Shown here piece by piece: positions 1-64,000 of a DNA stretch of 64,000 bases. The notes under the pieces are model-generated. The model was given only the letters and a program-made list of their open reading frames with translations. It did no database searches and was not told the origin of the DNA. This DNA comes from Lentzea guizhouensis (GTDB lineage Bacteria > Actinomycetota > Actinomycetes > Mycobacteriales > Pseudonocardiaceae), in contig NZ_CP016793.1 in the NCBI RefSeq assembly GCF_001701025.1, positions 7,068,001 through 7,132,000 of the forward strand, read 5' to 3'. Made by a program: the position numbers and the translations under genes. Position 1 is the stretch's first letter. The number at the start of each line of letters is the position of its first letter.

Positions 1-635
1 CCTGCAGTTCGGGACGTACTTCCTGAACTCGGCGATCGTCGCCGTGGTGGTGACGGCGGGAAACCTGCTGTTCTGCTCGATGGTCGGCTACGCGCTCGCC
101 AAGCTGGAGTTCCGGGGCAAGCGGACGTTGTTCGCCGTCGTCATGGCGACCCTGATGATCCCCGGCGTGGTGACGTTCGTGCCGCTGTACGTGCTCGTCG
201 TCAACGCGGGGCTGGCGAACTCGTTGCCCGCGCTGATCCTGCCGTTCCTCGTCTCGCCGTTCGGCGTGTTCCTGATGCGGCAGTTCATCGCGGGGCTGCC
301 GGGTGAGCTGCTCGACGCCGGACGCGTGGACGGCGCGAGCGAGGTGCGGATCTTCGCCAGGATCATCCTGCCGCTGTGCGGGCCCGCGCTCGCGACGCTG
401 GGCATCCTCACGTTCCTGGGGAGCTGGAACAACTTCCTGTGGCCGTTGGTGGTGGCGCAGCAGGAGAGCGAGTACACGCTCCCCGTCGCGCTCGCCCTGT
501 ACTCGACCGGGCAGAACTCCATCCAGTACGGCCTGCTGCTGGCCGGGGCCACCATCGTCGTCGTGGGTGCTGGCCGTGTTCCTGGTCTTCCAGCGGCGTT
601 TCATCGAAGGCATCGCGACCACCGGCATCAAGTGA
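1..635 (+). CDS. Carbohydrate ABC transporter permease (MalG/ThuG type), 5' partial, frameshifted near the 3' end
   Basis: Inner-membrane permease of a sugar ABC importer (binding-protein-dependent transport family, COG0395). The frame is open from base 2 and starts inside the protein with a TYFLNSAI segment. Several hydrophobic helices follow, and the EAA-loop region reads ELLDAGRVDGASEVRIFARIIL. The end FQRRFIEGIATTGIK is typical of the family but lies in another frame. Deleting one G from the GGG at 565-567 joins the two frames as ATIVVVVLAVFLVF. The gene is followed after 36 nt by a secreted glucan hydrolase, so it probably imports the released oligosaccharides. The upstream permease and binding protein lie outside the window. 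The single-base insertion is probably a sequence error. Confidence 0.85.
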
Positions 636-671
636 GAGGCCCGCAGTGGATCCAACTGGAGGGGGAGCCCC

Positions 672-2240
672 GTGACATTCACCCGCCGAACACTCCTCAT
701 CGGCAGCGCCGTCGCGCTCGCCGTTCCCGCGTCCGCCACGGCCGCGTCCCGGCACTTCGACCCCGCCAGGGTCCGGGGCTGGGCGAAGGACACCTGGCGC
801 AGCCTCGTCGCCATGACCCCGGCGAGCACCGGCCTGCCCGCCGACAACATCCCCGAGTCGCTCGCCGCCTCCGACCGCTCCGGCTACACCTCGCCGACCA
901 ACATCGGCGGCTACCTGTGGTCGACGGTCGTGGCCCGCGAGCTCGGGTTCATCTCGAAGGACGAGGCGTCACAACGGCTGGTCCGCACCTTGTCCACTCT
1001 GGACCGGATGGAGCACCACGTCCCGAGCGGCATGTACTTCAACTGGTACGACGAGGAGACCGGGGAGGCGTTGCGGGCCTGGCCTGGCACCGGTGCCGTC
1101 GTCCACCCGTTCTGCTCCAGCGTCGACAACGGCTGGCTCGGTGCCGCGCTGCTCGTCGTGGCCGGGTCCGACCGCGGCGCTGCGGCCTTGGCGCGGCGGA
1201 TCTTCGCCAGGATGCGCTGGGACTCCTTCTACAACCCCGGCGACGATCCCGCGCACCCCGCGGTGCGACCGGGTGGCCTGATCCACGGCGGGTTCTTCCC
1301 GTTCGACCACGACCGGCCCGGCGGCGTCTACCAGGGCACGCACATCGGCGGCGACCCCGTCTGGCTGACCAACCACCACTACGACACCACGGTGTCCGAA
1401 ACGCGGATCACCAGCTACCTCGGCATCATCACCGGTCAGGTGCCGCCGAAGCAGTACTTCGCGATGTGGCGGACGTTCCCGGCCTCGTGCGACTGGTCGT
1501 GGCACGAGATGCAGCCGGTGGGGGAGAACCGCACCTACTACGGCATCGACGTGTTCGAGGGCGCCTACACTTACCGCGGCATGAGGATCGTGCCCGGCTG
1601 GGGCGGTTCGATGTTCGAGGAGCTCATGCCGGACGTGTTCGTGCCGGAGGCGAAGTGGGCGCCGCGCTCGTGGGGCCGCAACCACCCGTTGCACGTCCGC
1701 GCGCAACGCGAACACGGCCTGCTGGAGGCGAAGTACGGGTTCTGGGGCTTCAGCCCGTCCAGCAACCCCGCCGGCGGCTACCGCGAGTACGGCGTCGACG
1801 CGCTGGGTCTGGGGCCGGGCAACGAGCCGGGCAACGGCGCCAACGGCTACTTCTCCGACCAGGAGATGACGAACTACGACGTCGGCTTCGGCACCTGCCG
1901 TCCCGCCACCGCACCGACACCGGTGTACGGCTACGGCGTGGTCACCCCGCACGCGGCGTTCCTCGCGATGATGCACGAACGCGACGAGGCGTACACGAAC
2001 CTGCTCAAGATCCAGCAGGACCTGCGCGCCTACGGCAGGGGCGGGTTCTTCGACGCCGTCGCCGTGCGGTCGGGCACCATCGCGCGCCGCTACCTCTCCC
2101 TGGACCAGGCGATGGTCATGGGAGCGATCGGGAACGTCCTGTGCGGGGACGTGGTCCGGCGGGCGTTCGCGACCCCGGCCGTGGAACGCGCGCTCCGCCC
2201 GGTGATCGGTGTCGAGGAGTTCGGCGCGAGCCGAGTCTGA
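672..2240 (+). CDS. Secreted glycoamylase-domain protein (PF10091; GH144-like beta-glucan hydrolase)
   Basis: 522 residues from a GTG start preceded by a GGAGGGGGAG ribosome site. The N-terminus (TRRTLLIGSAVALAVPASATAA) looks like a Tat or Sec export signal. The body has the GGF.PFDHDRPGGVYQGTHIGGD and YGFWGFSPSSNP segments of the PF10091 glycoamylase fold, an alpha6/alpha6 barrel that includes GH144 endo-beta-1,2-glucanases. Sitting between a sugar permease and a GH3 beta-glucosidase fits extracellular cleavage of a beta-glucan. The exact linkage cannot be read from sequence, so 'glucoamylase' should not be taken as proof of starch activity. The gene ends 22 nt before the GH3 start, indicating one operon. 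Confidence 0.82.
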   Translation: MTFTRRTLLIGSAVALAVPASATAASRHFDPARVRGWAKDTWRSLVAMTPASTGLPADNIPESLAASDRSGYTSPTNIGGYLWSTVVARELGFISKDEASQRLVRTLSTLDRMEHHVPSGMYFNWYDEETGEALRAWPGTGAVVHPFCSSVDNGWLGAALLVVAGSDRGAAALARRIFARMRWDSFYNPGDDPAHPAVRPGGLIHGGFFPFDHDRPGGVYQGTHIGGDPVWLTNHHYDTTVSETRITSYLGIITGQVPPKQYFAMWRTFPASCDWSWHEMQPVGENRTYYGIDVFEGAYTYRGMRIVPGWGGSMFEELMPDVFVPEAKWAPRSWGRNHPLHVRAQREHGLLEAKYGFWGFSPSSNPAGGYREYGVDALGLGPGNEPGNGANGYFSDQEMTNYDVGFGTCRPATAPTPVYGYGVVTPHAAFLAMMHERDEAYTNLLKIQQDLRAYGRGGFFDAVAVRSGTIARRYLSLDQAMVMGAIGNVLCGDVVRRAFATPAVERALRPVIGVEEFGASRV

Positions 2241-2262
2241 AAACTGCGTTGGAGGTAAAGGC

Positions 2263-4095
2263 ATGCAGCCCGTGCGGCTGATCTCCGAGGACGGCGTCGA
2301 GTACCGCGACCTCAACGGCAACGGCGTCATGGACCCCTACGAGGACCCACGACTGCCCGTCGCCGAGCGGGTCGAAGACCTGCTGGGGCGGTTGTCGCTG
2401 GAGGAGAAGGCAGGCCTGCTGTTCCACACCGTCATCGAGGCGGGCGAGGACGGCACGGTGAAGGAGGCCCCCGGCGCCATCAGCAAGTCGCCGACCAGCG
2501 TTGTGGTGACGCAGAAACACCTGTCGCACTTCAACGTGCACGCGTTGCTCGACGCGCGGATGGCGGCGCGGTGGCACAACAACCTCCAGCTCGTCGCCCA
2601 GAGCACCCCGCACGGGATCCCGGTGACCATCTCCACCGACCCGCGGCACGCGTTCCTGGAGAACGCCGGGGTGTCCTTCACCGCCAAGGCGTTCTCCCAG
2701 TGGCCGGAGTCGCTGGGGCTGGCCGCGTTGCGCGACCCGGCGCTGGTGGAACGGTTCGCGGACATCGCGCGGCAGGAGTACGTGGCGGTCGGCATCCGGT
2801 ACGCCCTGCACCCGGCAATCGACCTCGCCACCGAACCGCGCTGGGCCCGGCAGGCCGGCACGTTCGGGCAGGACTCCGAGCTGACGGCATCGCTGGCGGT
2901 CGCGTACGTGCGCGGGTTCCAGGGTGCGGAGCTCGGACCGTCGTCGGTCGCGTGCACCAGCAAGCACTTCCCGGGCGGTGGCCCGCAGAAGGACGGCGAG
3001 GACGCGCACTTCCCGTACGGCCGCGAGCAGGTCTACCCCGGCGGGCGGTTCGACGACCACATGGCGCCGTTCAAGGCGGTCGTGGACGCCGGGACCGCCG
3101 CGGTGATGCCGTACTACGGCATGCCGGTCGGCCTGGAGGTGGACGGCGAGCGGATCGAGGAGGTGGGCTTCGGCTACAACCGCCAGGTGGTCACCGGTCT
3201 GCTGCGCGAACGGCTCGGGTTCGACGGCGTGGTGCTCACCGACTGGGAGCTCGTGATGGACAACCACGTCGGCGACAAGGTGCTGCCGGCGCGGGCCTGG
3301 GGCGTCGAGCACCTCGACGCGCACGGCCGCATGGAGCTGATCCTGGAGGCGGGCGCGGACCAGTTCGGTGGCGAGGAGTGCGTGGAGGTGCTGCTGGACC
3401 TCGTGGCGCAGGGCCGGGTGAGCGAGGAGCGGATCGACTCGTCGGCCCGCCGGGTGCTCGCGCTGAAGTTCCGGCTGGGTCTGTTCGACAACCCGTTCGT
3501 CGACGAGGACCGGGCGGCGGAGGTGGTGGGGCGGCAGGACTTCCGCGACGAGGGCCACGCCGCGCAGGCCCGGTCGGTGACGGTGCTGCGGTCGGGTGCG
3601 GACGCGGCGGGGCTGCCGTTGCGGCCGGGGTTGAAGCTCTACGTGGAGAACGTGTCTCCGGAGGCTGCCGCCCGGCTGGGGACCGTGGTGGCGACACCGG
3701 AGGAGGCCGATGTCGCGCTGGTGCGGCTGATGGCGCCGTTCGACCCGAGGTCTGATCTGTTCCTGGAGTCGTGGTTCCACCAGGGTTCGCTCGACTTCCC
3801 GCCGGGCCTGGCCACCCGCCTGGCCAGGATCGCCGCGGTCTGCCCGCTGGTGGTGGACGTGACGCTGGACCGCGCGGCGGTGCTGACCCCGTTGCTCGAC
3901 GTGGCCTCGACCCTGGTGGTCAGTTATGGCAGCACGGACGAGGCACTGGCCGACGCGCTGACGGGGGTGGTCCCACCGGAGGGCCGGCTCCCGTTCGACC
4001 TGCCGCGCTCGATGGAGCAGGTGCGCCGCCACCCGGAGGACGTGGCGGGCTACGACGACCCGCTCTTCCCGTTCGGCCACGGGCTGCGGCCATGA
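2263..4095 (+). CDS. Glycoside hydrolase family 3 protein (beta-glucosidase-like)
   Basis: 610 residues. ATG at 2263 is chosen because TTGGAGGTAAAGGC precedes it; an in-frame codon at 2209 would overlap the upstream gene. GH3 hallmarks are the KHFPGGGPQKDGEDAHF block (K234/H235) and GVVLTDWE, whose D327 is the likely nucleophile. The N-terminus carries a calcium-loop-like DLNGNGVMDPYEDP seen in one GH3 subfamily. The C-terminal alpha/beta domain ends in the common PLFPFGHGL. No signal peptide is visible, so it probably acts in the cytoplasm on imported oligosaccharides. Its stop overlaps the next ATG (ATGA), so the SDR is translationally coupled. Confidence 0.9.
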   Translation: MQPVRLISEDGVEYRDLNGNGVMDPYEDPRLPVAERVEDLLGRLSLEEKAGLLFHTVIEAGEDGTVKEAPGAISKSPTSVVVTQKHLSHFNVHALLDARMAARWHNNLQLVAQSTPHGIPVTISTDPRHAFLENAGVSFTAKAFSQWPESLGLAALRDPALVERFADIARQEYVAVGIRYALHPAIDLATEPRWARQAGTFGQDSELTASLAVAYVRGFQGAELGPSSVACTSKHFPGGGPQKDGEDAHFPYGREQVYPGGRFDDHMAPFKAVVDAGTAAVMPYYGMPVGLEVDGERIEEVGFGYNRQVVTGLLRERLGFDGVVLTDWELVMDNHVGDKVLPARAWGVEHLDAHGRMELILEAGADQFGGEECVEVLLDLVAQGRVSEERIDSSARRVLALKFRLGLFDNPFVDEDRAAEVVGRQDFRDEGHAAQARSVTVLRSGADAAGLPLRPGLKLYVENVSPEAAARLGTVVATPEEADVALVRLMAPFDPRSDLFLESWFHQGSLDFPPGLATRLARIAAVCPLVVDVTLDRAAVLTPLLDVASTLVVSYGSTDEALADALTGVVPPEGRLPFDLPRSMEQVRRHPEDVAGYDDPLFPFGHGLRP

Positions 4096-4853
4096 CGGGC
4101 GGCGTGCTCGTCACCGGTGCCTCGCGCGGCATCGGCCGCGCGACGGCCATCGCGTTCGCCGAACGGGGCCACCGGGTCGCCGTGCACTACAGCAGCCGTC
4201 GCGCCGACGCCGAGGACACGCTCGCGTTGTTGGCCGGGGACGGGCACGCGCTGATCGGCGGTGACCTCGCCGATCCCTCGGTCGCCCGCCGGTTGGTCGC
4301 GGAGGCCGTGGACCGGCTCGGCGCGGTCGACGTGCTGGTCAACAACGCCGGCGTGGCACCGACCGAGGGCAACCGGCACCGCATCGGCGAGGCGGCGTTC
4401 GAGGGCTGGACCGACGCGTGGCAGTCGATGTTCGCGGTGAACCTGCACGGCGCGGTGAACACGACCTGGGCGGTGGCCCAGCACCTGATCGACCGGGGCG
4501 CGCCGGGCAGCATCGTGAACGTGGGCTCGCGGGGCGCCTTCCGCGGCGAGCCGGACCACCCGGCGTACGGGGCGAGCAAGGCGGCGCTGCACGCGTTCGG
4601 GCAGTCGGCGGCGATCGCGCTGGCACCGCACCGGATCTCGGTCACGTCGATCGCACCGGGCTTCGTGGCGACCGAACGGCAGGCGGGGAAGCTCGCCGGG
4701 CCAGGGGGTGACGCGGTGCGCGACCAGAGCCCGTTCGGGCGGGTCGGGACGCCGGCGGAGATCGCGTCGGCGATCGTGTACCTGGCGTCGCCGGAAGCCA
4801 CGTGGTCGACGGGGGCGGTGGTGGACCTGAACGGGGCTTCGTACCTGCGCTGA
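4092..4853 (+). CDS. SDR family oxidoreductase in the glucan operon
   Basis: 253 residues, starting at the ATG that overlaps the GH3 stop. Classical short-chain dehydrogenase: TGASRGIG nucleotide loop near residue 8, NNAG about residue 84, catalytic Ser in NVGSRG, and YGASK (Tyr and Lys of YxxxK). It ends with the normal SDR tail (TGAVVDLNG). As last gene of the permease/hydrolase/GH3 operon it probably oxidises or reduces a sugar or sugar lactone from the released glycan, but the substrate is not evident. It is convergent with the GGDEF-EAL gene; the 111 nt between them show no convincing terminator. Confidence 0.88.
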   Translation: MTGGVLVTGASRGIGRATAIAFAERGHRVAVHYSSRRADAEDTLALLAGDGHALIGGDLADPSVARRLVAEAVDRLGAVDVLVNNAGVAPTEGNRHRIGEAAFEGWTDAWQSMFAVNLHGAVNTTWAVAQHLIDRGAPGSIVNVGSRGAFRGEPDHPAYGASKAALHAFGQSAAIALAPHRISVTSIAPGFVATERQAGKLAGPGGDAVRDQSPFGRVGTPAEIASAIVYLASPEATWSTGAVVDLNGASYLR

Positions 4854-4964
4854 CGCTGCGGGACGGGGTCGCAGGTCGGTGGGCGGCGCGGACGTGGCGG
4901 GGAGGAACCGCCGGGTGGGCGTGGTGGTGGGGCTTGGCCGGGTTCTTCCGCCTGCGCTGCGCCG

Positions 4965-7673
4965 TCACAGGTCCGCGAGCGGCACCGGCCTGCCCAGCAG
5001 GAACCCCTGCGCCAGATCGCACCCGAGCCCCCGCAGGATCTCCAGCTGCTCCACCTGCTCGACCCCCTCCGCGATCACCGTCATGTCCACCGCGTGGGCC
5101 ATCGCGATGATGCTCGTGACGATCGCCTCCGCCTCGTCCGACCGCCCCAGCCCGGTCGTGAACGAGCGGTCGATCTTCAGCGTGTCCAGCGGCAGCGTGA
5201 GCAGCTGGGCGAGCGAGGAGTACCCGGTGCCGAAGTCGTCGATCGCGAGCTTCACCCCCAGGTCGCGCAACGCGGCCAGGGTGCGGGCGGCCAGCGCCGG
5301 GTCGCGGGTGAGAGCGCTCTCGGTGATCTCCAGGCACAACGAGCTCGGCTTCAACCCCGCCTTGTGGGTGGCGTTGCGGACCGCGGACACCAGCCACGGG
5401 TCGTCGAGCTGGCGGGCCGAGAGGTTGACCGTCAGCTCCAGTTCCGGTGCCAGCTCGGCGATCTCGCGGGTCGCGGTGTGCAGCATGTGGGCGCCGATGA
5501 TGTTGATGAGATCGCTCTCCTCGGCGAGCGTGATGAACTCGCCGGGCGCGATCAGGCCGTAGCCGGGGTGCGACCAGCGCAGCAGGCCCTCGACGGCGGT
5601 GCGGCGGTCGGTGTGGAGGTCGACGATCGGCTGGTAGGCGACCCAGAGCTCGTCGCCCATCGGGGCCATCCGCAGGTCCTGTTCGAGTTGCAGGCGGCGT
5701 TGGATGCGTTCGCGCAGCTCGACGTCGAAGAACGCGATCCGGCCGCGGCCGTTCGTCTTCGCCTGGTACATGGCGAGGTCGGCGTCGCGCAGCAGGTCGG
5801 CGCCGTCGCGGGGGTCGCCGGGGTCGGCGAGGACGATGCCCACGCTCGCGTCCACGTGCAGCTGGCGGCCGTCGACGGTGATCGGGCGGTTGAGCTCGGC
5901 GCGCACGTGGTCGGCGAGGGCGGTCGCCTCGTCCGGGCCGGTGATGCCGTAGGCGATGACGGTGAACTCGTCGCCGCCGAGCCTGCCGACGACGTCACCG
6001 CGCCGCGAGCTGCGGCTCAGCCTGGTGCCGACAACCCGCAGCACCTCGTCGCCCGCGCTGTGGCCGAGGGAGTCGTTGATGACCTTGAACTTGTCCAGGT
6101 CGATGAACAGCACCGCGGTGAGGCCCGACCGGTGGGACCGCGCGGCCGGGCTGAGCCGGTTGATGGTCACCGTGCGGTTGCACAGGCCGGTCAGCGCGTC
6201 GTGCGTCGCCTCGTGCTCCAGCTGGTTGTCGATCATGCGGCGTTCGGTGATGTCGGTGAACGACACGACCGTCGCGGACGGCAGCATGCCGTCCTGGGAC
6301 AGGGCGCGGGCGCTCAGCGACAGCCAGACGTGGCTGCCGTCCGGGCGCAGCGAGCGCAGGATCCGGCCGTGCTGTGACCGGCCGGTCGCCCTGGTGTGGG
6401 CCGACGGGTACTGCGAGCGCGGGACCGGCTGACCGGACTCGTCGTGCAGCTCGGCCAGCGACGCCGGCTGGCCGATCACCTCCTGTGCGCGCACGCCGAG
6501 GATCCGTTCGGCCGCCGGGTTGACTGACTCGACGAGGCCCGTGCTGCCGACGACCAGCACGCCCTCCTCGATCGCCGCGACCACCGAGGTGAAGTGGTGC
6601 TCGGCCCGCCTGCGGGCGGTCTCGTCGGCGCAGATCAGCACGTAACCGTCGTCCATCTGCGCGACCGACACCCGCACCGCGAGCGTGCCGCCGTCGGACC
6701 GCCGGTGCACGGCGTGGACCACCCCGCCCGACTCCAGCACCTCCACCGGGTCGAGCGGCGCACCCACCACCGCGCTGATCGGCTGCCCGACCGCGTCGGC
6801 CGCCGGACGGCCGTAGACGTTCTCCGCGCTGCGGTTCCAGCTCGTCACGACGCCGGCGGAGGTGGTGGCGATCAGCGCGTCGCTCACGTGCGCGGCGAGC
6901 GCGGCCTGGTAACGCAGGTTCGCCGCGGCGGCCTTCTGCTCGGTGACGTCCCGCATGATCACCTGGAACGCCGGCCTGCCCTCCCAGGTGGTGCGCACGG
7001 AGACCGACTCGATGTCGGTCGTGCTGCCGTCGAACCCGACCAGCACGGCCTCCGACGGCTCGCTCGTCGCGCCGGGCACGGTCAGCTTCGCGATCCGGCT
7101 CAGCATCTCCGCCTGCGAGTCGGCGTGGACGAACCCGGTGATCGGCCGGCCGATCAGGTCCGCCTCCGACCGCGCCCGCACGAACCGCACGGCAGCCGGG
7201 TTCGCGTAGACGAGCACGCCGGCCTCGTGCACGACGATCGCCTCGGGTGCGAGGTCGACGAGGAGCCGGTACCGGTCGGCGAGGTCGGCGAGCTCCTGCT
7301 GCTGGGCGTGCCGCCTGGTCACGTCCGCCACGACGCCGACCAGCGCCCGTGCGGTGCCGCGGGTCGAGATGCGGGCGCGGAACTGCAGCCAGCGCCTGCC
7401 GGCCGGGGTGTCGAGGGGTTGTTCCAGCTCGAAGTCCTGCCACGCCGCTGCCGCCTTCACCGCCACGGTCAGCGGGGCGGCCAGCTCGGCCAGCCGGGCG
7501 CGCACGACCTCCCGGTCGGCGCCGGGTACGCCGATCACCGCGTCGAGGCCGGGCAGCCAGCCGAGCTCGTCCGCGTCGAGGTCCAGCCACCACACCACGG
7601 CGGCGCCGACCGACAGCGCCAGTTCGACCAGCAGTTCGTGGTCGAACCCGGTGTCGCCGGTCAGGCCGCTCAC
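4965..7673 (-). CDS. Multi-PAS sensor diguanylate cyclase/phosphodiesterase (GGDEF-EAL)
   Basis: 902 residues from GTG at 7673, chosen for the GGAG seven bases upstream; an ATG at 7769 in the same frame lacks a site. It makes and/or degrades cyclic di-GMP. The N-terminal half (about 10-500) holds three to four PAS/PAC modules with QQELADLADRYRLLVD-type linkers. The cyclase domain has intact GGDEF (566-570), and an RRGD inhibitory I-site (557-560) lies exactly five residues before it. The EAL domain reads EGL (E695), with NLSARQ, EITES, DDFGTG (812-817), KID and EGVE all present, so both activities look possible. No transmembrane segment is seen, so it is probably a cytosolic sensor. Confidence 0.93.
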   Translation of the reverse strand: MSGLTGDTGFDHELLVELALSVGAAVVWWLDLDADELGWLPGLDAVIGVPGADREVVRARLAELAAPLTVAVKAAAAWQDFELEQPLDTPAGRRWLQFRARISTRGTARALVGVVADVTRRHAQQQELADLADRYRLLVDLAPEAIVVHEAGVLVYANPAAVRFVRARSEADLIGRPITGFVHADSQAEMLSRIAKLTVPGATSEPSEAVLVGFDGSTTDIESVSVRTTWEGRPAFQVIMRDVTEQKAAAANLRYQAALAAHVSDALIATTSAGVVTSWNRSAENVYGRPAADAVGQPISAVVGAPLDPVEVLESGGVVHAVHRRSDGGTLAVRVSVAQMDDGYVLICADETARRRAEHHFTSVVAAIEEGVLVVGSTGLVESVNPAAERILGVRAQEVIGQPASLAELHDESGQPVPRSQYPSAHTRATGRSQHGRILRSLRPDGSHVWLSLSARALSQDGMLPSATVVSFTDITERRMIDNQLEHEATHDALTGLCNRTVTINRLSPAARSHRSGLTAVLFIDLDKFKVINDSLGHSAGDEVLRVVGTRLSRSSRRGDVVGRLGGDEFTVIAYGITGPDEATALADHVRAELNRPITVDGRQLHVDASVGIVLADPGDPRDGADLLRDADLAMYQAKTNGRGRIAFFDVELRERIQRRLQLEQDLRMAPMGDELWVAYQPIVDLHTDRRTAVEGLLRWSHPGYGLIAPGEFITLAEESDLINIIGAHMLHTATREIAELAPELELTVNLSARQLDDPWLVSAVRNATHKAGLKPSSLCLEITESALTRDPALAARTLAALRDLGVKLAIDDFGTGYSSLAQLLTLPLDTLKIDRSFTTGLGRSDEAEAIVTSIIAMAHAVDMTVIAEGVEQVEQLEILRGLGCDLAQGFLLGRPVPLADL

Positions 7674-7763
7674 GTCGTGGCTCCAGATCCGTCTGGCGTG
7701 AACATGGGGTGCCGTTATATCCCGTCGCCGCGGTGACCGCTTGATCAGGGTTCGGTCCGGAAA

Positions 7764-7776
7764 GTCCACAGTGGAC
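7764..7776. repeat. GTCCACAGTGGAC palindrome in the divergent promoter region
   Basis: A perfect 6+1+6 palindrome, extended by AA/TT to AAGTCCAC-A-GTGGACTT, in the 186-nt gap between the divergent GGDEF-EAL and ketosynthase genes. The same 13-mer (central A or T) recurs inside genes at 14792-14804 and 57757-57769. It may be an operator or a genome-wide over-represented word. Confidence 0.45.
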
Positions 7777-7859
7777 TTGAAGGCCGTTTCGCTGTGAGGT
7801 GGTTTACACCGTTATCCTTGGTGGAAGAGGTGTCGGCCCTCGGTGTGGGGGAGCTGGAT

Positions 7860-9020
7860 ATGGTCGCGCTAGGTGTGGGTATCTGCGGAATCGGCGTGGT
7901 CAGCGCGTACGGGTGGAACCGCCGGTCGTTCTGGGAGGGACTGATGAGCGGCAAGCCCGCCGCCACGGTCGTCCCCGAGCTGAGCCGGTTCCCCGGTGAC
8001 ACCGTCTGGGCCGCGTGCGTCGGCCAGGGCGGTGACCCGCTGGACGGGCCGAGCCGGTTCGCCCAGGCCATGCGAGCCGCCGCGAGGGAGGCGGTCGAGG
8101 ACGCGGGCACCCGCGGCTGGCAGCCCGGCAGACGGGTGGGGCTGCTGCACGCCGTCGTGCTGGGCGAGGTGGACCTGTGGCGCGAGTTCTACGTCACGCG
8201 CGGTGGTCAGCTGCCGGTGCACGACTACCTGGCGTTGATGCCGTCCACGCCGATGTCGACGTTCATGCAGGAGTACGGTTTCCACGGTCCCGCGATGAAC
8301 GTCTCGGCGATGTGCGCGTCGGGCAACGCCGGACTGATCACCGCGAAGGCCTGGCTGGACGCGGGAATCGTCGACGACGTGGTCTTCGTGGCGACGGATC
8401 TGTCCCTCACCCCGGAGAACGTCTCGCACTTCGTGCGGCTCGGCGTGGCCATCGTGGACGCGGAGCCGCTCGACGCGTGCCGGCCGTTCCAGCAGGGCAG
8501 CAGGGGTTTCGTGATGGGCGAGGCGTCCGTCGCGTTCGTCCTGTCGAGGCGGGCCACCAACCCGTACGCCCTCACCCTCGGCGGCGCGATGTCGCACGAC
8601 GCGTACCACGTGACGTCGATCGACCCGCGCCTCGACCAGATCACCACCTGCTTCAGCGACGCGCTGGACAACGCCTCGGTCAGCGCGGCGGACGTGCGGT
8701 ACCTCAACGCGCACGGTCCCGGTACCGCGCAGTGCGACGCCGCCGAGGCCGCCGTGCTGGAGCAGCTGTTCGCGCCGGACACCGGGATCTACTCCGTGAA
8801 ACCACTCACCGGGCACTGCCAGGGTGCGGCCTCGGCGATCGAGGTCGCCGTGACCGCGATGGGATACGACACCGGCACGATTCCGGCGCCACCGGTCGTC
8901 GCACCCGGACACCCGCGCCTGCTGGACGGGCCGACGCCGGTGGTGGACGGGTTGACGATCAAGTCGTCGCTGGGGATGGGCGGGCACAACTCGGCGGTGG
9001 TGCTGGCGCCGCCCGCCTGA
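7860..9020 (+). CDS. Stand-alone beta-ketoacyl synthase (KAS I/II-like)
   Basis: 386 residues from ATG at 7860, preceded by GGGGGAG seven bases away. The thiolase-fold Cys-His-His set is complete: C152 in MNVSAMCASGNAG, H285 in NAHGPGT and H319 in KPLTGHCQGA. It should therefore catalyse decarboxylative Claisen condensation or a related acyl transfer on an acyl carrier thioester. No ACP, chain-length factor, acyltransferase or other PKS/FAS gene lies nearby, and similarity around the active site is weaker than in housekeeping FabF. It is likely a diverged, self-standing ketosynthase with unknown substrate. It ends in a strong hairpin shared with the convergent EEP gene. Confidence 0.85.
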   Translation: MVALGVGICGIGVVSAYGWNRRSFWEGLMSGKPAATVVPELSRFPGDTVWAACVGQGGDPLDGPSRFAQAMRAAAREAVEDAGTRGWQPGRRVGLLHAVVLGEVDLWREFYVTRGGQLPVHDYLALMPSTPMSTFMQEYGFHGPAMNVSAMCASGNAGLITAKAWLDAGIVDDVVFVATDLSLTPENVSHFVRLGVAIVDAEPLDACRPFQQGSRGFVMGEASVAFVLSRRATNPYALTLGGAMSHDAYHVTSIDPRLDQITTCFSDALDNASVSAADVRYLNAHGPGTAQCDAAEAAVLEQLFAPDTGIYSVKPLTGHCQGAASAIEVAVTAMGYDTGTIPAPPVVAPGHPRLLDGPTPVVDGLTIKSSLGMGGHNSAVVLAPPA

Positions 9021-9036
9021 CCAGACGGGCGGCGCC
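9005..9036. terminator. Bidirectional hairpin between convergent genes
   Basis: Perfect 11-bp stem GGCGCCGCCCG (9005-9015) with CGGGCGGCGCC (9026-9036) around a 10-nt loop. It overlaps the 3' end of the ketosynthase gene and lies just before the end of the EEP gene on the other strand, so it can serve both transcripts. No T-tract follows, as is usual in actinomycetes. Confidence 0.7.
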
Positions 9037-9042
9037 GGTGGC

Positions 9043-9867
9043 TCACGGCTTGGTCAGCCGCACCAGAAAACCGTCGTGGTCGGTGTAGCGCAGGCCGTAC
9101 CTGGTGGTGCTGACGAACGCGAGGTCGTTGGAGAACACGACGTGCTGCACGGAGCCGTCGCCCTTGCGGACGTGGCCGGGCGGCACGCACTTCTGCGCGT
9201 TCTCCGGGTCGGCGGTGTCGTACTCCAGGTTGAAGTCACCGCCGACGACGGTCTTCCCGCTGATGCCCTCGGCGGTCCGGATTCCGGGGATGACGTCGAA
9301 GAGCAGTGACCGGCACTGGGCGAGCGCGACCGGTTCGCTGCTCGCCGACAGGTGCGTCGTGCAGCTCAGGTGGTCGCCGACCGCGTAGGCGCAGGCGTAC
9401 GAGCGCTGCTCGTTGCCGCTGTCCTGGGTGGCGTACCTGCCGGTCCACGTCTTCACGCCCCGGTAGGCGGCAGCGGACACGCGGCCGAGCACCGCGTTGC
9501 CGTAGTCCTGCCCGTTGGCGCACTTCACCGGGGTGCCGGTGTCGCGCCGGATGGCGGGGGAGAAGACCTGGTAGATCCGGTCACCCGGCCACGCCCGGGC
9601 CAGTGCGGGGGCCAGCCGGTCGGGGACGTCGCCCGCACAGATCTCGTTCAAGGTCACCACGTCCGGTCGCACCTGGACGATCAGGTCGGCGGCCTCGGGA
9701 ACCGAACGGCCCTGCTGGTAGCAGCCGGCGATGCCGCTGTTGCAGAGGTTGAGCTGCAGCTCCCAGAACCTCTCGGCGGCTGCCGCGCTCGGTGCGGTGA
9801 CGGTGCTCAGCAGTGCCAGTCCTGCTGCTGTCAGTGCCAGCCTCTTGAACGCGTTCCCTCGTGCCAT
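9043..9867 (-). CDS. Secreted endonuclease/exonuclease/phosphatase-fold protein
   Basis: 274 residues from ATG at 9867, with GGGGG five bases upstream. An ATG at 9882 overlaps the stop of the upstream LuxR gene (ATGA) and is the alternative start. A Sec signal (KRLALTAAGLALLSTVTAP) precedes the mature protein. EEP-fold markers are LNLCNS, the metal-binding Glu in TLNEIC, GGDFN and a C-terminal TDHDGF. The family covers DNase I-like nucleases and phosphodiesterases. Several cysteines fit an exported, disulfide-bonded enzyme. Substrate (nucleic acid, phospholipid or inositol phosphate) cannot be told. It is probably cotranscribed behind the broken LuxR gene. Confidence 0.86.
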   Translation of the reverse strand: MARGNAFKRLALTAAGLALLSTVTAPSAAAAERFWELQLNLCNSGIAGCYQQGRSVPEAADLIVQVRPDVVTLNEICAGDVPDRLAPALARAWPGDRIYQVFSPAIRRDTGTPVKCANGQDYGNAVLGRVSAAAYRGVKTWTGRYATQDSGNEQRSYACAYAVGDHLSCTTHLSASSEPVALAQCRSLLFDVIPGIRTAEGISGKTVVGGDFNLEYDTADPENAQKCVPPGHVRKGDGSVQHVVFSNDLAFVSTTRYGLRYTDHDGFLVRLTKP

Positions 9868-9878
9868 GGTGCCCCCTG

Positions 9879-12800
9879 TCATCGCGCGTGGTCGTCGTCC
9901 CGACGAAGACCGGGGTGGTCCCTGAGCTGCCTGCGCGAGATCACCCCGAGTTTCTGGAAGATAGCGCGGAGGTGGGCGTCGACCGTGCGCTTGCTGATGA
10001 ACAGTTGGGTGGCGACCTCGTTGGAGGTGGCGCCGGCGGCCACCAGCCGGGCGACGGCGAGCTGCTGCATCGTGAGCTGGTCGTGGGCCGGTGCGAGTGG
10101 ACGGCCGACCCGGTGCCCGGCGGCGCGCAGCTGCTCCTCGGCACGGGCGGCGAACGCCTCCGCTCCCGCCGCGGCGAACAGGTCGTGGGCGGTGCGCAGT
10201 TCGTGCAGGCAGTCCTTCCTGCGTCCCCTGCGGCGCAGCCATTCGCCGTAGAGCAGGTGGGCGCGGGCCTGGTAGGGGCGCAGCGGGGCGTTCGCGAGGC
10301 AGTCGACGGCTTCCCGGTAGTCGTCCTCCTCGCCGGTCACCAGACCCCGCGCGTACGCCGTGACGCCGTGGCCGAGTGCGGTTCCGGCTGCCTGCGTGCG
10401 TTCGGTCAACGCGTCGAGCGCCCGTGCGGCCTCGGCGGGTTCGTGGCACTTGACGGCGGCCTCGACGAGCTCGGGCAGGGCGGCCCCGGTGAGGAAGAGG
10501 TCACCGTGCTCGGTCGCCCTGCGGGCCGCGGCGAGGGCGGCCGGGTGGTCGGCCAGGCCGTTGTGCAGCACCGCTGCGCTCCAGTGCAGGCTGGCGACCT
10601 GTTCGGTACCGGTAGCGGTGGTGCCCAGGGCGAGCAGGTCGAGCGTCTCCTCGCGCCGGCCCCTGACCGCGGCGAGGTGCAGGCGGTGGTGCAGCAGCGG
10701 GGGTTCGCCCACCGCGTCGGCGACCGCGGCCTCCTCGGCGGTCGCGGCGAGCGCCTGGCCCAGGTCACCGGTGAGGGCGGCGGCCATGGCCTGCTGGGAG
10801 AACGCGAGCCGCAGCAGCGGCGGCGAGCCCGACTCGCGGCCCGTCTTCACCAGCCACTCGGCGATGGCGAAGTGGGTGTCGAGGTCCCACAGCTCGGTGC
10901 TGATCATCGACGCGAGCGCGGGACGGCGGCTCCACAACGGCCCGCCCTCGGCGTGCAGCGCGGTCCTGAGCAGCGGCAACGCCGTCCGGTAGCCGTCCTC
11001 GGTGAGGGTGAGCAACGCCGCCAGGAGGTCCGGTTCGCGCGGTGGCGGCGCGGTCCTGGCGGCGGTGAGCACCTCGTCGACCACGCCACCGGCCCTGCCG
11101 ACGACCAGGCTCATCTCCAGGGCGTCGAGGAAGCAGTCCCGCGCCTGCTCCGGGGCCGGCTCCGCCAGCCGCCGCGCCGCGCTCACCGTCCACGCCGGAC
11201 CACGGCCGTCACCGGGCCTGGTGAACGCGATCCGGCCGCGCAGCAGGTCGGCGTGCGCTCGCTGGAACTCGTCCAGGACACCGGCGTCGACGGTGGCGAG
11301 CAGGTCGGCGCCCGGTCGGTGGCACCGGCCTCGATCAACGCCCCACCGCGGTCAGCGTCCTGCCGGCACGCCGCCGCGGGTCGAGTGAGAGCGCGACCGC
11401 ACGTTCCAGGAACGCCGCCGCTGCCGCGACACCGCCGGACCGGGCCCGTGCCGCGCACTGCTCCAGGTCGCGACGTCCTCGTCCGGCCCGGCGCTCGCCT
11501 CCGCGCGGTGCCACGCCCGCCGGTCAGGAGCCGTGTGCGGGTCGGTGGCCTCCGCCAGCGCGGTGCGCCGAGCGGCGCACGCCGTCGGGTGCGGCCCGGT
11601 AGACCGCCGAGCGCGCCAGCGGGTGGCAGAAGCGGATGCGCGCGCCGAACTCGACCAGCCCGGTCCCGGCAGCTTCTCCGCTGGCTGCCGGGACGTCGAC
11701 GCCGAGCGTCGTGGCGGCCGGCCACAGCAGGGCCGGGTCACCGGTGGGGTCGGCGCCGGCGATCGTGAGCAGCAGCCGCGCGCCGTCCGACAGCCCGGCG
11801 AGCCGGGCCTGGAACTCGTCCTCGATCCGGGAGGGCACCGAGGAGACGGCGAAACCACCGGCGAGCGGGAGCTCGAGCAGGGCGAGCGGGTTGCCGCCGG
11901 CCTCGGCGATGATCCGGTCGCGGACCCGGTCGTCGAGCGGGAACGGGTGCCGGGCGGCCAGCAACGCCTTGGCGTCCTGGTCGTTCAAGCCGCGGATGGT
12001 CAGCCGCTCGAGCCCGGCCATCTCGCTGACCGGCTTCGGGCCGCTCGTTCCGCCGCCGGCCCTCGACCCGGTGGTCTGGCTGACCGGCTTCGGGCCGCTG
12101 GTCCCGCCGACGCTGTGCCGCTGCAGCCCGGTCGACTCACCGACCGGCTCCTGGCCGCTCGTCCCGACGCCGCTCGGCTGCTGCGGCCCGCTCGTCTCGC
12201 TGACCAGCTTCGGGCCGCCGGTTCCGCCGACGTTTTGCCGGTGCGAGCCGGTCGTGTCGCTGGCCGGCTTCTGGCCGCTGGTTCCGCCGCCGCTCGACTG
12301 CTGCGGCCCGGTCGTCTCGCCACCCGGTTGCCAGCCGCTCGTCCGCCGCCGCTCCACCGCTCCAGCCCGCTCGACCCCCGACCGGTTCCCGGAGCGCGAC
12401 CAGCACCGCGACCGGGTCCGCGCCGACCCGGCGGGCGAGGAAGGCCAGCGCCCTGGTCGTGGCCGTGTCCAGCCACTGCGCGTCGTCGACCACGCACAGC
12501 ACCGGCCGCCGCCGCTCGCCGCCGTGACGAGGTCGAGCACCGCCAGCCCGACCTGCAGCGGCTGCGGCGTTCCCCCGACGAGTCCGAACGCGATGCGCAA
12601 CGCATCGCGCCGCTGGGCCGGCAGCTCGGCTAGGTGGTCGAGCACCGGGACGCACAGCTGGTGCAGCCCGGCGTAGGGCAGCTCCCGCTCGAACTCGGCC
12701 CCGGTCGCCCGCAGCACCTGGAACCCCGACGCCGCCCGCACCGCGTGCGCCAGCAACGTGCTCTTGCCGATCCCCGCCTCGCCGGTGATCACCAGCGCAC

Positions 12801-12885
12801 CACCACGGCCGGCCCGGGCGGCGCGGACGAGCTCGTCGACGCGGTGTTCCTCGTGGCGGCGGCCGGAGGTGGTCACGGTGCTCAT
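9879..12885 (-). pseudogene. LuxR-family ATP-binding (LAL) transcriptional regulator, multiply frameshifted
   Basis: Large ATPase regulator read on the minus strand from ATG 12885. Walker A is ITGEAGIGKST, Walker B VLCVVDDAQW, then TPR-like helices, and a C-terminal LuxR helix-turn-helix near SNEVATQLFISKRTVDAHLR. The family continuity is plain, but the frame changes at about 12520, at the G5 run near 12386, and at about 11560, 11470 and 11340. The first two cancel each other; so may some of the rest. A block of 60-nt tandem repeats is inserted after the Walker B region. The gene is either decayed or carries several indel errors. Targets are unknown; the downstream EEP gene is the nearest candidate. 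Confidence 0.85.
12034..12360. repeat. 60-nt tandem repeats inside the LuxR ATPase domain
   Basis: Five and a half imperfect direct copies: 12034-12087 (54 nt), then exactly 60 nt each at 12088-12147, 12148-12207, 12208-12267 and 12268-12327, then a partial copy. On the minus strand they encode a 20-residue Gly/Ser/Thr/Pro-rich unit of the form GGTSGPKPVSETTGPQQPSV. They lie between the conserved VLVALREP and LERLTIRGL segments of the regulator, where family members have only a short loop. Confidence 0.85.
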
Positions 12886-12901
12886 CCTCGCTGGCGGGAC
12901 C

Positions 12902-13579
12902 TCACCCGGTGGGCACCGGTCCCTGCCGGCGGCCCTGCGCGAGGAACCGGTGGACGATGAAGTACTCGGCCACCAGCACGTTGCCCAGCAGGGACAGCCA
13001 CGCGCTCACGGTGTAGACCTCCTTGTACTCCAGCCAGTCGACCGAGTCCATCAGCGCGAGCAGCGGCAGCTGGTAGAGCCGCAACGTCACCGCGGCGAAC
13101 GTGAGCGTGTAGTTGCGGATCATCCAGATCCGGTGCAGCTGCACCTCGCGCCGCCGGATCGTCAGGTACGCCTTCGCCGCCGTGTACAGCCACGCGACGA
13201 TCAACACGAAGAACGCCACCTGCAACGCGAACCCGCTCTTCGTCACCGCCGACGAGTACACCGCGGCGATCGAGGCGACGATCACCGAGACCAGGTAGAC
13301 CCGGCCGGTGACCCGGTGCAGCCTCGGGTAGCGGGTCCGCAGCTTCGGCACGAACTGCCACGGCCCGGTGACCAGCGCGACGCCCGCGGGCACGGCGTGG
13401 ATCACCAGGCTCGTGTAGTACCCCGGCGTGATCCGGTCGAGGTTCGGCACCGTGGTGCCGCCGACCAGGTAGGGCGGCACGAAGAGCGCGGCGGTCACGA
13501 GGGCCAGCACGGCGACCAGTCCCCACAGGAACCACCACCAGCGCCTGCTGACGGTTCGTGACATGACTGCAGTGGACAT
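12902..13579 (-). CDS. DUF2306 family membrane protein
   Basis: 225 residues from ATG at 13579 (GGAG seven bases upstream). About six hydrophobic helices. Family signatures are LHRVTGRVYL, and near the end HRIWMIRNYTLTFAAVTLRL (conserved His and Arg). Pfam DUF2306 proteins are integral membrane proteins of unknown function, possibly heme- or redox-linked because of their conserved histidines. The gene is 16 nt upstream of the LuxR regulator on the same strand and may be cotranscribed with it. The role is unassigned. Confidence 0.83.
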   Translation of the reverse strand: MSTAVMSRTVSRRWWWFLWGLVAVLALVTAALFVPPYLVGGTTVPNLDRITPGYYTSLVIHAVPAGVALVTGPWQFVPKLRTRYPRLHRVTGRVYLVSVIVASIAAVYSSAVTKSGFALQVAFFVLIVAWLYTAAKAYLTIRRREVQLHRIWMIRNYTLTFAAVTLRLYQLPLLALMDSVDWLEYKEVYTVSAWLSLLGNVLVAEYFIVHRFLAQGRRQGPVPTG

Positions 13580-13686
13580 GCTGTGCTCCGGCTTCGTGCG
13601 TGGGAAGTGACGCGATCTTCAACCCCGGCACGTGCCCACCACATCGGCACAAGTTGCCTATTCCGGCGCCTTCGGCACCGCGCGGG

Positions 13687-14406
13687 TCACCGGCGCGGTT
13701 CCCAGCGGAACATCCGGGACGCGAGCGCCGCGGCCACCACGACCCACGCCAGCGTCGGCGCCAGGAGCAGCAGTGAGTCCGCCGGCGCCACGCCGCCGTT
13801 CCAGGCGTTCATGACCAGCTCGGTCGCCGAGCCGCCCGGCAGCAGGCGCTTGAGCAGCGTGAAGTCGTCGGTGCCGGTGATCCCCACCCAGCTCGCGACC
13901 GCGACCACGCCGAGGCACACCGGCAGAGTGGTGACCTGCGCGTGCTCGGGGGAGTTGGTGAGGCCGGCGGTGGCCAGTGCCAGGCCGACCATCATGACCG
14001 CGGTCGTGAGCACCGCGACGGCCAGCAGGGCGATGTTGTCCGGCACAGTGGTGACGGCGGCGAGCACGGCCATGATCCCCGTGACCTGCACGAGCGCGAT
14101 CACGGTGGCGGGCGCGACCAGGCCGGCCAGGATGCTCGCGTCGCCGGCCGCGGTGGAGCGCAGCCGCTTGAGGAACAGGTTCTGCCGGCGCGAGGCCAGC
14201 GTGGTCACCGAGCTGGCGTACAGGCCGAACGCGCAGACCGTGAACATCACGATCGCCGCGATGTAGCCGAGGCTGGCGATCTGGGTGAAGACGTCGTGCT
14301 GGTAGAGGAAGAACGCGCTGACCGCGATCGGCATGACGAAGCTGGTCACGAGCACCGACCGGTTGCGGAAGATCTGGGCCAGCTCGCTGAGGAAGATGGG
14401 GAGCAC
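13687..14406 (-). CDS. ABC-2 type transporter permease
   Basis: 239 residues from GTG at 14406 with AAAGGA upstream. Six hydrophobic spans, with the ABC-2 loop LASRRQNLFLKRLRSTAAGDASIL after the second, which couples to the ATPase. It is 31 nt downstream of its ATPase partner. The divergent DesK/DesR-like pair suggests that a membrane or envelope stress signal induces this exporter. Substrate (lipid, antibiotic or peptide) is unknown. Confidence 0.88.
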   Translation of the reverse strand: MLPIFLSELAQIFRNRSVLVTSFVMPIAVSAFFLYQHDVFTQIASLGYIAAIVMFTVCAFGLYASSVTTLASRRQNLFLKRLRSTAAGDASILAGLVAPATVIALVQVTGIMAVLAAVTTVPDNIALLAVAVLTTAVMMVGLALATAGLTNSPEHAQVTTLPVCLGVVAVASWVGITGTDDFTLLKRLLPGGSATELVMNAWNGGVAPADSLLLLAPTLAWVVVAAALASRMFRWEPRR

Positions 14407-14437
14407 CTGCGAGGTCCTTTCTGGACGGGAGGGGAGG

Positions 14438-15316
14438 TCAGGCGATGGCGCGGAACACGTCGTCGAGGCGGGTGGGTCCCGCCTCCAGCTCCCGCAGCTC
14501 CAGTGAGTGGTCCTCGGCCCAGCGCAGCAGCACGGACATCGACTTCTGCAGCTCGAAGGTCTCCACGAGGTACCGGCCGTCAGCTTCGCGTCGGGCGTCG
14601 AGCGGCAGCACCGGTGTGGAAGCGGGCAGGCCGAAGCGGATCACGGACGGCAGCGTGCGGGTCAGCTCGGCGACCGTGCCCTCGCGGTGGAACGTGCCGC
14701 GGTGCATCAGGCCGATGCGGTCGGCGTACTGCTGCGCCTCCTCCAGATAGTGCGTGGTGAGCACGACCGTGGTGCCGCCCTCGCGCAGCTTGTCCACTGT
14801 GGACCACAGGGCGTCGCGCGACTGGATGTCGAGTCCGGTCGTGGGCTCGTCGAGGAAGACCAGCTCGGGTCCGCCGTAGACGGCCGTGGCGAAGTCGAGA
14901 CGCCGCTTCTCGCCGCCGGAGAGCTGCGAGACCTTCGTGTCAGCTTTGCGGGTGAGGTCGACGACGTCGAGCACGCGCTCCGGCCGGTCGGTGCGGCGGG
15001 TGAGCGCGCCGATCAGCCGGACCGACTCCGCGACCGTCAGGTCAGGCGTGAAACCGCTGTCCTGCAACATGATCCCCATCCGAGGACGCACGGCGGCGCG
15101 GTCGCGGGGGTTCTCGCCGAAGACCCGCACGGTGCCCGAGGTGGCGGTGCGGTGCCCCTCGACGGTCTCCAGCGTCGAGGTCTTGCCGGCACCGTTCGTG
15201 CCGAGCAGCGCGTACAGCTCGCCGCGGCGCACGTGGAAGGACAGGTCGCGTACGGCGTGGAAGTCGCCATAGGCGACGTTCAACCGTTCGACTTCGATGA
15301 CGTTCGTGGTCGGCAT
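14438..15316 (-). CDS. ABC transporter ATP-binding protein (daunorubicin-resistance/DrrA-like)
   Basis: 292 residues from ATG 15316, where GGTGGA lies about nine bases upstream; an ATG at 15337 is possible. Walker A is GTNGAGKTS, Q-loop MLQDSG, signature LSGGEKRRLDFA, Walker B LVFLDEPTTGLD and the H-switch TTHYLEEA. The C-terminal extension ends RLDDVFRAIA, as in DrrA-type export ATPases. It powers the permease encoded next to it. The divergent arrangement with a NarL-type two-component system 164 nt away is common for induced efflux or envelope-maintenance exporters. Confidence 0.92.
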   Translation of the reverse strand: MPTTNVIEVERLNVAYGDFHAVRDLSFHVRRGELYALLGTNGAGKTSTLETVEGHRTATSGTVRVFGENPRDRAAVRPRMGIMLQDSGFTPDLTVAESVRLIGALTRRTDRPERVLDVVDLTRKADTKVSQLSGGEKRRLDFATAVYGGPELVFLDEPTTGLDIQSRDALWSTVDKLREGGTTVVLTTHYLEEAQQYADRIGLMHRGTFHREGTVAELTRTLPSVIRFGLPASTPVLPLDARREADGRYLVETFELQKSMSVLLRWAEDHSLELRELEAGPTRLDDVFRAIA

Positions 15317-15354
15317 GCCGTTGATTCCACCGGTCATGGCGCGCGTCCGGCAGT

Positions 15355-15407
15355 GTCACCACGTCACCACCGATCGATGACATTTCGCACCCGAAGACAT
15401 GACGTGG
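15355..15407. promoter_or_regulatory. Repeats in the divergent exporter / two-component promoter
   Basis: Two perfect adjacent direct copies of GTCACCAC (15355-15362 and 15363-15370). CCACGTCA (15359-15366) also pairs as an inverted repeat with TGACGTGG (15400-15407). They lie between the ABC exporter and histidine kinase genes and are the natural place for the response regulator to bind. This is inferred from position only. Confidence 0.4.
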
Positions 15408-15479
15408 CGTCACTGGTGTGGTCATCGGCCCGGCGAAATACTGGAACGGCAACCGACCGCCGACCCCCGGAGAGCCAGA

Positions 15480-16616
15480 GTGGACACGAGCACGGCACGC
15501 CGGGCGGTGCCGGGGTACGCCGCGTCCGCGCGGGGCCGGATGAGCAGGCTGAACATGGGCATGCAGCTCGCGGTGCTCGTTCCGATGGGCACCTTGCTGA
15601 TCGTGTTCGACTCCCGGTCGTGGTGGGAGGCCGGGGTGCTGGTCGTCGGGGTGGCCGCGGCCGTCGTCGCGGTGGTGCGCTGGGCGAAGGACGACGTCCT
15701 CGCCCACGCCGTGCCGCTGCTGGCGACCTGCGCGGCCGTGTGGCTCTTCGGCGTGCTGGTCAGCGGGAGCACCACGGCGTTCTACAGCATCACCGTCGTC
15801 GGGCCGCTCATCGTGCCGGAGCTGCCACGCCGCCGGGTCGCGGCCGCCGTGGCACTGGTCGCGTTCGTGGCGGCCGGAGGTGCGGCGAGGCTGCTGGTGA
15901 CGTCGGAGAACCGGGGCGGGACGGCGTTCGAGTACGTGCTCGTGCCGACCGTCGTCGTCATCGTCGTCCTCGGGTTCATGTTCGCCAACCGGGCCTTCTA
16001 CCGGGTGCTGGCGGAGCTGGACGAGGCCCGCGAGCACGAGGCGGAGCTGGCCGTCGCCCGCGAACGGATCCGGTTCGCCAGCGAGCTGCACGACATCCAG
16101 GGCCACACCCTGCACGTGGTGAAGCTCAAGACCGCGCTGGCCGAGAAGCTGGTGCGCCGCGACGCCGGCCGGGCGGAGGAGGAGCTGCGCGAGATCCACG
16201 ACCTGGTCGGCGACACGATCAGGCAGACCAAGGAGCTCGCGTACGCGCAACGGCGGCTCAACCTCGTCGGCGAGCTGGAGAACGCGAAGAACCTGTTCGA
16301 GGCAGCCGGAATCCGGGTGCGGATCATCAGGGAGGCGCCGGTGCACGGACGGGCGGGCGAGCTGCTCGGCCAGGTGCTGCGCGAGACGACCACCAACATC
16401 CTCCGGCACGCCCAGGCGGGCCAGGTGCGGATCACGTTGGCGGAGAACGGGATCACGATCGTCAACGACGGCGCGCGGGGTGACGGGCCGCCGGAGCTGC
16501 GCGGCCTGTCCACGCTGCGCGAGCGGCTCGCGGGTGAAGGGGGAGAGCTGACCGTGTCGCAGACCGGCGGCGAGTTCGTCACGGCCGCGGTCTTCCCGGC
16601 GGGGGAGGCGCGATGA
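15480..16616 (+). CDS. Sensor histidine kinase, NarL/DesK type
   Basis: 378 residues from GTG at 15480, seven bases after a GGAG. The N-terminal region has five to six membrane helices (about 28-165). The HisKA_3 dimerisation box follows, FASELHDIQGHTL with phospho-acceptor H204, then an HATPase domain (LRETTTNILRHAQAG, later LSTLRERLAG). It probably autophosphorylates on H204 and signals to the overlapping response regulator (ATGA at 16613). Multi-helix sensors of this type often detect membrane state or a lipophilic compound. The divergent ABC exporter is the likely target. Confidence 0.9.
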   Translation: MDTSTARRAVPGYAASARGRMSRLNMGMQLAVLVPMGTLLIVFDSRSWWEAGVLVVGVAAAVVAVVRWAKDDVLAHAVPLLATCAAVWLFGVLVSGSTTAFYSITVVGPLIVPELPRRRVAAAVALVAFVAAGGAARLLVTSENRGGTAFEYVLVPTVVVIVVLGFMFANRAFYRVLAELDEAREHEAELAVARERIRFASELHDIQGHTLHVVKLKTALAEKLVRRDAGRAEEELREIHDLVGDTIRQTKELAYAQRRLNLVGELENAKNLFEAAGIRVRIIREAPVHGRAGELLGQVLRETTTNILRHAQAGQVRITLAENGITIVNDGARGDGPPELRGLSTLRERLAGEGGELTVSQTGGEFVTAAVFPAGEAR

Positions 16617-17215
16617 CCACGGTGGTGCTGGCCGACGACGAAGTGCTGCTGCGCAAGGCGATGGCCGCGTTGCTGCCGATGGAGGGCGACATCACCGTGC
16701 TGGCCGAGGCGGAGGACGGCGCGCAGGCCGTCGCCGCCACCCTCGAGCACCGGCCGGACGTCCTCGTGATCGACCTGGAGATGCCCGGTGTGGACGGTCT
16801 GGGCGCGGTCGCCGAGATCCGGAAGACGTTGCCGGACCAGGTGATCCTCATGCTGACCAGGCACGCCCGCCCCGGCGTGCTGCGCAGGGCCCTGAAGCTC
16901 GGCGTGCAGGGGTTCGTCAGCAAGTCCGCCGAACCCGCCCACATCACCTCGGTGATCGCCGCCCTGCACAGCGGCAGGAGGTGGATCGACCCGGACGTCT
17001 CCGCGCTGGCCGTGGCCGACGACTGCCCGCTCACCGACCGCGAGCTCGACGTGCTGCGCGCGACCAGGGAGGGCTACTCGGTCGCCGACATCGCGGTCCG
17101 GCTCCACCTCGCGGAGGGCACGGTCCGCAACTACCTGTCCAACGCGATGCAGAAGACGCAGACCAAGACCCGGCACGAAGCTGCCAGGTACGCCCGAGAA
17201 CACGACTGGCTGTAG
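16613..17215 (+). CDS. Response regulator, NarL/FixJ (DesR-like) family
   Basis: 200 residues, overlapping the kinase stop by four bases. The receiver domain shows the acidic pocket (ADDE), phospho-acceptor D54 in VIDLEMPG and the conserved Lys in VSKSAEP. The C-terminal LuxR-type helix-turn-helix is LTDRELDVLRATREGYSVADIAVRL followed by GTVRNYLSNAMQK. It should bind DNA when phosphorylated by the adjacent kinase, most likely at repeats in the 15.3-15.4 kb divergent promoter. Confidence 0.92.
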   Translation: MTTVVLADDEVLLRKAMAALLPMEGDITVLAEAEDGAQAVAATLEHRPDVLVIDLEMPGVDGLGAVAEIRKTLPDQVILMLTRHARPGVLRRALKLGVQGFVSKSAEPAHITSVIAALHSGRRWIDPDVSALAVADDCPLTDRELDVLRATREGYSVADIAVRLHLAEGTVRNYLSNAMQKTQTKTRHEAARYAREHDWL

Positions 17216-17229
17216 AAGGAGAAGAAGAC

Positions 17230-17883
17230 GTGCTGATCGTCGAAGACCTCGCCCTGCTGCTGATGGACGACGAGTCCGGGACCCCGGCCGCCGCGGGCAC
17301 CCTGTACTACGCCGTGGGTGGCGCGGTGCTGGTCGAGCTCGCCTTGGGAGGCCTGGTCGAGGTGGCGGACAAGAAGGTCGTGCTCACCGGCGCCGCGCCG
17401 GAGGACCCGCTGCTCGCCCAGGCGTGCGAGAAGATCGCCGAGAAGCCCCGCGGTGTCGACTCGATCCTGCTGCGGATCGGCGCCGACATGTGGGAGCGCG
17501 TGGTCGACCGCCTCGTCGAGCGCGGCATGGTCCGCCGGGAGGAGAAGCGGGTGCTGGGCCTGTTCCGCAGCACCTCGCTGCCCGCGGCGGACACCCGGCA
17601 CGAGGAGGAGGTCCGCCAGCGGATCCGCGCCGTGCTGGTCGACGGCGAGACCCCGGACGCCCGCACCGCGGCACTGACCGCGCTGCTGTCGGCCAGCGGT
17701 GCGCTGCCGATGCTGCGGCCGAAGCTCGCGTGGTCCGGTGACGTCGCGCGGCGGGCGAAGGAGCTGGAGCGCGGCAACTGGGGTGCCGAGGCGGTGAGCA
17801 CCGCGGTGACCAGGACGGCGGCCGCGATCGCCGCGTCCACGGCCGCCGTGACCGCCGCGGTCGTGGTGACCACGGTGACCTGA
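17230..17883 (+). CDS. GPP34 (Golgi phosphoprotein 3) domain protein
   Basis: 217 residues from GTG at 17230, eight bases after AAGGAG and 14 nt past the response-regulator stop, so cotranscription is likely. The start LIVEDLALLLMDDESG and the RIGADMWERVVDRLVERGMVRREEKRVLGLF block are typical of bacterial GPP34 (PF05719). Eukaryotic homologues bind phosphatidylinositol-4-phosphate; actinobacterial members have no settled function. The Ala/Thr/Val-rich tail (195-217) could be a membrane anchor. Its place beside a membrane sensor and an ABC-2 exporter hints at envelope function. Confidence 0.85.
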   Translation: MLIVEDLALLLMDDESGTPAAAGTLYYAVGGAVLVELALGGLVEVADKKVVLTGAAPEDPLLAQACEKIAEKPRGVDSILLRIGADMWERVVDRLVERGMVRREEKRVLGLFRSTSLPAADTRHEEEVRQRIRAVLVDGETPDARTAALTALLSASGALPMLRPKLAWSGDVARRAKELERGNWGAEAVSTAVTRTAAAIAASTAAVTAAVVVTTVT

Positions 17884-17889
17884 TGCTGG

Positions 17890-18741
17890 TCAGGGGTTCC
17901 AGTAGCGCGTGGTGAAGACCCGGTCGAACCGGCGGGCGACCAGGTCGTCGCGCTGCACCGCCCAGTGCACGGTGGCGCCTTCCCAGCCGTCGATGTCGGT
18001 GTGCCAGTCGGCGAGCAGCACCCAGTCGGCGGCGTCCTCCGAGACCGGGCCGGTCACCTTGCCCTTCTGCAGGGCGCGGCGGGCCTGGGCGATGACGGAC
18101 GTGATCGGGTCGTGGACGTCGACGACCTCTTCGGAGGCGTAACCGCCGACCTGCAGCGTGCCCCGGTCGCCGGTGCCGGCGCGGGCCGTGCGGAAGAGCT
18201 CGACCAACTCCGGCTCGTAGGGCGGCCATTCGGGCTTCCACAGGTCGTGCGAGAAGCTCTCGTCGCAGAAGTGGGGCAGCGACACGTCCGCCGTCGCGTG
18301 CAGCTCACCCTGCGGGTACTGGTCGAGCAGCTCGCGGTAGTCGTCCTCGCTGGAGTGCCACGAGAAGTCCCGGTCCCGTTCCACGACAGCGGCTCCCGCC
18401 GGCACGAAGACCGCGCTGCCGACGTCGGCGTACCAGCTGTCGTGCTCGGGGAAGGCGAACAGCAGCAGGTGCCCGTCGGAAGGCAGCGGCAGACCGGCGT
18501 CCTCGGCGGACAGCGCGGTGAGGTCGAGGGTGGCGACGTACGGGTGTCCGGGGTCGGGCACGTCGGCGGGGAGCAGCAGCGGGCCGCCGAACCGGCCCAC
18601 GACGGGTCCGCCGCCGTGCAGCGTCAGCCTGAGTACCGGGCGGGCCAGTTCGGCCCACCGCTGCACCTCGTCGGCGGAGAACCCGTGCGCGGCGGCCTTG
18701 GCGCGGAAGGCGCCCACCTGGTCTCGCAGTGCGGAGCTCAC
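17890..18741 (-). CDS. DUF1963 (YwqG-like) protein
   Basis: 283 residues from GTG at 18741 (weak ribosome site). Matches the DUF1963 pattern: RFGGPLLLPADVPDP near the start, then DGHLLLFAFPE and WHSSEDDYRELLDQYP, then HQLLG-like turns and VLLADWHTD near the end. Function of this family is unknown. It is convergent with the GPP34 gene, six bases apart, and divergent from the Ser/Thr kinase. The same frame stays open far upstream across the kinase gene, but that is a composition effect. Confidence 0.78.
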   Translation of the reverse strand: MSSALRDQVGAFRAKAAAHGFSADEVQRWAELARPVLRLTLHGGGPVVGRFGGPLLLPADVPDPGHPYVATLDLTALSAEDAGLPLPSDGHLLLFAFPEHDSWYADVGSAVFVPAGAAVVERDRDFSWHSSEDDYRELLDQYPQGELHATADVSLPHFCDESFSHDLWKPEWPPYEPELVELFRTARAGTGDRGTLQVGGYASEEVVDVHDPITSVIAQARRALQKGKVTGPVSEDAADWVLLADWHTDIDGWEGATVHWAVQRDDLVARRFDRVFTTRYWNP

Positions 18742-18936
18742 GCCGGGGGATCGTAGGGCCGGTCCGAGCGGGCGGTCGCGGGGCAGTCGTCGTGCGCGTT
18801 CGGAGCAACGCGCACGGCGGCTTCGTGCCAGTTCGTCAACCGGGAGATCTCCAACTTTGTAGGCTGCTCCCGGCGGAACCCTCGCCGGTCGGCGCGCGTC
18901 GACTCGAACGGACCAGGCACTCGGGACACGAGGACG

Positions 18937-21007
18937 ATGACGGAAGAGACGTTCGGGCCGTACCGGATCGAGCAGCTGCTCGGTCGCGGTGGCATGGGCG
19001 AGGTGCACCGCGCCTACGACATGGCGCACGACCGGTTCGTGGCGCTCAAACGGCTCTCGCCGGGCTACCACGACGACGCGGAGTACCGCGCCCGGTTCCG
19101 CCGCGAGGCGCAGATCGTCGCCCGCCTGCGCGAACCGCACGTCATCCCCATCCACGCCTACGGCGAGATCGACAACCGCCTCTACCTCGACATGCGCCTG
19201 GTCGAGGGCGCCGACCTCTCGGACGTGATCCGCGACCGCCCCATCGACCCCGCCAGGGCCGTGCGCATCGTCGAACAGGTCGCGAGCGCCCTGGACGCCG
19301 CCCACGCCGACGGCCTCGTGCACCGCGACGTGAAGCCGTCGAACATCCTCGTCACCGCCGGCGACTTCGTGTACCTGGTGGACTTCGGCATCGCCCGCAG
19401 CTCCTCGCCGACCGTGACGAGCCTGACCGCCTCCGGCTCGGTCGTCGGCACCCTCGACTACATGGCCCCGGAACGCTTCGAAAGCGGCCCGGTCGACGGC
19501 CGCGCGGACGTCTACGCCCTGGCCTGCGTGCTGTTCGCCTGCCTGTCGGGCCGCCGCCCGTTCACCGCCGACGGCACCGCGGCCCAGATCTGGGCGCACC
19601 TGAACGAGGCACCGCCCAAGGCGTCGCCGCTCAACCCGGCGGTGCCGATGGGGCTGGACGACGTGATCGCGAAGGGGATGGCGAAGAACCCGGCCGACCG
19701 GTACGCGACGGCGGGGGCGCTGGCGGAGGCGGCGGCTCAGGCCCTGGCCGGGCAGGGGACTCCGCCGGGCGGAGTGGTGGGACCGGCGGGACTCCCGGGG
19801 TACGCCGCACCGGGCACCCGACGCCACCTGCGGCCTCGCCGGCCGGTACCCGGCTCCGCGACGCCGCTGCGGGCAGCCGGGGTTCGCGGCCACCCGGCCA
19901 CGCCACGCCACCGGCGGACATCCGCGCCCGGCTATGGGACCCGCCTGCCGGTCAGCCCGGTGCCACCCCGGCCGGTGGGCACGCCGCCCACGGCCACGGG
20001 ACGCCGCCTGCCGGTCAGCCCGGCCTCTCCACCCCAGCCGGTGGCCATCCCGCGCACGGCCAGGGGACACCGTCTGCCGGTCAGGCCGGCCTGTCCACCC
20101 GCCCGGTGGCCACCCGGCTCCTGGCCACTCGACACCGTCTGCCGGCCAGCCCGGCCTCTCCACTTCGCCCGGCGGCCACGCACCGGCAGGCCCGCCCGGC
20201 TGGCGTCCCACCTCCGGCCCGCAGAGCCAGCCGCCGTTCCCCCGCCCGACCACACCCGCTTCCGGCGCCCCCTTCTCCACCGGTCCCCAGTCGGTCTCGC
20301 ACCCGTACCCGCACCCCCAGCGCCCCGCCTCGAAGGCCAAGCGGATCGCCCTCATCGGCGGCGCCGTCGCGGTCGTGGTGGGCATCGTCGCGACCGCGCT
20401 GATCATCTCCGACGGCAACCGCGGCACCCAGGGCTCCGGCACCTCCGGCAGCACCACGCCCAGCAGCACCAGCACGTCGTCCGGCAAGCGGTCCAGCACC
20501 ACGCCCACGACGACCACCACGACCCGCACACCCCAGGACGACGTGCTGCTGGCCGCCCTCCCGGCCGTCTACAAGACCGGTATCACCTGCCAGCCCGCGC
20601 ACCCCGGCGCCGGCGCGACGGCCATGGTCAAGTGCGGCAAGCCGAACACGCCCGTCGACCCCCGGTGGCAGATGCCGTCCGAGGCCGAGTTCCGGCTGTT
20701 CCCCGACCGCAACTCCCAGGACGCCTACTTCCTGGCCCTGGTGACCAGCCGGGGCATCCCGCGCAACGACGCGCGTGGCGGGTGCCGGCCCAAGGAAGAC
20801 CCCATCCACTACGCGCTCTACTACCGCGACACGTCCGGTCCGCTGCCCGGCGAGTTCACCACGTGCTTCCTCGACGACGGCACCGCGCAGGTCTGGTGGG
20901 TCGACTCCAAGACGCTCACCATCGGCGCGCTCAAGGAGCCCGGCAACATCGACACCCTCGACCAGCTCGACCTGTGGTGGAACACCTCGATCCTGTCCGC
21001 GAGCTAA
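18937..21007 (+). CDS. PknB-like Ser/Thr protein kinase with transmembrane segment and extracellular domain, frameshifted in the linker
   Basis: Hanks-type kinase. The glycine loop is GRGGMGEVH, with ATP-binding K38 in VALKRL, HRD at 129-131, DFG at 149-151 and APE in the activation segment. After about residue 285 comes a Pro/Gly-rich linker with 66-nt tandem repeats. A membrane span (RIALIGGAVAVVVGIVATAL), a Ser/Thr stalk and a roughly 130-residue outer domain with paired cysteines follow. The linker changes frame near 19819 and again near 20100, where one repeat copy has 65 instead of 66 nt. Restoring both bases gives a protein of about 690 residues. The 3' end overlaps the convergent TetR stop by four bases. 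Confidence 0.88.
19944..20203. repeat. 66-nt tandem repeats in the kinase linker
   Basis: Four direct copies beginning YCTGCCGG: 19944-20006 (63 nt), 20007-20072 (66), 20073-20137 (65) and 20138-20203 (66). Each encodes a 22-residue unit like PAGQPGLSTPAGGHPAHGQGT. The 65-nt copy lacks one C in a C run near 20100 and breaks the frame. Confidence 0.82.
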
Positions 21008-21567
21008 CGCTGCCGGTGTCCCTCCAGGAACCGCTGCACGACCGTCGCGGGATCGGCCGGCTTCTGGGTGGCCCGCTGGTCCACCCGGCGGGCGATGGCG
21101 CGCATCATCACCGGGCCGACGAGCGCGAAGAACGTGTGCCGCGGCGGTTCCACGACCAGTGAGCCCCGCTGCTGGTGGTGCAGGACGACCCTGTCCACCC
21201 GCTCCAGCAGCTTCTCCGGCTCGGTGAGCACCGACGCCACCTCCGGGTTGAACTTCGCCTCCCGCATCAGGGTGAGCACGACGCCGCTGCGCGTCTCGTA
21301 GAGCCACGTGTAGTAGCTCAGGATCGTGACCAGGTCGGCGGCCACGTCGTCGCCCGGCGCGTCGAGGTCGAGCTCGAACTCGGCGAAGTTGCTGCGCACG
21401 GCCAGCCGCAGCAGGTTCTGCTTGGACTCGAACCGGCGGAACAGGGTCGCCTCGTTGATGCCGGCGGCCTCGGCGATCGCACGGGTGGTCGCGCGCTCGT
21501 ACCCCTGTGAGGCGATCACCTCCAGGAACGCGTCGAACACCGCCTTGTCGCACACCCGCCCCGCCAC
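21004..21567 (-). CDS. TetR family transcriptional regulator
   Basis: 187 residues from GTG at 21567, with GAGGAGG five bases upstream. Starts further upstream would run into the operators. The helix-turn-helix is TTRAIAEAAGINEATLFRRFESK, and a variable ligand domain follows. It is divergent from a small membrane protein. Two near-identical dyads lie in the gap, so it very likely represses itself and the membrane protein. It is convergent with the kinase (four-base overlap). Confidence 0.92.
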   Translation of the reverse strand: MAGRVCDKAVFDAFLEVIASQGYERATTRAIAEAAGINEATLFRRFESKQNLLRLAVRSNFAEFELDLDAPGDDVAADLVTILSYYTWLYETRSGVVLTLMREAKFNPEVASVLTEPEKLLERVDRVVLHHQQRGSLVVEPPRHTFFALVGPVMMRAIARRVDQRATQKPADPATVVQRFLEGHRQR

Positions 21568-21592
21568 CACGGCCTCCTCGATCGACAGCTGA

Positions 21593-21610
21593 TGCAAGTG
21601 AACACTTGCA
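21593..21610. promoter_or_regulatory. TetR operator 1
   Basis: TGCAAGTGAACACTTGCA, perfect 8-bp arms around AA. Its right arm overlaps a candidate -35 (TTGCAT, 21606-21611) that pairs with TACCGT (21630-21635) for the rightward gene. Confidence 0.8.
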
Positions 21611-21638
21611 TCAGCGTGCGCCCGGTGGCTACCGTGAT

Positions 21639-21656
21639 TGCAAGTGACCGCTTGCA
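21639..21656. promoter_or_regulatory. TetR operator 2
   Basis: TGCAAGTGACCGCTTGCA, the same dyad as at 21593-21610 with 15 of 18 positions shared. It sits just after the candidate -10 for the rightward gene, so bound repressor would cover the transcription start. Confidence 0.75.
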
Positions 21657-21682
21657 TTCAAGCCTATCGAAGGACAGGTCCC

Positions 21683-22108
21683 ATGGCCGACACCAGCCTC
21701 CCCGCAGGTCTCGCACCCAGCACCGGAGAGGTCGCCGTGGGCCTCCTGGGCGCCGCGGTGGTCTCGATCGCGGTCAACTCGCTGATCGCCCTGGTCGCGA
21801 GCAAGTTCATCCCCGAAGGCACCGAACGCGTGGGCCTCGCCCTCGCGGAGTACGCGCCGGCCACCGTCATCGGGATCCTGCTCGGCACGCTGGGCTGGTT
21901 CCTCGTGCGCCGCTTCGCCAAGGACCCGCGGCGGGTGCTGCGCGTGCTCGTGCCGATCGTCGTGGTGCTCACCTTCATCCCGGACCTGGGCATCCTCGCC
22001 GGCGGCGCCGCCGTGGTGAACTCGCTCGCCCTGATCGCGATGCACGTCGTGGTCGCCGCGGCCACCGTGCCCGTGCTCGGTCGCGTGCTGCCGCTGAACG
22101 CGAGGTAG
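21683..22108 (+). CDS. Small four-helix membrane protein (DUF6069-like)
   Basis: 141 residues from ATG at 21683 (AAGGACAGG upstream). Four hydrophobic helices: about 20-40, 50-75, 90-108 and 115-135. It resembles actinobacterial DUF6069 proteins in size and layout; that assignment is tentative. It is under a tandem-operator TetR, an arrangement typical of small drug- or stress-related membrane proteins. No catalytic motif is seen. Confidence 0.72.
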   Translation: MADTSLPAGLAPSTGEVAVGLLGAAVVSIAVNSLIALVASKFIPEGTERVGLALAEYAPATVIGILLGTLGWFLVRRFAKDPRRVLRVLVPIVVVLTFIPDLGILAGGAAVVNSLALIAMHVVVAAATVPVLGRVLPLNAR

Positions 22109-22193
22109 GTCCGCGTCTTCCGTTTGTGCTCCGGCTCGAACACTCCGATCATGCGGTTCGGCCGTCCCCGCAGCCGTACTGATCGGAGCCGAC

Positions 22194-23348
22194 ATGCGAA
22201 GGCGACTCACCGGAGCCGCACTGGTGGGCGCGATGGGCGTCACCACCGCGTTCGGGAGTGCGAGCTCCGTCCTCGCCGGCGAGGACACGGCGCGGTACGT
22301 CGTGGTGCTCGAGGACCCGGCGGCGCTGGCCCGCACCGCGTCCCTCCACAGTGGAGTCGTCCACAGGCGCTTCGAGGCGCTCGGCGCGTTCTCCGCCGAC
22401 CTGACACCGGCCGGTGCCGCCCGGTTGCGGCGTGACCCCGCCGTCGCGCTGGTGCAGGAGAACCGGGTGCACCGGACGGAGATCGCCCCTGCCGCCGGTT
22501 CGCTCGCCGAACCCTGGCACACCGACCGCCTCGACCAGCGCACCCTGCCGCTCAACGGCACCTTCACCCCGAGCGGCACGGGTGCCGGCGTCGACGTCTA
22601 CGTCGTCGACAGCGGGGTGCGCACCACGCACGCCGAGTTCGAGGGCCGGGCGCGGAGCGTCTACAACGCCGTGGACGACGGCAACGGCGACACCGACTGC
22701 GCGGGCCACGGCACGTTCGTCGCGAGCCATGTGGCCGGCAAGACCCACGGCGTGGCCAAGAAGGCGAACATCAAGGCCGTGCGCGTCCTCAGGTGCGACA
22801 ACTCCGGCACGACCGAGGACATGGCCGACGGCATGAACTGGACCGCGCTCAACGCACCGGCGGGCTCGGTGGTCAACGTCAGCCTGCAGAGCTCCGGCGG
22901 TCACCCGGACGCCGTCCTCGACGCCGCCGCGAAGAAGCTGGTGGACAACGGGATGCTCGTGGTCCTGATCGCGGGCAACTTCGGCAGGGGCGACTGCCTC
23001 AACTCCCCGAAGGACTCCCGCGCGATCACCATGGGAGCCACGACGAGGACCGACACGCGCAACACCGGCACCAACGCGTCCAGCTACGGCAGCTGCGTCA
23101 CGGCGTTCGCACCGGGCGCCGACGTCACCGGTGCCGGCGGGTGGAGCGACACGGCCGTGCAGACGGGCTGGTACGGCACGTCGTTCGCCGCTCCGCTGGC
23201 CGCCGGCGCGGTCGCCATCGCCAAGGCCGCCGACCCCGGCCTCACCATGGCGCGGGCCAAGCAGCTGGTCGTGGACGCCTCGACGAAGGACGTGCTGACG
23301 AACGTCGGCGCCGGCTCACCGAACCGGTTGCTCCACCTCGGGTCCTGA
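22194..23348 (+). CDS. Secreted S8 family serine peptidase with I9 propeptide
   Basis: 384 residues; GGAG lies six bases before the ATG. A signal peptide is followed by an inhibitor I9-type propeptide (YVVVLEDP...VALVQENRVH). The subtilase domain has D139 (VVDSG), H172 (GHGT), oxyanion N262 (AGN) and S330. The serine motif is GTSFAAP rather than the usual GTSMAAP. Compact, like aqualysin or proteinase K-type enzymes, with paired cysteines. It is exported and self-processed. A second, larger S8 peptidase lies at 54.4 kb. Confidence 0.93.
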   Translation: MRRRLTGAALVGAMGVTTAFGSASSVLAGEDTARYVVVLEDPAALARTASLHSGVVHRRFEALGAFSADLTPAGAARLRRDPAVALVQENRVHRTEIAPAAGSLAEPWHTDRLDQRTLPLNGTFTPSGTGAGVDVYVVDSGVRTTHAEFEGRARSVYNAVDDGNGDTDCAGHGTFVASHVAGKTHGVAKKANIKAVRVLRCDNSGTTEDMADGMNWTALNAPAGSVVNVSLQSSGGHPDAVLDAAAKKLVDNGMLVVLIAGNFGRGDCLNSPKDSRAITMGATTRTDTRNTGTNASSYGSCVTAFAPGADVTGAGGWSDTAVQTGWYGTSFAAPLAAGAVAIAKAADPGLTMARAKQLVVDASTKDVLTNVGAGSPNRLLHLGS

Positions 23349-23381
23349 TCGACCACGTGGAGACGGGCCGCCCCGCCGGTG

Positions 23382-23852
23382 TCACTGGACGTAGGGCGGC
23401 GCCTCACCCCAGCCCCACTTCGGCACGGGCGCCTCGTGGAACGGTGTGGCGTCCACCGCGGAGTTACGCACGGCCAGCCGGGTGCCCCACTCCAGGTAGG
23501 ACACGAACGCGGCACGGAACTCGGGGTCGTCCGGCAGGGCGACCTCGTCCGCCGCATCCATGATCAGGTCGAGCCAGCGCCGGCGTTGCTCCTCGGTGAT
23601 CGCCCGGCCGAGGTGCTGGGACAGCATGAACTCGTAGCCTCCCCGCTCCTCGGTGTAGGCGGCCGGTCCGCCGAACACCTCGCCCAGCCACAGCGCCACG
23701 TGGTGAGCGTGACCGGGATCCATGCCGGCGAACACGGGTGCGAGCACCTCGTCCTCGGCGACGCGCCGGTAGAACGCCTCGGTCAGCCGCGCGAGCGCGG
23801 GCGCCCCTCCGGCCCAGGTGTAGAGAGTGGGTGTTGACTGGTCGTCGATCAC
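23382..23852 (-). CDS. Group II truncated hemoglobin
   Basis: 156 residues from GTG at 23852 (weak site; start uncertain). The 2-on-2 globin pattern is clear: TLYTWAGGAPALARLTEAFYRRV, FAGMDPGHAHHVALWLGEVFGG, and the proximal heme region SQHLGRAITEEQRRRWLDLI. Trp and Tyr positions fit the GlbO group. Likely roles are oxygen or NO handling. It is divergent from an HxlR-type redox/quinone-responsive regulator 63 nt away that may control it. The C-terminal tail is about 25 residues longer than in typical GlbO. Confidence 0.9.
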   Translation of the reverse strand: MIDDQSTPTLYTWAGGAPALARLTEAFYRRVAEDEVLAPVFAGMDPGHAHHVALWLGEVFGGPAAYTEERGGYEFMLSQHLGRAITEEQRRRWLDLIMDAADEVALPDDPEFRAAFVSYLEWGTRLAVRNSAVDATPFHEAPVPKWGWGEAPPYVQ

Positions 23853-23893
23853 GCCGCCAACTTCAGCAGTCAGCGGAGAACCCGGCAAGTACG

Positions 23894-23905
23894 CACCTTT
23901 TGGTG
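23894..23905. promoter_or_regulatory. Candidate HxlR operator
   Basis: CACCTTTTGGTG, a 4+4+4 dyad directly before the HxlR ribosome site and between the divergent globin and HxlR genes. Assigned by position; low certainty. Confidence 0.35.
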
Positions 23906-23915
23906 AGGAGCGCCC

Positions 23916-24233
23916 GTGTACCACTGTCCTGTCGAGCTCGCTCTCGATGTCATCGGCGGCAAGTGGCGCACGGTCATCCTCGCCCACCTCAAGCAACGCC
24001 CGCACCACTACGGCGAGCTGCGCCGCAAGGTGCCCGGCATCAGCGAGAAGATGTTCGTGCAGCGGTTGCGTGAACTGCAGGAGGCAGGCCTGGTCGCGCG
24101 GGTCGAGGTGCCTCCGCACGTCGAGTACTCGCTCACCGACGAGGGCAGGAGCCTCGGGCCGGCGCTGCAGGCCCTCTACGACTGGGGCGTCTCCCGCGCC
24201 GCCCGCACCGGTGTGGAGGTCGGGCAGGTCTGA
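23916..24233 (+). CDS. HxlR family transcriptional regulator
   Basis: 105 residues from GTG at 23916, after GGTGAGGAG. The family opening CPVELALDVIGGKWRTVILAHL has the conserved N-terminal Cys, and the winged helix LRRKVPGISEKMFVQRLRELQEAGLV follows. HxlR/QorR/HypR proteins sense aldehydes, quinones or disulfide stress, often through that Cys. The divergent truncated globin is the likely target. Confidence 0.92.
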   Translation: MYHCPVELALDVIGGKWRTVILAHLKQRPHHYGELRRKVPGISEKMFVQRLRELQEAGLVARVEVPPHVEYSLTDEGRSLGPALQALYDWGVSRAARTGVEVGQV

Positions 24234-24280
24234 CCCCGCGCCCGGACGCGCTGGGCAGGCGCGCGGTCACTCCGTGTAGG

Positions 24281-24304
24281 TTTAAGTCAGTCGATTGATT
24301 TAAA
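24281..24304. promoter_or_regulatory. TetR operator upstream of the Baeyer-Villiger monooxygenase
   Basis: A 24-bp imperfect dyad from TTTAAGTCAG to GATTGATTTAAA; all four mismatched positions are purine/pyrimidine transitions. It matches the dyad at 29161-29184 at 20 of 24 positions, which ties this promoter to the TetR/MFS pair about 5 kb away. Confidence 0.78.
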
Positions 24305-24321
24305 CTGTGGAGAGGGCGGGC

Positions 24322-26130
24322 ATGTCGGCACTCGACCCCTTGGGGACCCCGGACGAGCCGGGGTTCGACCCCGAGGCCCTGCGTGAGCGCTACCGGCGGG
24401 AACGGGACCGGCGCATCCGGCCGGACGCCGGTGAGCAGTACCGGCGGGCGGAGGCGGAGTTCGGCTACTACGCCGAGGACCCGTACGTGACGCCTGTGTC
24501 CAGGGAGCCGGTGCGCGACCAGGTGGACGCGGTGGTCATCGGTGGCGGGTTCGGCGGGTTGCTGGCCGGTGCGCGGTTGCGGCAGGCCGGGCTGGAGCGC
24601 ATCCGGATCATCGAGAAGGGCGGCGACTTCGGCGGCACCTGGTACTGGAACCGGTATCCGGGCATCCACTGCGACATCGAGTCCTACGTCTACCTGCCGC
24701 TGCTGGAGGAGGTCGGGTACGTCCCGCGGTGGAAGTACGCGCCGGGGGAGGAGATCCGGCAGCACGCGATGGCGATCGGGCGGACGTTCGACCTGTACGC
24801 GGACGCGTTCTTCCAGACCGGTGTGCGCGAGGTGCGGTGGGACGACGGCGAGTGGGTCGTGCGGACCGATCGCGACGACGAGGTCCGCGCGACCTACGTG
24901 GTGGTGTCGAACGGCACGCTCGACCACCCGAAGCTGCCCGATGTTCCCGGCATCGAGGACTTCGCCGGGCACACGTTCCACACCAGCCGCTGGGACTACG
25001 GCTACACCGGCGGTGACGCGAACGGTGGTCTCACCGGGCTCGCGGACAAGCGGGTGGCGGTGATCGGCACGGGTGCGACCGCCATCCAGGTCGTGCCACA
25101 CCTCGGGCGCGACGCCGGGCACCTGTACGTCTTCCAGCGCACGCCGTCGTCGGTGGACGTGCGCGGCAACCGGCCCACCGACCCGGAGTGGGCCGCCTCG
25201 CTCGAACCCGGCTGGCAGGCGCGGCGCCGGGAGAACTTCCAGGCCTTCGTGACCGGGCACCGCGAGGAGGTCGACCTCGTCGACGACGCGTGGACCGCGA
25301 GCGGCCGGCTGCTCGGCAAGATCGTGCCCACGGACGCCAACGCGCACCTGGAGCCGCCGGAGTGGGAGCGGATCGAGGAGCACCTCGACTTCGTGAAGAT
25401 GAACGAGCTGCGCGCCCGCGTGGACGCGGTCGTCCAGGACCCGGCCACCGCCGAGCTGCTCAAGCCCTGGTACCGCTACGGCTGCAAGCGGCCGACCTTC
25501 AGCGACGAGTACCTGCAGACGTTCAACCGCCCCGACGTGACCGTCGTCGACACGGCCGACCACGGCGGCGTCGAGCGGATCACCGAGAACGCGATCGTCG
25601 TCGGCGGGGTCGAGTACGAGGTCGACTGCATCGTCTTCGCCACGGGCTTCGCGGTCGGCATGTCCGACGTGATGACCGGTCGCCTGCCCGTGCACGGCAG
25701 GGACGGCAAGAACCTGCTGCACTCGTGGGCCACCGGTGGCGTGCGCACGTTGCACGGCTTCTGCAGCAACGGTTTCCCGAACCTGTTCCACCTCGGCTCG
25801 CTGCAGAACGCGCCCTCGGTCAACTTCACGCACGTGCTCGACGAGCAGGCGGTCCACATCGGCGAGGTCGTGGCGCAGGCACGCCGGCGCGGGGTGAAGT
25901 GCGTGGAACCGACCGCGGCCGCCGAACGGGCGTGGGCGGAGACGATCCTCGCGAGCTCGCCGGACCGCGGGCGCTACGACGTCGAGTGCACCCCCGGTTA
26001 CTACAACGGCGAGGGCAAGCCGCGCGGTCCGCGGCTGACCTACGGGCCCGGTCCCGCCGCGTTCCACCGGTTGCTGCGCGAATGGCGTTCCGGCGACGGG
26101 ATCAACGAGGTGCTCGGCGATGCGAACTGA
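24322..26130 (+). CDS. Flavin-containing Baeyer-Villiger monooxygenase
   Basis: 602 residues from ATG at 24322, after GGAGAGGG; a GTG at 24307 is less likely. It inserts oxygen next to a ketone using FAD and NADPH. FAD loop is VVIGGGFGGL (71-80) and the NADPH loop VIGTGATAIQ. The type I BVMO fingerprint is intact at 214-225 (FxGxxxHxxxWD). Length and the N-terminal extension resemble cyclopentadecanone or phenylacetone-type enzymes. It overlaps the downstream propeller gene by 11 bases. Ketone substrate unknown; the linked SDR and lactonase-like genes suggest an alcohol-ketone-lactone route. Confidence 0.92.
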   Translation: MSALDPLGTPDEPGFDPEALRERYRRERDRRIRPDAGEQYRRAEAEFGYYAEDPYVTPVSREPVRDQVDAVVIGGGFGGLLAGARLRQAGLERIRIIEKGGDFGGTWYWNRYPGIHCDIESYVYLPLLEEVGYVPRWKYAPGEEIRQHAMAIGRTFDLYADAFFQTGVREVRWDDGEWVVRTDRDDEVRATYVVVSNGTLDHPKLPDVPGIEDFAGHTFHTSRWDYGYTGGDANGGLTGLADKRVAVIGTGATAIQVVPHLGRDAGHLYVFQRTPSSVDVRGNRPTDPEWAASLEPGWQARRRENFQAFVTGHREEVDLVDDAWTASGRLLGKIVPTDANAHLEPPEWERIEEHLDFVKMNELRARVDAVVQDPATAELLKPWYRYGCKRPTFSDEYLQTFNRPDVTVVDTADHGGVERITENAIVVGGVEYEVDCIVFATGFAVGMSDVMTGRLPVHGRDGKNLLHSWATGGVRTLHGFCSNGFPNLFHLGSLQNAPSVNFTHVLDEQAVHIGEVVAQARRRGVKCVEPTAAAERAWAETILASSPDRGRYDVECTPGYYNGEGKPRGPRLTYGPGPAAFHRLLREWRSGDGINEVLGDAN

Positions 26131-27682
26131 CAGCCGCTACGGGGAAACGGGGTCTCCGCGCTCGGCCAGGAGGATCGAGCGGCTCACCCCGCCGAGCTCG
26201 CTGTTCGGGTCGAACGGCGTCGCGTTCGGGCCGGACGGCCGGCTCCACGTGGCACAGTTCGTGGCGGGCCGGATCAGCGCGGTGGACCTCTCCACCGGCG
26301 AAGTCGAGACCGTGGTGGAGATGGACGGCCCGGTGCAGTCGCCGGACGACCTGGCGTTCGGCGCGGACGGGTCGATGTACATCACGGACCTCGTGCCGGG
26401 CCGGGTGTGGCGGCGCAGCCCGCGGGGCGAGTTCGCCCTGGTCTGCGACGACGTGTTGCAGCCCAACGGGATCGCCTGCGTCGGTGACAGGTTGTTCGTC
26501 AACGAGATGCGCATGGGCGGCCGGGTGCTCGAACTGTTCCCCGGCGGCGGGGAACCGGTGGTGCTCGCCGAGGGACTCGCGTTCGGCAACGCCATGCAGC
26601 TCGGCCCCGACGGCCACCTCTACTACCCGCACATGATCACCAACGAGGTGCACCGCGTGTCCCCGGACGGCGGGCCGCCGGAGCTGGTCGCCGGTGACGT
26701 CCACCAACCGGTCGCCGTGCGGTTCGACCTGGCCGGGCAGCTGATCGTGATCTCCCGCGGCGAGGCCGGGATCGTCACCAGGATCGACCTCGGCTCCGGG
26801 CGCCGCACGGTCGTCCCCGGTGAGCTGTCCGGAATGGACAACGCGGCGTTCGACGCGGAGAACCGGATGTTCGTCTCCAGCTTCGCGGCGGGCGGCATCG
26901 CGGAGCTCGCACCCGACGGCCGCGCGCGGCTGATCGTGCCGAAGGGGTTCGTCGGCCCGTTCGGCGTGGCGGTCGACCCGAACGGCACGGTCTACACGGG
27001 CGACAACTTCCGGCTGGCGACCGTCGACGGCGGCGAGGCGCGCACCCGTGAGCTGCTCGCGTCCAGCCACGCCGTCGCCACCGACGACCACGGCCGGGTG
27101 CACATCACCTCGCAGTCCGGCGCGGTGCGCACGTACGAACCCCAGCGGCGCGCGTTCCGGAACCGGGCGGACCTCGCCCGGCCGGGTGGCGCCGCGATGC
27201 GGTCCGACGGCGTGCTCGTGGTGGCGGAGACCGGTGCCGGGCGGGTGGTGGGCATCGACGACGAGGACGGCCTCACCGTGCTCGCCGAAGGGCTGGCAGC
27301 CCCGGTCGACGTCGCGCTCGACGCGGAAGACCGTTGCCACGTCAGCGATGAGGAGCGTGGTGCGGTGTTCCGCGTCGATGACGGGCTGGTGCCGGTGGTG
27401 GAGGGACTGGATCGGCCGCAGGGCATCGCGGTGAGCGGCGGCGAGCTGTTCGTCGTGGAGACCGGAACGCGTCGGCTGCTCGCGATCGACCTCGCCACCG
27501 GGGACCGCCGCGTCGAGGCGGAGGACCTCCCGGTCGGGCTGCCGCCCGGCCTCACCCGCGTCCAGCCGGAGTCGGCGGGGCACGCGGGGGTACCGGTGCC
27601 GTTCGCCGGAGTCGCGGTGGGGCCGGACGGCTCGCTCTACGTCTCGGCGAACGGCGAGGGCAGCGTGCTGCGCCTGAGCTAA
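26120..27682 (+). CDS. SMP-30/gluconolactonase-like beta-propeller protein, double length
   Basis: 520 residues, starting 11 bases before the monooxygenase stop, so translation is coupled. Repeating blades of the type GVAFGPDGRLHVAQF, DDLAFGADGSMYITD and PNGIACVGDRLFVNE appear throughout. There are enough for two six-bladed domains, against about 300 residues for single SMP-30 enzymes. SMP-30 proteins hydrolyse lactones with a divalent metal, which suits a lactone made by the partner monooxygenase. No signal peptide. The function is inferred from context; the fold is clear. Confidence 0.85.
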   Translation: MRTDSRYGETGSPRSARRIERLTPPSSLFGSNGVAFGPDGRLHVAQFVAGRISAVDLSTGEVETVVEMDGPVQSPDDLAFGADGSMYITDLVPGRVWRRSPRGEFALVCDDVLQPNGIACVGDRLFVNEMRMGGRVLELFPGGGEPVVLAEGLAFGNAMQLGPDGHLYYPHMITNEVHRVSPDGGPPELVAGDVHQPVAVRFDLAGQLIVISRGEAGIVTRIDLGSGRRTVVPGELSGMDNAAFDAENRMFVSSFAAGGIAELAPDGRARLIVPKGFVGPFGVAVDPNGTVYTGDNFRLATVDGGEARTRELLASSHAVATDDHGRVHITSQSGAVRTYEPQRRAFRNRADLARPGGAAMRSDGVLVVAETGAGRVVGIDDEDGLTVLAEGLAAPVDVALDAEDRCHVSDEERGAVFRVDDGLVPVVEGLDRPQGIAVSGGELFVVETGTRRLLAIDLATGDRRVEAEDLPVGLPPGLTRVQPESAGHAGVPVPFAGVAVGPDGSLYVSANGEGSVLRLS

Positions 27683-27713
27683 TGGCGCAACTCGGAACGT
27701 GCCGCGCCACTAG
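27679..27713. terminator. Convergent hairpin with CTARTG ends
   Basis: CTAATGGCGC (27679-27688) pairs with GCGCCACTAG (27704-27713), 9 of 10 positions. The stop codons of both convergent genes (propeller and MFS) lie in the outer CTA/TAG bases. It probably ends both transcripts and resembles the ends of the element at 52171-52297. Confidence 0.6.
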
Positions 27714-29152
27714 TCCTCTTTGGACACGTCCAGGCTGGTGCGCAGCGAGACCGGCTTGAGCAGCACCGCCGCGACGACGCCGAGCAGCGCGACGCCGGCC
27801 GAGATCGCGAACACGGTTCCGGTCGCCTCACCGTAGGCGGCCGGAACCGGCAGTCCCGCCGCGGTGTGGTGGGCCACCTGGCGGGCCAGCACGGCACCCA
27901 GGACCGTGACGCCGATGGTGCCGCCGAGCGAGCGGAAGAACGACACGGTCGCGCTGGCGGCACCGATCTCGGCGAGCGGAACGGCGTTCTGCACCACCAG
28001 CACGAAGTTCTGCAGGGTCATCCCGACGCCCACGCCGATCAGCAGCATCGGCAGCGCGACCAGCACCAGCGGCGTGTGCTCGGCGAGGAAGGCCAGGCAC
28101 GCGAACCCGATGGCCAGGCACACGGCGCCGACGACGAGGTAGGGCTTGATCCGGCCCGTCCGGCTGAGCAGCCGCCCGGTCACCACCGACGAGACCAGGA
28201 TGCCCGCCATCATCGGGATCGTGAGCACGCCCGCCTCCGTCGGCGTGTGCCCGCGGCTGACCTGGAAGTACTGGCTGAGGAACACCGCCGCGCCGAACAT
28301 CGCCGTGCCCGCCGCGAGACTGCCGAGCACGGCCAGCGCGGTGGTGCGCCGGGTGATGATGCCCGGCGGCACGATCGGCTCCGCGACCCGCGTCTCGACC
28401 CACGCGGCGAGCCCGAGCAGCACCGCGCTGCCCCCGACCATGGCCGCGGTCTGCCAGGACGACCAGGCGAAGGCGTCGTCGACGAACGAGATCCAGATGA
28501 GCAGCACGCTGACGCCGCCGGTGAGCAGCGAGGCACCCCAGTAGTCGATGCGGACGTTCTCCTTGCGCACCACCGGAAGCCGTAGCGTCAGCTGCAGCAC
28601 GACCAGCGCCGCCACCGCGAACGGCACGCCGACGAAGAAGCACCAGCGCCAGCCCAGCCATGACGTGTCGACGAGGAACCCGCCCAGCAGCGGCCCGCCG
28701 ATCGTGGACAACGCCGTGACGCTGCTCAGGTAGCCCGCGTACTTCCCGCGTTCGCGCGGCGAGATCATCGCGCCGATGGCGATCTGCACCAACGCCTGCA
28801 CGCCACCGACCCCGACGCCCTGCAGAGCGCGCGCCGCGATGAGCTGACCCGCGTCCTGGGCCAGCCCGGCGGCGACCGACCCGGCGAGGAAGACCGCCGT
28901 GGCGGCCTGCACGAGGGTCTTCTTGTCGAGGAGGTCCGCGAGCTTGCCCCAGATCGGGGTGGTGACGGTCGTGGTGAGCAGGGTGGCGGTGACGACCCAG
29001 GTGTACTGGGTGGGGGAGCCGTGCAGGTCGCCCATCATCCTGGGCAGCGCGGTCGCCACGACGGTGCTGCTGAGCGTGGACACGAACAGCGCGAGCAGCA
29101 GGCCGGTGAGCGACTCCAGGACCTTCCGCCGGGGTGGTGCGGTGATGCTCAT
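27710..29152 (-). CDS. MFS transporter, DHA2 family (EmrB/QacA type)
   Basis: 480 residues with about fourteen membrane helices. The family marks are LDKKTLVQAATAVFLAGS, then GAMISPRERGKYAGYLSSV and a GPLLGGFLVD motif C-type turn. Drug or metabolite efflux driven by protons. It lies immediately downstream of the TetR gene, with the TetR operator in between. The same operator precedes the monooxygenase, so the pump probably exports the inducing compound or a product. Confidence 0.93.
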   Translation of the reverse strand: MSITAPPRRKVLESLTGLLLALFVSTLSSTVVATALPRMMGDLHGSPTQYTWVVTATLLTTTVTTPIWGKLADLLDKKTLVQAATAVFLAGSVAAGLAQDAGQLIAARALQGVGVGGVQALVQIAIGAMISPRERGKYAGYLSSVTALSTIGGPLLGGFLVDTSWLGWRWCFFVGVPFAVAALVVLQLTLRLPVVRKENVRIDYWGASLLTGGVSVLLIWISFVDDAFAWSSWQTAAMVGGSAVLLGLAAWVETRVAEPIVPPGIITRRTTALAVLGSLAAGTAMFGAAVFLSQYFQVSRGHTPTEAGVLTIPMMAGILVSSVVTGRLLSRTGRIKPYLVVGAVCLAIGFACLAFLAEHTPLVLVALPMLLIGVGVGMTLQNFVLVVQNAVPLAEIGAASATVSFFRSLGGTIGVTVLGAVLARQVAHHTAAGLPVPAAYGEATGTVFAISAGVALLGVVAAVLLKPVSLRTSLDVSKED

Positions 29153-29160
29153 GCACCCAG

Positions 29161-29184
29161 ACTAAGTCAATTGATTGATTTAAA
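29161..29184. promoter_or_regulatory. TetR operator upstream of the MFS gene
   Basis: A 24-bp dyad containing TAAGTCAATTGATTGATTTA, eight bases before the MFS ATG and overlapping the last codons of the TetR gene. It is 20/24 identical to 24281-24304. Confidence 0.78.
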
Positions 29185-29803
29185 CCTCGGAGGGTGCCCG
29201 GTACAGGCCGGCGAGGGCGTCGACCAGTCCGGTCGCGGTGGCGTTCCAGAGCGCCGTGCTGTCGGCGGGCAGGTCCCGTTCCCGGCGGGCGCACATGTGG
29301 ACGATCAACGTCCTGGCCATCTCGTCGCGCTCGTCGCGCACGGCCGGTGCCTGGTCGGGCAGGCACCGGTGCAGCGCGTCGTACACCGTGCGCTGCAACG
29401 GGGTCTGACCCACGTCGACGAGGTCGAGCTCGCGCAGCTTAGGTTCGGTCATGAGCTGTGCGACGAAACGGGCGTACCAGCTGCTCGTCCCCAACGAGGC
29501 GAGGTGGTCGGTGAACGGGCGGACGAGGCAGGCGAGCCAGTCGCGCAGGTCGGTGCTGCCGGCGTGCTCGTCCACCGCCTTCTCGCGCAGGAGCTCGACC
29601 GGCTCGCTGTGGCGCAGGTAGATGGCGCGGACGAGCTCCGCCTTGCTGCCGAAGTGGTAACTGACCGCGGTGTTGTTGCCCAGGCCCGCCTCGTCGCTGA
29701 TCTGCCGGTTGGAGACGGAGAAGACGCCGTGCTCGGCGAACATGCGCTCGGCCGTGTCGAGGATCCGCCCTCGCGTGCCCTCTGGTGTCTTGCTGCGCGT
29801 CAT
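29180..29803 (-). CDS. TetR family regulator of the BVMO/MFS regulon
   Basis: 207 residues. The helix-turn-helix is SNRQISDEAGLGNNTAVSYHFGSKAEL, an unusually conserved Asn-rich recognition helix. It lies directly upstream of the MFS pump, with a matching operator there and another before the monooxygenase. It is probably a repressor released by a ketone or lipophilic ligand. No separate operator is seen before its own start. Confidence 0.9.
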   Translation of the reverse strand: MTRSKTPEGTRGRILDTAERMFAEHGVFSVSNRQISDEAGLGNNTAVSYHFGSKAELVRAIYLRHSEPVELLREKAVDEHAGSTDLRDWLACLVRPFTDHLASLGTSSWYARFVAQLMTEPKLRELDLVDVGQTPLQRTVYDALHRCLPDQAPAVRDERDEMARTLIVHMCARRERDLPADSTALWNATATGLVDALAGLYRAPSEV

Positions 29804-29863
29804 CCCTGGAGCTCCGGCCGGCCACGCCCGGCGTCGCGCCGGGCTGTTGACCAGCAGGATAGG

Positions 29864-30622
29864 TCAGACGGCCGCCCAGCCGTCGTCGACGGGCAGCACG
29901 ACGCCGGTGATGTTGGCGGCGGCGTCGGAGGCGAGGAAGACGATCGCGGCGGCCTGCTCGTCGGCCTCGGCGAGGCGCCCGATGTTCTGCCGGTAGCGCG
30001 CGAGCACCTCGGGTCCGTGCGCGGCGGGGTCGACGGTGAGCGAGATGCCGGTCATGGTGGCGCCGGGAGCGATGGCGTTGCACCGGATGCCCGACTCGCG
30101 GTACATGATCGCGACCGACCGGGTGAGCCCTACCAGGCCGTGCTTCGACGCGGTGTACGCCGCCCCTGCCGCACTGCCGCGCAACGCCGCCTCCGACGCC
30201 GTGTTGACGATCGCGCCCTTGCCCTTGGCGAGCATGTGCGGCAGCGCGGCGCGGGTCAGCAGGAACGGCGCCGTCAGGTTGACCCGCAGCACCCGCTCCC
30301 ACTCGGCGTCGGTGACGTCGGCCGCGGCGGACATGGTGTCCATGACGCCGGCGTTGTTCACCAGGACGTCGATCCCGCCGAACGCGGTCACCGCGGTCTC
30401 GACCACCGCGTCGGCCACCGACTGGTCGCTGAGGTCGCCGATCACCACGACCGCGGTTCCCCCGGACGCCTCGACGTCGGCGACGACGGCCTTGGCGGCG
30501 TCGGCGTCGAGGTCGGCCACCACGACCTTCGCCCCCGCGGCCGCGAACCGGAGCACGGCCGCTCGTCCGATGCCCGACCCGCCGCCGGTGACCACAACGC
30601 TGCTGCCTGCAAGTCCGTCCAT
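29864..30622 (-). CDS. SDR family oxidoreductase
   Basis: 252 residues from ATG at 30622, five bases after GGAGG; an ATG at 30634 lacks a site. Classical SDR with TGGGSGIG loop, NNAG, catalytic Ser region NTASEAA and YTASK. D at the end of beta-2 (VADLDADAA) suggests NAD preference. It is divergent from a TetR with a perfect dyad between them. It could supply the ketone for the neighbouring monooxygenase by oxidising an alcohol, but it has its own regulator. Confidence 0.88.
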   Translation of the reverse strand: MDGLAGSSVVVTGGGSGIGRAAVLRFAAAGAKVVVADLDADAAKAVVADVEASGGTAVVVIGDLSDQSVADAVVETAVTAFGGIDVLVNNAGVMDTMSAAADVTDAEWERVLRVNLTAPFLLTRAALPHMLAKGKGAIVNTASEAALRGSAAGAAYTASKHGLVGLTRSVAIMYRESGIRCNAIAPGATMTGISLTVDPAAHGPEVLARYRQNIGRLAEADEQAAAIVFLASDAAANITGVVLPVDDGWAAV

Positions 30623-30648
30623 CACTGCCTCCATCTGCGGTTACTTTT

Positions 30649-30663
30649 TGTCATTGTGTGACA
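30649..30663. promoter_or_regulatory. TetR operator (TGTCA-N5-TGACA)
   Basis: Perfect 5-bp arms TGTCATTGTGTGACA in the 78-nt gap between the divergent SDR and TetR genes, next to a T-rich tract that likely holds the -10 regions. Confidence 0.72.
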
Positions 30664-30700
30664 GATAGGCGCTCCGAGACAACCCGGGGTAGGGTGGGGC

Positions 30701-31319
30701 ATGCCGATCGGACGTCCGTCACTCACCGAACGACGCAAGGCGGAGACCCGCCTCGACGTGGCGCGCGTGGCGGTCGGCCTGTTCGTCGCGAAGGGCGTGG
30801 CCGCGACCTCCGCCGAGGAGATCGCCACGGCTGCCGGCATCTCCTCCCGCACGCTCTGGCGCTACTTCCCGACCAAGGAGAGCTGCGTCCTGCCGCTGCT
30901 GACCGGAGGCATCGACCTGGCGGCGGACTGGCTGCGGTCGTGGCGCCCCGGCCAGGACATGTCCGAGCTGCTGGAGACGCTGCGGGAGGCGGGTCGTGAG
31001 GCCGTCGACCGCGACACGTTGCTCGACCTGGTCCGGCTGACCGGCACCGAACCCGGCCTGCGCGGGGTGTGGCTGGAGGCGCACCGGCAGGCGGAACCGG
31101 TCTTCGCCGACGCGCTGGCCCGCCGCGGCGGGCTGGAGGCACCGGACCTGACCGCGGTGGTGCAGGCCGCGATGATCAACGCCGCGCTGCGGGGGGTGGA
31201 GCACCACGCGTTCCACGGCGGCGCGGGGCGGTGGTGCTGCGGGTGGCGGCGGTGCGGGCGGGGTGGAGGCGGCGGTCAGCGAGGCGTTGCTGATCGCGGC
31301 GCGCGGCTTCTCACGCTGA
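30701..31319 (+). CDS. TetR family transcriptional regulator, frameshifted near the 3' end
   Basis: Starts at ATG 30701. Helix-turn-helix SAEEIATAAGISSRTLWRYFPTKES with a WRYF recognition helix common in this family. The ligand domain (GLRGVWLEAHRQAEPVFADAL) is normal to about residue 165. In the very GC-rich stretch 31220-31260 the frame slips twice. The natural ending VEAAVSEALLIAARGFSR is found in another frame and stops at 31319, three to nine bases before the convergent TIR gene ends. It probably represses the divergent SDR. The slips are likely sequence errors. Confidence 0.85.
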
Positions 31320-31328
31320 CGCCGGCGG

Positions 31329-33947
31329 TCATGCGGGTTTCTCCCCCGTGATGCCCCAGACCAGCCGCCGAAGGGGAGCGGCTTCCAACACCGAACGGTC
31401 GAACCGCACGACGTTGAGCTGCTGCAGGAACACCAGTTCGGTCGGCAGGCCGGGCGTGTCCGGCAACAGGACCGGGATGACCTGCACGCCCTCGGACACG
31501 CAGCGTTCGACGAACGCCCGGATCTCGAGCATCTGCCAGCGCCCGGCGCCGCTCGGTCCCAGAAAGACCGCGGCGGCTTTCACGGTGCGGATCGCGTGCT
31601 GGAGTGCGTCCTGGAACCACGTCCCGGGCTGGACCTGTTCCACGTCGATCCACGGGTGGATCCCGTGTTGCCGCAGCACGGCGCACACCTCCAGCACTGC
31701 GGGCTGGTCCTCTGAGTGATGTGCCATGAAGACGTCGAAAGCGTCGTTCGCGATCTTGGTCTGCAGCTGTTCCGCCAGTGCGGCGGAGGCAGGGCCGAGC
31801 GGGTCGTCGTGAGGACCGAGGCCGAGATGAAGGCGCAGCGCTGCTCGCGCTCGCGCGGGAGCCAGGCCTTCGACGTCGCAGCCGAGCTCGGCTGCGGCCG
31901 CTGCGAGCTCCGCGCCGGTCAGCGCGCCCAATACGCGGGTCGAGGGTTGGATCCGGCCGATCTCGGTGAGCCGAGCGGGGGAGAGCGTGACGTCGAGGGC
32001 GGCAGCCACCATGCCGCTGGGCGTGTGGCGGTCGACGTCCCGTTCGACGTAGCGTTGCACCGAGATCGCGGTCTTGAGACCGGTGACCGCCTGCTCGGTC
32101 AGGGTGCGCAGCCTGTCGACGGCCCTGGGCTGGTCGACGGCCAGTCCGGTCGCCTCGGAGACGCTGGTCAGCACCGGCACGGGCAGGGCGGCGGGATCCG
32201 CCAGGTGCGGGTACCGCACGGATGCCACCGCGTTCTCGTACTCGTCCAGTGCGGACGCCAGGGCCAGGAGGTCGTCCGCGTCGGAGGCGGCGGGCAGGGC
32301 AGGGGCCGAGTCGCTGCCCAGCAGCCGGGTCTCCAACTCGGCCCGGTGACCTTCGACGAGGGCGGGCAGGGCGGCCCAGGCAGCCGCCTGGGCGGCTTCG
32401 GCGTTCCGGCGGCCGTGCACCTCGTCGGCCAGTGCCAGCAGCACCCGGTCGCGGTGGTGGAGGGTCGACGCGAGACGGCGCTGTGCGACGACGGAGGCGG
32501 GCGTCGCCTCGTCGCCGGGCAGGCAGTCGGCGATGCGCGTCCCCGCACCGGCCCACGGTGCTTGCTCCTGAAGATCGTGGATCGCTCGGGCGATGCGTCC
32601 TCGGAACTGGACGGTGGCGGCCGTCCACTCGGTCGAGGACGGGAGAACGGAGTAGTGGTCGGCGAGGGCGCGCAGCACCAGGTCGGCCGTCTTCTCGGCG
32701 TCCTGGAGCAGTGGCTGGGCGTACAACGCGGCGCGGAAGGTGGCGTGGTCCCGCCGTTTCTGTTCACCGATGGTCTCCCCGTCCCTGCGGGCGAGGGCGG
32801 CGATGGAGCGCCACGACTGCCGCTCCTCCTCGAACCTGCGTCGGGAGAACAGCGGCACGTTGCGGTTCTGCCAGCGCTGGAACGCGTGCCGGGACGACGT
32901 CGGGCCGCTCAGTGCGGACTGGGCCAGCAGGAGCGTGGCGGTGGTCGTCTTCATGAGCTGCAGGCGGGTTCTTCCTCGGAGCAGCGTCATCACCGTCCGC
33001 AGGACCTCGTGCGCTTGTTGCTCAGCCGCCAGGTCATCCGCTGCGGCGGCGAGCTCCTGCCAGGCGGCTGAGCGCGCGGCGATGACCTTCACCAGCCGGG
33101 CGTGCTGCCGGAGCGCTTCGCGGAAGCGGTGTGGCAAGGTGTGGTCCCGGCTGAGTGCGAGAACCTCCCCGACGTCCTTCGGCGGGGTCTGCCCCAGCTC
33201 GGCCAGGCGGCGCATCTGGCGCCAGGTCTCGCGATGCGAGGACGACCACCTGCGCAACGCGGGAAGAGCGTTGGCCAGTGGGCGAGCGCGCCTCTCGACT
33301 TCCTTCTCGGTCTCACTCCAGTGGCGCAGGAGATCGCGGTTGAGGTCGTAGTAGTCGTCGATCCAACCGCGCACCCGCCGGTAGACGTCCTCCGGTTCCT
33401 GTCCGGCGAACGGCAACACGTGCACGTTCAGGTCGCCGACGTCGGTGAAGATGACGAGGCAGGGGACGTGGCGCCCGATCCCGAGCTTCTGGGCGAACTC
33501 CAGGGACGCGCGGGCGCCGGGGACGGCCGAGAGCTGCAGGTGGTCGTGGTCGAGGCTGTCGAGGATGCTGCGCTCGGTGGGAAGGGGGACCAACGCGGGC
33601 GGGCGCAGGTGGCTCCACCGCTCGTCGCGGAAGTCGAGCCTCGTCTCGCGCCGGCGGAGCCGCGACAGCACCGCGCCGAGCGTTCCGAAGCTCAAGCGCC
33701 GGCTCGACATGGCGGCGGACCTGAACTCGTGCTCCGGGAGGCCGGAGAAGAAGACGAAGCGGATGCGGTCGGCTGTCCGGGCGCACAGGTCCAGGCAGTA
33801 CCTGTCGAGGAATTCGCGGCAGGTGCCCGAGTAGTCACCCACCAGCAGGATGCTCCAACCGAAGCGGTCGGTCAGGGTGCGCGTCGAGTCGTCCAGGCGG
33901 AGGACGTAGCGGTACACGTCGTCAGCCGACGGTGCGCGAAAGCCCAT
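31329..33947 (-). CDS. Large TIR-domain protein with an unrecognised N-terminal region
   Basis: 872 residues from ATG at 33947 (weak site). The C-terminal 137 residues (736-872) form a TIR domain: FDVFMAHHSED, then WIDVEQVQPG and KAAAVFLGPSGAGRW, with putative catalytic E808 in WQMLEIRAF. This suggests NAD+ cleavage or TIR assembly. Residues 1-250 look alpha/beta (WSILLVGDYSG, IRFVFFSGLPE, CLVIFTDVGDLNVHVLPF) and match no family I can name. Residues 250-680 are mostly helical and Ala/Arg-rich, probably coiled coil. A short helix-turn-helix-like segment near 680-720 (LTGAELAAAAAELGCDVEGL) resembles SAP/Rho_N. Stand-alone TIR proteins often act in phage defence. Confidence 0.85.
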   Translation of the reverse strand: MGFRAPSADDVYRYVLRLDDSTRTLTDRFGWSILLVGDYSGTCREFLDRYCLDLCARTADRIRFVFFSGLPEHEFRSAAMSSRRLSFGTLGAVLSRLRRRETRLDFRDERWSHLRPPALVPLPTERSILDSLDHDHLQLSAVPGARASLEFAQKLGIGRHVPCLVIFTDVGDLNVHVLPFAGQEPEDVYRRVRGWIDDYYDLNRDLLRHWSETEKEVERRARPLANALPALRRWSSSHRETWRQMRRLAELGQTPPKDVGEVLALSRDHTLPHRFREALRQHARLVKVIAARSAAWQELAAAADDLAAEQQAHEVLRTVMTLLRGRTRLQLMKTTTATLLLAQSALSGPTSSRHAFQRWQNRNVPLFSRRRFEEERQSWRSIAALARRDGETIGEQKRRDHATFRAALYAQPLLQDAEKTADLVLRALADHYSVLPSSTEWTAATVQFRGRIARAIHDLQEQAPWAGAGTRIADCLPGDEATPASVVAQRRLASTLHHRDRVLLALADEVHGRRNAEAAQAAAWAALPALVEGHRAELETRLLGSDSAPALPAASDADDLLALASALDEYENAVASVRYPHLADPAALPVPVLTSVSEATGLAVDQPRAVDRLRTLTEQAVTGLKTAISVQRYVERDVDRHTPSGMVAAALDVTLSPARLTEIGRIQPSTRVLGALTGAELAAAAAELGCDVEGLAPARARAALRLHLGLGPHDDPLGPASAALAEQLQTKIANDAFDVFMAHHSEDQPAVLEVCAVLRQHGIHPWIDVEQVQPGTWFQDALQHAIRTVKAAAVFLGPSGAGRWQMLEIRAFVERCVSEGVQVIPVLLPDTPGLPTELVFLQQLNVVRFDRSVLEAAPLRRLVWGITGEKPA

Positions 33948-33987
33948 ACCCGACCCAAACAACCACCTGCAGGAGGTGTCAAGGAAG

Positions 33988-34611
33988 TCACCCGCGTCCG
34001 GCGGCTCCCACCGGCCACGTGCGCAGCGCCGCGTCCGCCAGTTCCTGCAGCTCACACGGCCCCATCCCGCTCGCGGCCTGTACGGCGATCCCCACCTGCA
34101 GCGTGGTGACGTACCGGGCGAGCAGTGCGGTGTTCGTGTCCGGCGGCAGGTCGCCCTCGTCCACCGCGCGCTCGAACCGTTCCTGCACACGTGCCGTGCC
34201 GTTGTTGCGCCAGCCGACCAGCAGCTCGCGGATGTCGCTCGCGGCGTCACCGGTGGCCAAGGCTCCCTGCACGCCAAGGCATCCGTGCGGTTGGTCCGGG
34301 CGGGTGGTGGTCTGGATGGTGCCGGTGAGCAGGGCGGCGGCGACGCCGAGGGCGGTCGGTTCGGCCAGTGCCGGCTCGACGTACGCGCTCGGGCCCTCGT
34401 CGTAGCGCTGCAGGGCCTTGCGGAACAGCTGCTCCTTGTTGCCGAAGGTCGCGTACATGCTGGCCGTGGAGATGCCCATCGCGTCGGTCAGGTTCGCCAG
34501 GCTGGCGCCCTCGTAGCCCTGCGCCCAGAAGACCGCCAGGGCCCGGTCGAGCGCCTCGTCGGCGTCGAACCCTCGCGGCCGGCCGGTCGCCCTGCGCGGT
34601 GTCGTCTCCAC
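33988..34611 (-). CDS. TetR family transcriptional regulator (AcrR-like)
   Basis: 207 residues from GTG at 34611; the start is uncertain because the ribosome site is weak. The opening RRATGRPRGFDADEALDRAL and the helix-turn-helix ASLANLTDAMGISTASMYATFGNK are characteristic, and the C-terminal domain holds GCLGVQGAL. Divergent from a SnoaL-like protein and an SDR, with a long dyad in the gap, so it probably represses both sides. Its 3' end is 41 nt from the TIR start. Confidence 0.9.
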   Translation of the reverse strand: METTPRRATGRPRGFDADEALDRALAVFWAQGYEGASLANLTDAMGISTASMYATFGNKEQLFRKALQRYDEGPSAYVEPALAEPTALGVAAALLTGTIQTTTRPDQPHGCLGVQGALATGDAASDIRELLVGWRNNGTARVQERFERAVDEGDLPPDTNTALLARYVTTLQVGIAVQAASGMGPCELQELADAALRTWPVGAAGRG

Positions 34612-34665
34612 CTCCGCAGCGTACCCCGCTTTTGGAACGATCGATGCAGAACGTGCTACGGTCGA

Positions 34666-34689
34666 GTTCTGAAGTGATCGCTTCAGAAC
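34666..34689. promoter_or_regulatory. TetR operator (GTTCTGAAG-N6-CTTCAGAAC)
   Basis: Perfect 9-bp inverted repeat around TGATCG between the divergent TetR and SnoaL-like genes. It follows a candidate -10 (TACGGT, 34657-34662) for the rightward operon, so it would block transcription start. Confidence 0.8.
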
Positions 34690-34710
34690 TAGCCGTGGAA
34701 GAGGGTTCCG

Positions 34711-35103
34711 GTGTCCGACAGCGACTTGCGCGCGTTCTACCTGCGCTACCTGGCCGAGCTGAATGCGCACGAGTTCGGGCGCATGGAGGAGTTCATCAGC
34801 GACCGCACGACGTTGAACGGCGAACCCGCCACCCGCGACGACCTGCTCGCGGTGCAGAAGGCCGACGTGGCCGCCGTTCCCGACCTGCACTGGGAGCTCG
34901 TCGAGCTGCTCTTCGACGGCGACCGGCTGGCCGCGCGGCTGGTCAACACCGGCACGCCGGTGCGCGAGTGGCTCGGCGTGCCGGCCACCGGCGCTTCGTT
35001 CGAGATCACCGAGTACGCCATCTACCAGGTCCGCGACGGGCGGTTCGTGCACATGACGGCGCTGCACGACGCCGCTGAGCTCCGTCGCCAGCTGACCCGT
35101 TGA
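34711..35103 (+). CDS. SnoaL-like ester cyclase/NTF2-fold protein
   Basis: 130 residues from GTG at 34711 after GGAAGAGGG. The cone-shaped SnoaL fold pattern is visible: [38 protein letters not shown], then [27 protein letters not shown]. Members include aldol cyclases of polyketide pathways and many uncharacterised isomerases. It sits in an operon with an SDR (17-nt gap) under the divergent TetR. Confidence 0.82.
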
Positions 35104-35120
35104 ACCCGAGAGGAACTCCC

Positions 35121-35807
35121 ATGACCACCACCCTGATCACCGGCGCCAACAAGGGCATCGGGTTCGAGACCGCCAGGCAGCTCGTCGAGCTGGGCCACGT
35201 CGTCTACGTCGGCGCGCGCGACCCCGAGCGCGGCGAGAAAGCCGCCGCGGAGCTCGGCGCCCGGTTCGTGCAGCTCGACGTGACCGACGACGACTCGGTG
35301 CGCAGCGCGCTGGCGAAGATCGGCGCCGAGGAGGGCCGGCTCGACGTGCTGGTGAACAACGCCGGCATCCTCGCCAACGAGGCGCTCGACGGCCCCGCGG
35401 CGCTGAAGGCCTTCGACACCAACGCGGTCAGCATCGTGCGCGTCACGGAGGCGGCGCTTCCGCTGCTGCGCGAGTCCGCCAACCCGACCGTCGTGAACGT
35501 GTCGAGCAGCATGGGCTCGTTCTGGGCCGTGACCAACCCGGAGCGCCCGGAGTTCCAGATGCCGCTGGCGCTCTACGCCGCGTCGAAGGCGGCGGCGACC
35601 ATGCTGACGGTCCAGTACGCGAAGGCCCACCCCGGCATCAGGTTCAACGCCGTCGAGCCCGGCACCACCGCCACCGACATGACCGCGGCGTTCGGCATCG
35701 GCCGGCCCGTGGCGGACAGCGCGAAGGTCGTCGTGCGGTTCGCGACGCCGGGTCCGGACGGTCCGACCGGGACCCTGCAGGACGAGGCGGGCGAGCTGCG
35801 CTGGTGA
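35121..35807 (+). CDS. SDR family oxidoreductase (carbonyl-reductase-like)
   Basis: 228 residues from ATG at 35121 after GAGAGGAA. TGANKGIGFETARQL loop, NNAG, NVSSSMGS and catalytic YAASK. The close resemblance to plant-type carbonyl reductase or menthol-dehydrogenase-like SDRs (NKGIGFETA) suggests NADPH use. It is cotranscribed with the SnoaL-like gene. Convergent with the NmrA-like gene; 18 nt separate them. Confidence 0.9.
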   Translation: MTTTLITGANKGIGFETARQLVELGHVVYVGARDPERGEKAAAELGARFVQLDVTDDDSVRSALAKIGAEEGRLDVLVNNAGILANEALDGPAALKAFDTNAVSIVRVTEAALPLLRESANPTVVNVSSSMGSFWAVTNPERPEFQMPLALYAASKAAATMLTVQYAKAHPGIRFNAVEPGTTATDMTAAFGIGRPVADSAKVVVRFATPGPDGPTGTLQDEAGELRW

Positions 35808-35825
35808 GGCGCGGGCGGCACCTGG

Positions 35826-36659
35826 TCAGGACCGGGTGCCGCCCGTCCACGCGGAGCGGTGGTCGGTGGCGAAGTCCGCGAGCGAGCGCGCCGGGCGGCC
35901 GGTGACCTCCTCCGCGGTGTCCGTGACGCCGGCGAACACCCCGTCCCGCACCCGTTCGAGCGTCCACCCGAACTCGTCGCGGTCGAACCCGTCGAGCCCG
36001 GCCACCGCCTCCTCGATCGTGACCTCCTCGTGCACGACCTCCCGGCCCAGCACGGACGAGAGCACCGAGGCGGTCTCGGGCAGCGTCAGCGACTCGGGCC
36101 CGGTCAGCTCGTAGACCTGGCCGTCGTGTCCGCCTTCGACCAACGCCCGTGCGGCGACCGCGGCGATGTCCCGCGCGTCGATCCACGCGATGCGCGCGCC
36201 GGAACCCGCGTACGGCAGCCGCCCGCGTTCGGCGATGTCCTCGCGGTAGAACCGGTCGTCGGTGAGCACCTGCATGAACCAGCTGGGCCGCAGGAACGTC
36301 CACGGATGCCCGCTGTCGCGCACCACCCGCTCGGCCCGTGTGGCCCAGGCGTCGTCGGCGAACGAGTCGACGTCGCGTTCGGACAGCAGCACGATCCTCG
36401 TCGAGGCCGCGACGCGTGCCAGCAGGCGTTCGACCAGGTCCGGCGCGTCCTCTCGGTCCGGGCGCACGAGGTAGACGGCGTCGGCGGGCACGTCCCAGGT
36501 GGACGGGTCGTCCCACGAGAACCTCGTCGGCACCACGCCGTCGATCCGCACGGAGGACGGGTCACTGCTCCCGCCGAGCACCTCGGCGTGGCCCTGGAGC
36601 AGCTCGGCGAGTGGAACGCCCGTCTTCCCGCGGACTCCGGTGATCAGAACGCGAGGCAC
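35826..36659 (-). CDS. NmrA/NAD(P)H-binding oxidoreductase-like protein
   Basis: 277 residues from GTG at 36659, six bases after GGAGG. Atypical SDR with ITGVRGKTG dinucleotide loop and no YxxxK catalytic pair. Later segments are WTFLRPSWFMQVL and RIAWIDARDIAAVAARALVEG, as in NmrA/QorB-like regulators and ergot-type festuclavine dehydrogenases. Located 15 nt downstream of a TetR gene in the same direction, so in its operon. Confidence 0.87.
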   Translation of the reverse strand: MPRVLITGVRGKTGVPLAELLQGHAEVLGGSSDPSSVRIDGVVPTRFSWDDPSTWDVPADAVYLVRPDREDAPDLVERLLARVAASTRIVLLSERDVDSFADDAWATRAERVVRDSGHPWTFLRPSWFMQVLTDDRFYREDIAERGRLPYAGSGARIAWIDARDIAAVAARALVEGGHDGQVYELTGPESLTLPETASVLSSVLGREVVHEEVTIEEAVAGLDGFDRDEFGWTLERVRDGVFAGVTDTAEEVTGRPARSLADFATDHRSAWTGGTRS

Positions 36660-36674
36660 GCTGTTCCTCCTTGG

Positions 36675-37376
36675 TCAGTGCTGTCGCCGGTCGTGCAGGT
36701 CGTCGGTCGTGCGGGTGAGCCACTCGGACAACAGCGTCCGCTCGGCATCACTGAGTGCGGGTAGCCGGGGGAGCGCTTCCCTGAACGCGACGACGAGCGC
36801 CATGGGATCGGTGGCCGGCGCCGGCGTCGAGGTGAGGATCCGCGCGAGCACCGCGTCCAGCAGTGCGTCCGCGAGCCCGGGATCGCGCTGGTCCTCGGGT
36901 TTGCCGAGCAACGCGAGCACGGCACCGCTGCCGGCCGCGTGGACCAGGTCCACCGCCCGCGCCACCGAGACGTTCAGCAGTCCGGCCGCGGCGACCCGCG
37001 CCACCCGTGCCCGCAGGACCTCGGTCCCGGCGGCCGAGGCGGCGGAGTGCCGGGCCCGCGCCGGGTCGACCAGCAGCAGGAACACGTCGGGGTGGGCGAC
37101 GCCGAACGCGAGGTGGCTCCGCCAGGCGGCCCGCAGGTCCTCGACCGGGTCGCCGTCCTCGTCGGCGGCCCGCACCGCCTTCGCGGTGACGTGCTCGGCC
37201 ATCACCTGCTCGGCGACCGCCTCCAGCAGGCCGTCCTTGTCCCCGAAGAGCCGGAAGATCGTCGGCGCCGGGATCCCCGCCTCCTGGGCGACCGCCCGCG
37301 TCGTCACCGCTTTCGCGCCACCGGTGCGCAGCAGATGAGCCGCGGCCGTGACGATCCTGGAACGGGCGTCTGTCAT
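36675..37376 (-). CDS. TetR family transcriptional regulator
   Basis: 233 residues. Helix-turn-helix TTRAVAQEAGIPAPTIFRLFGDKDGLLEAV. It heads an operon with the NmrA-like gene and is divergent from a second NmrA-like gene. The gap contains a 24-bp dyad centred on TTCGAA, the likely operator for both directions. Confidence 0.9.
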   Translation of the reverse strand: MTDARSRIVTAAAHLLRTGGAKAVTTRAVAQEAGIPAPTIFRLFGDKDGLLEAVAEQVMAEHVTAKAVRAADEDGDPVEDLRAAWRSHLAFGVAHPDVFLLLVDPARARHSAASAAGTEVLRARVARVAAAGLLNVSVARAVDLVHAAGSGAVLALLGKPEDQRDPGLADALLDAVLARILTSTPAPATDPMALVVAFREALPRLPALSDAERTLLSEWLTRTTDDLHDRRQH

Positions 37377-37400
37377 GGATCAACGGTATCAAATCACTGC

Positions 37401-37424
37401 TATCGCTGATTCGAACCAGTGATA
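37401..37424. promoter_or_regulatory. TetR operator centred on TTCGAA
   Basis: Imperfect 24-bp dyad beginning TATCGCTGA and ending CAGTGATA around TTCGAA (20 of 24 positions symmetric). It lies between the divergent TetR and NmrA-like genes. Confidence 0.72.
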
Positions 37425-37459
37425 GCGTTTCGGTGAACCACTGATCCAAGGAGGAAGCA

Positions 37460-38251
37460 ATGATCATCGTCACGGGTGCCACCGGCAGGCTCGGCCGCCA
37501 GGTCGTGGAGGAGTTGCTGGAGCACGTGCCCGCCCGTCCGGGCCGCGACTTCACCGGCCCGGCGACGCTGGACCACGCCTTCGAGGGCGCCGACCAGCTG
37601 CTCCTCGTCTCGGCCGCGATCCGGCCCGCAGGCCGCCGGGCCAGGGCCGCGGTCGACGCCGCCGTGCGCGCCGGCGCGTCCCGCGTGCTCTACACCAGCC
37701 ACCAGGCGGCCTCGCCCGACTCGGAGTTCAGCCCTGCCCGCCAGCACGCGGCCACCGAGAAGTACCTGGCAGAGCAGAACATCCCGTACACGGCACTGCG
37801 CCACGGCTTCTACACGAGCACCTTCGAGCACTACGTGCCCGCTGCCCTGAAGACCGGCCAGTTCCGCCTCCCGGCCGACGGCCCGGTCTCGTGGACCGCG
37901 CACGCCGACCTCGTCGCGGCCGACGTCGCCGCCCTCACCAAGCCCGGTCTGTTCGACGGCGCGACCCCGCCCCTCACCGCACCGGACCTGCTCGACTTCG
38001 CCGATGTGGCGGACATTCTCAGCTCGCTCACCGGCCGCGCGACCAAGCGGGTGGTCGTGGCCGACGAGGAGTGGAAGGCGGCGGTGGTCGCGCAGGGCAT
38101 GCCGGAGGCGGCGGCGGAGTTCACCCTCGGCATGTTCCGCGCGGCGCGGGCCGGTGAGTTCGCGGTCACCGACCCGGCCCTGGAAGACCTGCTGGGGCGT
38201 CCGGCGATTCCGGTGCGCACCGTGCTGGAGGACCTCCTGCGCAGCCGCTAA
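37460..38251 (+). CDS. NmrA-like NAD(P)-binding protein with an internal deletion
   Basis: 263 residues; GGAGG sits before ATG 37460. The start VTGATGRLGRQVVEELLEHVPA and later VLYTSHQAASPDSEFSPARQHAATEKYL match the QorB/NmrA group. The usual stretch after VPA, which supplies beta-2 and the NADP 2'-phosphate contacts (about 25 residues), is missing: the protein goes straight to RPGRDFTGPATLDHAFEGAD. The reading frame is preserved. Cofactor binding may therefore be altered or lost. It ends overlapping the convergent LLM gene by four bases. Confidence 0.85.
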   Translation: MIIVTGATGRLGRQVVEELLEHVPARPGRDFTGPATLDHAFEGADQLLLVSAAIRPAGRRARAAVDAAVRAGASRVLYTSHQAASPDSEFSPARQHAATEKYLAEQNIPYTALRHGFYTSTFEHYVPAALKTGQFRLPADGPVSWTAHADLVAADVAALTKPGLFDGATPPLTAPDLLDFADVADILSSLTGRATKRVVVADEEWKAAVVAQGMPEAAAEFTLGMFRAARAGEFAVTDPALEDLLGRPAIPVRTVLEDLLRSR

Positions 38252-39591
38252 GCCTGCAGCGAGTCGGCGTGGACCCGGCTGTACCGGCTCGCCGGCCGCG
38301 GCAGACCGTAGTGCTCGCGCAACGTCCGGCCGGTGTACTCCGTGCGGAACAGCTCGCGGGCACGCAGCAGCGGCACGACGTGGTCGACGAAGTCCTCCAG
38401 CCCGGACGGCAACAGCGGTGCCATCACGTTGAAGCCGTCGGCCGCACCCGTGGTGAACCAGAGCTCGATGTGATCGGCGACCTGCTCGGGCGTGCCGGCG
38501 ACGACCTGGTGGCCGCGGCCGCCGCCGAGCCTGCCGAGCAGCTGGCGCAGGGTCAGCCGCTCGCGCTCGGCCAGGTCGCGCACCAGCTCGAATCGGCTCT
38601 TGGCGCCGTTGACGTGACTGACCGGCGGGAGCTCCGGCAGGCGTTCGTCGAGCGGATGGCCGGTGAGGTCGATGCCGATCAGCTCGGTCAGCTGCCGCAC
38701 GGCGCGGGCCGGGATGATCAGGTCGTCCAGCTCCGCGGCGAGCGCCAGCGCCTCCGCCTCGGTGCCGCCGAGCACCGGGACGATGCCGGGCAGCACCTTC
38801 AGGCCGTCCGCCGGGCGCCCGAAGGCCTCGACGCGCCGTTTGATGTCGCCGTAGAACGCGGTGGCCTCCGCGTGCGTCTGCTGGGCCGTGAACACCGCCT
38901 CCGCCCACGCCGCGGCGAACGACCTGCCGTCCTCGCTGGAGCCGGCCTGCACGAGCAACGGGTGTCCCTGCGGGCTGCGGACGGCGTTCAGCGGCCCGCG
39001 CACGGAGAAGAACTGTCCTTTGTGGCCGATCTCGTGCACCTTGGTCTCGTCCGCGAACACACCGGTGGCCTGGTCGACGACCAGCGCGTCGTCCTCCCAC
39101 GAGTCCCACAGCGCGGTGACGACGTCGAGGAACTCGTCGGCCCGCCGGTAGCGCTCGGCGTGCTCGGTGTTGACCTCGCGGTTGAAGTTCTGCGCCGACC
39201 GGTCCTGCGCGGTGGTCACGATGTTCCAGCCCGCGCGGCCGCCGCTGATGTGGTCGAGCGAGGAGAACAGCCTGGCGAGGTTGTAGGGCTCGCTGAAGCC
39301 GGTGGACGCCGTCGCGATCAGTCCGATGTGGTCGGTCACCTGCGCGAGCGCGGTCAGCAGCGTGAGCGGCTCGAACCGGCCGGCGGCGGTGTGCCGGACG
39401 TCGCCCCAGATCTGCACGCCGTCGGCGAGGAACACCGAGTCGAACGTGCCGCGCTCGGCGATCCGCGCGAGGTGCTGGAAGTGGGTGACGTCGTCCAGCG
39501 CGCGCGGGTCGGTGCGCGGGTGCCGCCAGGCGGCCTCGTGGTGGCCGACGCCCATCAGGAACGCGTTGAGGTGGAGCTTGCGTGCGGACAA
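38248..39591 (-). CDS. LLM-class flavin monooxygenase (NtaA/SnaA/DszA family)
   Basis: 447 residues from a TTG start at 39591 with GGGAG seven bases before it. The family opening is KLHLNAFLMGVGHHEAAWRHP. Further marks are ADGVQIWG, the FMN phosphate region ISGGRAGWNIVTTAQDRSAQNF, then YRRADEFLDVVTALWDSWEDDA. Uses FMNH2 supplied by a reductase to oxidise organosulfur or aminocarboxylate substrates. It is the last gene of the sulfonate-type operon; its ribosome site lies in the end of the ROK gene. A C-S bond cleavage role is inferred from the operon. Confidence 0.9.
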   Translation of the reverse strand: MSARKLHLNAFLMGVGHHEAAWRHPRTDPRALDDVTHFQHLARIAERGTFDSVFLADGVQIWGDVRHTAAGRFEPLTLLTALAQVTDHIGLIATASTGFSEPYNLARLFSSLDHISGGRAGWNIVTTAQDRSAQNFNREVNTEHAERYRRADEFLDVVTALWDSWEDDALVVDQATGVFADETKVHEIGHKGQFFSVRGPLNAVRSPQGHPLLVQAGSSEDGRSFAAAWAEAVFTAQQTHAEATAFYGDIKRRVEAFGRPADGLKVLPGIVPVLGGTEAEALALAAELDDLIIPARAVRQLTELIGIDLTGHPLDERLPELPPVSHVNGAKSRFELVRDLAERERLTLRQLLGRLGGGRGHQVVAGTPEQVADHIELWFTTGAADGFNVMAPLLPSGLEDFVDHVVPLLRARELFRTEYTGRTLREHYGLPRPASRYSRVHADSLQA

Positions 39592-39593
39592 CT

Positions 39594-40732
39594 TCAGACT
39601 CCCTGCCAGACGGGGTTTCGGACGTTCAAGGGGTCGGCGTAGAGGGCGTCCAGCTGGACGGCACCGGCCGCCACGGCCAGGACGTCCTCGCCGAAGCTGC
39701 TCGCCAGCACCGCGTCGGCGGACGCGCGGGACATCGCCGCCACCTCCTCGCGCAACGCGGCGGCGCACTCGGGCAGCCGGTTCGTGCCGAGCTCGGTGAC
39801 GACGAGGACCTCGGGGTCGAGGAAGTCGAACAGCACAGCCGCCGCCCGCCCGACCACGCGCGCCCGTTCGACGAGGTGCGCCCGCGCGACGGGGGACCCG
39901 GCCACGGCGTCGTCGACCAGGTCGAAGACGTACGGCCGGCCGATCACCCCGTCCCGGTGCGCCCGCTCGGCCAGGCGGTCGGACACGGAGGCCTCGAGAC
40001 ACCCGCGCTTGCCGCACTCGCACCGGACGGCCGGGTCCCAGCGCCAGGTGCGCGACGTCACCGGCGGCGGAGCGGTCCCCGGTGGGTCCCGGCGGTCACG
40101 ATCGCCGCGTCCACGACGTTGCCGACGAACAGGTGCAGCAACGAGTCCCGGCCGCTCGCGCACCGAAGAGCTGCTCGCGGGCCAGTGCCGCGCGTGGCTG
40201 TCGACCCGCACGGGCAGCCCGGTGCGCGGTCAGCAGCGCCCCCCTCGACGTCGCGCCAGCCGAGCGAGGCGTGCCGGACGATCACGCCGTCGCGCGCGTC
40301 CACCAGCCGCCCGCCGCCACCCAGCCCGATCGGGATGTGCGCGGGGAACCGGTCGGCGTGCAGCCGCAGCAGCTCGTCCGCGGCCGTCGTCAGCACCTCG
40401 TGCGGGTCGTCGCGGTCGGTGTGCGGGATCGTCCGCCGTGCCAGGACCCGGCCGCGCAGGTCGGCCAGGCTCAGCGTGCAGAACGGGTGCGCGACGTGCA
40501 CCCCGGCCACGACGTGCCGGCTCGTGTCGATGTCCACCGGCACGTGCGGCCGCCCGATCCCTTGGTAGGAAACGGCTTCCGGTACCTCGACGAGCAGGCC
40601 CAGCTCGGTGAGCGCGGCACAGGTCCTGGTCACCGCCGCCGGGCTCAGCCCGGACGTGCGGGCGATGGAGCTGCGGGCGATCGGACCGCAGCGCAGCACC
40701 GTGCCGAGCACCACCGACGCGGCCGTGCTCAC
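39594..40732 (-). pseudogene. ROK family transcriptional regulator, frameshifted
   Basis: Start is GTG at 40732, overlapping the ferredoxin stop (GTGA). The N-terminal winged helix is GPIARSSIARTSGLSPAAVTRT, the ROK kinase-like fold follows (IPIGLGGGGRLVDARDG), and the zinc motif CECGKRGCLEA is intact near 40000. Between about 40070 and 40240 the frame slips at least four times in GC-rich sequence. ROK proteins usually sense sugars; here it is embedded in a sulfur operon and may act as its local regulator. Decay or sequence errors cannot be told apart. Confidence 0.8.
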
Positions 40733-41082
40733 GAGATCAGCGGCGGGCCGGCGGGCGAGAGCGCGGGACCGACCGCCCGCGCGGCTCCCGGCGTGCGGCC
40801 GTGACCCCAGCCGATCTGCCTGCGGTAGCTGCCGAGCAGACCGGTCTCCCGCAGGTGCTCCTCGTCGTGCGCGAACGACTCCGGTGGCAGCGGATGGGTG
40901 TGCGGCGCGACGAACAGCGCGTCGGCCGGGCAGTTCGCCTCGCACTGGAAGCACGTCTGGCAGTCGGACTGCCTGCTCACCACCGGAAGTCCGTCCGCGC
41001 CCCGGTCGAACACGTTGGTGGGGCACACCTCGATGCACTTGTCACAGGCGATGCACCGCGCCGCCGACACGAGCTCGATCAC
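40729..41082 (-). CDS. Two-[4Fe-4S] ferredoxin, AprB-like
   Basis: 117 residues from GTG at 41082 after GGAAGGAG. Two full cluster motifs: CIACDKCIEVCP and CQTCFQCEANCP (each CxxCxxCxxxCP). A cysteine-free tail of about 60 residues follows, as in the beta subunit of adenylylsulfate reductase. It overlaps the upstream flavoprotein stop (GTGA), so the two are translationally coupled and probably form a complex that passes electrons to or from FAD. The partner's identity gives this call its weight. Confidence 0.88.
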   Translation of the reverse strand: MIELVSAARCIACDKCIEVCPTNVFDRGADGLPVVSRQSDCQTCFQCEANCPADALFVAPHTHPLPPESFAHDEEHLRETGLLGSYRRQIGWGHGRTPGAARAVGPALSPAGPPLIS

Positions 41083-42568
41083 GCCGCCGCTCCTTCCGGT
41101 CGGGCCCACACCTCGTCCAGCCCGCCGGAGGTGATCCGGTGGTGCCGGGCGGGGTCGAGCTCGGGGTGGTCGAGCCGCTTGGCCATGCCGCGGCTCTCGT
41201 CGCGCAGCAGGGCGGAGGTGTACATCCAGCGGGCGTGCGCGACCATGGCCACGCCCAGACGCCGTCCAGCTCCCGACGCCGCCCGCAGCACGTCGCCGTG
41301 GCGCAGGTAGTTTGTCGTACGGCAACACCTCGGCCTGCACGGTCCGACGACCTCGGTGACGTCGACGTCCTTCGGCACCGGTGGGACGCAGTCCGCACGC
41401 CCGCCGCGCTCACCTGCCGGGTGCCGCGGCCGAGCGCGCGGGCGAACCGGGCGGCGGTCCGGCCCGCCCACGAACCGGACGAGATCGCCCACGCCGCGTT
41501 GTGGCTGCCACCGCCGGTGAACCCGCCGCAGATCAGCTCACGCGTGGCGGCGTCACCGGCGGCGTAGAGGCCGGGAACCGTGGTGGCGCAGCCGTCGTCC
41601 ACGATCCGGATGCCACCGGTGCCGCGCACGGTTCCCTCGGCCAGCAACGTGACGGCGAACGGGTCGGTGAACGGGTTGACGCCCAGCCGGTCGAAGGTCA
41701 GGAAGAAGTTGGGCTGCGCCAGCCGCATCGCCTTCTGCGCGGCCTCGTCGGCTAAGTCCAGCTTGCAGAACACCTTCTCCATCAACAATGTTCGCGCGAT
41801 CACCGACCGGCCGCGCTGGCTGCCGGCGCCTTCGAGCACCTCGCCGTTCGCCCGGTAGAAGGTGGCGTAGTTGTAGAACGCGGTCTTGGTGACCGAGGTG
41901 TGCTCGGGCGCGATGCCATAGGCGTTGGAGAACTCCATGCCGGACAGCTCGGCACCGGTCTCGGCGGCGAGCAACGTCCCGTCGCCGGTGTTCACGTTGC
42001 AGCCGAACGCCTTGCTCAGGAACGCGCACCCGCCGGTGGCGAGCACCACCGCGCCCGCGCGCACCTCGAACGGCCGGCCTGCCTGCCGCCGGTACCCGGC
42101 CGCGCCCGCCACCGCGCCGTCCGCGGCGGTGAGCAGTTCGGTGACCGGGCTGTGGTCGAGGACGGTCACACCGGCGCGCTTGACCCGGATCCGCTGGCGC
42201 CGCATGTACTCCGGGCCCTGCAGACCGTTGCGCAGCGGTGTCCCGTCCGGTCCGGTGGGAAACGGGTAGCGCCCGGCCTCGGCCAGCTCGTTGACCCGCT
42301 CGTAGGTCTCGTCGAGCACCCTGGCCATCCACCGGCGGTCGGCCAGGTACCCGCCGAGTGCCTCCCGGCTGGACATCGCGGCCTCACGCGCTTCGGGGTC
42401 CGGTGGTACGTACCAGACGCCGGTGCCGACGGACGCGGTCGCACCGCTCGTCCCGCAGTACCCCTTGTCCGCGAGCACCACCGAGGCGCCCTCTTCCGCT
42501 GCTTTCAGCGCGGCCCACGTGGCGGCCGGACCGCCGCCGACCACCAGCACATCAGCTGTGAGTGTCAT
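41079..42568 (-). pseudogene. FAD-dependent oxidoreductase, fumarate-reductase/AprA-like flavoprotein subunit, frameshifted at the C-terminus
   Basis: ATG 42568 follows GAGGAG nine bases past ssuC. FAD loop VLVVGGGPAATWAAL, then GYCGTSGATASVGTG, the flavin-binding VVLATGGCAFLS, and near residue 340 GLYAAGDAATRELICGGFTGGGSHN. This is the fumarate reductase/succinate dehydrogenase/AprA fold. The C-terminal part (VDVTEVVG, VQAEVLPYD, NYLRHGDVL) is spread over frames by slips near 41420, 41342 and 41312. It is coupled to a two-cluster ferredoxin. Likely oxidises or reduces a sulfur compound, but no member in such an operon has a function known to me. Confidence 0.82.
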
Positions 42569-42577
42569 GACGGCTCC

Positions 42578-43429
42578 TCATGCTCCGACCGGGACGCGCC
42601 AGGAGGTGAACCGGCGCTCCAGGCCGACCAGCACCTGGTTGAACAGCACGCCGATGGCGGAGAGCGTGATGATCCCCGCGTACATCTGCGGGATGGCGAA
42701 GTTGAACTGCGAGGCGTTGATCAGGTAGCCCAGGCCCGCCTTGGCGCCGACCATCTCCGCGGCCACCAGCACCAGGATCGACAGCGCGCCGGCCAGCCGG
42801 ATCCCGGTGAACACGGTCGGCACCGCCGAGGGCAGGATCACCTTCTGGAACAACCGGAACCCGCTCAGGTCCATCGACCGCGCGAGCCGCAGCAGCGTCG
42901 GGTCCACCGCGCGCACCGCGCTGATCGTGTTGAGCAGGATCGGCCAGGTGCACGCGTAGAACACGATCGCGATCTTGGACGTCTCGCCGATGCCCAGCAG
43001 CAGCACGAACACCGGCAGCAACGCGAGCGCGGCGGTGTTGCGGAACACCTCCAGCAGCGGGCTGAGCAGCGTCGCCACCGGCTTGTACCAGCCGATCAGC
43101 AGACCGAGCGGCACGGCGGCCGCGACCGCGAGACCGAAGCCCGACAACGACCTCACGAGGCTCGCCTGCGTGTTGTCGAGCAGCTTGCCGCTCACCGCGA
43201 GGTCCCACCACGACGCCATGACCGTGGAGAACGGCGGCAGGAACGTGGCGTCCACCAGGCCGAGCCGGGGCGCGACCTCCCAGACGGCCAGCAGCGCGGC
43301 GATGGCCACGACCTTGCCGACACCGGTCAGCACCGCGTCGGCCAGCTTCGCCAGCGTCCGCCGTGGCCGGGACGGTGGCGTCGTGATGCTGTTCTCGGTC
43401 CGTGACGGGCTTTCCAGCAGTGCGGTCAT
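42578..43429 (-). CDS. ssuC: Aliphatic sulfonate/taurine-type ABC transporter permease
   Basis: 283 residues, overlapping the ATPase stop (ATGA). Six membrane helices; the EAA loop reads RLARSMDLSGFRLFQKVILPSAVPTVFTGIRLA. The FNFAIPQMYAGIITLSAIGVLFNQ end is typical of SsuC/TauC/NrtB permeases. Imports a small organic anion with the adjacent ATPase and binding protein. Symbol given for family resemblance; the substrate might be another sulfur compound. Confidence 0.88.
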   Translation of the reverse strand: MTALLESPSRTENSITTPPSRPRRTLAKLADAVLTGVGKVVAIAALLAVWEVAPRLGLVDATFLPPFSTVMASWWDLAVSGKLLDNTQASLVRSLSGFGLAVAAAVPLGLLIGWYKPVATLLSPLLEVFRNTAALALLPVFVLLLGIGETSKIAIVFYACTWPILLNTISAVRAVDPTLLRLARSMDLSGFRLFQKVILPSAVPTVFTGIRLAGALSILVLVAAEMVGAKAGLGYLINASQFNFAIPQMYAGIITLSAIGVLFNQVLVGLERRFTSWRVPVGA

Positions 43430-44317
43430 ACGCCCACCACCTCCTTCTCCTGGAGCTGGGCACGGGAGACCTCGTCGTGCAGCAGGTCCCAGATGCGGTG
43501 CCGGTAACGGGCGAACTCGGTGCTGGAGCGCAGGTCGTCCTGCCGGGACCGGTCGCCGAGGTCGATCGCCACGGTGTCCTTGACCCTGCCCGGCCGCGAG
43601 GTCAGCACGACGACCCGCTGCCCCAGGTAGACCGCTTCGTCGATGGAGTGCGTGATGAAGACGACGGTCTTGCCGGTGCGCTGCCAGATCCGCAGCAGCT
43701 CGTCCTGCAACGACTCGCGGGTCTGCGCGTCCAGGGCGGCGAAGGCCGCGAGGTCAGCACGACGACCCGCTGCCCCAGGTAGACCGCTTCGTCGATGGAG
43801 TGCGTGATGAAGACGACGGTCTTGCCGGTGCGCTGCCAGATCCGCAGCAGCTCGTCCTGCAACGACTCGCGGGTCTGCGCGTCCAGGGCGGCGAACGGCT
43901 CGTCCATCAGCACGACGGACGGCTGCTGGGCCAGGGTCCGCGCCAGCTGGACCCGCTGCCGCATGCCGCCGGACAGCTGGTGCGGGTGCCGGTCCTCGAA
44001 CCCGGTCAGCCCGACCAGGTCGAGGAACTCCCGAGCCCGCTCCGCGCGCTGCCGGCGCGGGACACCGGTCGCCTCCAGCCCGAACTCGACGTTGCCCTGC
44101 GCGGTCCGCCACGGCAGCAGCGCGTACTGCTGGAAGACGATGCCGCGGTCCAGCCCAGGACCGGTGATCCTGCGCCCGTCCAGCAGGATCTCGCCCTCGC
44201 TCGGTTCGGTGAGACCGCCGAGCAGGTCGAGCAGCGTCGACTTGCCGCACCCGCTGGGACCGACCAGGACGACGAACTCACCGCGTTCGACGTCGAGGTC
44301 GACGGTGTCGACCGCGT
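43426..44317 (-). pseudogene. ssuB: Sulfonate/taurine-type ABC transporter ATPase, N-terminally truncated and disrupted by a 152-bp duplication
   Basis: Walker A VGPSGCGKST, Q-loop FQQYALLPW, signature LSGGMRQRVQLAR, Walker B VVLMDEPFAALD and FITHSIDEA identify a TauB/SsuB ATPase. The first 15-20 residues and start codon are missing: the sequence joins the end of the binding-protein gene at about 44316. A perfect 152-bp tandem duplication then repeats the coding sequence from DAQTRESL to LTSRP and shifts the frame, since 152 is not a multiple of three. Without the extra copy the frame runs cleanly to 43426. As given, it cannot make a normal ATPase. Confidence 0.85.
43592..43895. repeat. 152-bp perfect tandem duplication
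   Basis: 43592-43743 is repeated without mismatch at 43744-43895, directly abutting. It lies within the ATPase gene. The two copies share only a short GGCCGCGAG at the junction. Either a recent duplication or an assembly artefact. Confidence 0.95.
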
Positions 44318-45246
44318 GAACTCGTTGGTGTACAGGTCGGTGAGCTTCACCTGGTCCTTGGTGACCTCGCCGCGCTCGGCGAGCCAGTCGACCCAGATGG
44401 AGAGCTCCTGGTCGAGGATCTTGCCGCCCTTCTGCGCCACACCGGTGGACTTCCAGTACCGCAGCGCCGCGGGGTCCTCGTTGCGGCCCCGCCTGGTGAG
44501 GACGTCGACCTTGCGCTTGACCACCTCCTCGCGCGGCGTGGTGCGGCTCCACTCGATCGCCCTGGCGATGCCACTCGTGAACGTGCGGACCGTGCCGGGG
44601 TTGTCCCGCAGGAACTTCTCTTGCGCACGCCGCCCTTCTCCAGCGCCTTGTCGCGCAGGATGCCGCCGAGCACGCCGACCTCGATCTGCTTCTGCCGCAC
44701 CGACTGCTCGGTGTTGACCGGCGGCACGACGATCGGCTCGACCTTCTTGATCTCGTCCTGGCCCAGGCCCGCGCGCTTGAGGTAGATGCCGAGCATGGCC
44801 TCGTGGTGCGCGCCGAGCGTGTTCATCCCGACCTTCTTGCCCAGCAGGTCGCGCGCGGTGCGGACGGGGCTGTCGTCGAGCACGTAGAAGCCGCTGTAGG
44901 CGTTCTCGTCGGAGCCGTAGTAGCCGATCACCGACTTGATCGGCGCCCCGGCCGCCTTCAGCTTGACCACGGCACCGTTGAACGCGCCGCCGAAGTCCAC
45001 CTGCCCGGTGGCGGCGGACTGGATGTCCTGCGGGCCGCTGATCGTGTTGCCGACCCACTCGAGCTCCACGTCACCGAGGTAGCCGAGCTCCGCGGCCAGT
45101 TCCGGCAGCGTCACGTCACCGGCCCAGCCCTGGTAGCGCAGCGTCTTGGTCTCCACCCCCGCGCCCGCCGCCGTGGAACAGCCGACGGTCGCCGCTGTCA
45201 GTCCGAGTAGGGAGAGGCCGAGGAAGTTCCGTCGCGTGGTGGTCAC
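44318..45246 (-). pseudogene. ssuA: Sulfonate/taurine-type ABC transporter substrate-binding lipoprotein, frameshifted
   Basis: GTG 45246 follows AAAGGA. The signal is NFLGLSLLGLTAATVGCS with a lipobox Cys. The NMT1/SsuA-like body includes TLRYQGWAGDVTLPELAAELGYL, GAPIKSVIGYYGS and LLGKKVGMNTLGAHHEAMLG. One base is missing near 44625, after EKGGVR; the frame resumes with EKFLRDNPGTVRTFTSG. The 3' end runs straight into the ATPase coding sequence without a stop, so a short stretch between the genes has been lost. It would bind a sulfonate-like ligand outside the membrane. Confidence 0.85.
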
Positions 45247-45286
45247 GGCAGGTCCTTTGCTGAAGGGAAACGGGCACGCCGAACAA

Positions 45287-45303
45287 CGGGACGATCAGTC
45301 CCG
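45287..45303 (-). terminator. Candidate attenuator hairpin between the leader peptide and ssuA
   Basis: CGGGAC-N5-GTCCCG, 6-bp perfect stem, followed on the minus strand by TTGTT. It lies after the leader stop and before the ssuA ribosome site, where ribosome stalling on the leader could change folding. Confidence 0.5.
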
Positions 45304-45323
45304 AGTGGAATGAGGAGGTGGTT

Positions 45324-45407
45324 TCAGCGACCGGTGCGACAGAACGCGCTGGCGTGCCGTCGGAGATCGACGTGCCGGCGCGAGGTGAGGAAGGCGGCTT
45401 GGCTCAC
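45324..45407 (-). CDS. Sulfur-responsive leader peptide (actinobacterial putative leader peptide family)
   Basis: 27 codons from GTG 45407 to TGA 45324. The core [14 protein letters not shown] matches the RRHxDLxRxxSAxC pattern of short leader peptides found upstream of sulfur-assimilation and sulfonate genes in actinobacteria, where translation of the Cys codon is thought to gate downstream expression. It lies 78 nt before the ssuA start with a small hairpin between. No good ribosome site is seen, so translation may be leaderless or weak. The match of motif and context makes this a confident call despite its size. Confidence 0.85.
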
Positions 45408-45635
45408 GGACGGAGCGTCACATCCGGATCGGGCCGGGTCAACGGCCGGAACGGACGTCCCACATCATGGAGGCGGACTGGACGCCGGCTCCTATTTTTC
45501 ACGCTGGAAGGAACTCGCCGGATCGATTTGTTCCAGCTGCTGAGAACATTCGAATTCTCCCTGCCGGATGTTGCGCGGGGGAGCGGACCTCAGCACGGTG
45601 GAGAGCAGGTTCGCCTCCACGAAAGGAAGTTCGCG

Positions 45636-46547
45636 ATGACCGCACAGCTTTCCGCCACCGTCGCCAAACTGGGTGCGGGCATCGGCGCGCGGATCGACGG
45701 CGTCCGCCTGGGCGGTGACCTGCCGGACCACGTCGTCGCGGAGGTCAGGGCGGCGTTGCTGGCCCACAAGGTCGTGTTCTTCCGCGACCAGCACCACCTG
45801 GACGACGCGGGGCAGCTCGCGTTCGCGCGGCTGCTCGGGCAGCCGACGCTGGCCCACCCCACGGTGAAGGGGGAGAGCCACACCAACGTCCTGGCGATCG
45901 ACTCCGACCAGGGCAGGGCGAACAGCTGGCACACCGACGTCACGTTCGTCGACCGGGTGCCCGCGATCAGCATCCTGCGCGCCGTCGAGCTCCCGCCCTA
46001 CGGCGGCAACACGGTGTGGGCGAACACGGCGCGCGCCTACGACGAGCTGCCCGTGGCGTTGAAGGCGCTCGTGGACCGGCTGTGGGCTGTGCACACCAAC
46101 CTCTACGACTACGCGGGTGACGTCGACGCAACGCGCATCGGCGGCGTCGACGTGAAGGAACAGGCCTACCGCCAGGAGTTCGAGTCGCTGCGCTACGAGA
46201 CCGAGCACCCGGTGGTGCGCGTGCACCCCGAGACCGGTGAGCGCGTGTTGCTGCTCGGCCACTTCGTCAAGCGGATCGTCGGGGTGAGCTCCGCAGAGTC
46301 GAAGGCGATCTTCGAGCTGCTGCAGAACCGGGTGACCCGGCTGGAGAACACCGTGCGCTGGCAGTGGGCCGACGGCGACGTGGCGGTGTGGGACAACCGG
46401 GCCACCCAGCACTACGGCGTCGACGACTACGACAACGCCCGGCGCCGCCTGCACCGGATCACCATCGCCGGCGACGTGCCGGTGAGCGTCGACGGCGTCG
46501 CCAGCACCACGCGCGTGGGCGACGCCGCGCACTTCTCCGAGCTCTGA
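45636..46547 (+). CDS. TauD/TfdA family Fe(II)/2-oxoglutarate dioxygenase
   Basis: 303 residues from ATG at 45636 after GAAAGGAAG. The iron facial triad is H99 and D101 (WHTDVTF) and H259 (NRATQHYGV). A C-terminal Arg in RRRLHRITI binds 2-oxoglutarate. TauD-type enzymes hydroxylate sulfonates (taurine, alkylsulfates), releasing sulfite. Divergent from the sulfonate operon, it is the probable desulfonating step. It ends before a strong hairpin. Confidence 0.93.
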
Positions 46548-46585
46548 CAGCCGGGTTCGGACGGCTGAGTTTCTGACACACGGGC

Positions 46586-46616
46586 GGCCGTGCGCGTGTG
46601 ACCCACGCGCACGGCC
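46586..46616. terminator. Strong bidirectional terminator hairpin
   Basis: Perfect 13-bp stem GGCCGTGCGCGTG (46586-46598) with CACGCGCACGGCC (46604-46616), 5-nt loop, between the convergent tauD-like and AIM24 genes. Confidence 0.82.
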
Positions 46617-46626
46617 GGACCCGCTT

Positions 46627-46674
46627 CTGCCCGGTTCCCCTACTGCCTGGTTCCCCTGCTGCCCGGATCTCCTA
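46627..46674. repeat. Three 16-bp imperfect tandem repeats
   Basis: CTGCCCGGTTCCCCTA and two variants occupy 46627-46642, 46643-46658 and 46659-46674, right at the 3' end of the AIM24 gene; its stop is in the last copy. Confidence 0.6.
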
Positions 46675-47343
46675 CTGGGCGGTCGGGACGGGGTGGCCCT
46701 CCGATGCCTGCACGACGACGATGCCCTGACCCGACAGCGCGAGCTGGTAGGCCTCGCCGGAACCGCGGCCGATGACGGCACCGAGCTTCGCCGTCTTGCG
46801 GATCGAGGACTGCAGCGTGGCCGACCACAGCACCGCGGACTGCATGTCGACGAACGTCGGCACGTCCACGTTCAGCACGACCGGCGTGCCGTAGGCGGTG
46901 ACGGCCAGCGCGCCGGTGCCGGTGAACGTGGTGTTGAACAGGCCGCCGCTGAGCATCGACGCGCCCTCGGTGCGGTTGATGTCCCACTGGAGCGTGCTGT
47001 CGAAGGCGAGCACGTTCTTGCCGTTGACGGTGACGCTCTCGTTCTCCAGGTACAGCACGAAGATCTCGTCGGCGTCCTGGGCGAGGAACACGTCGCCGCT
47101 GCCGGAGACCTTCATCAGCGACATGCCCTCACCGGTGAAGGCCTTCTTGAACAGCTTGCCGAGGCCACCGGCGCCTTCGTAGGCGAAGTCGACGTCACCC
47201 TGGTAGGCGACCATCGAGCCCTGCTTGGCGAAGAAGAAGCCGCCGCTGCCGGTGAGGTCCACCTTCAGCATGCGTTCGTTCTGCAGTTGGAAGCTTCCGG
47301 GCTCGACGGGCCGTTCCGCGTGGTTGAACAGTGAGCTGCGCAT
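46672..47343 (-). CDS. AIM24 family protein
   Basis: 223 residues. Consists of a double-stranded beta-helix with patterns typical of AIM24/TIGR00266: MLKVDLTGSGGFFFAKQGSMVAYQG, later DADEIFVLYLENESVTVNGKNVLAF and GSGEAYQLALSGQGIVVVQASEG. Bacterial members have unknown function; a mitochondrial homologue is linked to membrane biogenesis. No signal peptide or membrane helix. It is followed by tandem repeats and a hairpin shared with tauD. Confidence 0.88.
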   Translation of the reverse strand: MRSSLFNHAERPVEPGSFQLQNERMLKVDLTGSGGFFFAKQGSMVAYQGDVDFAYEGAGGLGKLFKKAFTGEGMSLMKVSGSGDVFLAQDADEIFVLYLENESVTVNGKNVLAFDSTLQWDINRTEGASMLSGGLFNTTFTGTGALAVTAYGTPVVLNVDVPTFVDMQSAVLWSATLQSSIRKTAKLGAVIGRGSGEAYQLALSGQGIVVVQASEGHPVPTAQ

Positions 47344-47350
47344 GCGGAGA

Positions 47351-48718
47351 TCATGCCGTAGCCGCTTTCCGGACGATCCCGCGCGCCATCGTTGCGAACA
47401 CGACGTCGTGCAGGGGCTTCTGAACCAGCCAGTACAGCTGGCCGAGCAGCCCGTCCGCGGTGAAGGTGACCTTCTGCCGATAACGCGTGCGGCCGCCGTC
47501 GCGGTCGACGCGCATCTCGAGCAACGTGTGGCCGGGCATCTTCATGTCCGCCCGCAGCACCAGCTGCCGCGCGTCGTCGTCGCGGCGCACGACGGTCCAG
47601 AAGTCGACCACGTCTCCTGCTCTGACCTCGGGCGCCCGGCCGCGGTAGAGCCCGATGCCGCCGAGCAGGTGGTCGACCGCGCCCCGCACCGTCCACACGA
47701 GAGGAATGGTGTGCCAGCCGTCCTCGCCGCCCACCGTGTTCACCGCGCGCCAGACGTCGTCCGGTGACGCGTCGGTCAGCACGGTGCGTTCCTCGGTGAA
47801 GACCTCGCCGCCGGCCGGGTCCGCCTCCGGCTCGGTCGCGGCCCGGATCGCGTTGTCGACGCTGGTCATGCCACCGGGTGGCGGGGGCAGCACGGCGGTG
47901 ACGGGTGGGCCACCGGTCGCGAGGTCGTGCTCCAGCGAGGCGAACAACGGCTCCGCGACCGCCGCCTTCACCGGCGTCACGAGTCCGGCGACCTGCGCGG
48001 CGAGCTTGTGCGACCACAGCGGCGCCGGCAGTGGCAGGCGGACCGGGAGCTTGAGCACCCACGCACACCGCTGCAGCATCTCCAGGTAGCTGAGCTGCTC
48101 GGGACCCGGCACGTCGAACACACCACCCACCGGTTCCGCGAGATCCGCGGCGGCTGCGAGGAAGTGCACGACGTCGGCGACCGCGACCGGCCTGCTGGTG
48201 TTGTGCATCCAGGACGGCACCGGCACCCACGGCGTGAGCCGCGCGGTGGACCGCAGGAGCTCGAAGCTCGCCGAGCCGTCGCCGATGACCATCGACGCCT
48301 GCAACACGAGTGCGGGCACCGGACCCGCGGTCAGCACGTCACCGACCTCCGCGCGGGAGGCCAGGTGCGCGGACAGGCCGGGGGAGTCGGGCCGCGGGCC
48401 GCCGACGTAGACGATCTGCCGCACCTGCGCCTGCGCCGCCGCTGCCGCCAGCACGTCGGCGGCCTCGCGGTCGACCTCGGCGAAGTCCGGCCGGTTCAGC
48501 GAGTGCATCAGGAAGTACACGACGTCGTTGCCCGCCAACGCTTCCCGCATCACCCGGCGGTCCGTGGCGTCGCCGACGTGGACCATCACGGTGGTGGGGA
48601 ACCGGGTGGCCTGCGCGCCGTCGCGGACCAGCACGGCCACGTCGTGGCCGTTCTTCAGCAGCTCCGGCACCAGGCGCGACCCGAGGTGCCCGGTCGCGCC
48701 CGTGACGAAGCACCTCAT
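47351..48718 (-). CDS. NAD(P)-binding epimerase-like protein fused to DUF2867
   Basis: 455 residues, overlapping the upstream gene stop (ATGA). The N-terminal half is an atypical SDR (VTGATGHLGSRLVPELLKNGHDVAVLVRD; YFLMHSLNRPDFAEVDREAA; LVLQASMVIGDGSASFELLR). The C-terminal half (EVFTEERTVLTDASPDDVWRAV, later KMPGHTLLEMRVDRDGGRTRYRQ) is DUF2867, a START-like fold. This fusion often sits beside photolyases and light-regulated genes; a photolyase is divergent upstream. Substrate unknown. Confidence 0.85.
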   Translation of the reverse strand: MRCFVTGATGHLGSRLVPELLKNGHDVAVLVRDGAQATRFPTTVMVHVGDATDRRVMREALAGNDVVYFLMHSLNRPDFAEVDREAADVLAAAAAQAQVRQIVYVGGPRPDSPGLSAHLASRAEVGDVLTAGPVPALVLQASMVIGDGSASFELLRSTARLTPWVPVPSWMHNTSRPVAVADVVHFLAAAADLAEPVGGVFDVPGPEQLSYLEMLQRCAWVLKLPVRLPLPAPLWSHKLAAQVAGLVTPVKAAVAEPLFASLEHDLATGGPPVTAVLPPPPGGMTSVDNAIRAATEPEADPAGGEVFTEERTVLTDASPDDVWRAVNTVGGEDGWHTIPLVWTVRGAVDHLLGGIGLYRGRAPEVRAGDVVDFWTVVRRDDDARQLVLRADMKMPGHTLLEMRVDRDGGRTRYRQKVTFTADGLLGQLYWLVQKPLHDVVFATMARGIVRKAATA

Positions 48719-49287
48719 CGGATGCCGGTGCGGTTCTGCAACGCGCCGACCTTGATGCCGTACAGGAAGAACACGGCCATGAACACCTCGATCTGCTGCT
48801 GGGAGTTGAGCCCGTCGAGGTCGACCGCGACCTCCGTGTCCCGCACGTCCGCCGGCTCGGTCAGCCGCCGGTTGAACACCGCCCGCGCCACGTCCTGGGC
48901 GCGTTCGTCGACGTCGGCGTGGAACAGCCGGCGCAGGTCGCAGTCGGGTGGCAGCGGGTGGTGGACGAGCTCGGCGGGGTAGCGGGCGTTCATGACGCGC
49001 GCGGCCGTGTTGAGCGTGTGGGCGATGAGCGTCGCGCCCTTGCCGAAGTGGTCGACCACCGCGGCCAGCTCTTCGAGGGTCGCGACGTCGTCCTCGATGC
49101 TGACCGGTGTGCTGATGTCGAGGTCGAGGCGTTCCATCGCCATCGCGACGTTCGCGAGCACCTGGACGGGGTCGACGACGAACTGGTCGCCGAGGTGAAC
49201 ACTCGCACGGTGGTGGTGCGGATCGAGTAACTCCTGCGTCTCGCGGTCCAGGGGCAAGGGGAGCAAGTCGTCGTGGTCGGTCGTCAC
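48715..49287 (-). CDS. Hypothetical protein in a photolyase-linked operon
   Basis: 190 residues from GTG at 49287, which has a weak ribosome site. I do not recognise a family. The sequence is mostly helical, acidic and His-rich at the start (TTDHDDLLPLPLDRETQELLDPHHHR). A conserved-looking middle (VDHFGKGATLIAHTLNTAARVMNARY) and a C-terminal stretch (NSQQQIEVFMAVFFLYGIKVG) follow. No signal or clear membrane helix. It is cotranscribed with the DUF2867 fusion (4-nt overlap) and divergent from the photolyase, so a light- or DNA-damage-linked role is likely. The function is open. Confidence 0.7.
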   Translation of the reverse strand: MTTDHDDLLPLPLDRETQELLDPHHHRASVHLGDQFVVDPVQVLANVAMAMERLDLDISTPVSIEDDVATLEELAAVVDHFGKGATLIAHTLNTAARVMNARYPAELVHHPLPPDCDLRRLFHADVDERAQDVARAVFNRRLTEPADVRDTEVAVDLDGLNSQQQIEVFMAVFFLYGIKVGALQNRTGIR

Positions 49288-49383
49288 GCGGATGACTTGC
49301 CCACTTTGGAGTGAGTGCAATCGTCCGTCCACGAACGTATGACGGCGTGGTTGCCGAACGTCGTACGCGGGTACCGCTGACCG

Positions 49384-50733
49384 ATGAGGACGTCGATCGC
49401 GTTGTTCACCCGAGACCTGCGGGTGCACGACAACCCGGTGCTGCACGCCGCGTCCGCCGCGGACCGGTGCATCCCGTTGTTCGTGGTCGACGACGCCATC
49501 ATCTCCTCGGCCTTCTTCAACGCCAACCGGGCCTCGTTCCTCACCGACTCCCTGACCGACCTGGACGCGGCGCTGCGCGACCGCGGCGGCAGGCTGGTGG
49601 TGCGCAGGGGAAACCCCGTCGACGAGGTGGCGCGGGTCGTCCGCGAGCACGACGTCACCGAGATCCACGTCGCCGCCGACGTCAGCAGGTACGCCCGCCG
49701 CCGCGAGGAGGCCCTGCGGGAGCTGGCCGCGGACCTGCACGTGCACGACTCGTCGATCAACGCCGTCCCGCCGCTGTCCCTCACCCCGTCCGGCGGCGGC
49801 GACCACTTCGCCGTGTTCACGCCGTACTTCCGCAAGTGGGAGACCGTGCACCGGCGCGGAGTCCTGCCGCCACCCCGCCGCCTCACCGTGCCGGAGCTCG
49901 GCGGCGACGTGCCCGAGCTGCGCCACGGCACGCCGTCACCGGACCTGGCCGAGGGCGGCGAGACGGTGGGCCGGAAGATGATGACGAGCTGGATGCACAC
50001 CGGCGTGGCCGACTACGCCGACGTGCACGACGCACTGGCCGACGACGCCACCTCCCACCTGTCCCCGCACCTGCACTTCGGCACGGTGTCGGTGACCGAG
50101 CTGCTCAACGGGGTCGGCACCGCCACCGAGGGCGCCCAGGCCTACACCCGTCAGCTCGCCTGGCGCGACTTCCACCACCAGGTGCTCGCCGCCCGCCCGC
50201 AGTCGGCGACGCGCGACTACCGCACCCGGCACGACCGCTGGCGCCACTCCGAGCACGACCTCGCGGCCTGGCGCGACGGCCGCACCGGGTATCCGATCGT
50301 GGACGCGGCCATGCGCCAGCTCGCCAGGGAGGGCTGGATGCACAACCGCGCCCGCCTGATCGCGGCCAGCTTCCTGTGCAAGACCCTGTACCTGGACTGG
50401 CGGCTCGGCGCCCAGCACTTCATCGACCTGCTGGTGGACTGCGACCTCGCGAACAACCAGATGAACTGGCAGTGGGTGGCCGGCACGGGCACCGACACCC
50501 GCCCGAACCGCGTGCACAACCCGCTGGCCCAGGCCGCCCGCTACGACGCCGACGGCCGGTACGTCAAGCGCTACCTGCCCGAACTGGCCCAGGTGGACGC
50601 CCGGCACGTCCACGAACCGTGGAAGCTCCCCGAAGCCGAACGGGACGCGCTCGACTACCCGCCACCGGTGGTGGACCTGGCTGAGGCGGCCGACAGGTTC
50701 GCGGCGGCACGTGGCCTGCGCCGGCACCGCTGA
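49384..50733 (+). CDS. phr: Deoxyribodipyrimidine photolyase
   Basis: 449 residues. Repairs cyclobutane pyrimidine dimers with blue light using FAD. The N-terminal antenna domain (ALFTRDLRVHDNPVLHAA) is followed by the FAD domain with LAWRDFHHQVL, GYPIVDAAMRQLAREGWMHNR and NNQMNWQWVAGTGTDTRP, which includes the Trp electron chain and adenine-binding Asn-Asn. Divergent from the hypothetical/DUF2867 operon; the 96-nt gap contains two CGAACGT copies that may be part of a shared light-responsive control site. Confidence 0.95.
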   Translation: MRTSIALFTRDLRVHDNPVLHAASAADRCIPLFVVDDAIISSAFFNANRASFLTDSLTDLDAALRDRGGRLVVRRGNPVDEVARVVREHDVTEIHVAADVSRYARRREEALRELAADLHVHDSSINAVPPLSLTPSGGGDHFAVFTPYFRKWETVHRRGVLPPPRRLTVPELGGDVPELRHGTPSPDLAEGGETVGRKMMTSWMHTGVADYADVHDALADDATSHLSPHLHFGTVSVTELLNGVGTATEGAQAYTRQLAWRDFHHQVLAARPQSATRDYRTRHDRWRHSEHDLAAWRDGRTGYPIVDAAMRQLAREGWMHNRARLIAASFLCKTLYLDWRLGAQHFIDLLVDCDLANNQMNWQWVAGTGTDTRPNRVHNPLAQAARYDADGRYVKRYLPELAQVDARHVHEPWKLPEAERDALDYPPPVVDLAEAADRFAAARGLRRHR

Positions 50734-50740
50734 GCCCGGG

Positions 50741-51622
50741 TCAGGTGTTCTTGCGCAAGGTCTCGCTCGGTGGCACCCCGTACGCCCGTCGGTAGTCGAC
50801 GGCGAACCTGCCCGCGTGCGCGTAGCCCCACCGGTGGGCGACGGAGGTGACCGGACCACCGCCCGCCAGCAGGTCCTCGTGGGCGCGGCCGAGGCGGACC
50901 TGGCGCAGGTAGGCCATCGGCGTCAGGTCCAGGTGACGGCGGAACGCGAGCTGCACGGCGCGCGGCGTGACGAACGCGTGACGAACGCGGCGGCGGCGGT
51001 CGGCGCGCCGATGTCCTGTGGGCGTGCCGGCGAGGCGCGAAGGCGGTCAGCACGCGGCCTCCTGGCGGCGTTGCCAGCACGGTCGGCGCATCGACGAGCG
51101 GGCTCGACGCCGCGTTGGCAGCAGGTCGCGCGAAGCGGCGCCGGGAGGCGGGCGCAGCGAGCCGAACCGCAGCGCGGGCAGGGGCCGGTCGGGCATCGAC
51201 CCGGTCACCTGGGCGACGGCTGCCGCGGGCACGGTGAGGATCCGCGCGCGGAAGTCCACGCACCGCACCACGTAGTCGCCGCGGGGAAAGGTGCCCAGGC
51301 AGACGTCACCGGCCCGGTAGCGCTCGGTGTGCTTGCCCAGCTCCGCGTGCACGCCGCCGGTGACGAGCGTGGTGACCGACAGGTCGTCGGTGCCGTCCAG
51401 GTGCAGGGTGAGGTCCGGTGGCATCGTGATGTCCACGTGGCTCAGCCCGCCCGCGCTCACCTGGGACACCGACACCGGCGATGCCCGGTCGAGCCGCCCG
51501 TCCCTCGGCGGCTGCGCGCGGTACATCTGGCTGATGAAGTCCTGGGCCTGGTCCGGGTCGGTCGTGGAGAACTCGAAGCGCCGGGGAGGAACGCCTCCGG
51601 TGAGCGCCGACGTGGTGGCCAT
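50741..51622 (-). pseudogene. AraC family transcriptional regulator, disrupted
   Basis: ATG 51622 after AGGGG. The N-terminal AraC-binding-like domain (RRFEFSTTDPDQAQDFISQMYRA; DVCLGTFPRGDYVVRCVDF) is intact. The middle is broken near 51130 and about 40-50 family residues are missing. An 11-bp tandem duplication at 50965-50986 (GCGTGACGAAC twice) shifts the frame before the helix-turn-helix (VQLAFRRHLDLTPMAYLRQVRLGRAHEDL, then VAHRWGYAHAGRFAVDYRRAYG). It would be a DNA-binding activator of this common two-domain type. Probably a true pseudogene, because material is missing as well as shifted. Confidence 0.82.
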
Positions 51623-51781
51623 CAGGACCCCTGGCCTCCTCGTCCGGAGCCGCGACCGGGTGGTGAGATCGTTCGGGTCCGACCATGCCACCTCGCCGGC
51701 CGGGCTGACCAGTCCCGTGCCCGCTCGACTGGTGGCGACCGGCTGCGCCCGTGACACTGGAGGGGACGAACGGAGGTCGCG

Positions 51782-52174
51782 GTGAAGCGGGTGGGCGTGA
51801 TCATCCTCGGAACGGTGCTGCTCGTCGTCGGCATCGCGCTGCTCGTCCTGCCCGGCCCCGGCCTCCTGCTGGTGCTCGCCGGCCTGGTCACGCTCGCCTC
51901 GGAGTTCCCGAAGCTGGAGCGCTACGTCGACCCGGTCCGCGACCGGGCGGTGAAGGCGGCGGAGGACAGCGTCTCGTCACCGGTGCGGATCGCGTTCTCG
52001 GTGGCGGCGGGGCTGGGGTTGATCGCGGCGGGCGTGGTGTGGGGGACCGTGACGTGGGTGCCGCTGCACGGGTGGAGCACCGGGACGAGCCTGATCCTGT
52101 CCGGGCTGGTGCTGCTCGGGTTGCTGGGCTGGAGCTACCGCAACGTGCGTGAACGGTCAGGAACGGGCGGCTAG
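51782..52174 (+). CDS. PGPGW-domain small membrane protein (TIGR02611-like)
   Basis: 130 residues from GTG at 51782 after GGAGG. Two pairs of membrane helices; the first contains LLVLPGPGLLLVLAGLVTLASEF, the conserved Pro-Gly-Pro-Gly turn of this family. Function unknown; common in actinobacteria. Its stop codon (TAG) is part of the left arm of the palindromic element at 52171-52297. Confidence 0.85.
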   Translation: MKRVGVIILGTVLLVVGIALLVLPGPGLLLVLAGLVTLASEFPKLERYVDPVRDRAVKAAEDSVSSPVRIAFSVAAGLGLIAAGVVWGTVTWVPLHGWSTGTSLILSGLVLLGLLGWSYRNVRERSGTGG

Positions 52175-52297
52175 TGCGATGACCACGAACCTGTGCCGCG
52201 TTTCGCGGCGGTCAGACGGGTGCATCGTGGGGCCGGCCCCACGAGGTGCCCTGCTGAGCGTCGGGGAACACGGTGAAGATTGTGGTCACCGCACTAG
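52171..52297. repeat. 127-bp palindrome-rich element with 16-bp terminal inverted repeats
   Basis: CTAGTGCGATGACCAC (52171-52186) and GTGGTCACCGCACTAG (52282-52297) are inverted copies with one mismatch. Inside are GCCGCG-TTT-CGCGGC (about 52195-52209) and the perfect palindrome CGTGGGGCCGGCCCCACG (52226-52243). Each end supplies the stop codon of the flanking convergent gene. It could be a MITE-like or REP-like element or an elaborate bidirectional terminator. Confidence 0.8.
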
Positions 52298-53179
52298 CGC
52301 TTGCTCTCGCGGTATGCCGACGGACGCACGCCCTGGTGGCTCAGGAACGCCGTCGACAGCGCTCCCGGGCTCGCGAACCCGCACCGGTTCGCGATCTGGC
52401 CGATCGTCAGGTCGGTGTCCGTGAGCAGCGTGCGGGCCCGCTCGATCCGCAGCCGGGTGAGGTGGCGGTGGGGCGTCTCGCCGGTCGCCGCGCGGAAGAC
52501 GCGGATGAAGTGGTAGACGCTCAGGTGGACCTCGGCGGCGACGTCGGCCAGCCGCAGGGGCTCGGCCAGCCGGTCGCGCATCACCGCGATGCCGGCGCGG
52601 ACCGCCGCGTGTTCCGGGCCGGGCAGGCGGTGGTGCCGGCCTCGGGTGAGCAGGTGCGTCGTGAGGAACTCCGCTGCCGACTCGCCGTAGACGTCGCCCT
52701 CGCCGCCGGCCGCGGGCAGGGCCCGGACGAGGTGCTCGACGACGGGATCTCCGTGGGCCAGTGACGCCGCCACCGCCTCGAAGTCCGGTGCGGGTCCGCC
52801 CAGCCGGGCCGCGACGCGCGCGACGGTCGCCGACGGGATGTGGACCTGGACGGTGCGCATCGCCGAGGACGTCCGGTAGTCGCGGACGCTGTCCTGGCCG
52901 GGGACGACGAGCTCGAGCGTTCCCGGTGCTTTGCGGTCGTGCACCGGCTTGCCGCCCTTGCGGATGCGCATGGTCGCGTTCCCCAGCGACGTAGAGGATC
53001 AGGTGCAGGTCGGCCACACCCGGCAACGGGACGTGCTCGGCTTCCGGGGCGTGGTCGAAGGACTGCACGAGCAACGACCGCCAGCCCGCGTCGCCCCAGC
53101 TGCAGAACGTGCGCCGCACCAGCGCCGACGGGTCGAACGTCGCGTACGGGGCGAGGTCGAGGTCGGGGGAGTCGAACAC
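52294..53179 (-). CDS. AraC family transcriptional regulator with one frameshift
   Basis: Best start GTG 53179. N-terminal cupin-like part (RTFCSWGDAGWRSLLVQSFDHAPEAEHVPLP) joins the rest when one base is removed from the C4 run at 52981-52984 (VAGNATMRIRKGG). The C-terminal double helix-turn-helix is complete: LRLADVAAEVHLSVYHFIRVFRAATGETPHRHL and IGQIANRCGFASPGALSTAFLSHQGVRPSAYR. About 294 residues if repaired. Target unknown. Its stop codon is in the right arm of the palindromic element. The single-base change is probably an error. Confidence 0.82.
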
Positions 53180-53184
53180 CTCAC

Positions 53185-53640
53185 CACCCTGGTGATTTGC
53201 CGCAACCAGTCCGCGCGCTCGTCGACGCCAGTGTGGTCTCCGGCGAACGGGTCGCCGCGCCAGAGGGCCAGCGCTTGGTCGAGCAAGCCGGCGTGGGCCA
53301 GCCGGCGGAACCGGGTGGAGGTCGATGGTGTCCTCCAGTCGGCAACCACTGGAGCCGTGGTGGATCCGCGGGACATGGCCGGTGGAGCCGGGGTGCGTTT
53401 CCGTGCTGATCGCCTTGCGAAGCAAGGACGTAGCCCGCGGGAGTGTCGCGCGCGGCGTTTACCCCACACCCGTTCGACGAGCCGGCCGGTCCGCGCCACC
53501 TGGTTCGCGTCGACCAGCAGCACCGCCAGCACGCTGCGGGAACGCGCGGAGTCGAGGTCGGCACGCGCGTTGCCGACCCACACCTCGGCGTTGCCGGGCA
53601 CCCGGAACTCACCCGACTCCACCACCCCCGGACCGGGTGT
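53185..53640 (-). pseudogene. Remnant of an AfsR/SARP-type (BTAD) regulator
   Basis: Scattered pieces read as a SARP N-terminus: FRVPGNAEVWVGNARADLDSARSRSVLAVLLVDANQV and RLVERVWG (OmpR-like winged helix), then FRRLAHAGLLDQALALWRGDPFAG from the BTAD domain. Frame changes and missing segments separate them, and the gene stops short at the AraC gene. A full SARP has at least 250 residues. No antibiotic cluster accompanies it, so this looks like a degraded regulator. Confidence 0.72.
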
Positions 53641-53749
53641 TGCCCGATGTGCGGCGAGAGCGGCCGGGATGTTCCGGTTCAGGCACACTTGGCACAGCGC
53701 CCGAACTGAGCGATGGTGAACGGAGCACGGCAGAGCAGGAGGCCCCCCG

Positions 53750-54037
53750 ATGGCGCTCGCAGACCACGAGAAGCGTTCGCTCGAGGAGATCGAGCTGCGG
53801 CTGTCCGAGGACGATCCGAAGCTCGCGGCGCGGTTGACGCGGCCGTCGAGGCTGGCGGTGGTGTCGGGGCGGGCTGGGCGGTTGCTCGGCGGGTTGGCGG
53901 TGTACCTGGTCGGGTTGCTGGCCGTGGTGCTGGGCGTTGCCTGGGGCGTTGTGGCGCTCGTTGTGGTGGGTGCGGTGATGGGGACCGGGGTGTTCGTGGG
54001 GTTGATCGTGGAGGCTTGGCGGGGGCAGCGGAGGTAG
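53750..54037 (+). CDS. DUF3040 family small membrane protein
   Basis: 95 residues from ATG 53750 with GGAGG upstream. Opening LADHEKRSLEEIELRLSEDDPKLA is the DUF3040 signature, followed by two adjacent membrane helices (about 45-85). Common in actinobacteria near cell-division genes but with no assigned function. Confidence 0.88.
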   Translation: MALADHEKRSLEEIELRLSEDDPKLAARLTRPSRLAVVSGRAGRLLGGLAVYLVGLLAVVLGVAWGVVALVVVGAVMGTGVFVGLIVEAWRGQRR

Positions 54038-54359
54038 TCGCTCGCCGTTCCGGGCGCGGTGGCTGCGTAGGGCGTCCCCCAGTTTCCGCAACAACATCCT
54101 CTCTGTTGCGTTGAGCGGCTGCCGGTTGCGCAGGTGGTTGCGTTGCGGGACCGCTTGCGGTGAGCGGCTCGCCTTCGGCTCGATCAAAAGCAGGCGGTCT
54201 GTGCTGCCGATGGAGTCATTTGGGCCCAATTTCCATATTTTTCGTATCGAAACCTTCTCCCCGACGACATCCCTGACGGGTGTGCCGCTCCCGTTCTGCG
54301 ATCACCCGATCGCGCTCGGTGCACCTGCACAAGGCTTGTCTCGGATGAGAGGGGCGTTT
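54038..54359. promoter_or_regulatory. 322-bp intergenic region upstream of the large S8 peptidase
   Basis: No gene is evident. An AT-rich patch at about 54212-54255 (containing TTTCCATATTTTTCGTATCG) stands out in this GC-rich window and is the likely promoter of the peptidase gene. I see no convincing terminator for the DUF3040 gene. Confidence 0.45.
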
Positions 54360-56300
54360 GTGAGAACCTCGGGCAGACGTGTCGCAAGACGTGCGCTTGC
54401 AGGGATCGTCGTGGTGGCCAGCGGGTTGTCGGCGGGTGTGGCGACGGCGTCGGCGGCGGCTTCGGCGGTGGCGCGGGAAGGGGTCGTGGTTGCGGCTCCT
54501 GCGGGGAAGGCGATCGCGGACCGGTACGTCGTCGTGCTCCGCGGTGGGGTGGCGGTGGCGAGTGCCGGGGCGCTTGCCAGGCAGTACAACGGGACCGTGA
54601 CTGCCAGTTGGCAGCACGCGTTGCAGGGGTTCGCGGTCAACGCGAGCGCGGCGAACGCGAAGGCGTTGGCGAAGGATCCCCGTGTGGCCGCGGTGTACCA
54701 GGATGCCGTGGTCTCCATCGACGGGACGCAGGTGAACCCCCCGTCGTGGGGGCTGGACCGGGTCGACCAGCGGCGTCTGCCGTTGGACCAGCGCTACCAC
54801 TTCGGGCCGGCCGCGGCGAACGTGCGGGCCTATGTGATCGACACGGGTGTTCGTGTCTCGCACGCGGCGTTCGGTGGGCGGGCGAGTTGGGGGACCAACA
54901 CGACCGGGGACGGCAACAACACCGACTGCAACGGGCACGGCACGCACGTGGCAGGCACGATCGGTGGGGCGGAGCACGGGGTTGCGAAGGCGGTTCGGCT
55001 CGTTGCCGTCAAGGTGCTGGACTGTGCCGGTAGCGGCAGTTTCGCCGGTGTGCTCAGTGGCGTGGACTGGGTGACGGCCAACGCGGTGCGGCCGGCGGTG
55101 GCGAACATGAGCTTGGGTGGTGGTGCTTTCGAGCCGCTGGACACCGCGATCCGCAACTCGATCGCTTCGGGCATCACGTATGCGGTGGCGTCGGGGAACT
55201 CGAACACCGATGCGTGCTCGACCTCGCCTGCTCGGGTGGCGCAGGCGTTGACGGTGAACGCCACCGGGGCCGACGACGTGCGGGCGGCGTTCTCGAACTT
55301 CGGGCAGTGCACCGACCTGTTCGCGCCCGGTGTGGGCATCACGTCGGCGTGGCACACCAGTGACACGGCGACCAACTCGATCAGCGGCACGTCGATGGCG
55401 AGTCCGCACGTCGCCGGTGTGGCGGCGTTGTACCTGCAGCGGCACCCGGCTGCGCCTGCCGGGCGGGTGCACGACGCGATCGTGCGCAACTCGACGGCCG
55501 GGGTGGTCGGGAACCCCGGGGCGGGGTCGCCGAACCGGTTGCTGTACTCGCTGTTCACGCGGTGGGCGCCGGAAGGCGACTACAACGGTGACGGGACGAC
55601 GGACCTGACCGTGTGGCGGCCGTCCAACGGCACCTGGTACGTGCGCGGCATCAGCACCACGCAGTGGGGCATCGCCGCTGACGTTCCCGTTCCCGGTGAC
55701 TACAACGGTGACGGGACCACGGACCTCGCCGTGTGGCGGCCTTCCGACGGCAACTGGTACGTGCGCGGCATCGGCACCGTCCAATGGGGAATCGCGGGGG
55801 ACATCCCGGTTCCCGGTGACTACAACGCCGACGGCGTCACGGACTTCGCCGTCTGGCGGCCGTCGAACGGCACTTGGTACGTGCGCGGCATCAGCACCAC
55901 GCAGTGGGGGACCAGCGGTGACGTTCCCGTTGCGGCCGACTACAACGGTGACGACAGCACGGACATCGCGGTGTGGCGGCCGTCGAACGGCACCTGGTAC
56001 GTGCGTGGGATCACCACGACCTCGTGGGGTGGCGGCAGTGACGTTCCCGTTGTGGGTGACTACAACGGTGACGCCATCGCTGACCTGGCGGTGTGGCGGC
56101 CGTCGAACGGCACCTGGTACGTCAACGGGATCAGCACCACGCAGTGGGGGATCTCCGGGGACGTGCCGGTGGCCGGTGACTACAACGGTGACGGGGTCAC
56201 CGACCTCGCCGTGTGGCGGCCGTCGGACGGCACCTGGTACGTACGCGGCATCAGCACCACGCAGTGGGGTGTCCAAGGTGACGTTCCGCTCGCCTCGTAG
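54360..56300 (+). CDS. Secreted S8 serine peptidase with six 40-residue VCBS/FG-GAP-like repeats
   Basis: 646 residues from GTG at 54360, five bases after AGAGGGG. Signal peptide (ALAGIVVVASGLSAGVATASA), I9 propeptide (DRYVVVLRGG...VAAVYQDAVVSI) and a subtilase domain with D161, H193, oxyanion N280 and S345 (GTSMASPH). From about residue 407 six consecutive 40-residue units follow, each DYNGDGxTDLAVWRPSNGTW, with Asp/Asn spacing suited to calcium. They resemble FG-GAP/VCBS blades and may bind calcium or a surface glycan. A hairpin terminator follows. Confidence 0.93.
   Translation: MRTSGRRVARRALAGIVVVASGLSAGVATASAAASAVAREGVVVAAPAGKAIADRYVVVLRGGVAVASAGALARQYNGTVTASWQHALQGFAVNASAANAKALAKDPRVAAVYQDAVVSIDGTQVNPPSWGLDRVDQRRLPLDQRYHFGPAAANVRAYVIDTGVRVSHAAFGGRASWGTNTTGDGNNTDCNGHGTHVAGTIGGAEHGVAKAVRLVAVKVLDCAGSGSFAGVLSGVDWVTANAVRPAVANMSLGGGAFEPLDTAIRNSIASGITYAVASGNSNTDACSTSPARVAQALTVNATGADDVRAAFSNFGQCTDLFAPGVGITSAWHTSDTATNSISGTSMASPHVAGVAALYLQRHPAAPAGRVHDAIVRNSTAGVVGNPGAGSPNRLLYSLFTRWAPEGDYNGDGTTDLTVWRPSNGTWYVRGISTTQWGIAADVPVPGDYNGDGTTDLAVWRPSDGNWYVRGIGTVQWGIAGDIPVPGDYNADGVTDFAVWRPSNGTWYVRGISTTQWGTSGDVPVAADYNGDDSTDIAVWRPSNGTWYVRGITTTSWGGGSDVPVVGDYNGDAIADLAVWRPSNGTWYVNGISTTQWGISGDVPVAGDYNGDGVTDLAVWRPSDGTWYVRGISTTQWGVQGDVPLAS
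55578..56297 (+). repeat. Six exact 120-nt coding repeats
   Basis: Six back-to-back 120-nt units encode 40-residue DYNGDG...WRPSNGTWYVRGIST blades at the C-terminus of the S8 peptidase. Length is fixed with no indels, and several units share long identical DNA stretches. Confidence 0.92.
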
Positions 56301-56313
56301 CGAGGTGTGAACG

Positions 56314-56361
56314 GCCGTGTCGACCGTCCGGCGGGTTCGGTGGCCGGGCGGTCGGCACGGC
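56314..56361 (+). terminator. Long hairpin after the S8 peptidase
   Basis: GCCGTGTCGACCGTCC (56314-56329) pairs with GGGCGGTCGGCACGGC (56346-56361) at 14 of 16 positions, the other two being G-T pairs, with a 16-nt loop. Confidence 0.7.
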
Positions 56362-56469
56362 GTTGACACAAGCGGACAGGATTCGCGTCGGCACTCTCCG
56401 TGTGCGCGGGTTCCGTGGTGAACTGCTCTTCGGCTCCGGACGGGCCCGGTGCCGGGAGAGGTGCACCGA

Positions 56470-58497
56470 ATGAGTCTGCGGCGGCGGATCGGTCGTGTCC
56501 TTCTGGTCGTGCTGACGGTGTGCGGCGCTGTCACCGGTGCCTCACCGGCGACAGCGGCGGTCACGCCGACACTCGCGTTCGCCAACCCGCAAAGCCAGGC
56601 GTTGTACGGGAACGCTTATACGGCCGCGCTGGACAACCTGTTGCGCATCAACAACGTCGGCTACGACCCCGGCTACAACAGGAGCGGTCTGATGGACCCG
56701 GCCGTCGGCATGGTCCGCGCGGGCGGTGGGTACCAGCAGCCGTGGACGCGCGACGCGTCGATCAACAGCTGGAACGCGACCAGCCTGCTGGCGCCGGCGC
56801 TGGCGGAGAACACGCTGTGGGCGGTCGTCGACAAGGACTCCGCCGGCGCGTTGCGGGTGCAGCAGGACGACCAGCAGTGGGACCAGGTCATCTGGCTCAC
56901 CGCCGCGTGGCACCACTACCTCGTGACCGGCGACCAGGAGTTCCTCGGCAACGCCTACCGCGCCGCGCAGAACACCCTGACAATCCGGGAGAACGCTCCC
57001 ACGGCCGGCTTCAACCGCACATACGGCCTGTTCACCGGCGCGTCGTTCTTCAACGACGGCATCGCCGGCTACCCCGCGCCGCCCGCCGACGCCACCGAGT
57101 CGATCAGCACCGGCAGCATGCCGTGGCCGGGCATCGCGAGCGGGATGTACCTGAGCACCAACGAGGTCTACTACGCCGCGTACGTCAATGCGGCGAACAT
57201 GGCCGAGCGGCTGGGACGGACGCAGGAAGCCGCGAGCCACCGCACGAAGGCCGCCGCACTCAAGACCGCGATCAACCGGCACTTCTGGAACCCGGCGACC
57301 GGCCTGTACGACTACCAGCTGCTCGCCGACGGGACGCGTGGCGCCCATCAGGAGGGCACCGGGCTCGCGTTCGCGATCATCTTCGGCATCGCCGACCCGG
57401 CCCAGGCGAGGTCGATCGTCGCGAACGCCCGCGTGATGACCTGGGGCATGCCCGACACCTTCCCGCACTGGGACCGCTACTCCGACGCGCAACCGGGACG
57501 GCACAACGCGATCGTCTGGCCGCTCGTGCAGGGCCTGTGGGCGAAAGCGCTGGCACGGCAGGGCAACCAGCCCGGCTTCGCGGCGGAGACGACCCGGCTG
57601 GCGAAGCTCGCGAACAACAACAGCGGGTACTGGGAGATCTACAACGGCACCACGGGTGTGGTGGACGGCGGCTACCAGCGGCTCGGCGACACGGTGAAGT
57701 TCCACTGGGGCTCCGAACCGGACCAGACGTGGTCGGCCACGGGGTTCCTCGACATGGTCCACAGTGGACTGTTCGGGTTCCGGTACGGCGAGCGCGGGCT
57801 GGCGTTCGCGCCGAACCTGCCCGCGGGCTGGGGTGACGTCACCCTGCGCAACGTCCGCTACCGCAACGCCGACCTCACCATCTCGCTGCGCGGGGCGGGC
57901 ACGACCATCCGCTCGGTCACGATCGACGGCCGCCCGTCGAGCGCCGAGGTCCCGGCCACGCTGCAGGGCGCGCACACCGTCGAGATCACGCTGACCGGAG
58001 CGGCCGGCGGTGACCGGGACGGCGACGGCGTGCCCGACGCGCGGGACCGCTGCGCCGACACCGCGGGCACGGTCTCCGGCTGCCCGGCACCCGGTCACCT
58101 CGAAGCCGAGGACGCGCGCAACACCGGTGGCGTCAAGACGAACGTCAACCACACCGGGTACTCGGGCCGGGCGTTCGTCGACGGCCTGTGGGCGGAGGGT
58201 GCTGCCTCGTCGTTCACGGTGCACCGCACGTCGGCGGGTCAGGGAACGGGCGCGGTCACGGTGCGGTACGCGAACGCCAACAGCGACGCGCGCACGATGT
58301 CGTTGTCGGTGGACGGTCGCGTCGTGCGTCAGGTGAGCTTCCCGAAGGTGTCCGACAGCTGGGACGCCTGGGGGACGGTGACGTTCGACGGTGTGCCGGT
58401 CAGCGGTCGCGATCCGGTGATCACGTTGTCCTACGGCACCGGCGACACCGCCCGGATCAACCTCGACTGGCTCGCCTTCCGGGGCTCCGTCAGCTGA
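56470..58497 (+). CDS. Secreted MGH1-like six-hairpin glycosidase with C-terminal CBM35-like domain
   Basis: 675 residues from ATG at 56470 after GGGAGAGG. Signal peptide to about residue 30. The alpha/alpha-barrel domain (to about 470) has WTRDASINSWNATSLLAP, QWDQVIWLTAAWHHYLVTGD, NAIVWPLVQGLW and GVVDGGYQRLGDTVKFHWGSEPDQTWSATGF, as in trehalase/GH63/MGH1-like enzymes. A DRDGDGVPDARDRC calcium loop (thrombospondin-3-like) links to a C-terminal carbohydrate-binding module (HLEAEDARNTGGVKTNVNHTGYSGRAFVDG). Substrate unassigned. Confidence 0.85.
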   Translation: MSLRRRIGRVLLVVLTVCGAVTGASPATAAVTPTLAFANPQSQALYGNAYTAALDNLLRINNVGYDPGYNRSGLMDPAVGMVRAGGGYQQPWTRDASINSWNATSLLAPALAENTLWAVVDKDSAGALRVQQDDQQWDQVIWLTAAWHHYLVTGDQEFLGNAYRAAQNTLTIRENAPTAGFNRTYGLFTGASFFNDGIAGYPAPPADATESISTGSMPWPGIASGMYLSTNEVYYAAYVNAANMAERLGRTQEAASHRTKAAALKTAINRHFWNPATGLYDYQLLADGTRGAHQEGTGLAFAIIFGIADPAQARSIVANARVMTWGMPDTFPHWDRYSDAQPGRHNAIVWPLVQGLWAKALARQGNQPGFAAETTRLAKLANNNSGYWEIYNGTTGVVDGGYQRLGDTVKFHWGSEPDQTWSATGFLDMVHSGLFGFRYGERGLAFAPNLPAGWGDVTLRNVRYRNADLTISLRGAGTTIRSVTIDGRPSSAEVPATLQGAHTVEITLTGAAGGDRDGDGVPDARDRCADTAGTVSGCPAPGHLEAEDARNTGGVKTNVNHTGYSGRAFVDGLWAEGAASSFTVHRTSAGQGTGAVTVRYANANSDARTMSLSVDGRVVRQVSFPKVSDSWDAWGTVTFDGVPVSGRDPVITLSYGTGDTARINLDWLAFRGSVS

Positions 58498-58640
58498 CCG
58501 GGCGCTCCACGACGCGAGCACCGGCAGCCGGCGCGGCCTGCTGACCGCGGTCTTTCCGTCGTGGGCGAACATCTGGGCCGGCTGTGCGCAGGCTCGCTAG
58601 GCTTGATCGGCATGCCTCGACGACCTCGCCCGGGGGAACT

Positions 58641-59546
58641 GTGCACCGTTTCGCGGCCAGTCCCGCCCTGACCCGGCTGGAGTGGGTTCTCGATGGCCTG
58701 GACGGGAAACCCGGCTGGGGTGCGGACGCGTCCGACGTGTTCGCGGCTGAGTTCGCCGCCTTCGTCACGCCCGAGAGGTACGTCGAGGTCACCCGCGGCC
58801 GGGCTGCCGACCACGCGCCGGTCGTCGTGGTCGGCCTCGACGTCGGCGAGACCACCGCACGGGCGCGGATCCGCCATCACGACGGCAGCGTTGCTGTCGT
58901 GTCCTGTGTCGTCGAGGCCGCACGGCCGCATCGAATTATTTCCACGTGGGTTGCCGGATTGGTGCCGACCGACCTGACACCGGGGCTGCCGGCCGACTTC
59001 ACCGGCTACGACCTGCCTTCCACCGCCACGGGTGCCCGGCTGGTCGTGTTCTCCGGAATGCCCGGCAGCGGGAAGAGCACCCTGGCCGACGCCGCGGGCG
59101 CCGAGCTGGGCATCCCGGTCTTCGCCACCGACTGGCTGCTCGGCGCGCTGACCCCGTTCGGCGGCCGTTACTTCGAGGACTCGTTCGCGATGGCCGAGGA
59201 GGTGCTGACCACGCTCGCCCTGCGGCAACTCGCCGCCGGGCAGTCCGCCATCCTCGACCACCCCACCGAACAGGTCGCGACCAGGGAACGCTGGCGCAGT
59301 CTGGCCCGCAGGGCCGGCGCGGAGTTCCGCGTGGTGGTGTGCCACTGCTCCGACCCGCAGGTCCACCGTGCCAGGCTCGAGACCCGCAGCCGCGGCATCC
59401 CCGGCTGGCACGACTCCGGCGACTGGCACGACGTGCAGCGCCGACTGGCGAAGTTCCCCTCCTGGGCCGGGGAAGCGCTCTCACTGGACACCGTCCAACC
59501 ACGTGAGCGGTCTCTCGCCGCGGTCATCCGGCACATCACCGCCTGA
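58641..59546 (+). CDS. P-loop kinase (AAA_33-like) with an N-terminal LpqF-like domain
   Basis: 301 residues from GTG at 58641 after GGGGGA. The first 115 residues (FAASPALTRLEWVLDGLDGKPGWGADASDVF and VEVTRGRAADHAPVVVVGLDV) resemble the N-terminal domain of actinobacterial LpqF-like proteins. From about 130 there is a nucleotide kinase-type P-loop, FSGMPGSGKSTLADAAG, with acidic and Arg-rich lid (RERWRSLARRAG; CHCSDPQVHRARLETRSRG). It probably phosphorylates a small molecule or polynucleotide end. The fusion is uncommon. A TAGGCT -10-like box lies at about 58596. Confidence 0.8.
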   Translation: MHRFAASPALTRLEWVLDGLDGKPGWGADASDVFAAEFAAFVTPERYVEVTRGRAADHAPVVVVGLDVGETTARARIRHHDGSVAVVSCVVEAARPHRIISTWVAGLVPTDLTPGLPADFTGYDLPSTATGARLVVFSGMPGSGKSTLADAAGAELGIPVFATDWLLGALTPFGGRYFEDSFAMAEEVLTTLALRQLAAGQSAILDHPTEQVATRERWRSLARRAGAEFRVVVCHCSDPQVHRARLETRSRGIPGWHDSGDWHDVQRRLAKFPSWAGEALSLDTVQPRERSLAAVIRHITA

Positions 59547-59612
59547 CGGCGTGCCGCACCTGGGTGTGACGCACCCTGCCTGCGGCTCGTCCGCCGTCCT
59601 AACGTCGCAACC

Positions 59613-60068
59613 ATGAGCGACGGCAACGTGATCGCGGACCTGCACGAGCGCTGGGTGTTCGGCTGGGACCGCCGCGAAGGGGACGCACCCTTCGACTTCC
59701 GGCGCACCTTCGGCGAGTTCTACGACTTCGGCTCGCCTGAGGTGCGTCTCTACGACGACTTCGACCCCGAGCACCGGGTGGCGGCGACACCGGACGCCTA
59801 CGGTGCCATCTGGGAACCCGCCTTCAGCAACATGATCTCCGCGCACCACGCCGTCGACGACGGCCCGCACGTCATCGCGAACGACGACCTGGCCGCGTCC
59901 ACCCTGAGGTTCGTGGCCAGGATCGTCACGCCGGACGCCACGACGGACATCCGCACCACCACGTCGCTGGTGTGGCACCGGACGCCGGAAGGGTGGCGGA
60001 TCGCCCGCGAGCACAACTCGACCGTGGTCCTGCCGGCCGGGGACCTGGACGGCCGGTTCGGCGACTGA
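59613..60068 (+). CDS. SnoaL-like NTF2-fold protein
   Basis: 151 residues from ATG at 59613. NTF2-like pattern with FDFRRTFGEFYDFGSPEVRLYDDFDPEHRVA in front and TTTSLVWHRTPEGWRIAREHNSTVV at the end, as in SnoaL_3/DUF4440 proteins. Probably a small-molecule binder or isomerase; no specific reaction can be assigned. It is convergent with the XRE-family gene, four bases apart. Confidence 0.82.
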   Translation: MSDGNVIADLHERWVFGWDRREGDAPFDFRRTFGEFYDFGSPEVRLYDDFDPEHRVAATPDAYGAIWEPAFSNMISAHHAVDDGPHVIANDDLAASTLRFVARIVTPDATTDIRTTTSLVWHRTPEGWRIAREHNSTVVLPAGDLDGRFGD

Positions 60069-60072
60069 CCTC

Positions 60073-60953
60073 TCAGGACTCCGACCGGCTCGGCTGCCCT
60101 CCCGGCCCCGCCGCCACCCAGCTCGCCAGGATGTCCATCGCCTGCCTGGACGACGAGTCCGGCGCGGTCGTGTACACGTACAGCATCGTGTCCGGATCAC
60201 CCGGCAGCGCGAGGGACTCGTAGTCGACGGTGAGGTCGCCGACGAGCGGGTGGCGCAGCCGCTTGGAGCCGTGGGTGCGCTGGTGCACGCGGTGCTGCTC
60301 CCACCACTGGTCGAAGTCGCGGCTGCGTTCGCGGAGCTCGGCCACCAGTGCGGTCGTGGCCTTGTCGTGGGGGTCCCTGCCGACCTCGAACCGCAGGCTC
60401 TCGACGGCGGCGCGGGCCTGGTCGGACCAGTCGGCGAACAGCGAGCGGGCGCCCTCGTCGAGGAAGATCCAGCGGGCGTAGTTGCGTTCCTCCCGCGGCA
60501 TGCCGTCGAAGTCCGCGAACAGCGCCTTGGCCATCCGGTTCGCGGCGAGCACGTCCGTGCGGCGGCCGAGGACCAGGGCCGGTTCGCCGTCGAGCGCGTC
60601 GATCAGCTGGTACAGGCCGGGGCGCACCCGCTGCACGCCGCGCGGGCGGTGCGGCGGCGGGCTGGACGGCAGCCCGATGAGGTCGCGCAGGTGCGTGCCG
60701 GCCTCGTCGAGTTCCAGGGCGCGGCCGACGGCCTCGACGACGGCCGCCGAGGGGAGATGCGCCTGCCCTGCTCGAGCCGGGCGTAGTAGTCGGCGGACAC
60801 GCCGGCGAGCAGGGCGACCTCCTCGCGGCGCAGGCCCTTCACCCGGCGGACCCTGCCGTCGGACGGCAGCCCGGCGCGGGACGGGTCGACCTGGCTGCGG
60901 GCGCGGCGCAGGAAGTCGGCGAGTTCACGGTTGAGACCGGCCATGACACCCAT
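60073..60953 (-). CDS. XRE family regulator with MmyB-like ligand-binding domain, frameshifted
   Basis: Start at ATG 60953 or 60944; the sites are equally weak. N-terminal XRE helix-turn-helix: VKGLRREEVALLAGVSADYYARLEQGR. The C-terminal MmyB-like domain (QRVRPGLYQLIDALDGEPALVLGRRTDVLAANRMAKALF; LRHPLVGDLTVDYESLALPGDPDTMLYVYTT) binds a small ligand. One base is missing near 60756, between RRIS and the SAAVVEAVGRALELDEAG stretch, probably a sequence error. About 293 residues when repaired. Divergent from an SDR that it typically regulates in this arrangement. Confidence 0.88.
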
Positions 60954-60977
60954 TGTCACCCAGGAGCGCGAACCACA

Positions 60978-61016
60978 ACTGGACCTCCGAGTCCTAGGTT
61001 CGCGAGTCCGAGGTCG
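60978..61016. promoter_or_regulatory. Candidate operator between the XRE regulator and SDR
   Basis: Two copies of CGAGTCC and outer inverted arms GACCTC/GAGGTC lie in the 117-nt divergent gap. A plausible binding site for the XRE protein. Confidence 0.4.
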
Positions 61017-61070
61017 CACAGGGCCCGGGACACGTCCCAAGAGGACCGTTTCGCAAGCCAGTCTTGAGCC

Positions 61071-61925
61071 ATGACCTTCCCCACGGAACGCCCCGCCACC
61101 TGGTTCGTCACCGGCACCTCCCGCGGCCTCGGCCTCGAGCTCGTCAAGCAGCTCCTCGACCGCGGGGACGACGTCGCCGCCACCACCCGCTCGACCGAGC
61201 GCCTCCTCGCCGCCCTCGCCGGCGCCGACACCACCCGCCTGCTGCCGCTCACCGTCGACCTGCGCGACGAGGCCGCCGTGGCCCAGGCCGTCGAGCGGAC
61301 GACCGAGCGGTTCGGCCACCTGGACGTCGTCGTCAACAACGCCGGCTACGGCTTCCTCGCCGCGGTGGAGGAGACCACCGCCCGCGACGTCCGGGACATG
61401 CTCGACGTCCAGGTCGTGGGCGTGTGGAACGTGCTGCGCGCCACCCTCCCCGTCCTGCGCTCGCAGCGCGGCGGGCACGTCGTCAACGTGTCCTCGGTGC
61501 TCGGCCTGACCTCGGTCCCCGGCTGGGGCCTCTACTGCGCGGGCAAGTTCGCCCTGGAGGGCCTGACCGAGGCGCTCGCCGGTGAGGTCGCCGAGTTCGG
61601 CGTCGAGGTCACCATCGTCGAGCCCGGCTACTTCCGCACCGACTTCCTCACCACCGACTCGCTCGCGTTGCCCGACAGCACCACCGCCGCCTACCCGGCG
61701 ATCCGCGAGATGACCGAGAACCACCTGGAGCTGCAGGGCAGCCAGCTCGGCGACCCGGTGAGGGGCGCCCGGCTGATGATCGAGCGGGTGGTGAACGGCC
61801 AGGGCCCGCTGCGCCAGCTCCTCGGTTCCGACGCGCACGCCTACGCCACGGCCAAGGTCCAGGCGCTGCAGGCGAACCTCGACGCCGCCGCGCCGACCGC
61901 GTCCGCGAGCGACTTCCCCGCCTGA
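61071..61925 (+). CDS. SDR family oxidoreductase
   Basis: 284 residues. TGTSRGLGLELVKQLLDRG loop, NNAGYGF, NVSSVLG and catalytic YCAGK. This longer SDR subgroup (PGYFRTDFL, then an extended C-terminus) is the usual divergent partner of MmyB-type XRE regulators, which suggests a ligand-responsive pair. Substrate unknown. It is followed by the DJ-1 fragment, 41 nt downstream. Confidence 0.9.
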   Translation: MTFPTERPATWFVTGTSRGLGLELVKQLLDRGDDVAATTRSTERLLAALAGADTTRLLPLTVDLRDEAAVAQAVERTTERFGHLDVVVNNAGYGFLAAVEETTARDVRDMLDVQVVGVWNVLRATLPVLRSQRGGHVVNVSSVLGLTSVPGWGLYCAGKFALEGLTEALAGEVAEFGVEVTIVEPGYFRTDFLTTDSLALPDSTTAAYPAIREMTENHLELQGSQLGDPVRGARLMIERVVNGQGPLRQLLGSDAHAYATAKVQALQANLDAAAPTASASDFPA

Positions 61926-61966
61926 CCCCGCCCGTCCTGCACCGTCCCGCTGAGGAGGAACCAGCC

Positions 61967-62188
61967 ATGAGCAAGATCCTGATTGTCATGTCCGCCGCCG
62001 ACGTGGGGGAGCGCACCGACGGCTCCACCTACCCGACGGGTCACTGGGCGGAGGAGCTGGCCGCGCCGCACGAGAAGTTCACCCGTGCGGGCTTCACCGT
62101 CGACTTCGCCTCGCCCGGCGGCGTTCCGCAGTCGCTCGACGCGCACAGCGCCGACCCGGAGGTCGCGACGAGCACTGCCGTGCTTTGA
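61967..62188 (+). pseudogene. Truncated DJ-1/PfpI (type 1 glutamine amidotransferase-like) gene
   Basis: 73 codons from ATG 61967 with a good GAGGAGG site. KILIVMSAADVGERTDGSTYPTGHWAEELAAPHEKFTRAGFTVDFASPGG is the N-terminus of Hsp31-like DJ-1 proteins. The rest, including the nucleophilic-elbow Cys region (about 150 residues), is absent; the next gene's leader follows at once. The well-formed start and abrupt end suggest a deletion rather than a small functional protein. Confidence 0.8.
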
Positions 62189-62287
62189 CCGCGCGAGTAC
62201 GGTTGACCCCATACAAGCGTGCATAACGCGGTCATACACGGGATCTCCGTCTGCGGCTGGCCCGCTCTGACTGACGGAGGCGCTCGG

Positions 62288-62692
62288 ATGAGCAGCCAAG
62301 CACGTCACCTGCACCCGCTGTCCACGGCGTCCGCGATGAAGCTCCTCGGCGACGCCTCCTTCGGCCGCATGGTCTTCTCCCACCAGGCCCTGCCCGCCGT
62401 CCGGCTGGTCAGCCACGTCGTCGACGAGGACTCGGTCATCATCCGCACCGGCGTCGCCGTGCCGCCGCTGCACCTGGTGCTCACCTACGAGGCGGACGAG
62501 ATCGACTCCGGCACCATGCTGGGCTGGTGCGTGGTCGTGACCGGCATGGCCGAGCGGGTCGTCGACGCCGACGAGGTGACGCGCTACGAGCGGCTGCTGC
62601 CGCCGTGGCCCGACTGCGACACCGACCAGCTGCTGCGCGTGCGGGCGCAGTTCGTCGACGGCTACGAGCTGCTGGCCGGCATGGCGGCCTGA
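62288..62692 (+). CDS. Pyridoxamine 5'-phosphate oxidase family (FMN/F420-binding split-barrel) protein
   Basis: 134 residues from ATG 62288 after ACGGAGG. Pyridox_ox_2 pattern: HPLSTASAMKLLGDASFGRMVFSHQALPAVRLVSHVV, then LTYEADEIDSGTMLGWCVVVTGMAERV. Binds a flavin (FMN or F420) and reduces or oxidises small molecules; usually a general detoxification protein. A clear hairpin lies downstream at 62740-62775. Confidence 0.88.
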   Translation: MSSQARHLHPLSTASAMKLLGDASFGRMVFSHQALPAVRLVSHVVDEDSVIIRTGVAVPPLHLVLTYEADEIDSGTMLGWCVVVTGMAERVVDADEVTRYERLLPPWPDCDTDQLLRVRAQFVDGYELLAGMAA

Positions 62693-62739
62693 CCCGCGGG
62701 TGCTCGGCGTCCCTCTCACCTCTGACCAGGAACGTCAGT

Positions 62740-62775
62740 CAGCCGCCGAAGCAACCTGAACGGTTTCGGCGGCTG
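62740..62775 (+). terminator. Hairpin terminator after the PPOX gene
   Basis: Perfect 11-bp stem CAGCCGCCGAA (62740-62750) with TTCGGCGGCTG (62765-62775), loop 14 nt, followed by TTGGC. Confidence 0.72.
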
Positions 62776-62821
62776 TTGGCAACTACGGGGTGGAAGGGCG
62801 AAGAGAGACCCGAGGAGCTTC

Positions 62822-63376
62822 ATGTCGTCAGACGCGGAACTGATCGGCAGATCGCTGCGCGGAGACACCGATGCCTTCGTGGAAGTGATCAGCCGCCACG
62901 AGACCGCGATCGGGAACTACCTGGCGCGCCGAGTGGGGCGTCAGGCCGCCGAGGACGTGCTCGGGGACGTGTGGGTGGCCGCCTACGAGTCCCGTGCGAC
63001 CTATGACCGTTCGTACCCCGAAGCCAGGCCTTGGTTGTACGGCGTCGCGCTGAACAGGTTGCGGCGGCATTGGCGGTCCGAGCCGGCCGAGGAGCCGGCG
63101 CCGGACATCACCCGCGTGGCCCACGACTGGGACCCCTGGCCGGCGGTGGACGCCCGCGTGGACACGCAGGCCCTGCTGCGCAGCGCTCTGGCCCGGCTCA
63201 AGCCGGAGGAGCGGGAGGTGCTGGGCCTGGTCGCCTGGGAGGACCTGACCGTCGCGGAGGCCGGGAGGGTGCTCGACATCCCGGCCGGCACGGCTCGCCG
63301 CCTGTTGCACCAGGCGCGCAAGGCGTTGCGAGAGGCCCCTGAGGTGGCCGCGCTGCTGCAAGTCCCGACAACGTGA
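62822..63376 (+). CDS. ECF-type RNA polymerase sigma factor
   Basis: 184 residues from ATG after CGAGGAG. Region 2: ELIGRSLRGDTDAFVEVISRHETAIGNYLARRVGRQAAEDVLGDVWVAAYE. Region 4: RSALARLKPEEREVLGLVAWEDLTVAEAGRVLDIPAGTARRLLHQARKALR. Followed 11 nt later by a membrane protein in the same operon, as sigma/regulator pairs usually are. Its target promoters are not known. Confidence 0.93.
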   Translation: MSSDAELIGRSLRGDTDAFVEVISRHETAIGNYLARRVGRQAAEDVLGDVWVAAYESRATYDRSYPEARPWLYGVALNRLRRHWRSEPAEEPAPDITRVAHDWDPWPAVDARVDTQALLRSALARLKPEEREVLGLVAWEDLTVAEAGRVLDIPAGTARRLLHQARKALREAPEVAALLQVPTT

Positions 63377-63387
63377 GAAGACATCCC

Positions 63388-64000
63388 ATGGACGAAATGG
63401 ACCTGATGAAGAAGCTGAGTGATGTGCCGTCGCCGAGTCCCGAGGCCTACGACCGCGCCCGCGGTGCGCTGCAGGCGGCGATGACCGAACCCGAGGCGAC
63501 GGTCGTGCGGCCGAAGCGCTGGTTCTCCTGGACCAAGGCCGGCATCGCCACCCTGGGGGCGGCCGCCGTCGCGGCGGCCGTGGTCATGGGCACGACGGGC
63601 GGCGACGTCCCGGCCGCGCCGGCTCCCGCTCCCGAGGCGGCCCCGCAGGTGGTCGAGTCCCCGCTGGTGAAGCTGGCCTCCGAGCTCAAGGCAGCCCCGC
63701 AGACCGGTGACTCGTCGTTGGTCATCACCACGAAGCCGGCGCCGGACGGCGGCAAGTACGTCGCCTACACCGTCTACACCGACAAGGGCCAGACCTACGT
63801 CGGCGACTCGGTGCAGACCCTGGCGGCATGCGCCGCCAGGAACGACGACCAGTCCGGCGAGCACAACGCGAAGAGCATGGCGGCCGCCCGCCTCGCCGCG
63901 AACGGCGACGTGGAGAAGGCGAAGTTCGAGATGACCACCGTCAGCGGCAACGCGCTGGGACTGGACATGAGCCCCGCCGAGGCGGACAAGGCGTGGAAGG
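63388..64000 (+). CDS. CU044_5270-like membrane protein, sigma-factor partner, 3' partial
   Basis: 204 residues visible from ATG 63388. N-terminal cytoplasmic part (MDLMKKLSDVPSPSPEAYDRARGALQAA) precedes one membrane helix (IATLGAAAVAAAVVMGT, about 52-70) and an extracellular domain that runs off the window. The layout fits CU044_5270-type proteins and anti-sigma-like partners encoded next to ECF sigma genes. No zinc-binding HxxxCxxC anti-sigma motif is visible. Confidence 0.75.
   Translation, partial: MDEMDLMKKLSDVPSPSPEAYDRARGALQAAMTEPEATVVRPKRWFSWTKAGIATLGAAAVAAAVVMGTTGGDVPAAPAPAPEAAPQVVESPLVKLASELKAAPQTGDSSLVITTKPAPDGGKYVAYTVYTDKGQTYVGDSVQTLAACAARNDDQSGEHNAKSMAAARLAANGDVEKAKFEMTTVSGNALGLDMSPAEADKAWK

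Follow-up and report, generated by a model that had tools for sequence, protein, structure and literature searches.

Between the divergent genes tauD (plus strand) and ssuA (minus strand, start 45246) of Lentzea guizhouensis lies a short reading frame, which raises the question of whether it encodes a genuine leader peptide and, if so, how its translation could act on the sulfonate-uptake genes that follow. In the initial annotation of the window (the whole stretch of 64,000 nucleotides that was analysed), a GTG-started ORF of 27 codons had been placed on the minus strand of this intergenic region, and both its coordinates and its frame were confirmed (Table 1).

Beyond the genes for the ATPase and the permease, Pfam identifies an FAD-binding protein, a 4Fe-4S protein and a luciferase-like monooxygenase; the ORFs of the FAD protein and of the monooxygenase (41042-42568 and 38248-40023, respectively) have ends that look merged or frame-changed. 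Compared with L175 and with its counterpart in the genus mate Lentzea jiangxiensis (L174), ssuA of the window misses about 16 codons and changes frame, and the frame of ssuB is broken because the length of the duplication inside it is not a multiple of three. These disruptions reflect either decay or an assembly error, and despite them both the leader and the promoter-like element that precedes it are intact.

Table 1. Position, strand and description of the features discussed in the text (window coordinates; own-genome leaders are listed with the genes that follow them)
Feature	Position	Strand	Description
tauD		plus	TauD-family dioxygenase; PF02668
Predicted promoter	45414..45442	minus	TTGACC 45442-45437, 17-nt spacer, GACGCT 45419-45414, 6 nt before GTG
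Leader ORF	45324..45407	minus	GTG start, 27 codons, stop TGA
Regulatory Cys codon	45339..45341	minus	TGT, codon 23; single Cys codon of the leader
Predicted helix, 5' strand	45330..45343	minus	Cys codon and following bases; RNAalifold columns 65-78, MFE fold
Leader-ssuA gap	45247..45323	minus	77 nt, C-rich, G-poor; contains hairpin 45303-45287
Shine-Dalgarno-like site of ssuA	45253..45258	minus	AAAGGA, by eye
Predicted helix, 3' strand	45228..45249	minus	GCC and GTG start codon 45249-45244, ssuA +13..+19 45234-45228; RNAalifold
ssuA-like	44347..45246	minus	NMT1-type substrate-binding protein; PF09084; frame change near 44611-44620
ssuB-like	43426..44552	minus	ABC ATPase region; interrupted by perfect 152-bp tandem duplication 43592-43895
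ssuC-like	42578..43429	minus	ABC permease; PF00528
Leader L011 (own genome)			Precedes BPD_transp_1 permease (Pfam)
Leader L012 (own genome)			Precedes nitrite/sulphite reductase (Pfam)
Leader L013 (own genome)			Precedes DUF4395 protein, rhodanese gene behind
Leader L014 (own genome)			Precedes Cys/Met-metabolism PLP enzyme (Pfam)

A member of a known leader peptide family

The peptide matches NF042934, an NCBIfam model of type cis_reg_atten named 'putative leader peptide', over profile positions 2-19 of 19 with a score of 35.8 bits against the curated cut-off of 27 (E 4.3e-9), which bears out its initial assignment to the RRHxDLxRxxSAxC leaders of sulfur genes; the accompanying statement that standard gene callers skip the ORF holds in part only, because NCBI does provide a model for peptides of this type. 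When the genome, one contig of 9.998 Mb, was searched with NF042934 in all six frames, the window leader was the top match (34.1 bits, E 3.7e-7) among 23 at E<=10, of which 4 lie above the cut-off and 6 have E<=0.01. At E<=0.01 the model matches 146 of 150 family genomes (138 above the cut-off), the four genomes without a match all belonging to one genus (g27), and it finds nothing in the 14 control genomes; at E<=10, matches appear in 10 of the 14 controls, none of them above the cut-off. Rfam at gathering scores gave nothing in the window, and the Ms4527A and Ms5788A models scored the peptide at 20.4 and 17.9 bits, both below their cut-off of 45. Because the NF042934 match is strong here, family-wide and absent from the controls at E<=0.01, the ORF does not owe its existence to chance; judged by its sequence, it is a genuine conserved leader peptide that belongs to this family.

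Four of the five other leaders found in the same genome at E<=0.01 precede genes named by Pfam (Table 1). The fifth, L010, which lies at 1501-1554 of its locus (5257147-5257200 of the genome) and scores above the NF042934 cut-off, has no recognisable gene directly downstream; leaders closely resembling it stand upstream of ROK-family genes (PF00480) in L153 and L164, and a related leader-like match precedes an annotated ROK protein on a Pseudonocardia plasmid, beside sulfonate transport genes.

Conservation upstream of ssuA

An alignment of ssuA leaders from related genomes had been set beforehand as a check on the ORF, and it shows the leader directly upstream in 14 of the 16 loci whose SsuA is at least 81% identical. 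Within the genus, an SsuA orthologue occurs in 7 of 24 genomes (that of the window included), 6 of which have the leader directly upstream. The two close loci without the leader core, L065 and L075, correspond by position to those of Lentzea cavernae and Actinocrispum wychmicini, which also lack it among the named loci described below (L176 and L179); both keep the promoter-like element and the ribosome site of ssuA, and can be regarded as natural deletions of the attenuator. No leader was found within the 600 nt scanned at 16 more distant SsuA loci (L078-L093), a set to which 25 further SsuA matches do not belong.

A second scan of 67 named SsuA loci recovered a leader in 31, from Lentzea, Saccharothrix, Herbihabitans, Streptomyces, Kitasatospora, Actinocorallia, Actinomadura and one strain filed as Nocardia, and none at the loci of Mycolicibacterium, Mycobacterium, Rhodococcus and Acetobacter; divergent leaders could escape it, because a hit had to have the Cys and agree with the motif at 6 of its 8 positions within 420 nt.

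Within the 14 close leaders, the twelve codons from R10 to A21 (codons 10-21) differ in amino acid at two positions (18 and 20), and nine of the twelve vary synonymously. A chance ORF, or a functionless remnant of a decayed one, might be suspected from the disrupted frame of ssuA in the assembly, the 152-bp duplication in ssuB and the absence of the leader from two relatives; set against the retention of the peptide amid synonymous variation, and of the promoter-like element and position across several genera, the probability of this reading is next to nil.

A predicted promoter and leaderless start

In all 14 leader loci the sequence TTGACC is followed, after a spacer of 17-18 nt, by an NANNNT element (beginning with G in 12 loci and with C in 2) that ends 6-7 nt before the GTG; a sigma-70 scan of the region detected no promoter. 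With this spacing, transcription would start at the GTG itself, and the ssuA leader mRNA is predicted to be leaderless.

A similar spacing preference emerges from the wider set of leaders, for which 129 loci (within L009-L173) were examined and 128 found to have the motif, the exception being L159. The 128 include the 14 ssuA leaders and are not a random sample, because they were drawn largely from the best-scoring of the matches listed; they were chosen by motif, and many are near relatives of one another. For the 124 of these 128 listed leaders that have a candidate ATG or GTG start, [TG]ANNNT ends 7 nt before it in 30 of 175 cases and at any other distance between 0 and 25 nt in at most 7; once the 14 ssuA leaders are removed, the figures are 21 of 152 and at most 5. 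A -10-like element 5-9 nt before the start is found in only 43 of the 124 listed leaders and a Shine-Dalgarno-like site in 15, so that the prediction of leaderlessness does not extend to most of them.

An invariant UGU codon and constraint beyond the peptide

The single Cys codon is TGT in 14 of 14 close ssuA loci and in all 34 distinct ssuA-adjacent leaders, against 0 of 15 in the downstream-gene background; in the genes of the window TGT accounts for 3 of 78 Cys codons. Codon choice is similarly biased at the seventh motif position, where Arg is CGA in 28 of 33 ssuA-adjacent leaders (background 0.02), and at the fifth, where Asp is GAT in 23 of 33 (background 0.06), in a set of leaders picked by motif whose relatives are not independent. 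Synonymous variation together with this biased choice of TGT, CGA and GAT points to selection on both the peptide and the RNA. As far as the aligned leaders tell, the invariant rare UGU codon and the apparent codon constraint beyond the peptide are what is new here.

Over the whole set, exactly one Cys codon lies between the motif and the stop in 95 of the 128 listed leaders, and the Cys codon is TGT in 86 and TGC in 42. Its choice tracks the gene downstream: among the 108 clustered leaders listed, TGC is the codon in 32 of the 39 that precede a cluster identified by Pfam as sulfite reductase through its member L012, in all 8 that precede the TauE cluster (Pfam for L047) and in 1 of the remaining 61, TGT thus preceding nearly all other genes. 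In the listed leaders, the prevalence of TGC before the sulfite reductase and TauE clusters counts against the model of ssuA control set out below.

Conservation of the peptide could also have a different basis, namely nascent-peptide arrest, in which the conserved 14-residue chain would slow the ribosome from within the tunnel and so sharpen the stall at the Cys codon. The retention of non-Cys residues in spite of synonymous changes at the 14 loci is what this reading would lead one to expect, as is the position of the Cys at codon 21-23 in 34 of 41 listed leaders with -10-supported starts (ssuA leaders included). Conservation need not mean arrest, however, because these codons are also under constraint at the RNA level (CGA for 28 of 33 Arg, GAT for 23 of 33 Asp); moreover, the dataset was motif-chosen and the reading rests on sequence, so that we regard arrest as distinctly improbable.

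The gap between leader and ssuA

A small CGGGAC/GTCCCG hairpin followed by TTGTT, to which the initial annotation had drawn attention, is indeed present in the gap at 45303-45287. If this element were an intrinsic terminator, the leader would act by classical transcription attenuation, and the gaps of L064, L066 and L072 do fold clearly better than shuffled sequences (z -3.3, -4.4 and -3.8); the mean over the 14 loci is -0.97. Against this, the hairpin in its exact form is confined to 3 of the 14 leader loci, one more having a variant; L067 and L068, which keep the leader in front of a gap of 43 nt, have no hairpin of any form; and the fold of the window's own gap is no better than that of its dinucleotide shuffles (z -0.77). 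In addition, the hairpin has no U-tract after it, and the sole terminator-like hit in a scan of 45150-45700 lies at 45644-45632, outside the stretch from leader to ssuA. An intrinsic terminator was for these reasons rejected, which makes classical attenuation very improbable and leaves the proposed readthrough control without its terminator; the hairpin stands as a stretch of text in the window.

A hairpin inside the leader (GUCG/CGAC) was likewise unsupported as a general feature, its cluster-averaged z over the listed family being -0.26; in the 31 named ssuA leaders its mean z is -0.78, with 97.1% of cells paired and no covariation.

Rho-binding sites are C-rich and G-poor, and so is the gap, for which reason Rho may contribute. 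The skew of C over G averages 0.24 in the gaps of 88 of the 128 listed leaders (C exceeding G in 99%) compared with 0.00 upstream of the leaders, and is 0.25 for the 19 ssuA gaps of Streptomyces type and 0.35 for the 10 of Lentzea type. In 99 of the 128 listed gaps it is 0.26 (C>G in 93%) versus 0.07 in 184 control 5' regions (C>G in 65%) called by a simple script. Such a skew could instead reflect avoidance of structure.

These figures argue for a mechanism based mainly on Rho-dependent termination, in which exit of the ribosome would expose the C-rich gap to Rho, whose site a ribosome held up at the Cys codon would shield. The Streptomyces-type gaps, with a median of 213 nt, are long, and Rho has been suggested for mycobacterial cys leaders, although the prediction is called rather weak in the part of that paper available (Seliverstov 2005, PMC1262725). 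On the other hand, the 43-nt gaps of L067 and L068 are short for a Rho site, and base skew by itself is no proof of Rho binding. As the principal mechanism Rho therefore seems unlikely, if with an appreciable chance of being right; Rho and the hiding of the ssuA start, described below, can operate together.

A helix predicted to hide the ssuA start

In the minimum free energy fold of the window's own sequence, whose overall z is -2.1, the segment containing the Cys codon is paired with the start of ssuA. RNAalifold recovers the same arrangement from the 14 loci, pairing columns 65-71 with 196-202 (ssuA codons 5-7) and columns 72-78 with 181-186 (the GTG start), and the cells of this helix are paired in 96.2% of cases, compared with 23-53% when it is slid. 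Covariation is no greater than in shuffles, since both strands hardly vary: one of 13 pairs has changed on both sides, and 141 of 500 shuffles did as well. The 3' strand encodes, by eye, an apparent twin-arginine signal.

When a ribosome is modelled at the Cys codon, the mean cost of opening the ssuA start over the 14 loci falls from 16.5 to 13.7 kcal/mol; an early ribosome gives 14.5 kcal/mol and one at the stop codon 13.6 kcal/mol, and the near equality of the latter value with that for the Cys codon counts against the model. Relative to shuffled upstream sequence, the relief brought by the stall has a mean z of 1.69, and the closed state without a ribosome is hardly harder to open (16.4 versus 16.0, mean z 0.56). 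Five loci, L064, L066, L067, L068 and L074, show clear relief. In L071, L072, L073 and L077 it is close to zero or below, and the window itself shows a modest relief (2.9 versus 0.3, sd 2.1).

A wider view of such pairing comes from 108 of the 128 listed leaders, in 19 gene clusters, that have a Shine-Dalgarno score of at least 4, a gap of 25-170 nt and 40 nt after the gene start (L077, whose gene start is miscalled, was left out). For the segment from -12 to +9 about the Cys codon, complementarity to the leader's own gene start exceeds that to swapped starts (z -2.5; 14 of 2000 permutations, uncorrected for the ten windows tried). In these listed leaders, segments further upstream of the Cys codon were no better complements (1064, 1650 and 1608 of 2000), and neither was the gene stretch +25..+50 (846 of 2000). 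Of the 19 Streptomyces-type loci, 17 have the sequence that best complements the Cys segment inside the gap, which is 156-270 nt long, and not at the gene start. The ssuA cluster shows a strong effect of the synonymous Cys codon on the pairing (-4.0 versus -0.3 kcal/mol); a general link between codon choice and gene-start pairing was unsupported in the listed leaders (8 of 17 TGT clusters, 2 of 3 TGC clusters). Taken on the strength of these models, a start-hiding helix is plausible in the Lentzea group.

A model for cysteine-dependent control of ssuA

We consider it likely that the leader upstream of ssuA mediates attenuation in response to cysteine starvation, acting mainly on the initiation of ssuA translation. 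Transcription would begin at or next to the leader GTG, to judge from the promoter spacing, and ribosomes would load on the 5' end of the mRNA. With ample Cys-tRNA, the ribosome would pass the single UGU, terminate four codons later and leave, upon which the Cys-codon segment could pair with the start region of ssuA, whose translation would then be poor. With scarce Cys-tRNA, the ribosome would wait at the UGU and cover that segment, so that the predicted helix would melt, the ssuA start would stay open and the operon would be made.

That a leader with a Cys codon controls the sulfonate operon had been part of the initial proposal; family, position, the invariant Cys and the sulfur genes behind other copies of the leader agree with it, and what falls away is readthrough of a terminator. 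The response of the operon to cysteine is one that we infer, and the sequences favour control at the initiation of ssuA translation, with Rho as a possible addition.

A more far-reaching idea is that RRHxDLxRxxSAxC leaders constitute a widespread dual sensor of actinobacteria, in which a ribosome conditioned by the peptide and a single slow UGU would together form a sharp cysteine switch, its threshold being set for each operon by the Cys codon (UGU for transporters, UGC for sulfite reductase) and by the Rho-prone or start-hiding RNA downstream. We put this forward as speculation that is improbable in its entirety.

Relation to known attenuators

If the preferred reading of control at ssuA translation initiation is correct, sulfonate uptake in Lentzea, Saccharothrix, Streptomyces and Kitasatospora is likely to be under a cysteine signal read by the ribosome, and cysteine control would thus be extended beyond the mycobacteria, where it was shown. 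The fixed UGU, the peptide-independent codon bias, the C-rich gap and the two relatives that lack the leader make such a mechanism directly testable. In the literature searched, with most subscription papers outside it, no experiment on this locus was found.

As a member of NF042934, the window leader is a short ORF before a sulfur operon, and the description of that model contains no mechanism beyond 'leader peptide'. The TnaC leader of E. coli senses free tryptophan, arrests the ribosome at its own stop codon and exerts Rho-linked control. The window leader resembles it in that a peptide motif lies several residues ahead of the proposed stall site, and in a possible link to Rho; unlike the free tryptophan of TnaC, the signal proposed here is scarcity of Cys-tRNA.

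Candidate leaders of cys operons were described in Mycobacterium, P. acnes and B. longum by Seliverstov et al. 2005 (PMC1262725). As far as the available text of that paper goes, they share with the window leader a Cys near the stop, the lack of a conserved terminator hairpin and pyrimidine motifs in the gap; they differ in having runs of Cys and in preceding cys and cbs genes, with no ssu operon among those described.

The closest parallel may be found in M. smegmatis, where, according to the portions available of PMC9031893 and PMC13236596, cysteine-dependent translation attenuation was shown by Canestrari et al. 2020; the former describes these attenuators as leaderless ORFs of small size in which the Cys codons are contiguous. 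In the accessible parts of PMC9031893, PMC9094748 and PMC13236596, polycysteine short ORFs of mycobacteria, likewise leaderless, are cited as cysteine-responsive attenuators, and the same logic of relief by stalling is set out in those citing papers (PMC9031893, PMC13236596). Within what these sources describe, the window leader is distinguished by its one UGU in place of contiguous Cys codons, by the ssuA operon and by its conserved peptide motif. It has in common with the mycobacterial polycysteine leaders a Cys near the end and a sulfur operon downstream, and it would share their leaderless start, as predicted from the promoter spacing, their dependence on ribosome speed at Cys codons and the pairing relieved by the stall, which is the general logic of translation attenuation. 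By analogy, the window leader thus probably works most like the cysteine attenuators of mycobacteria, from which this class is already known.
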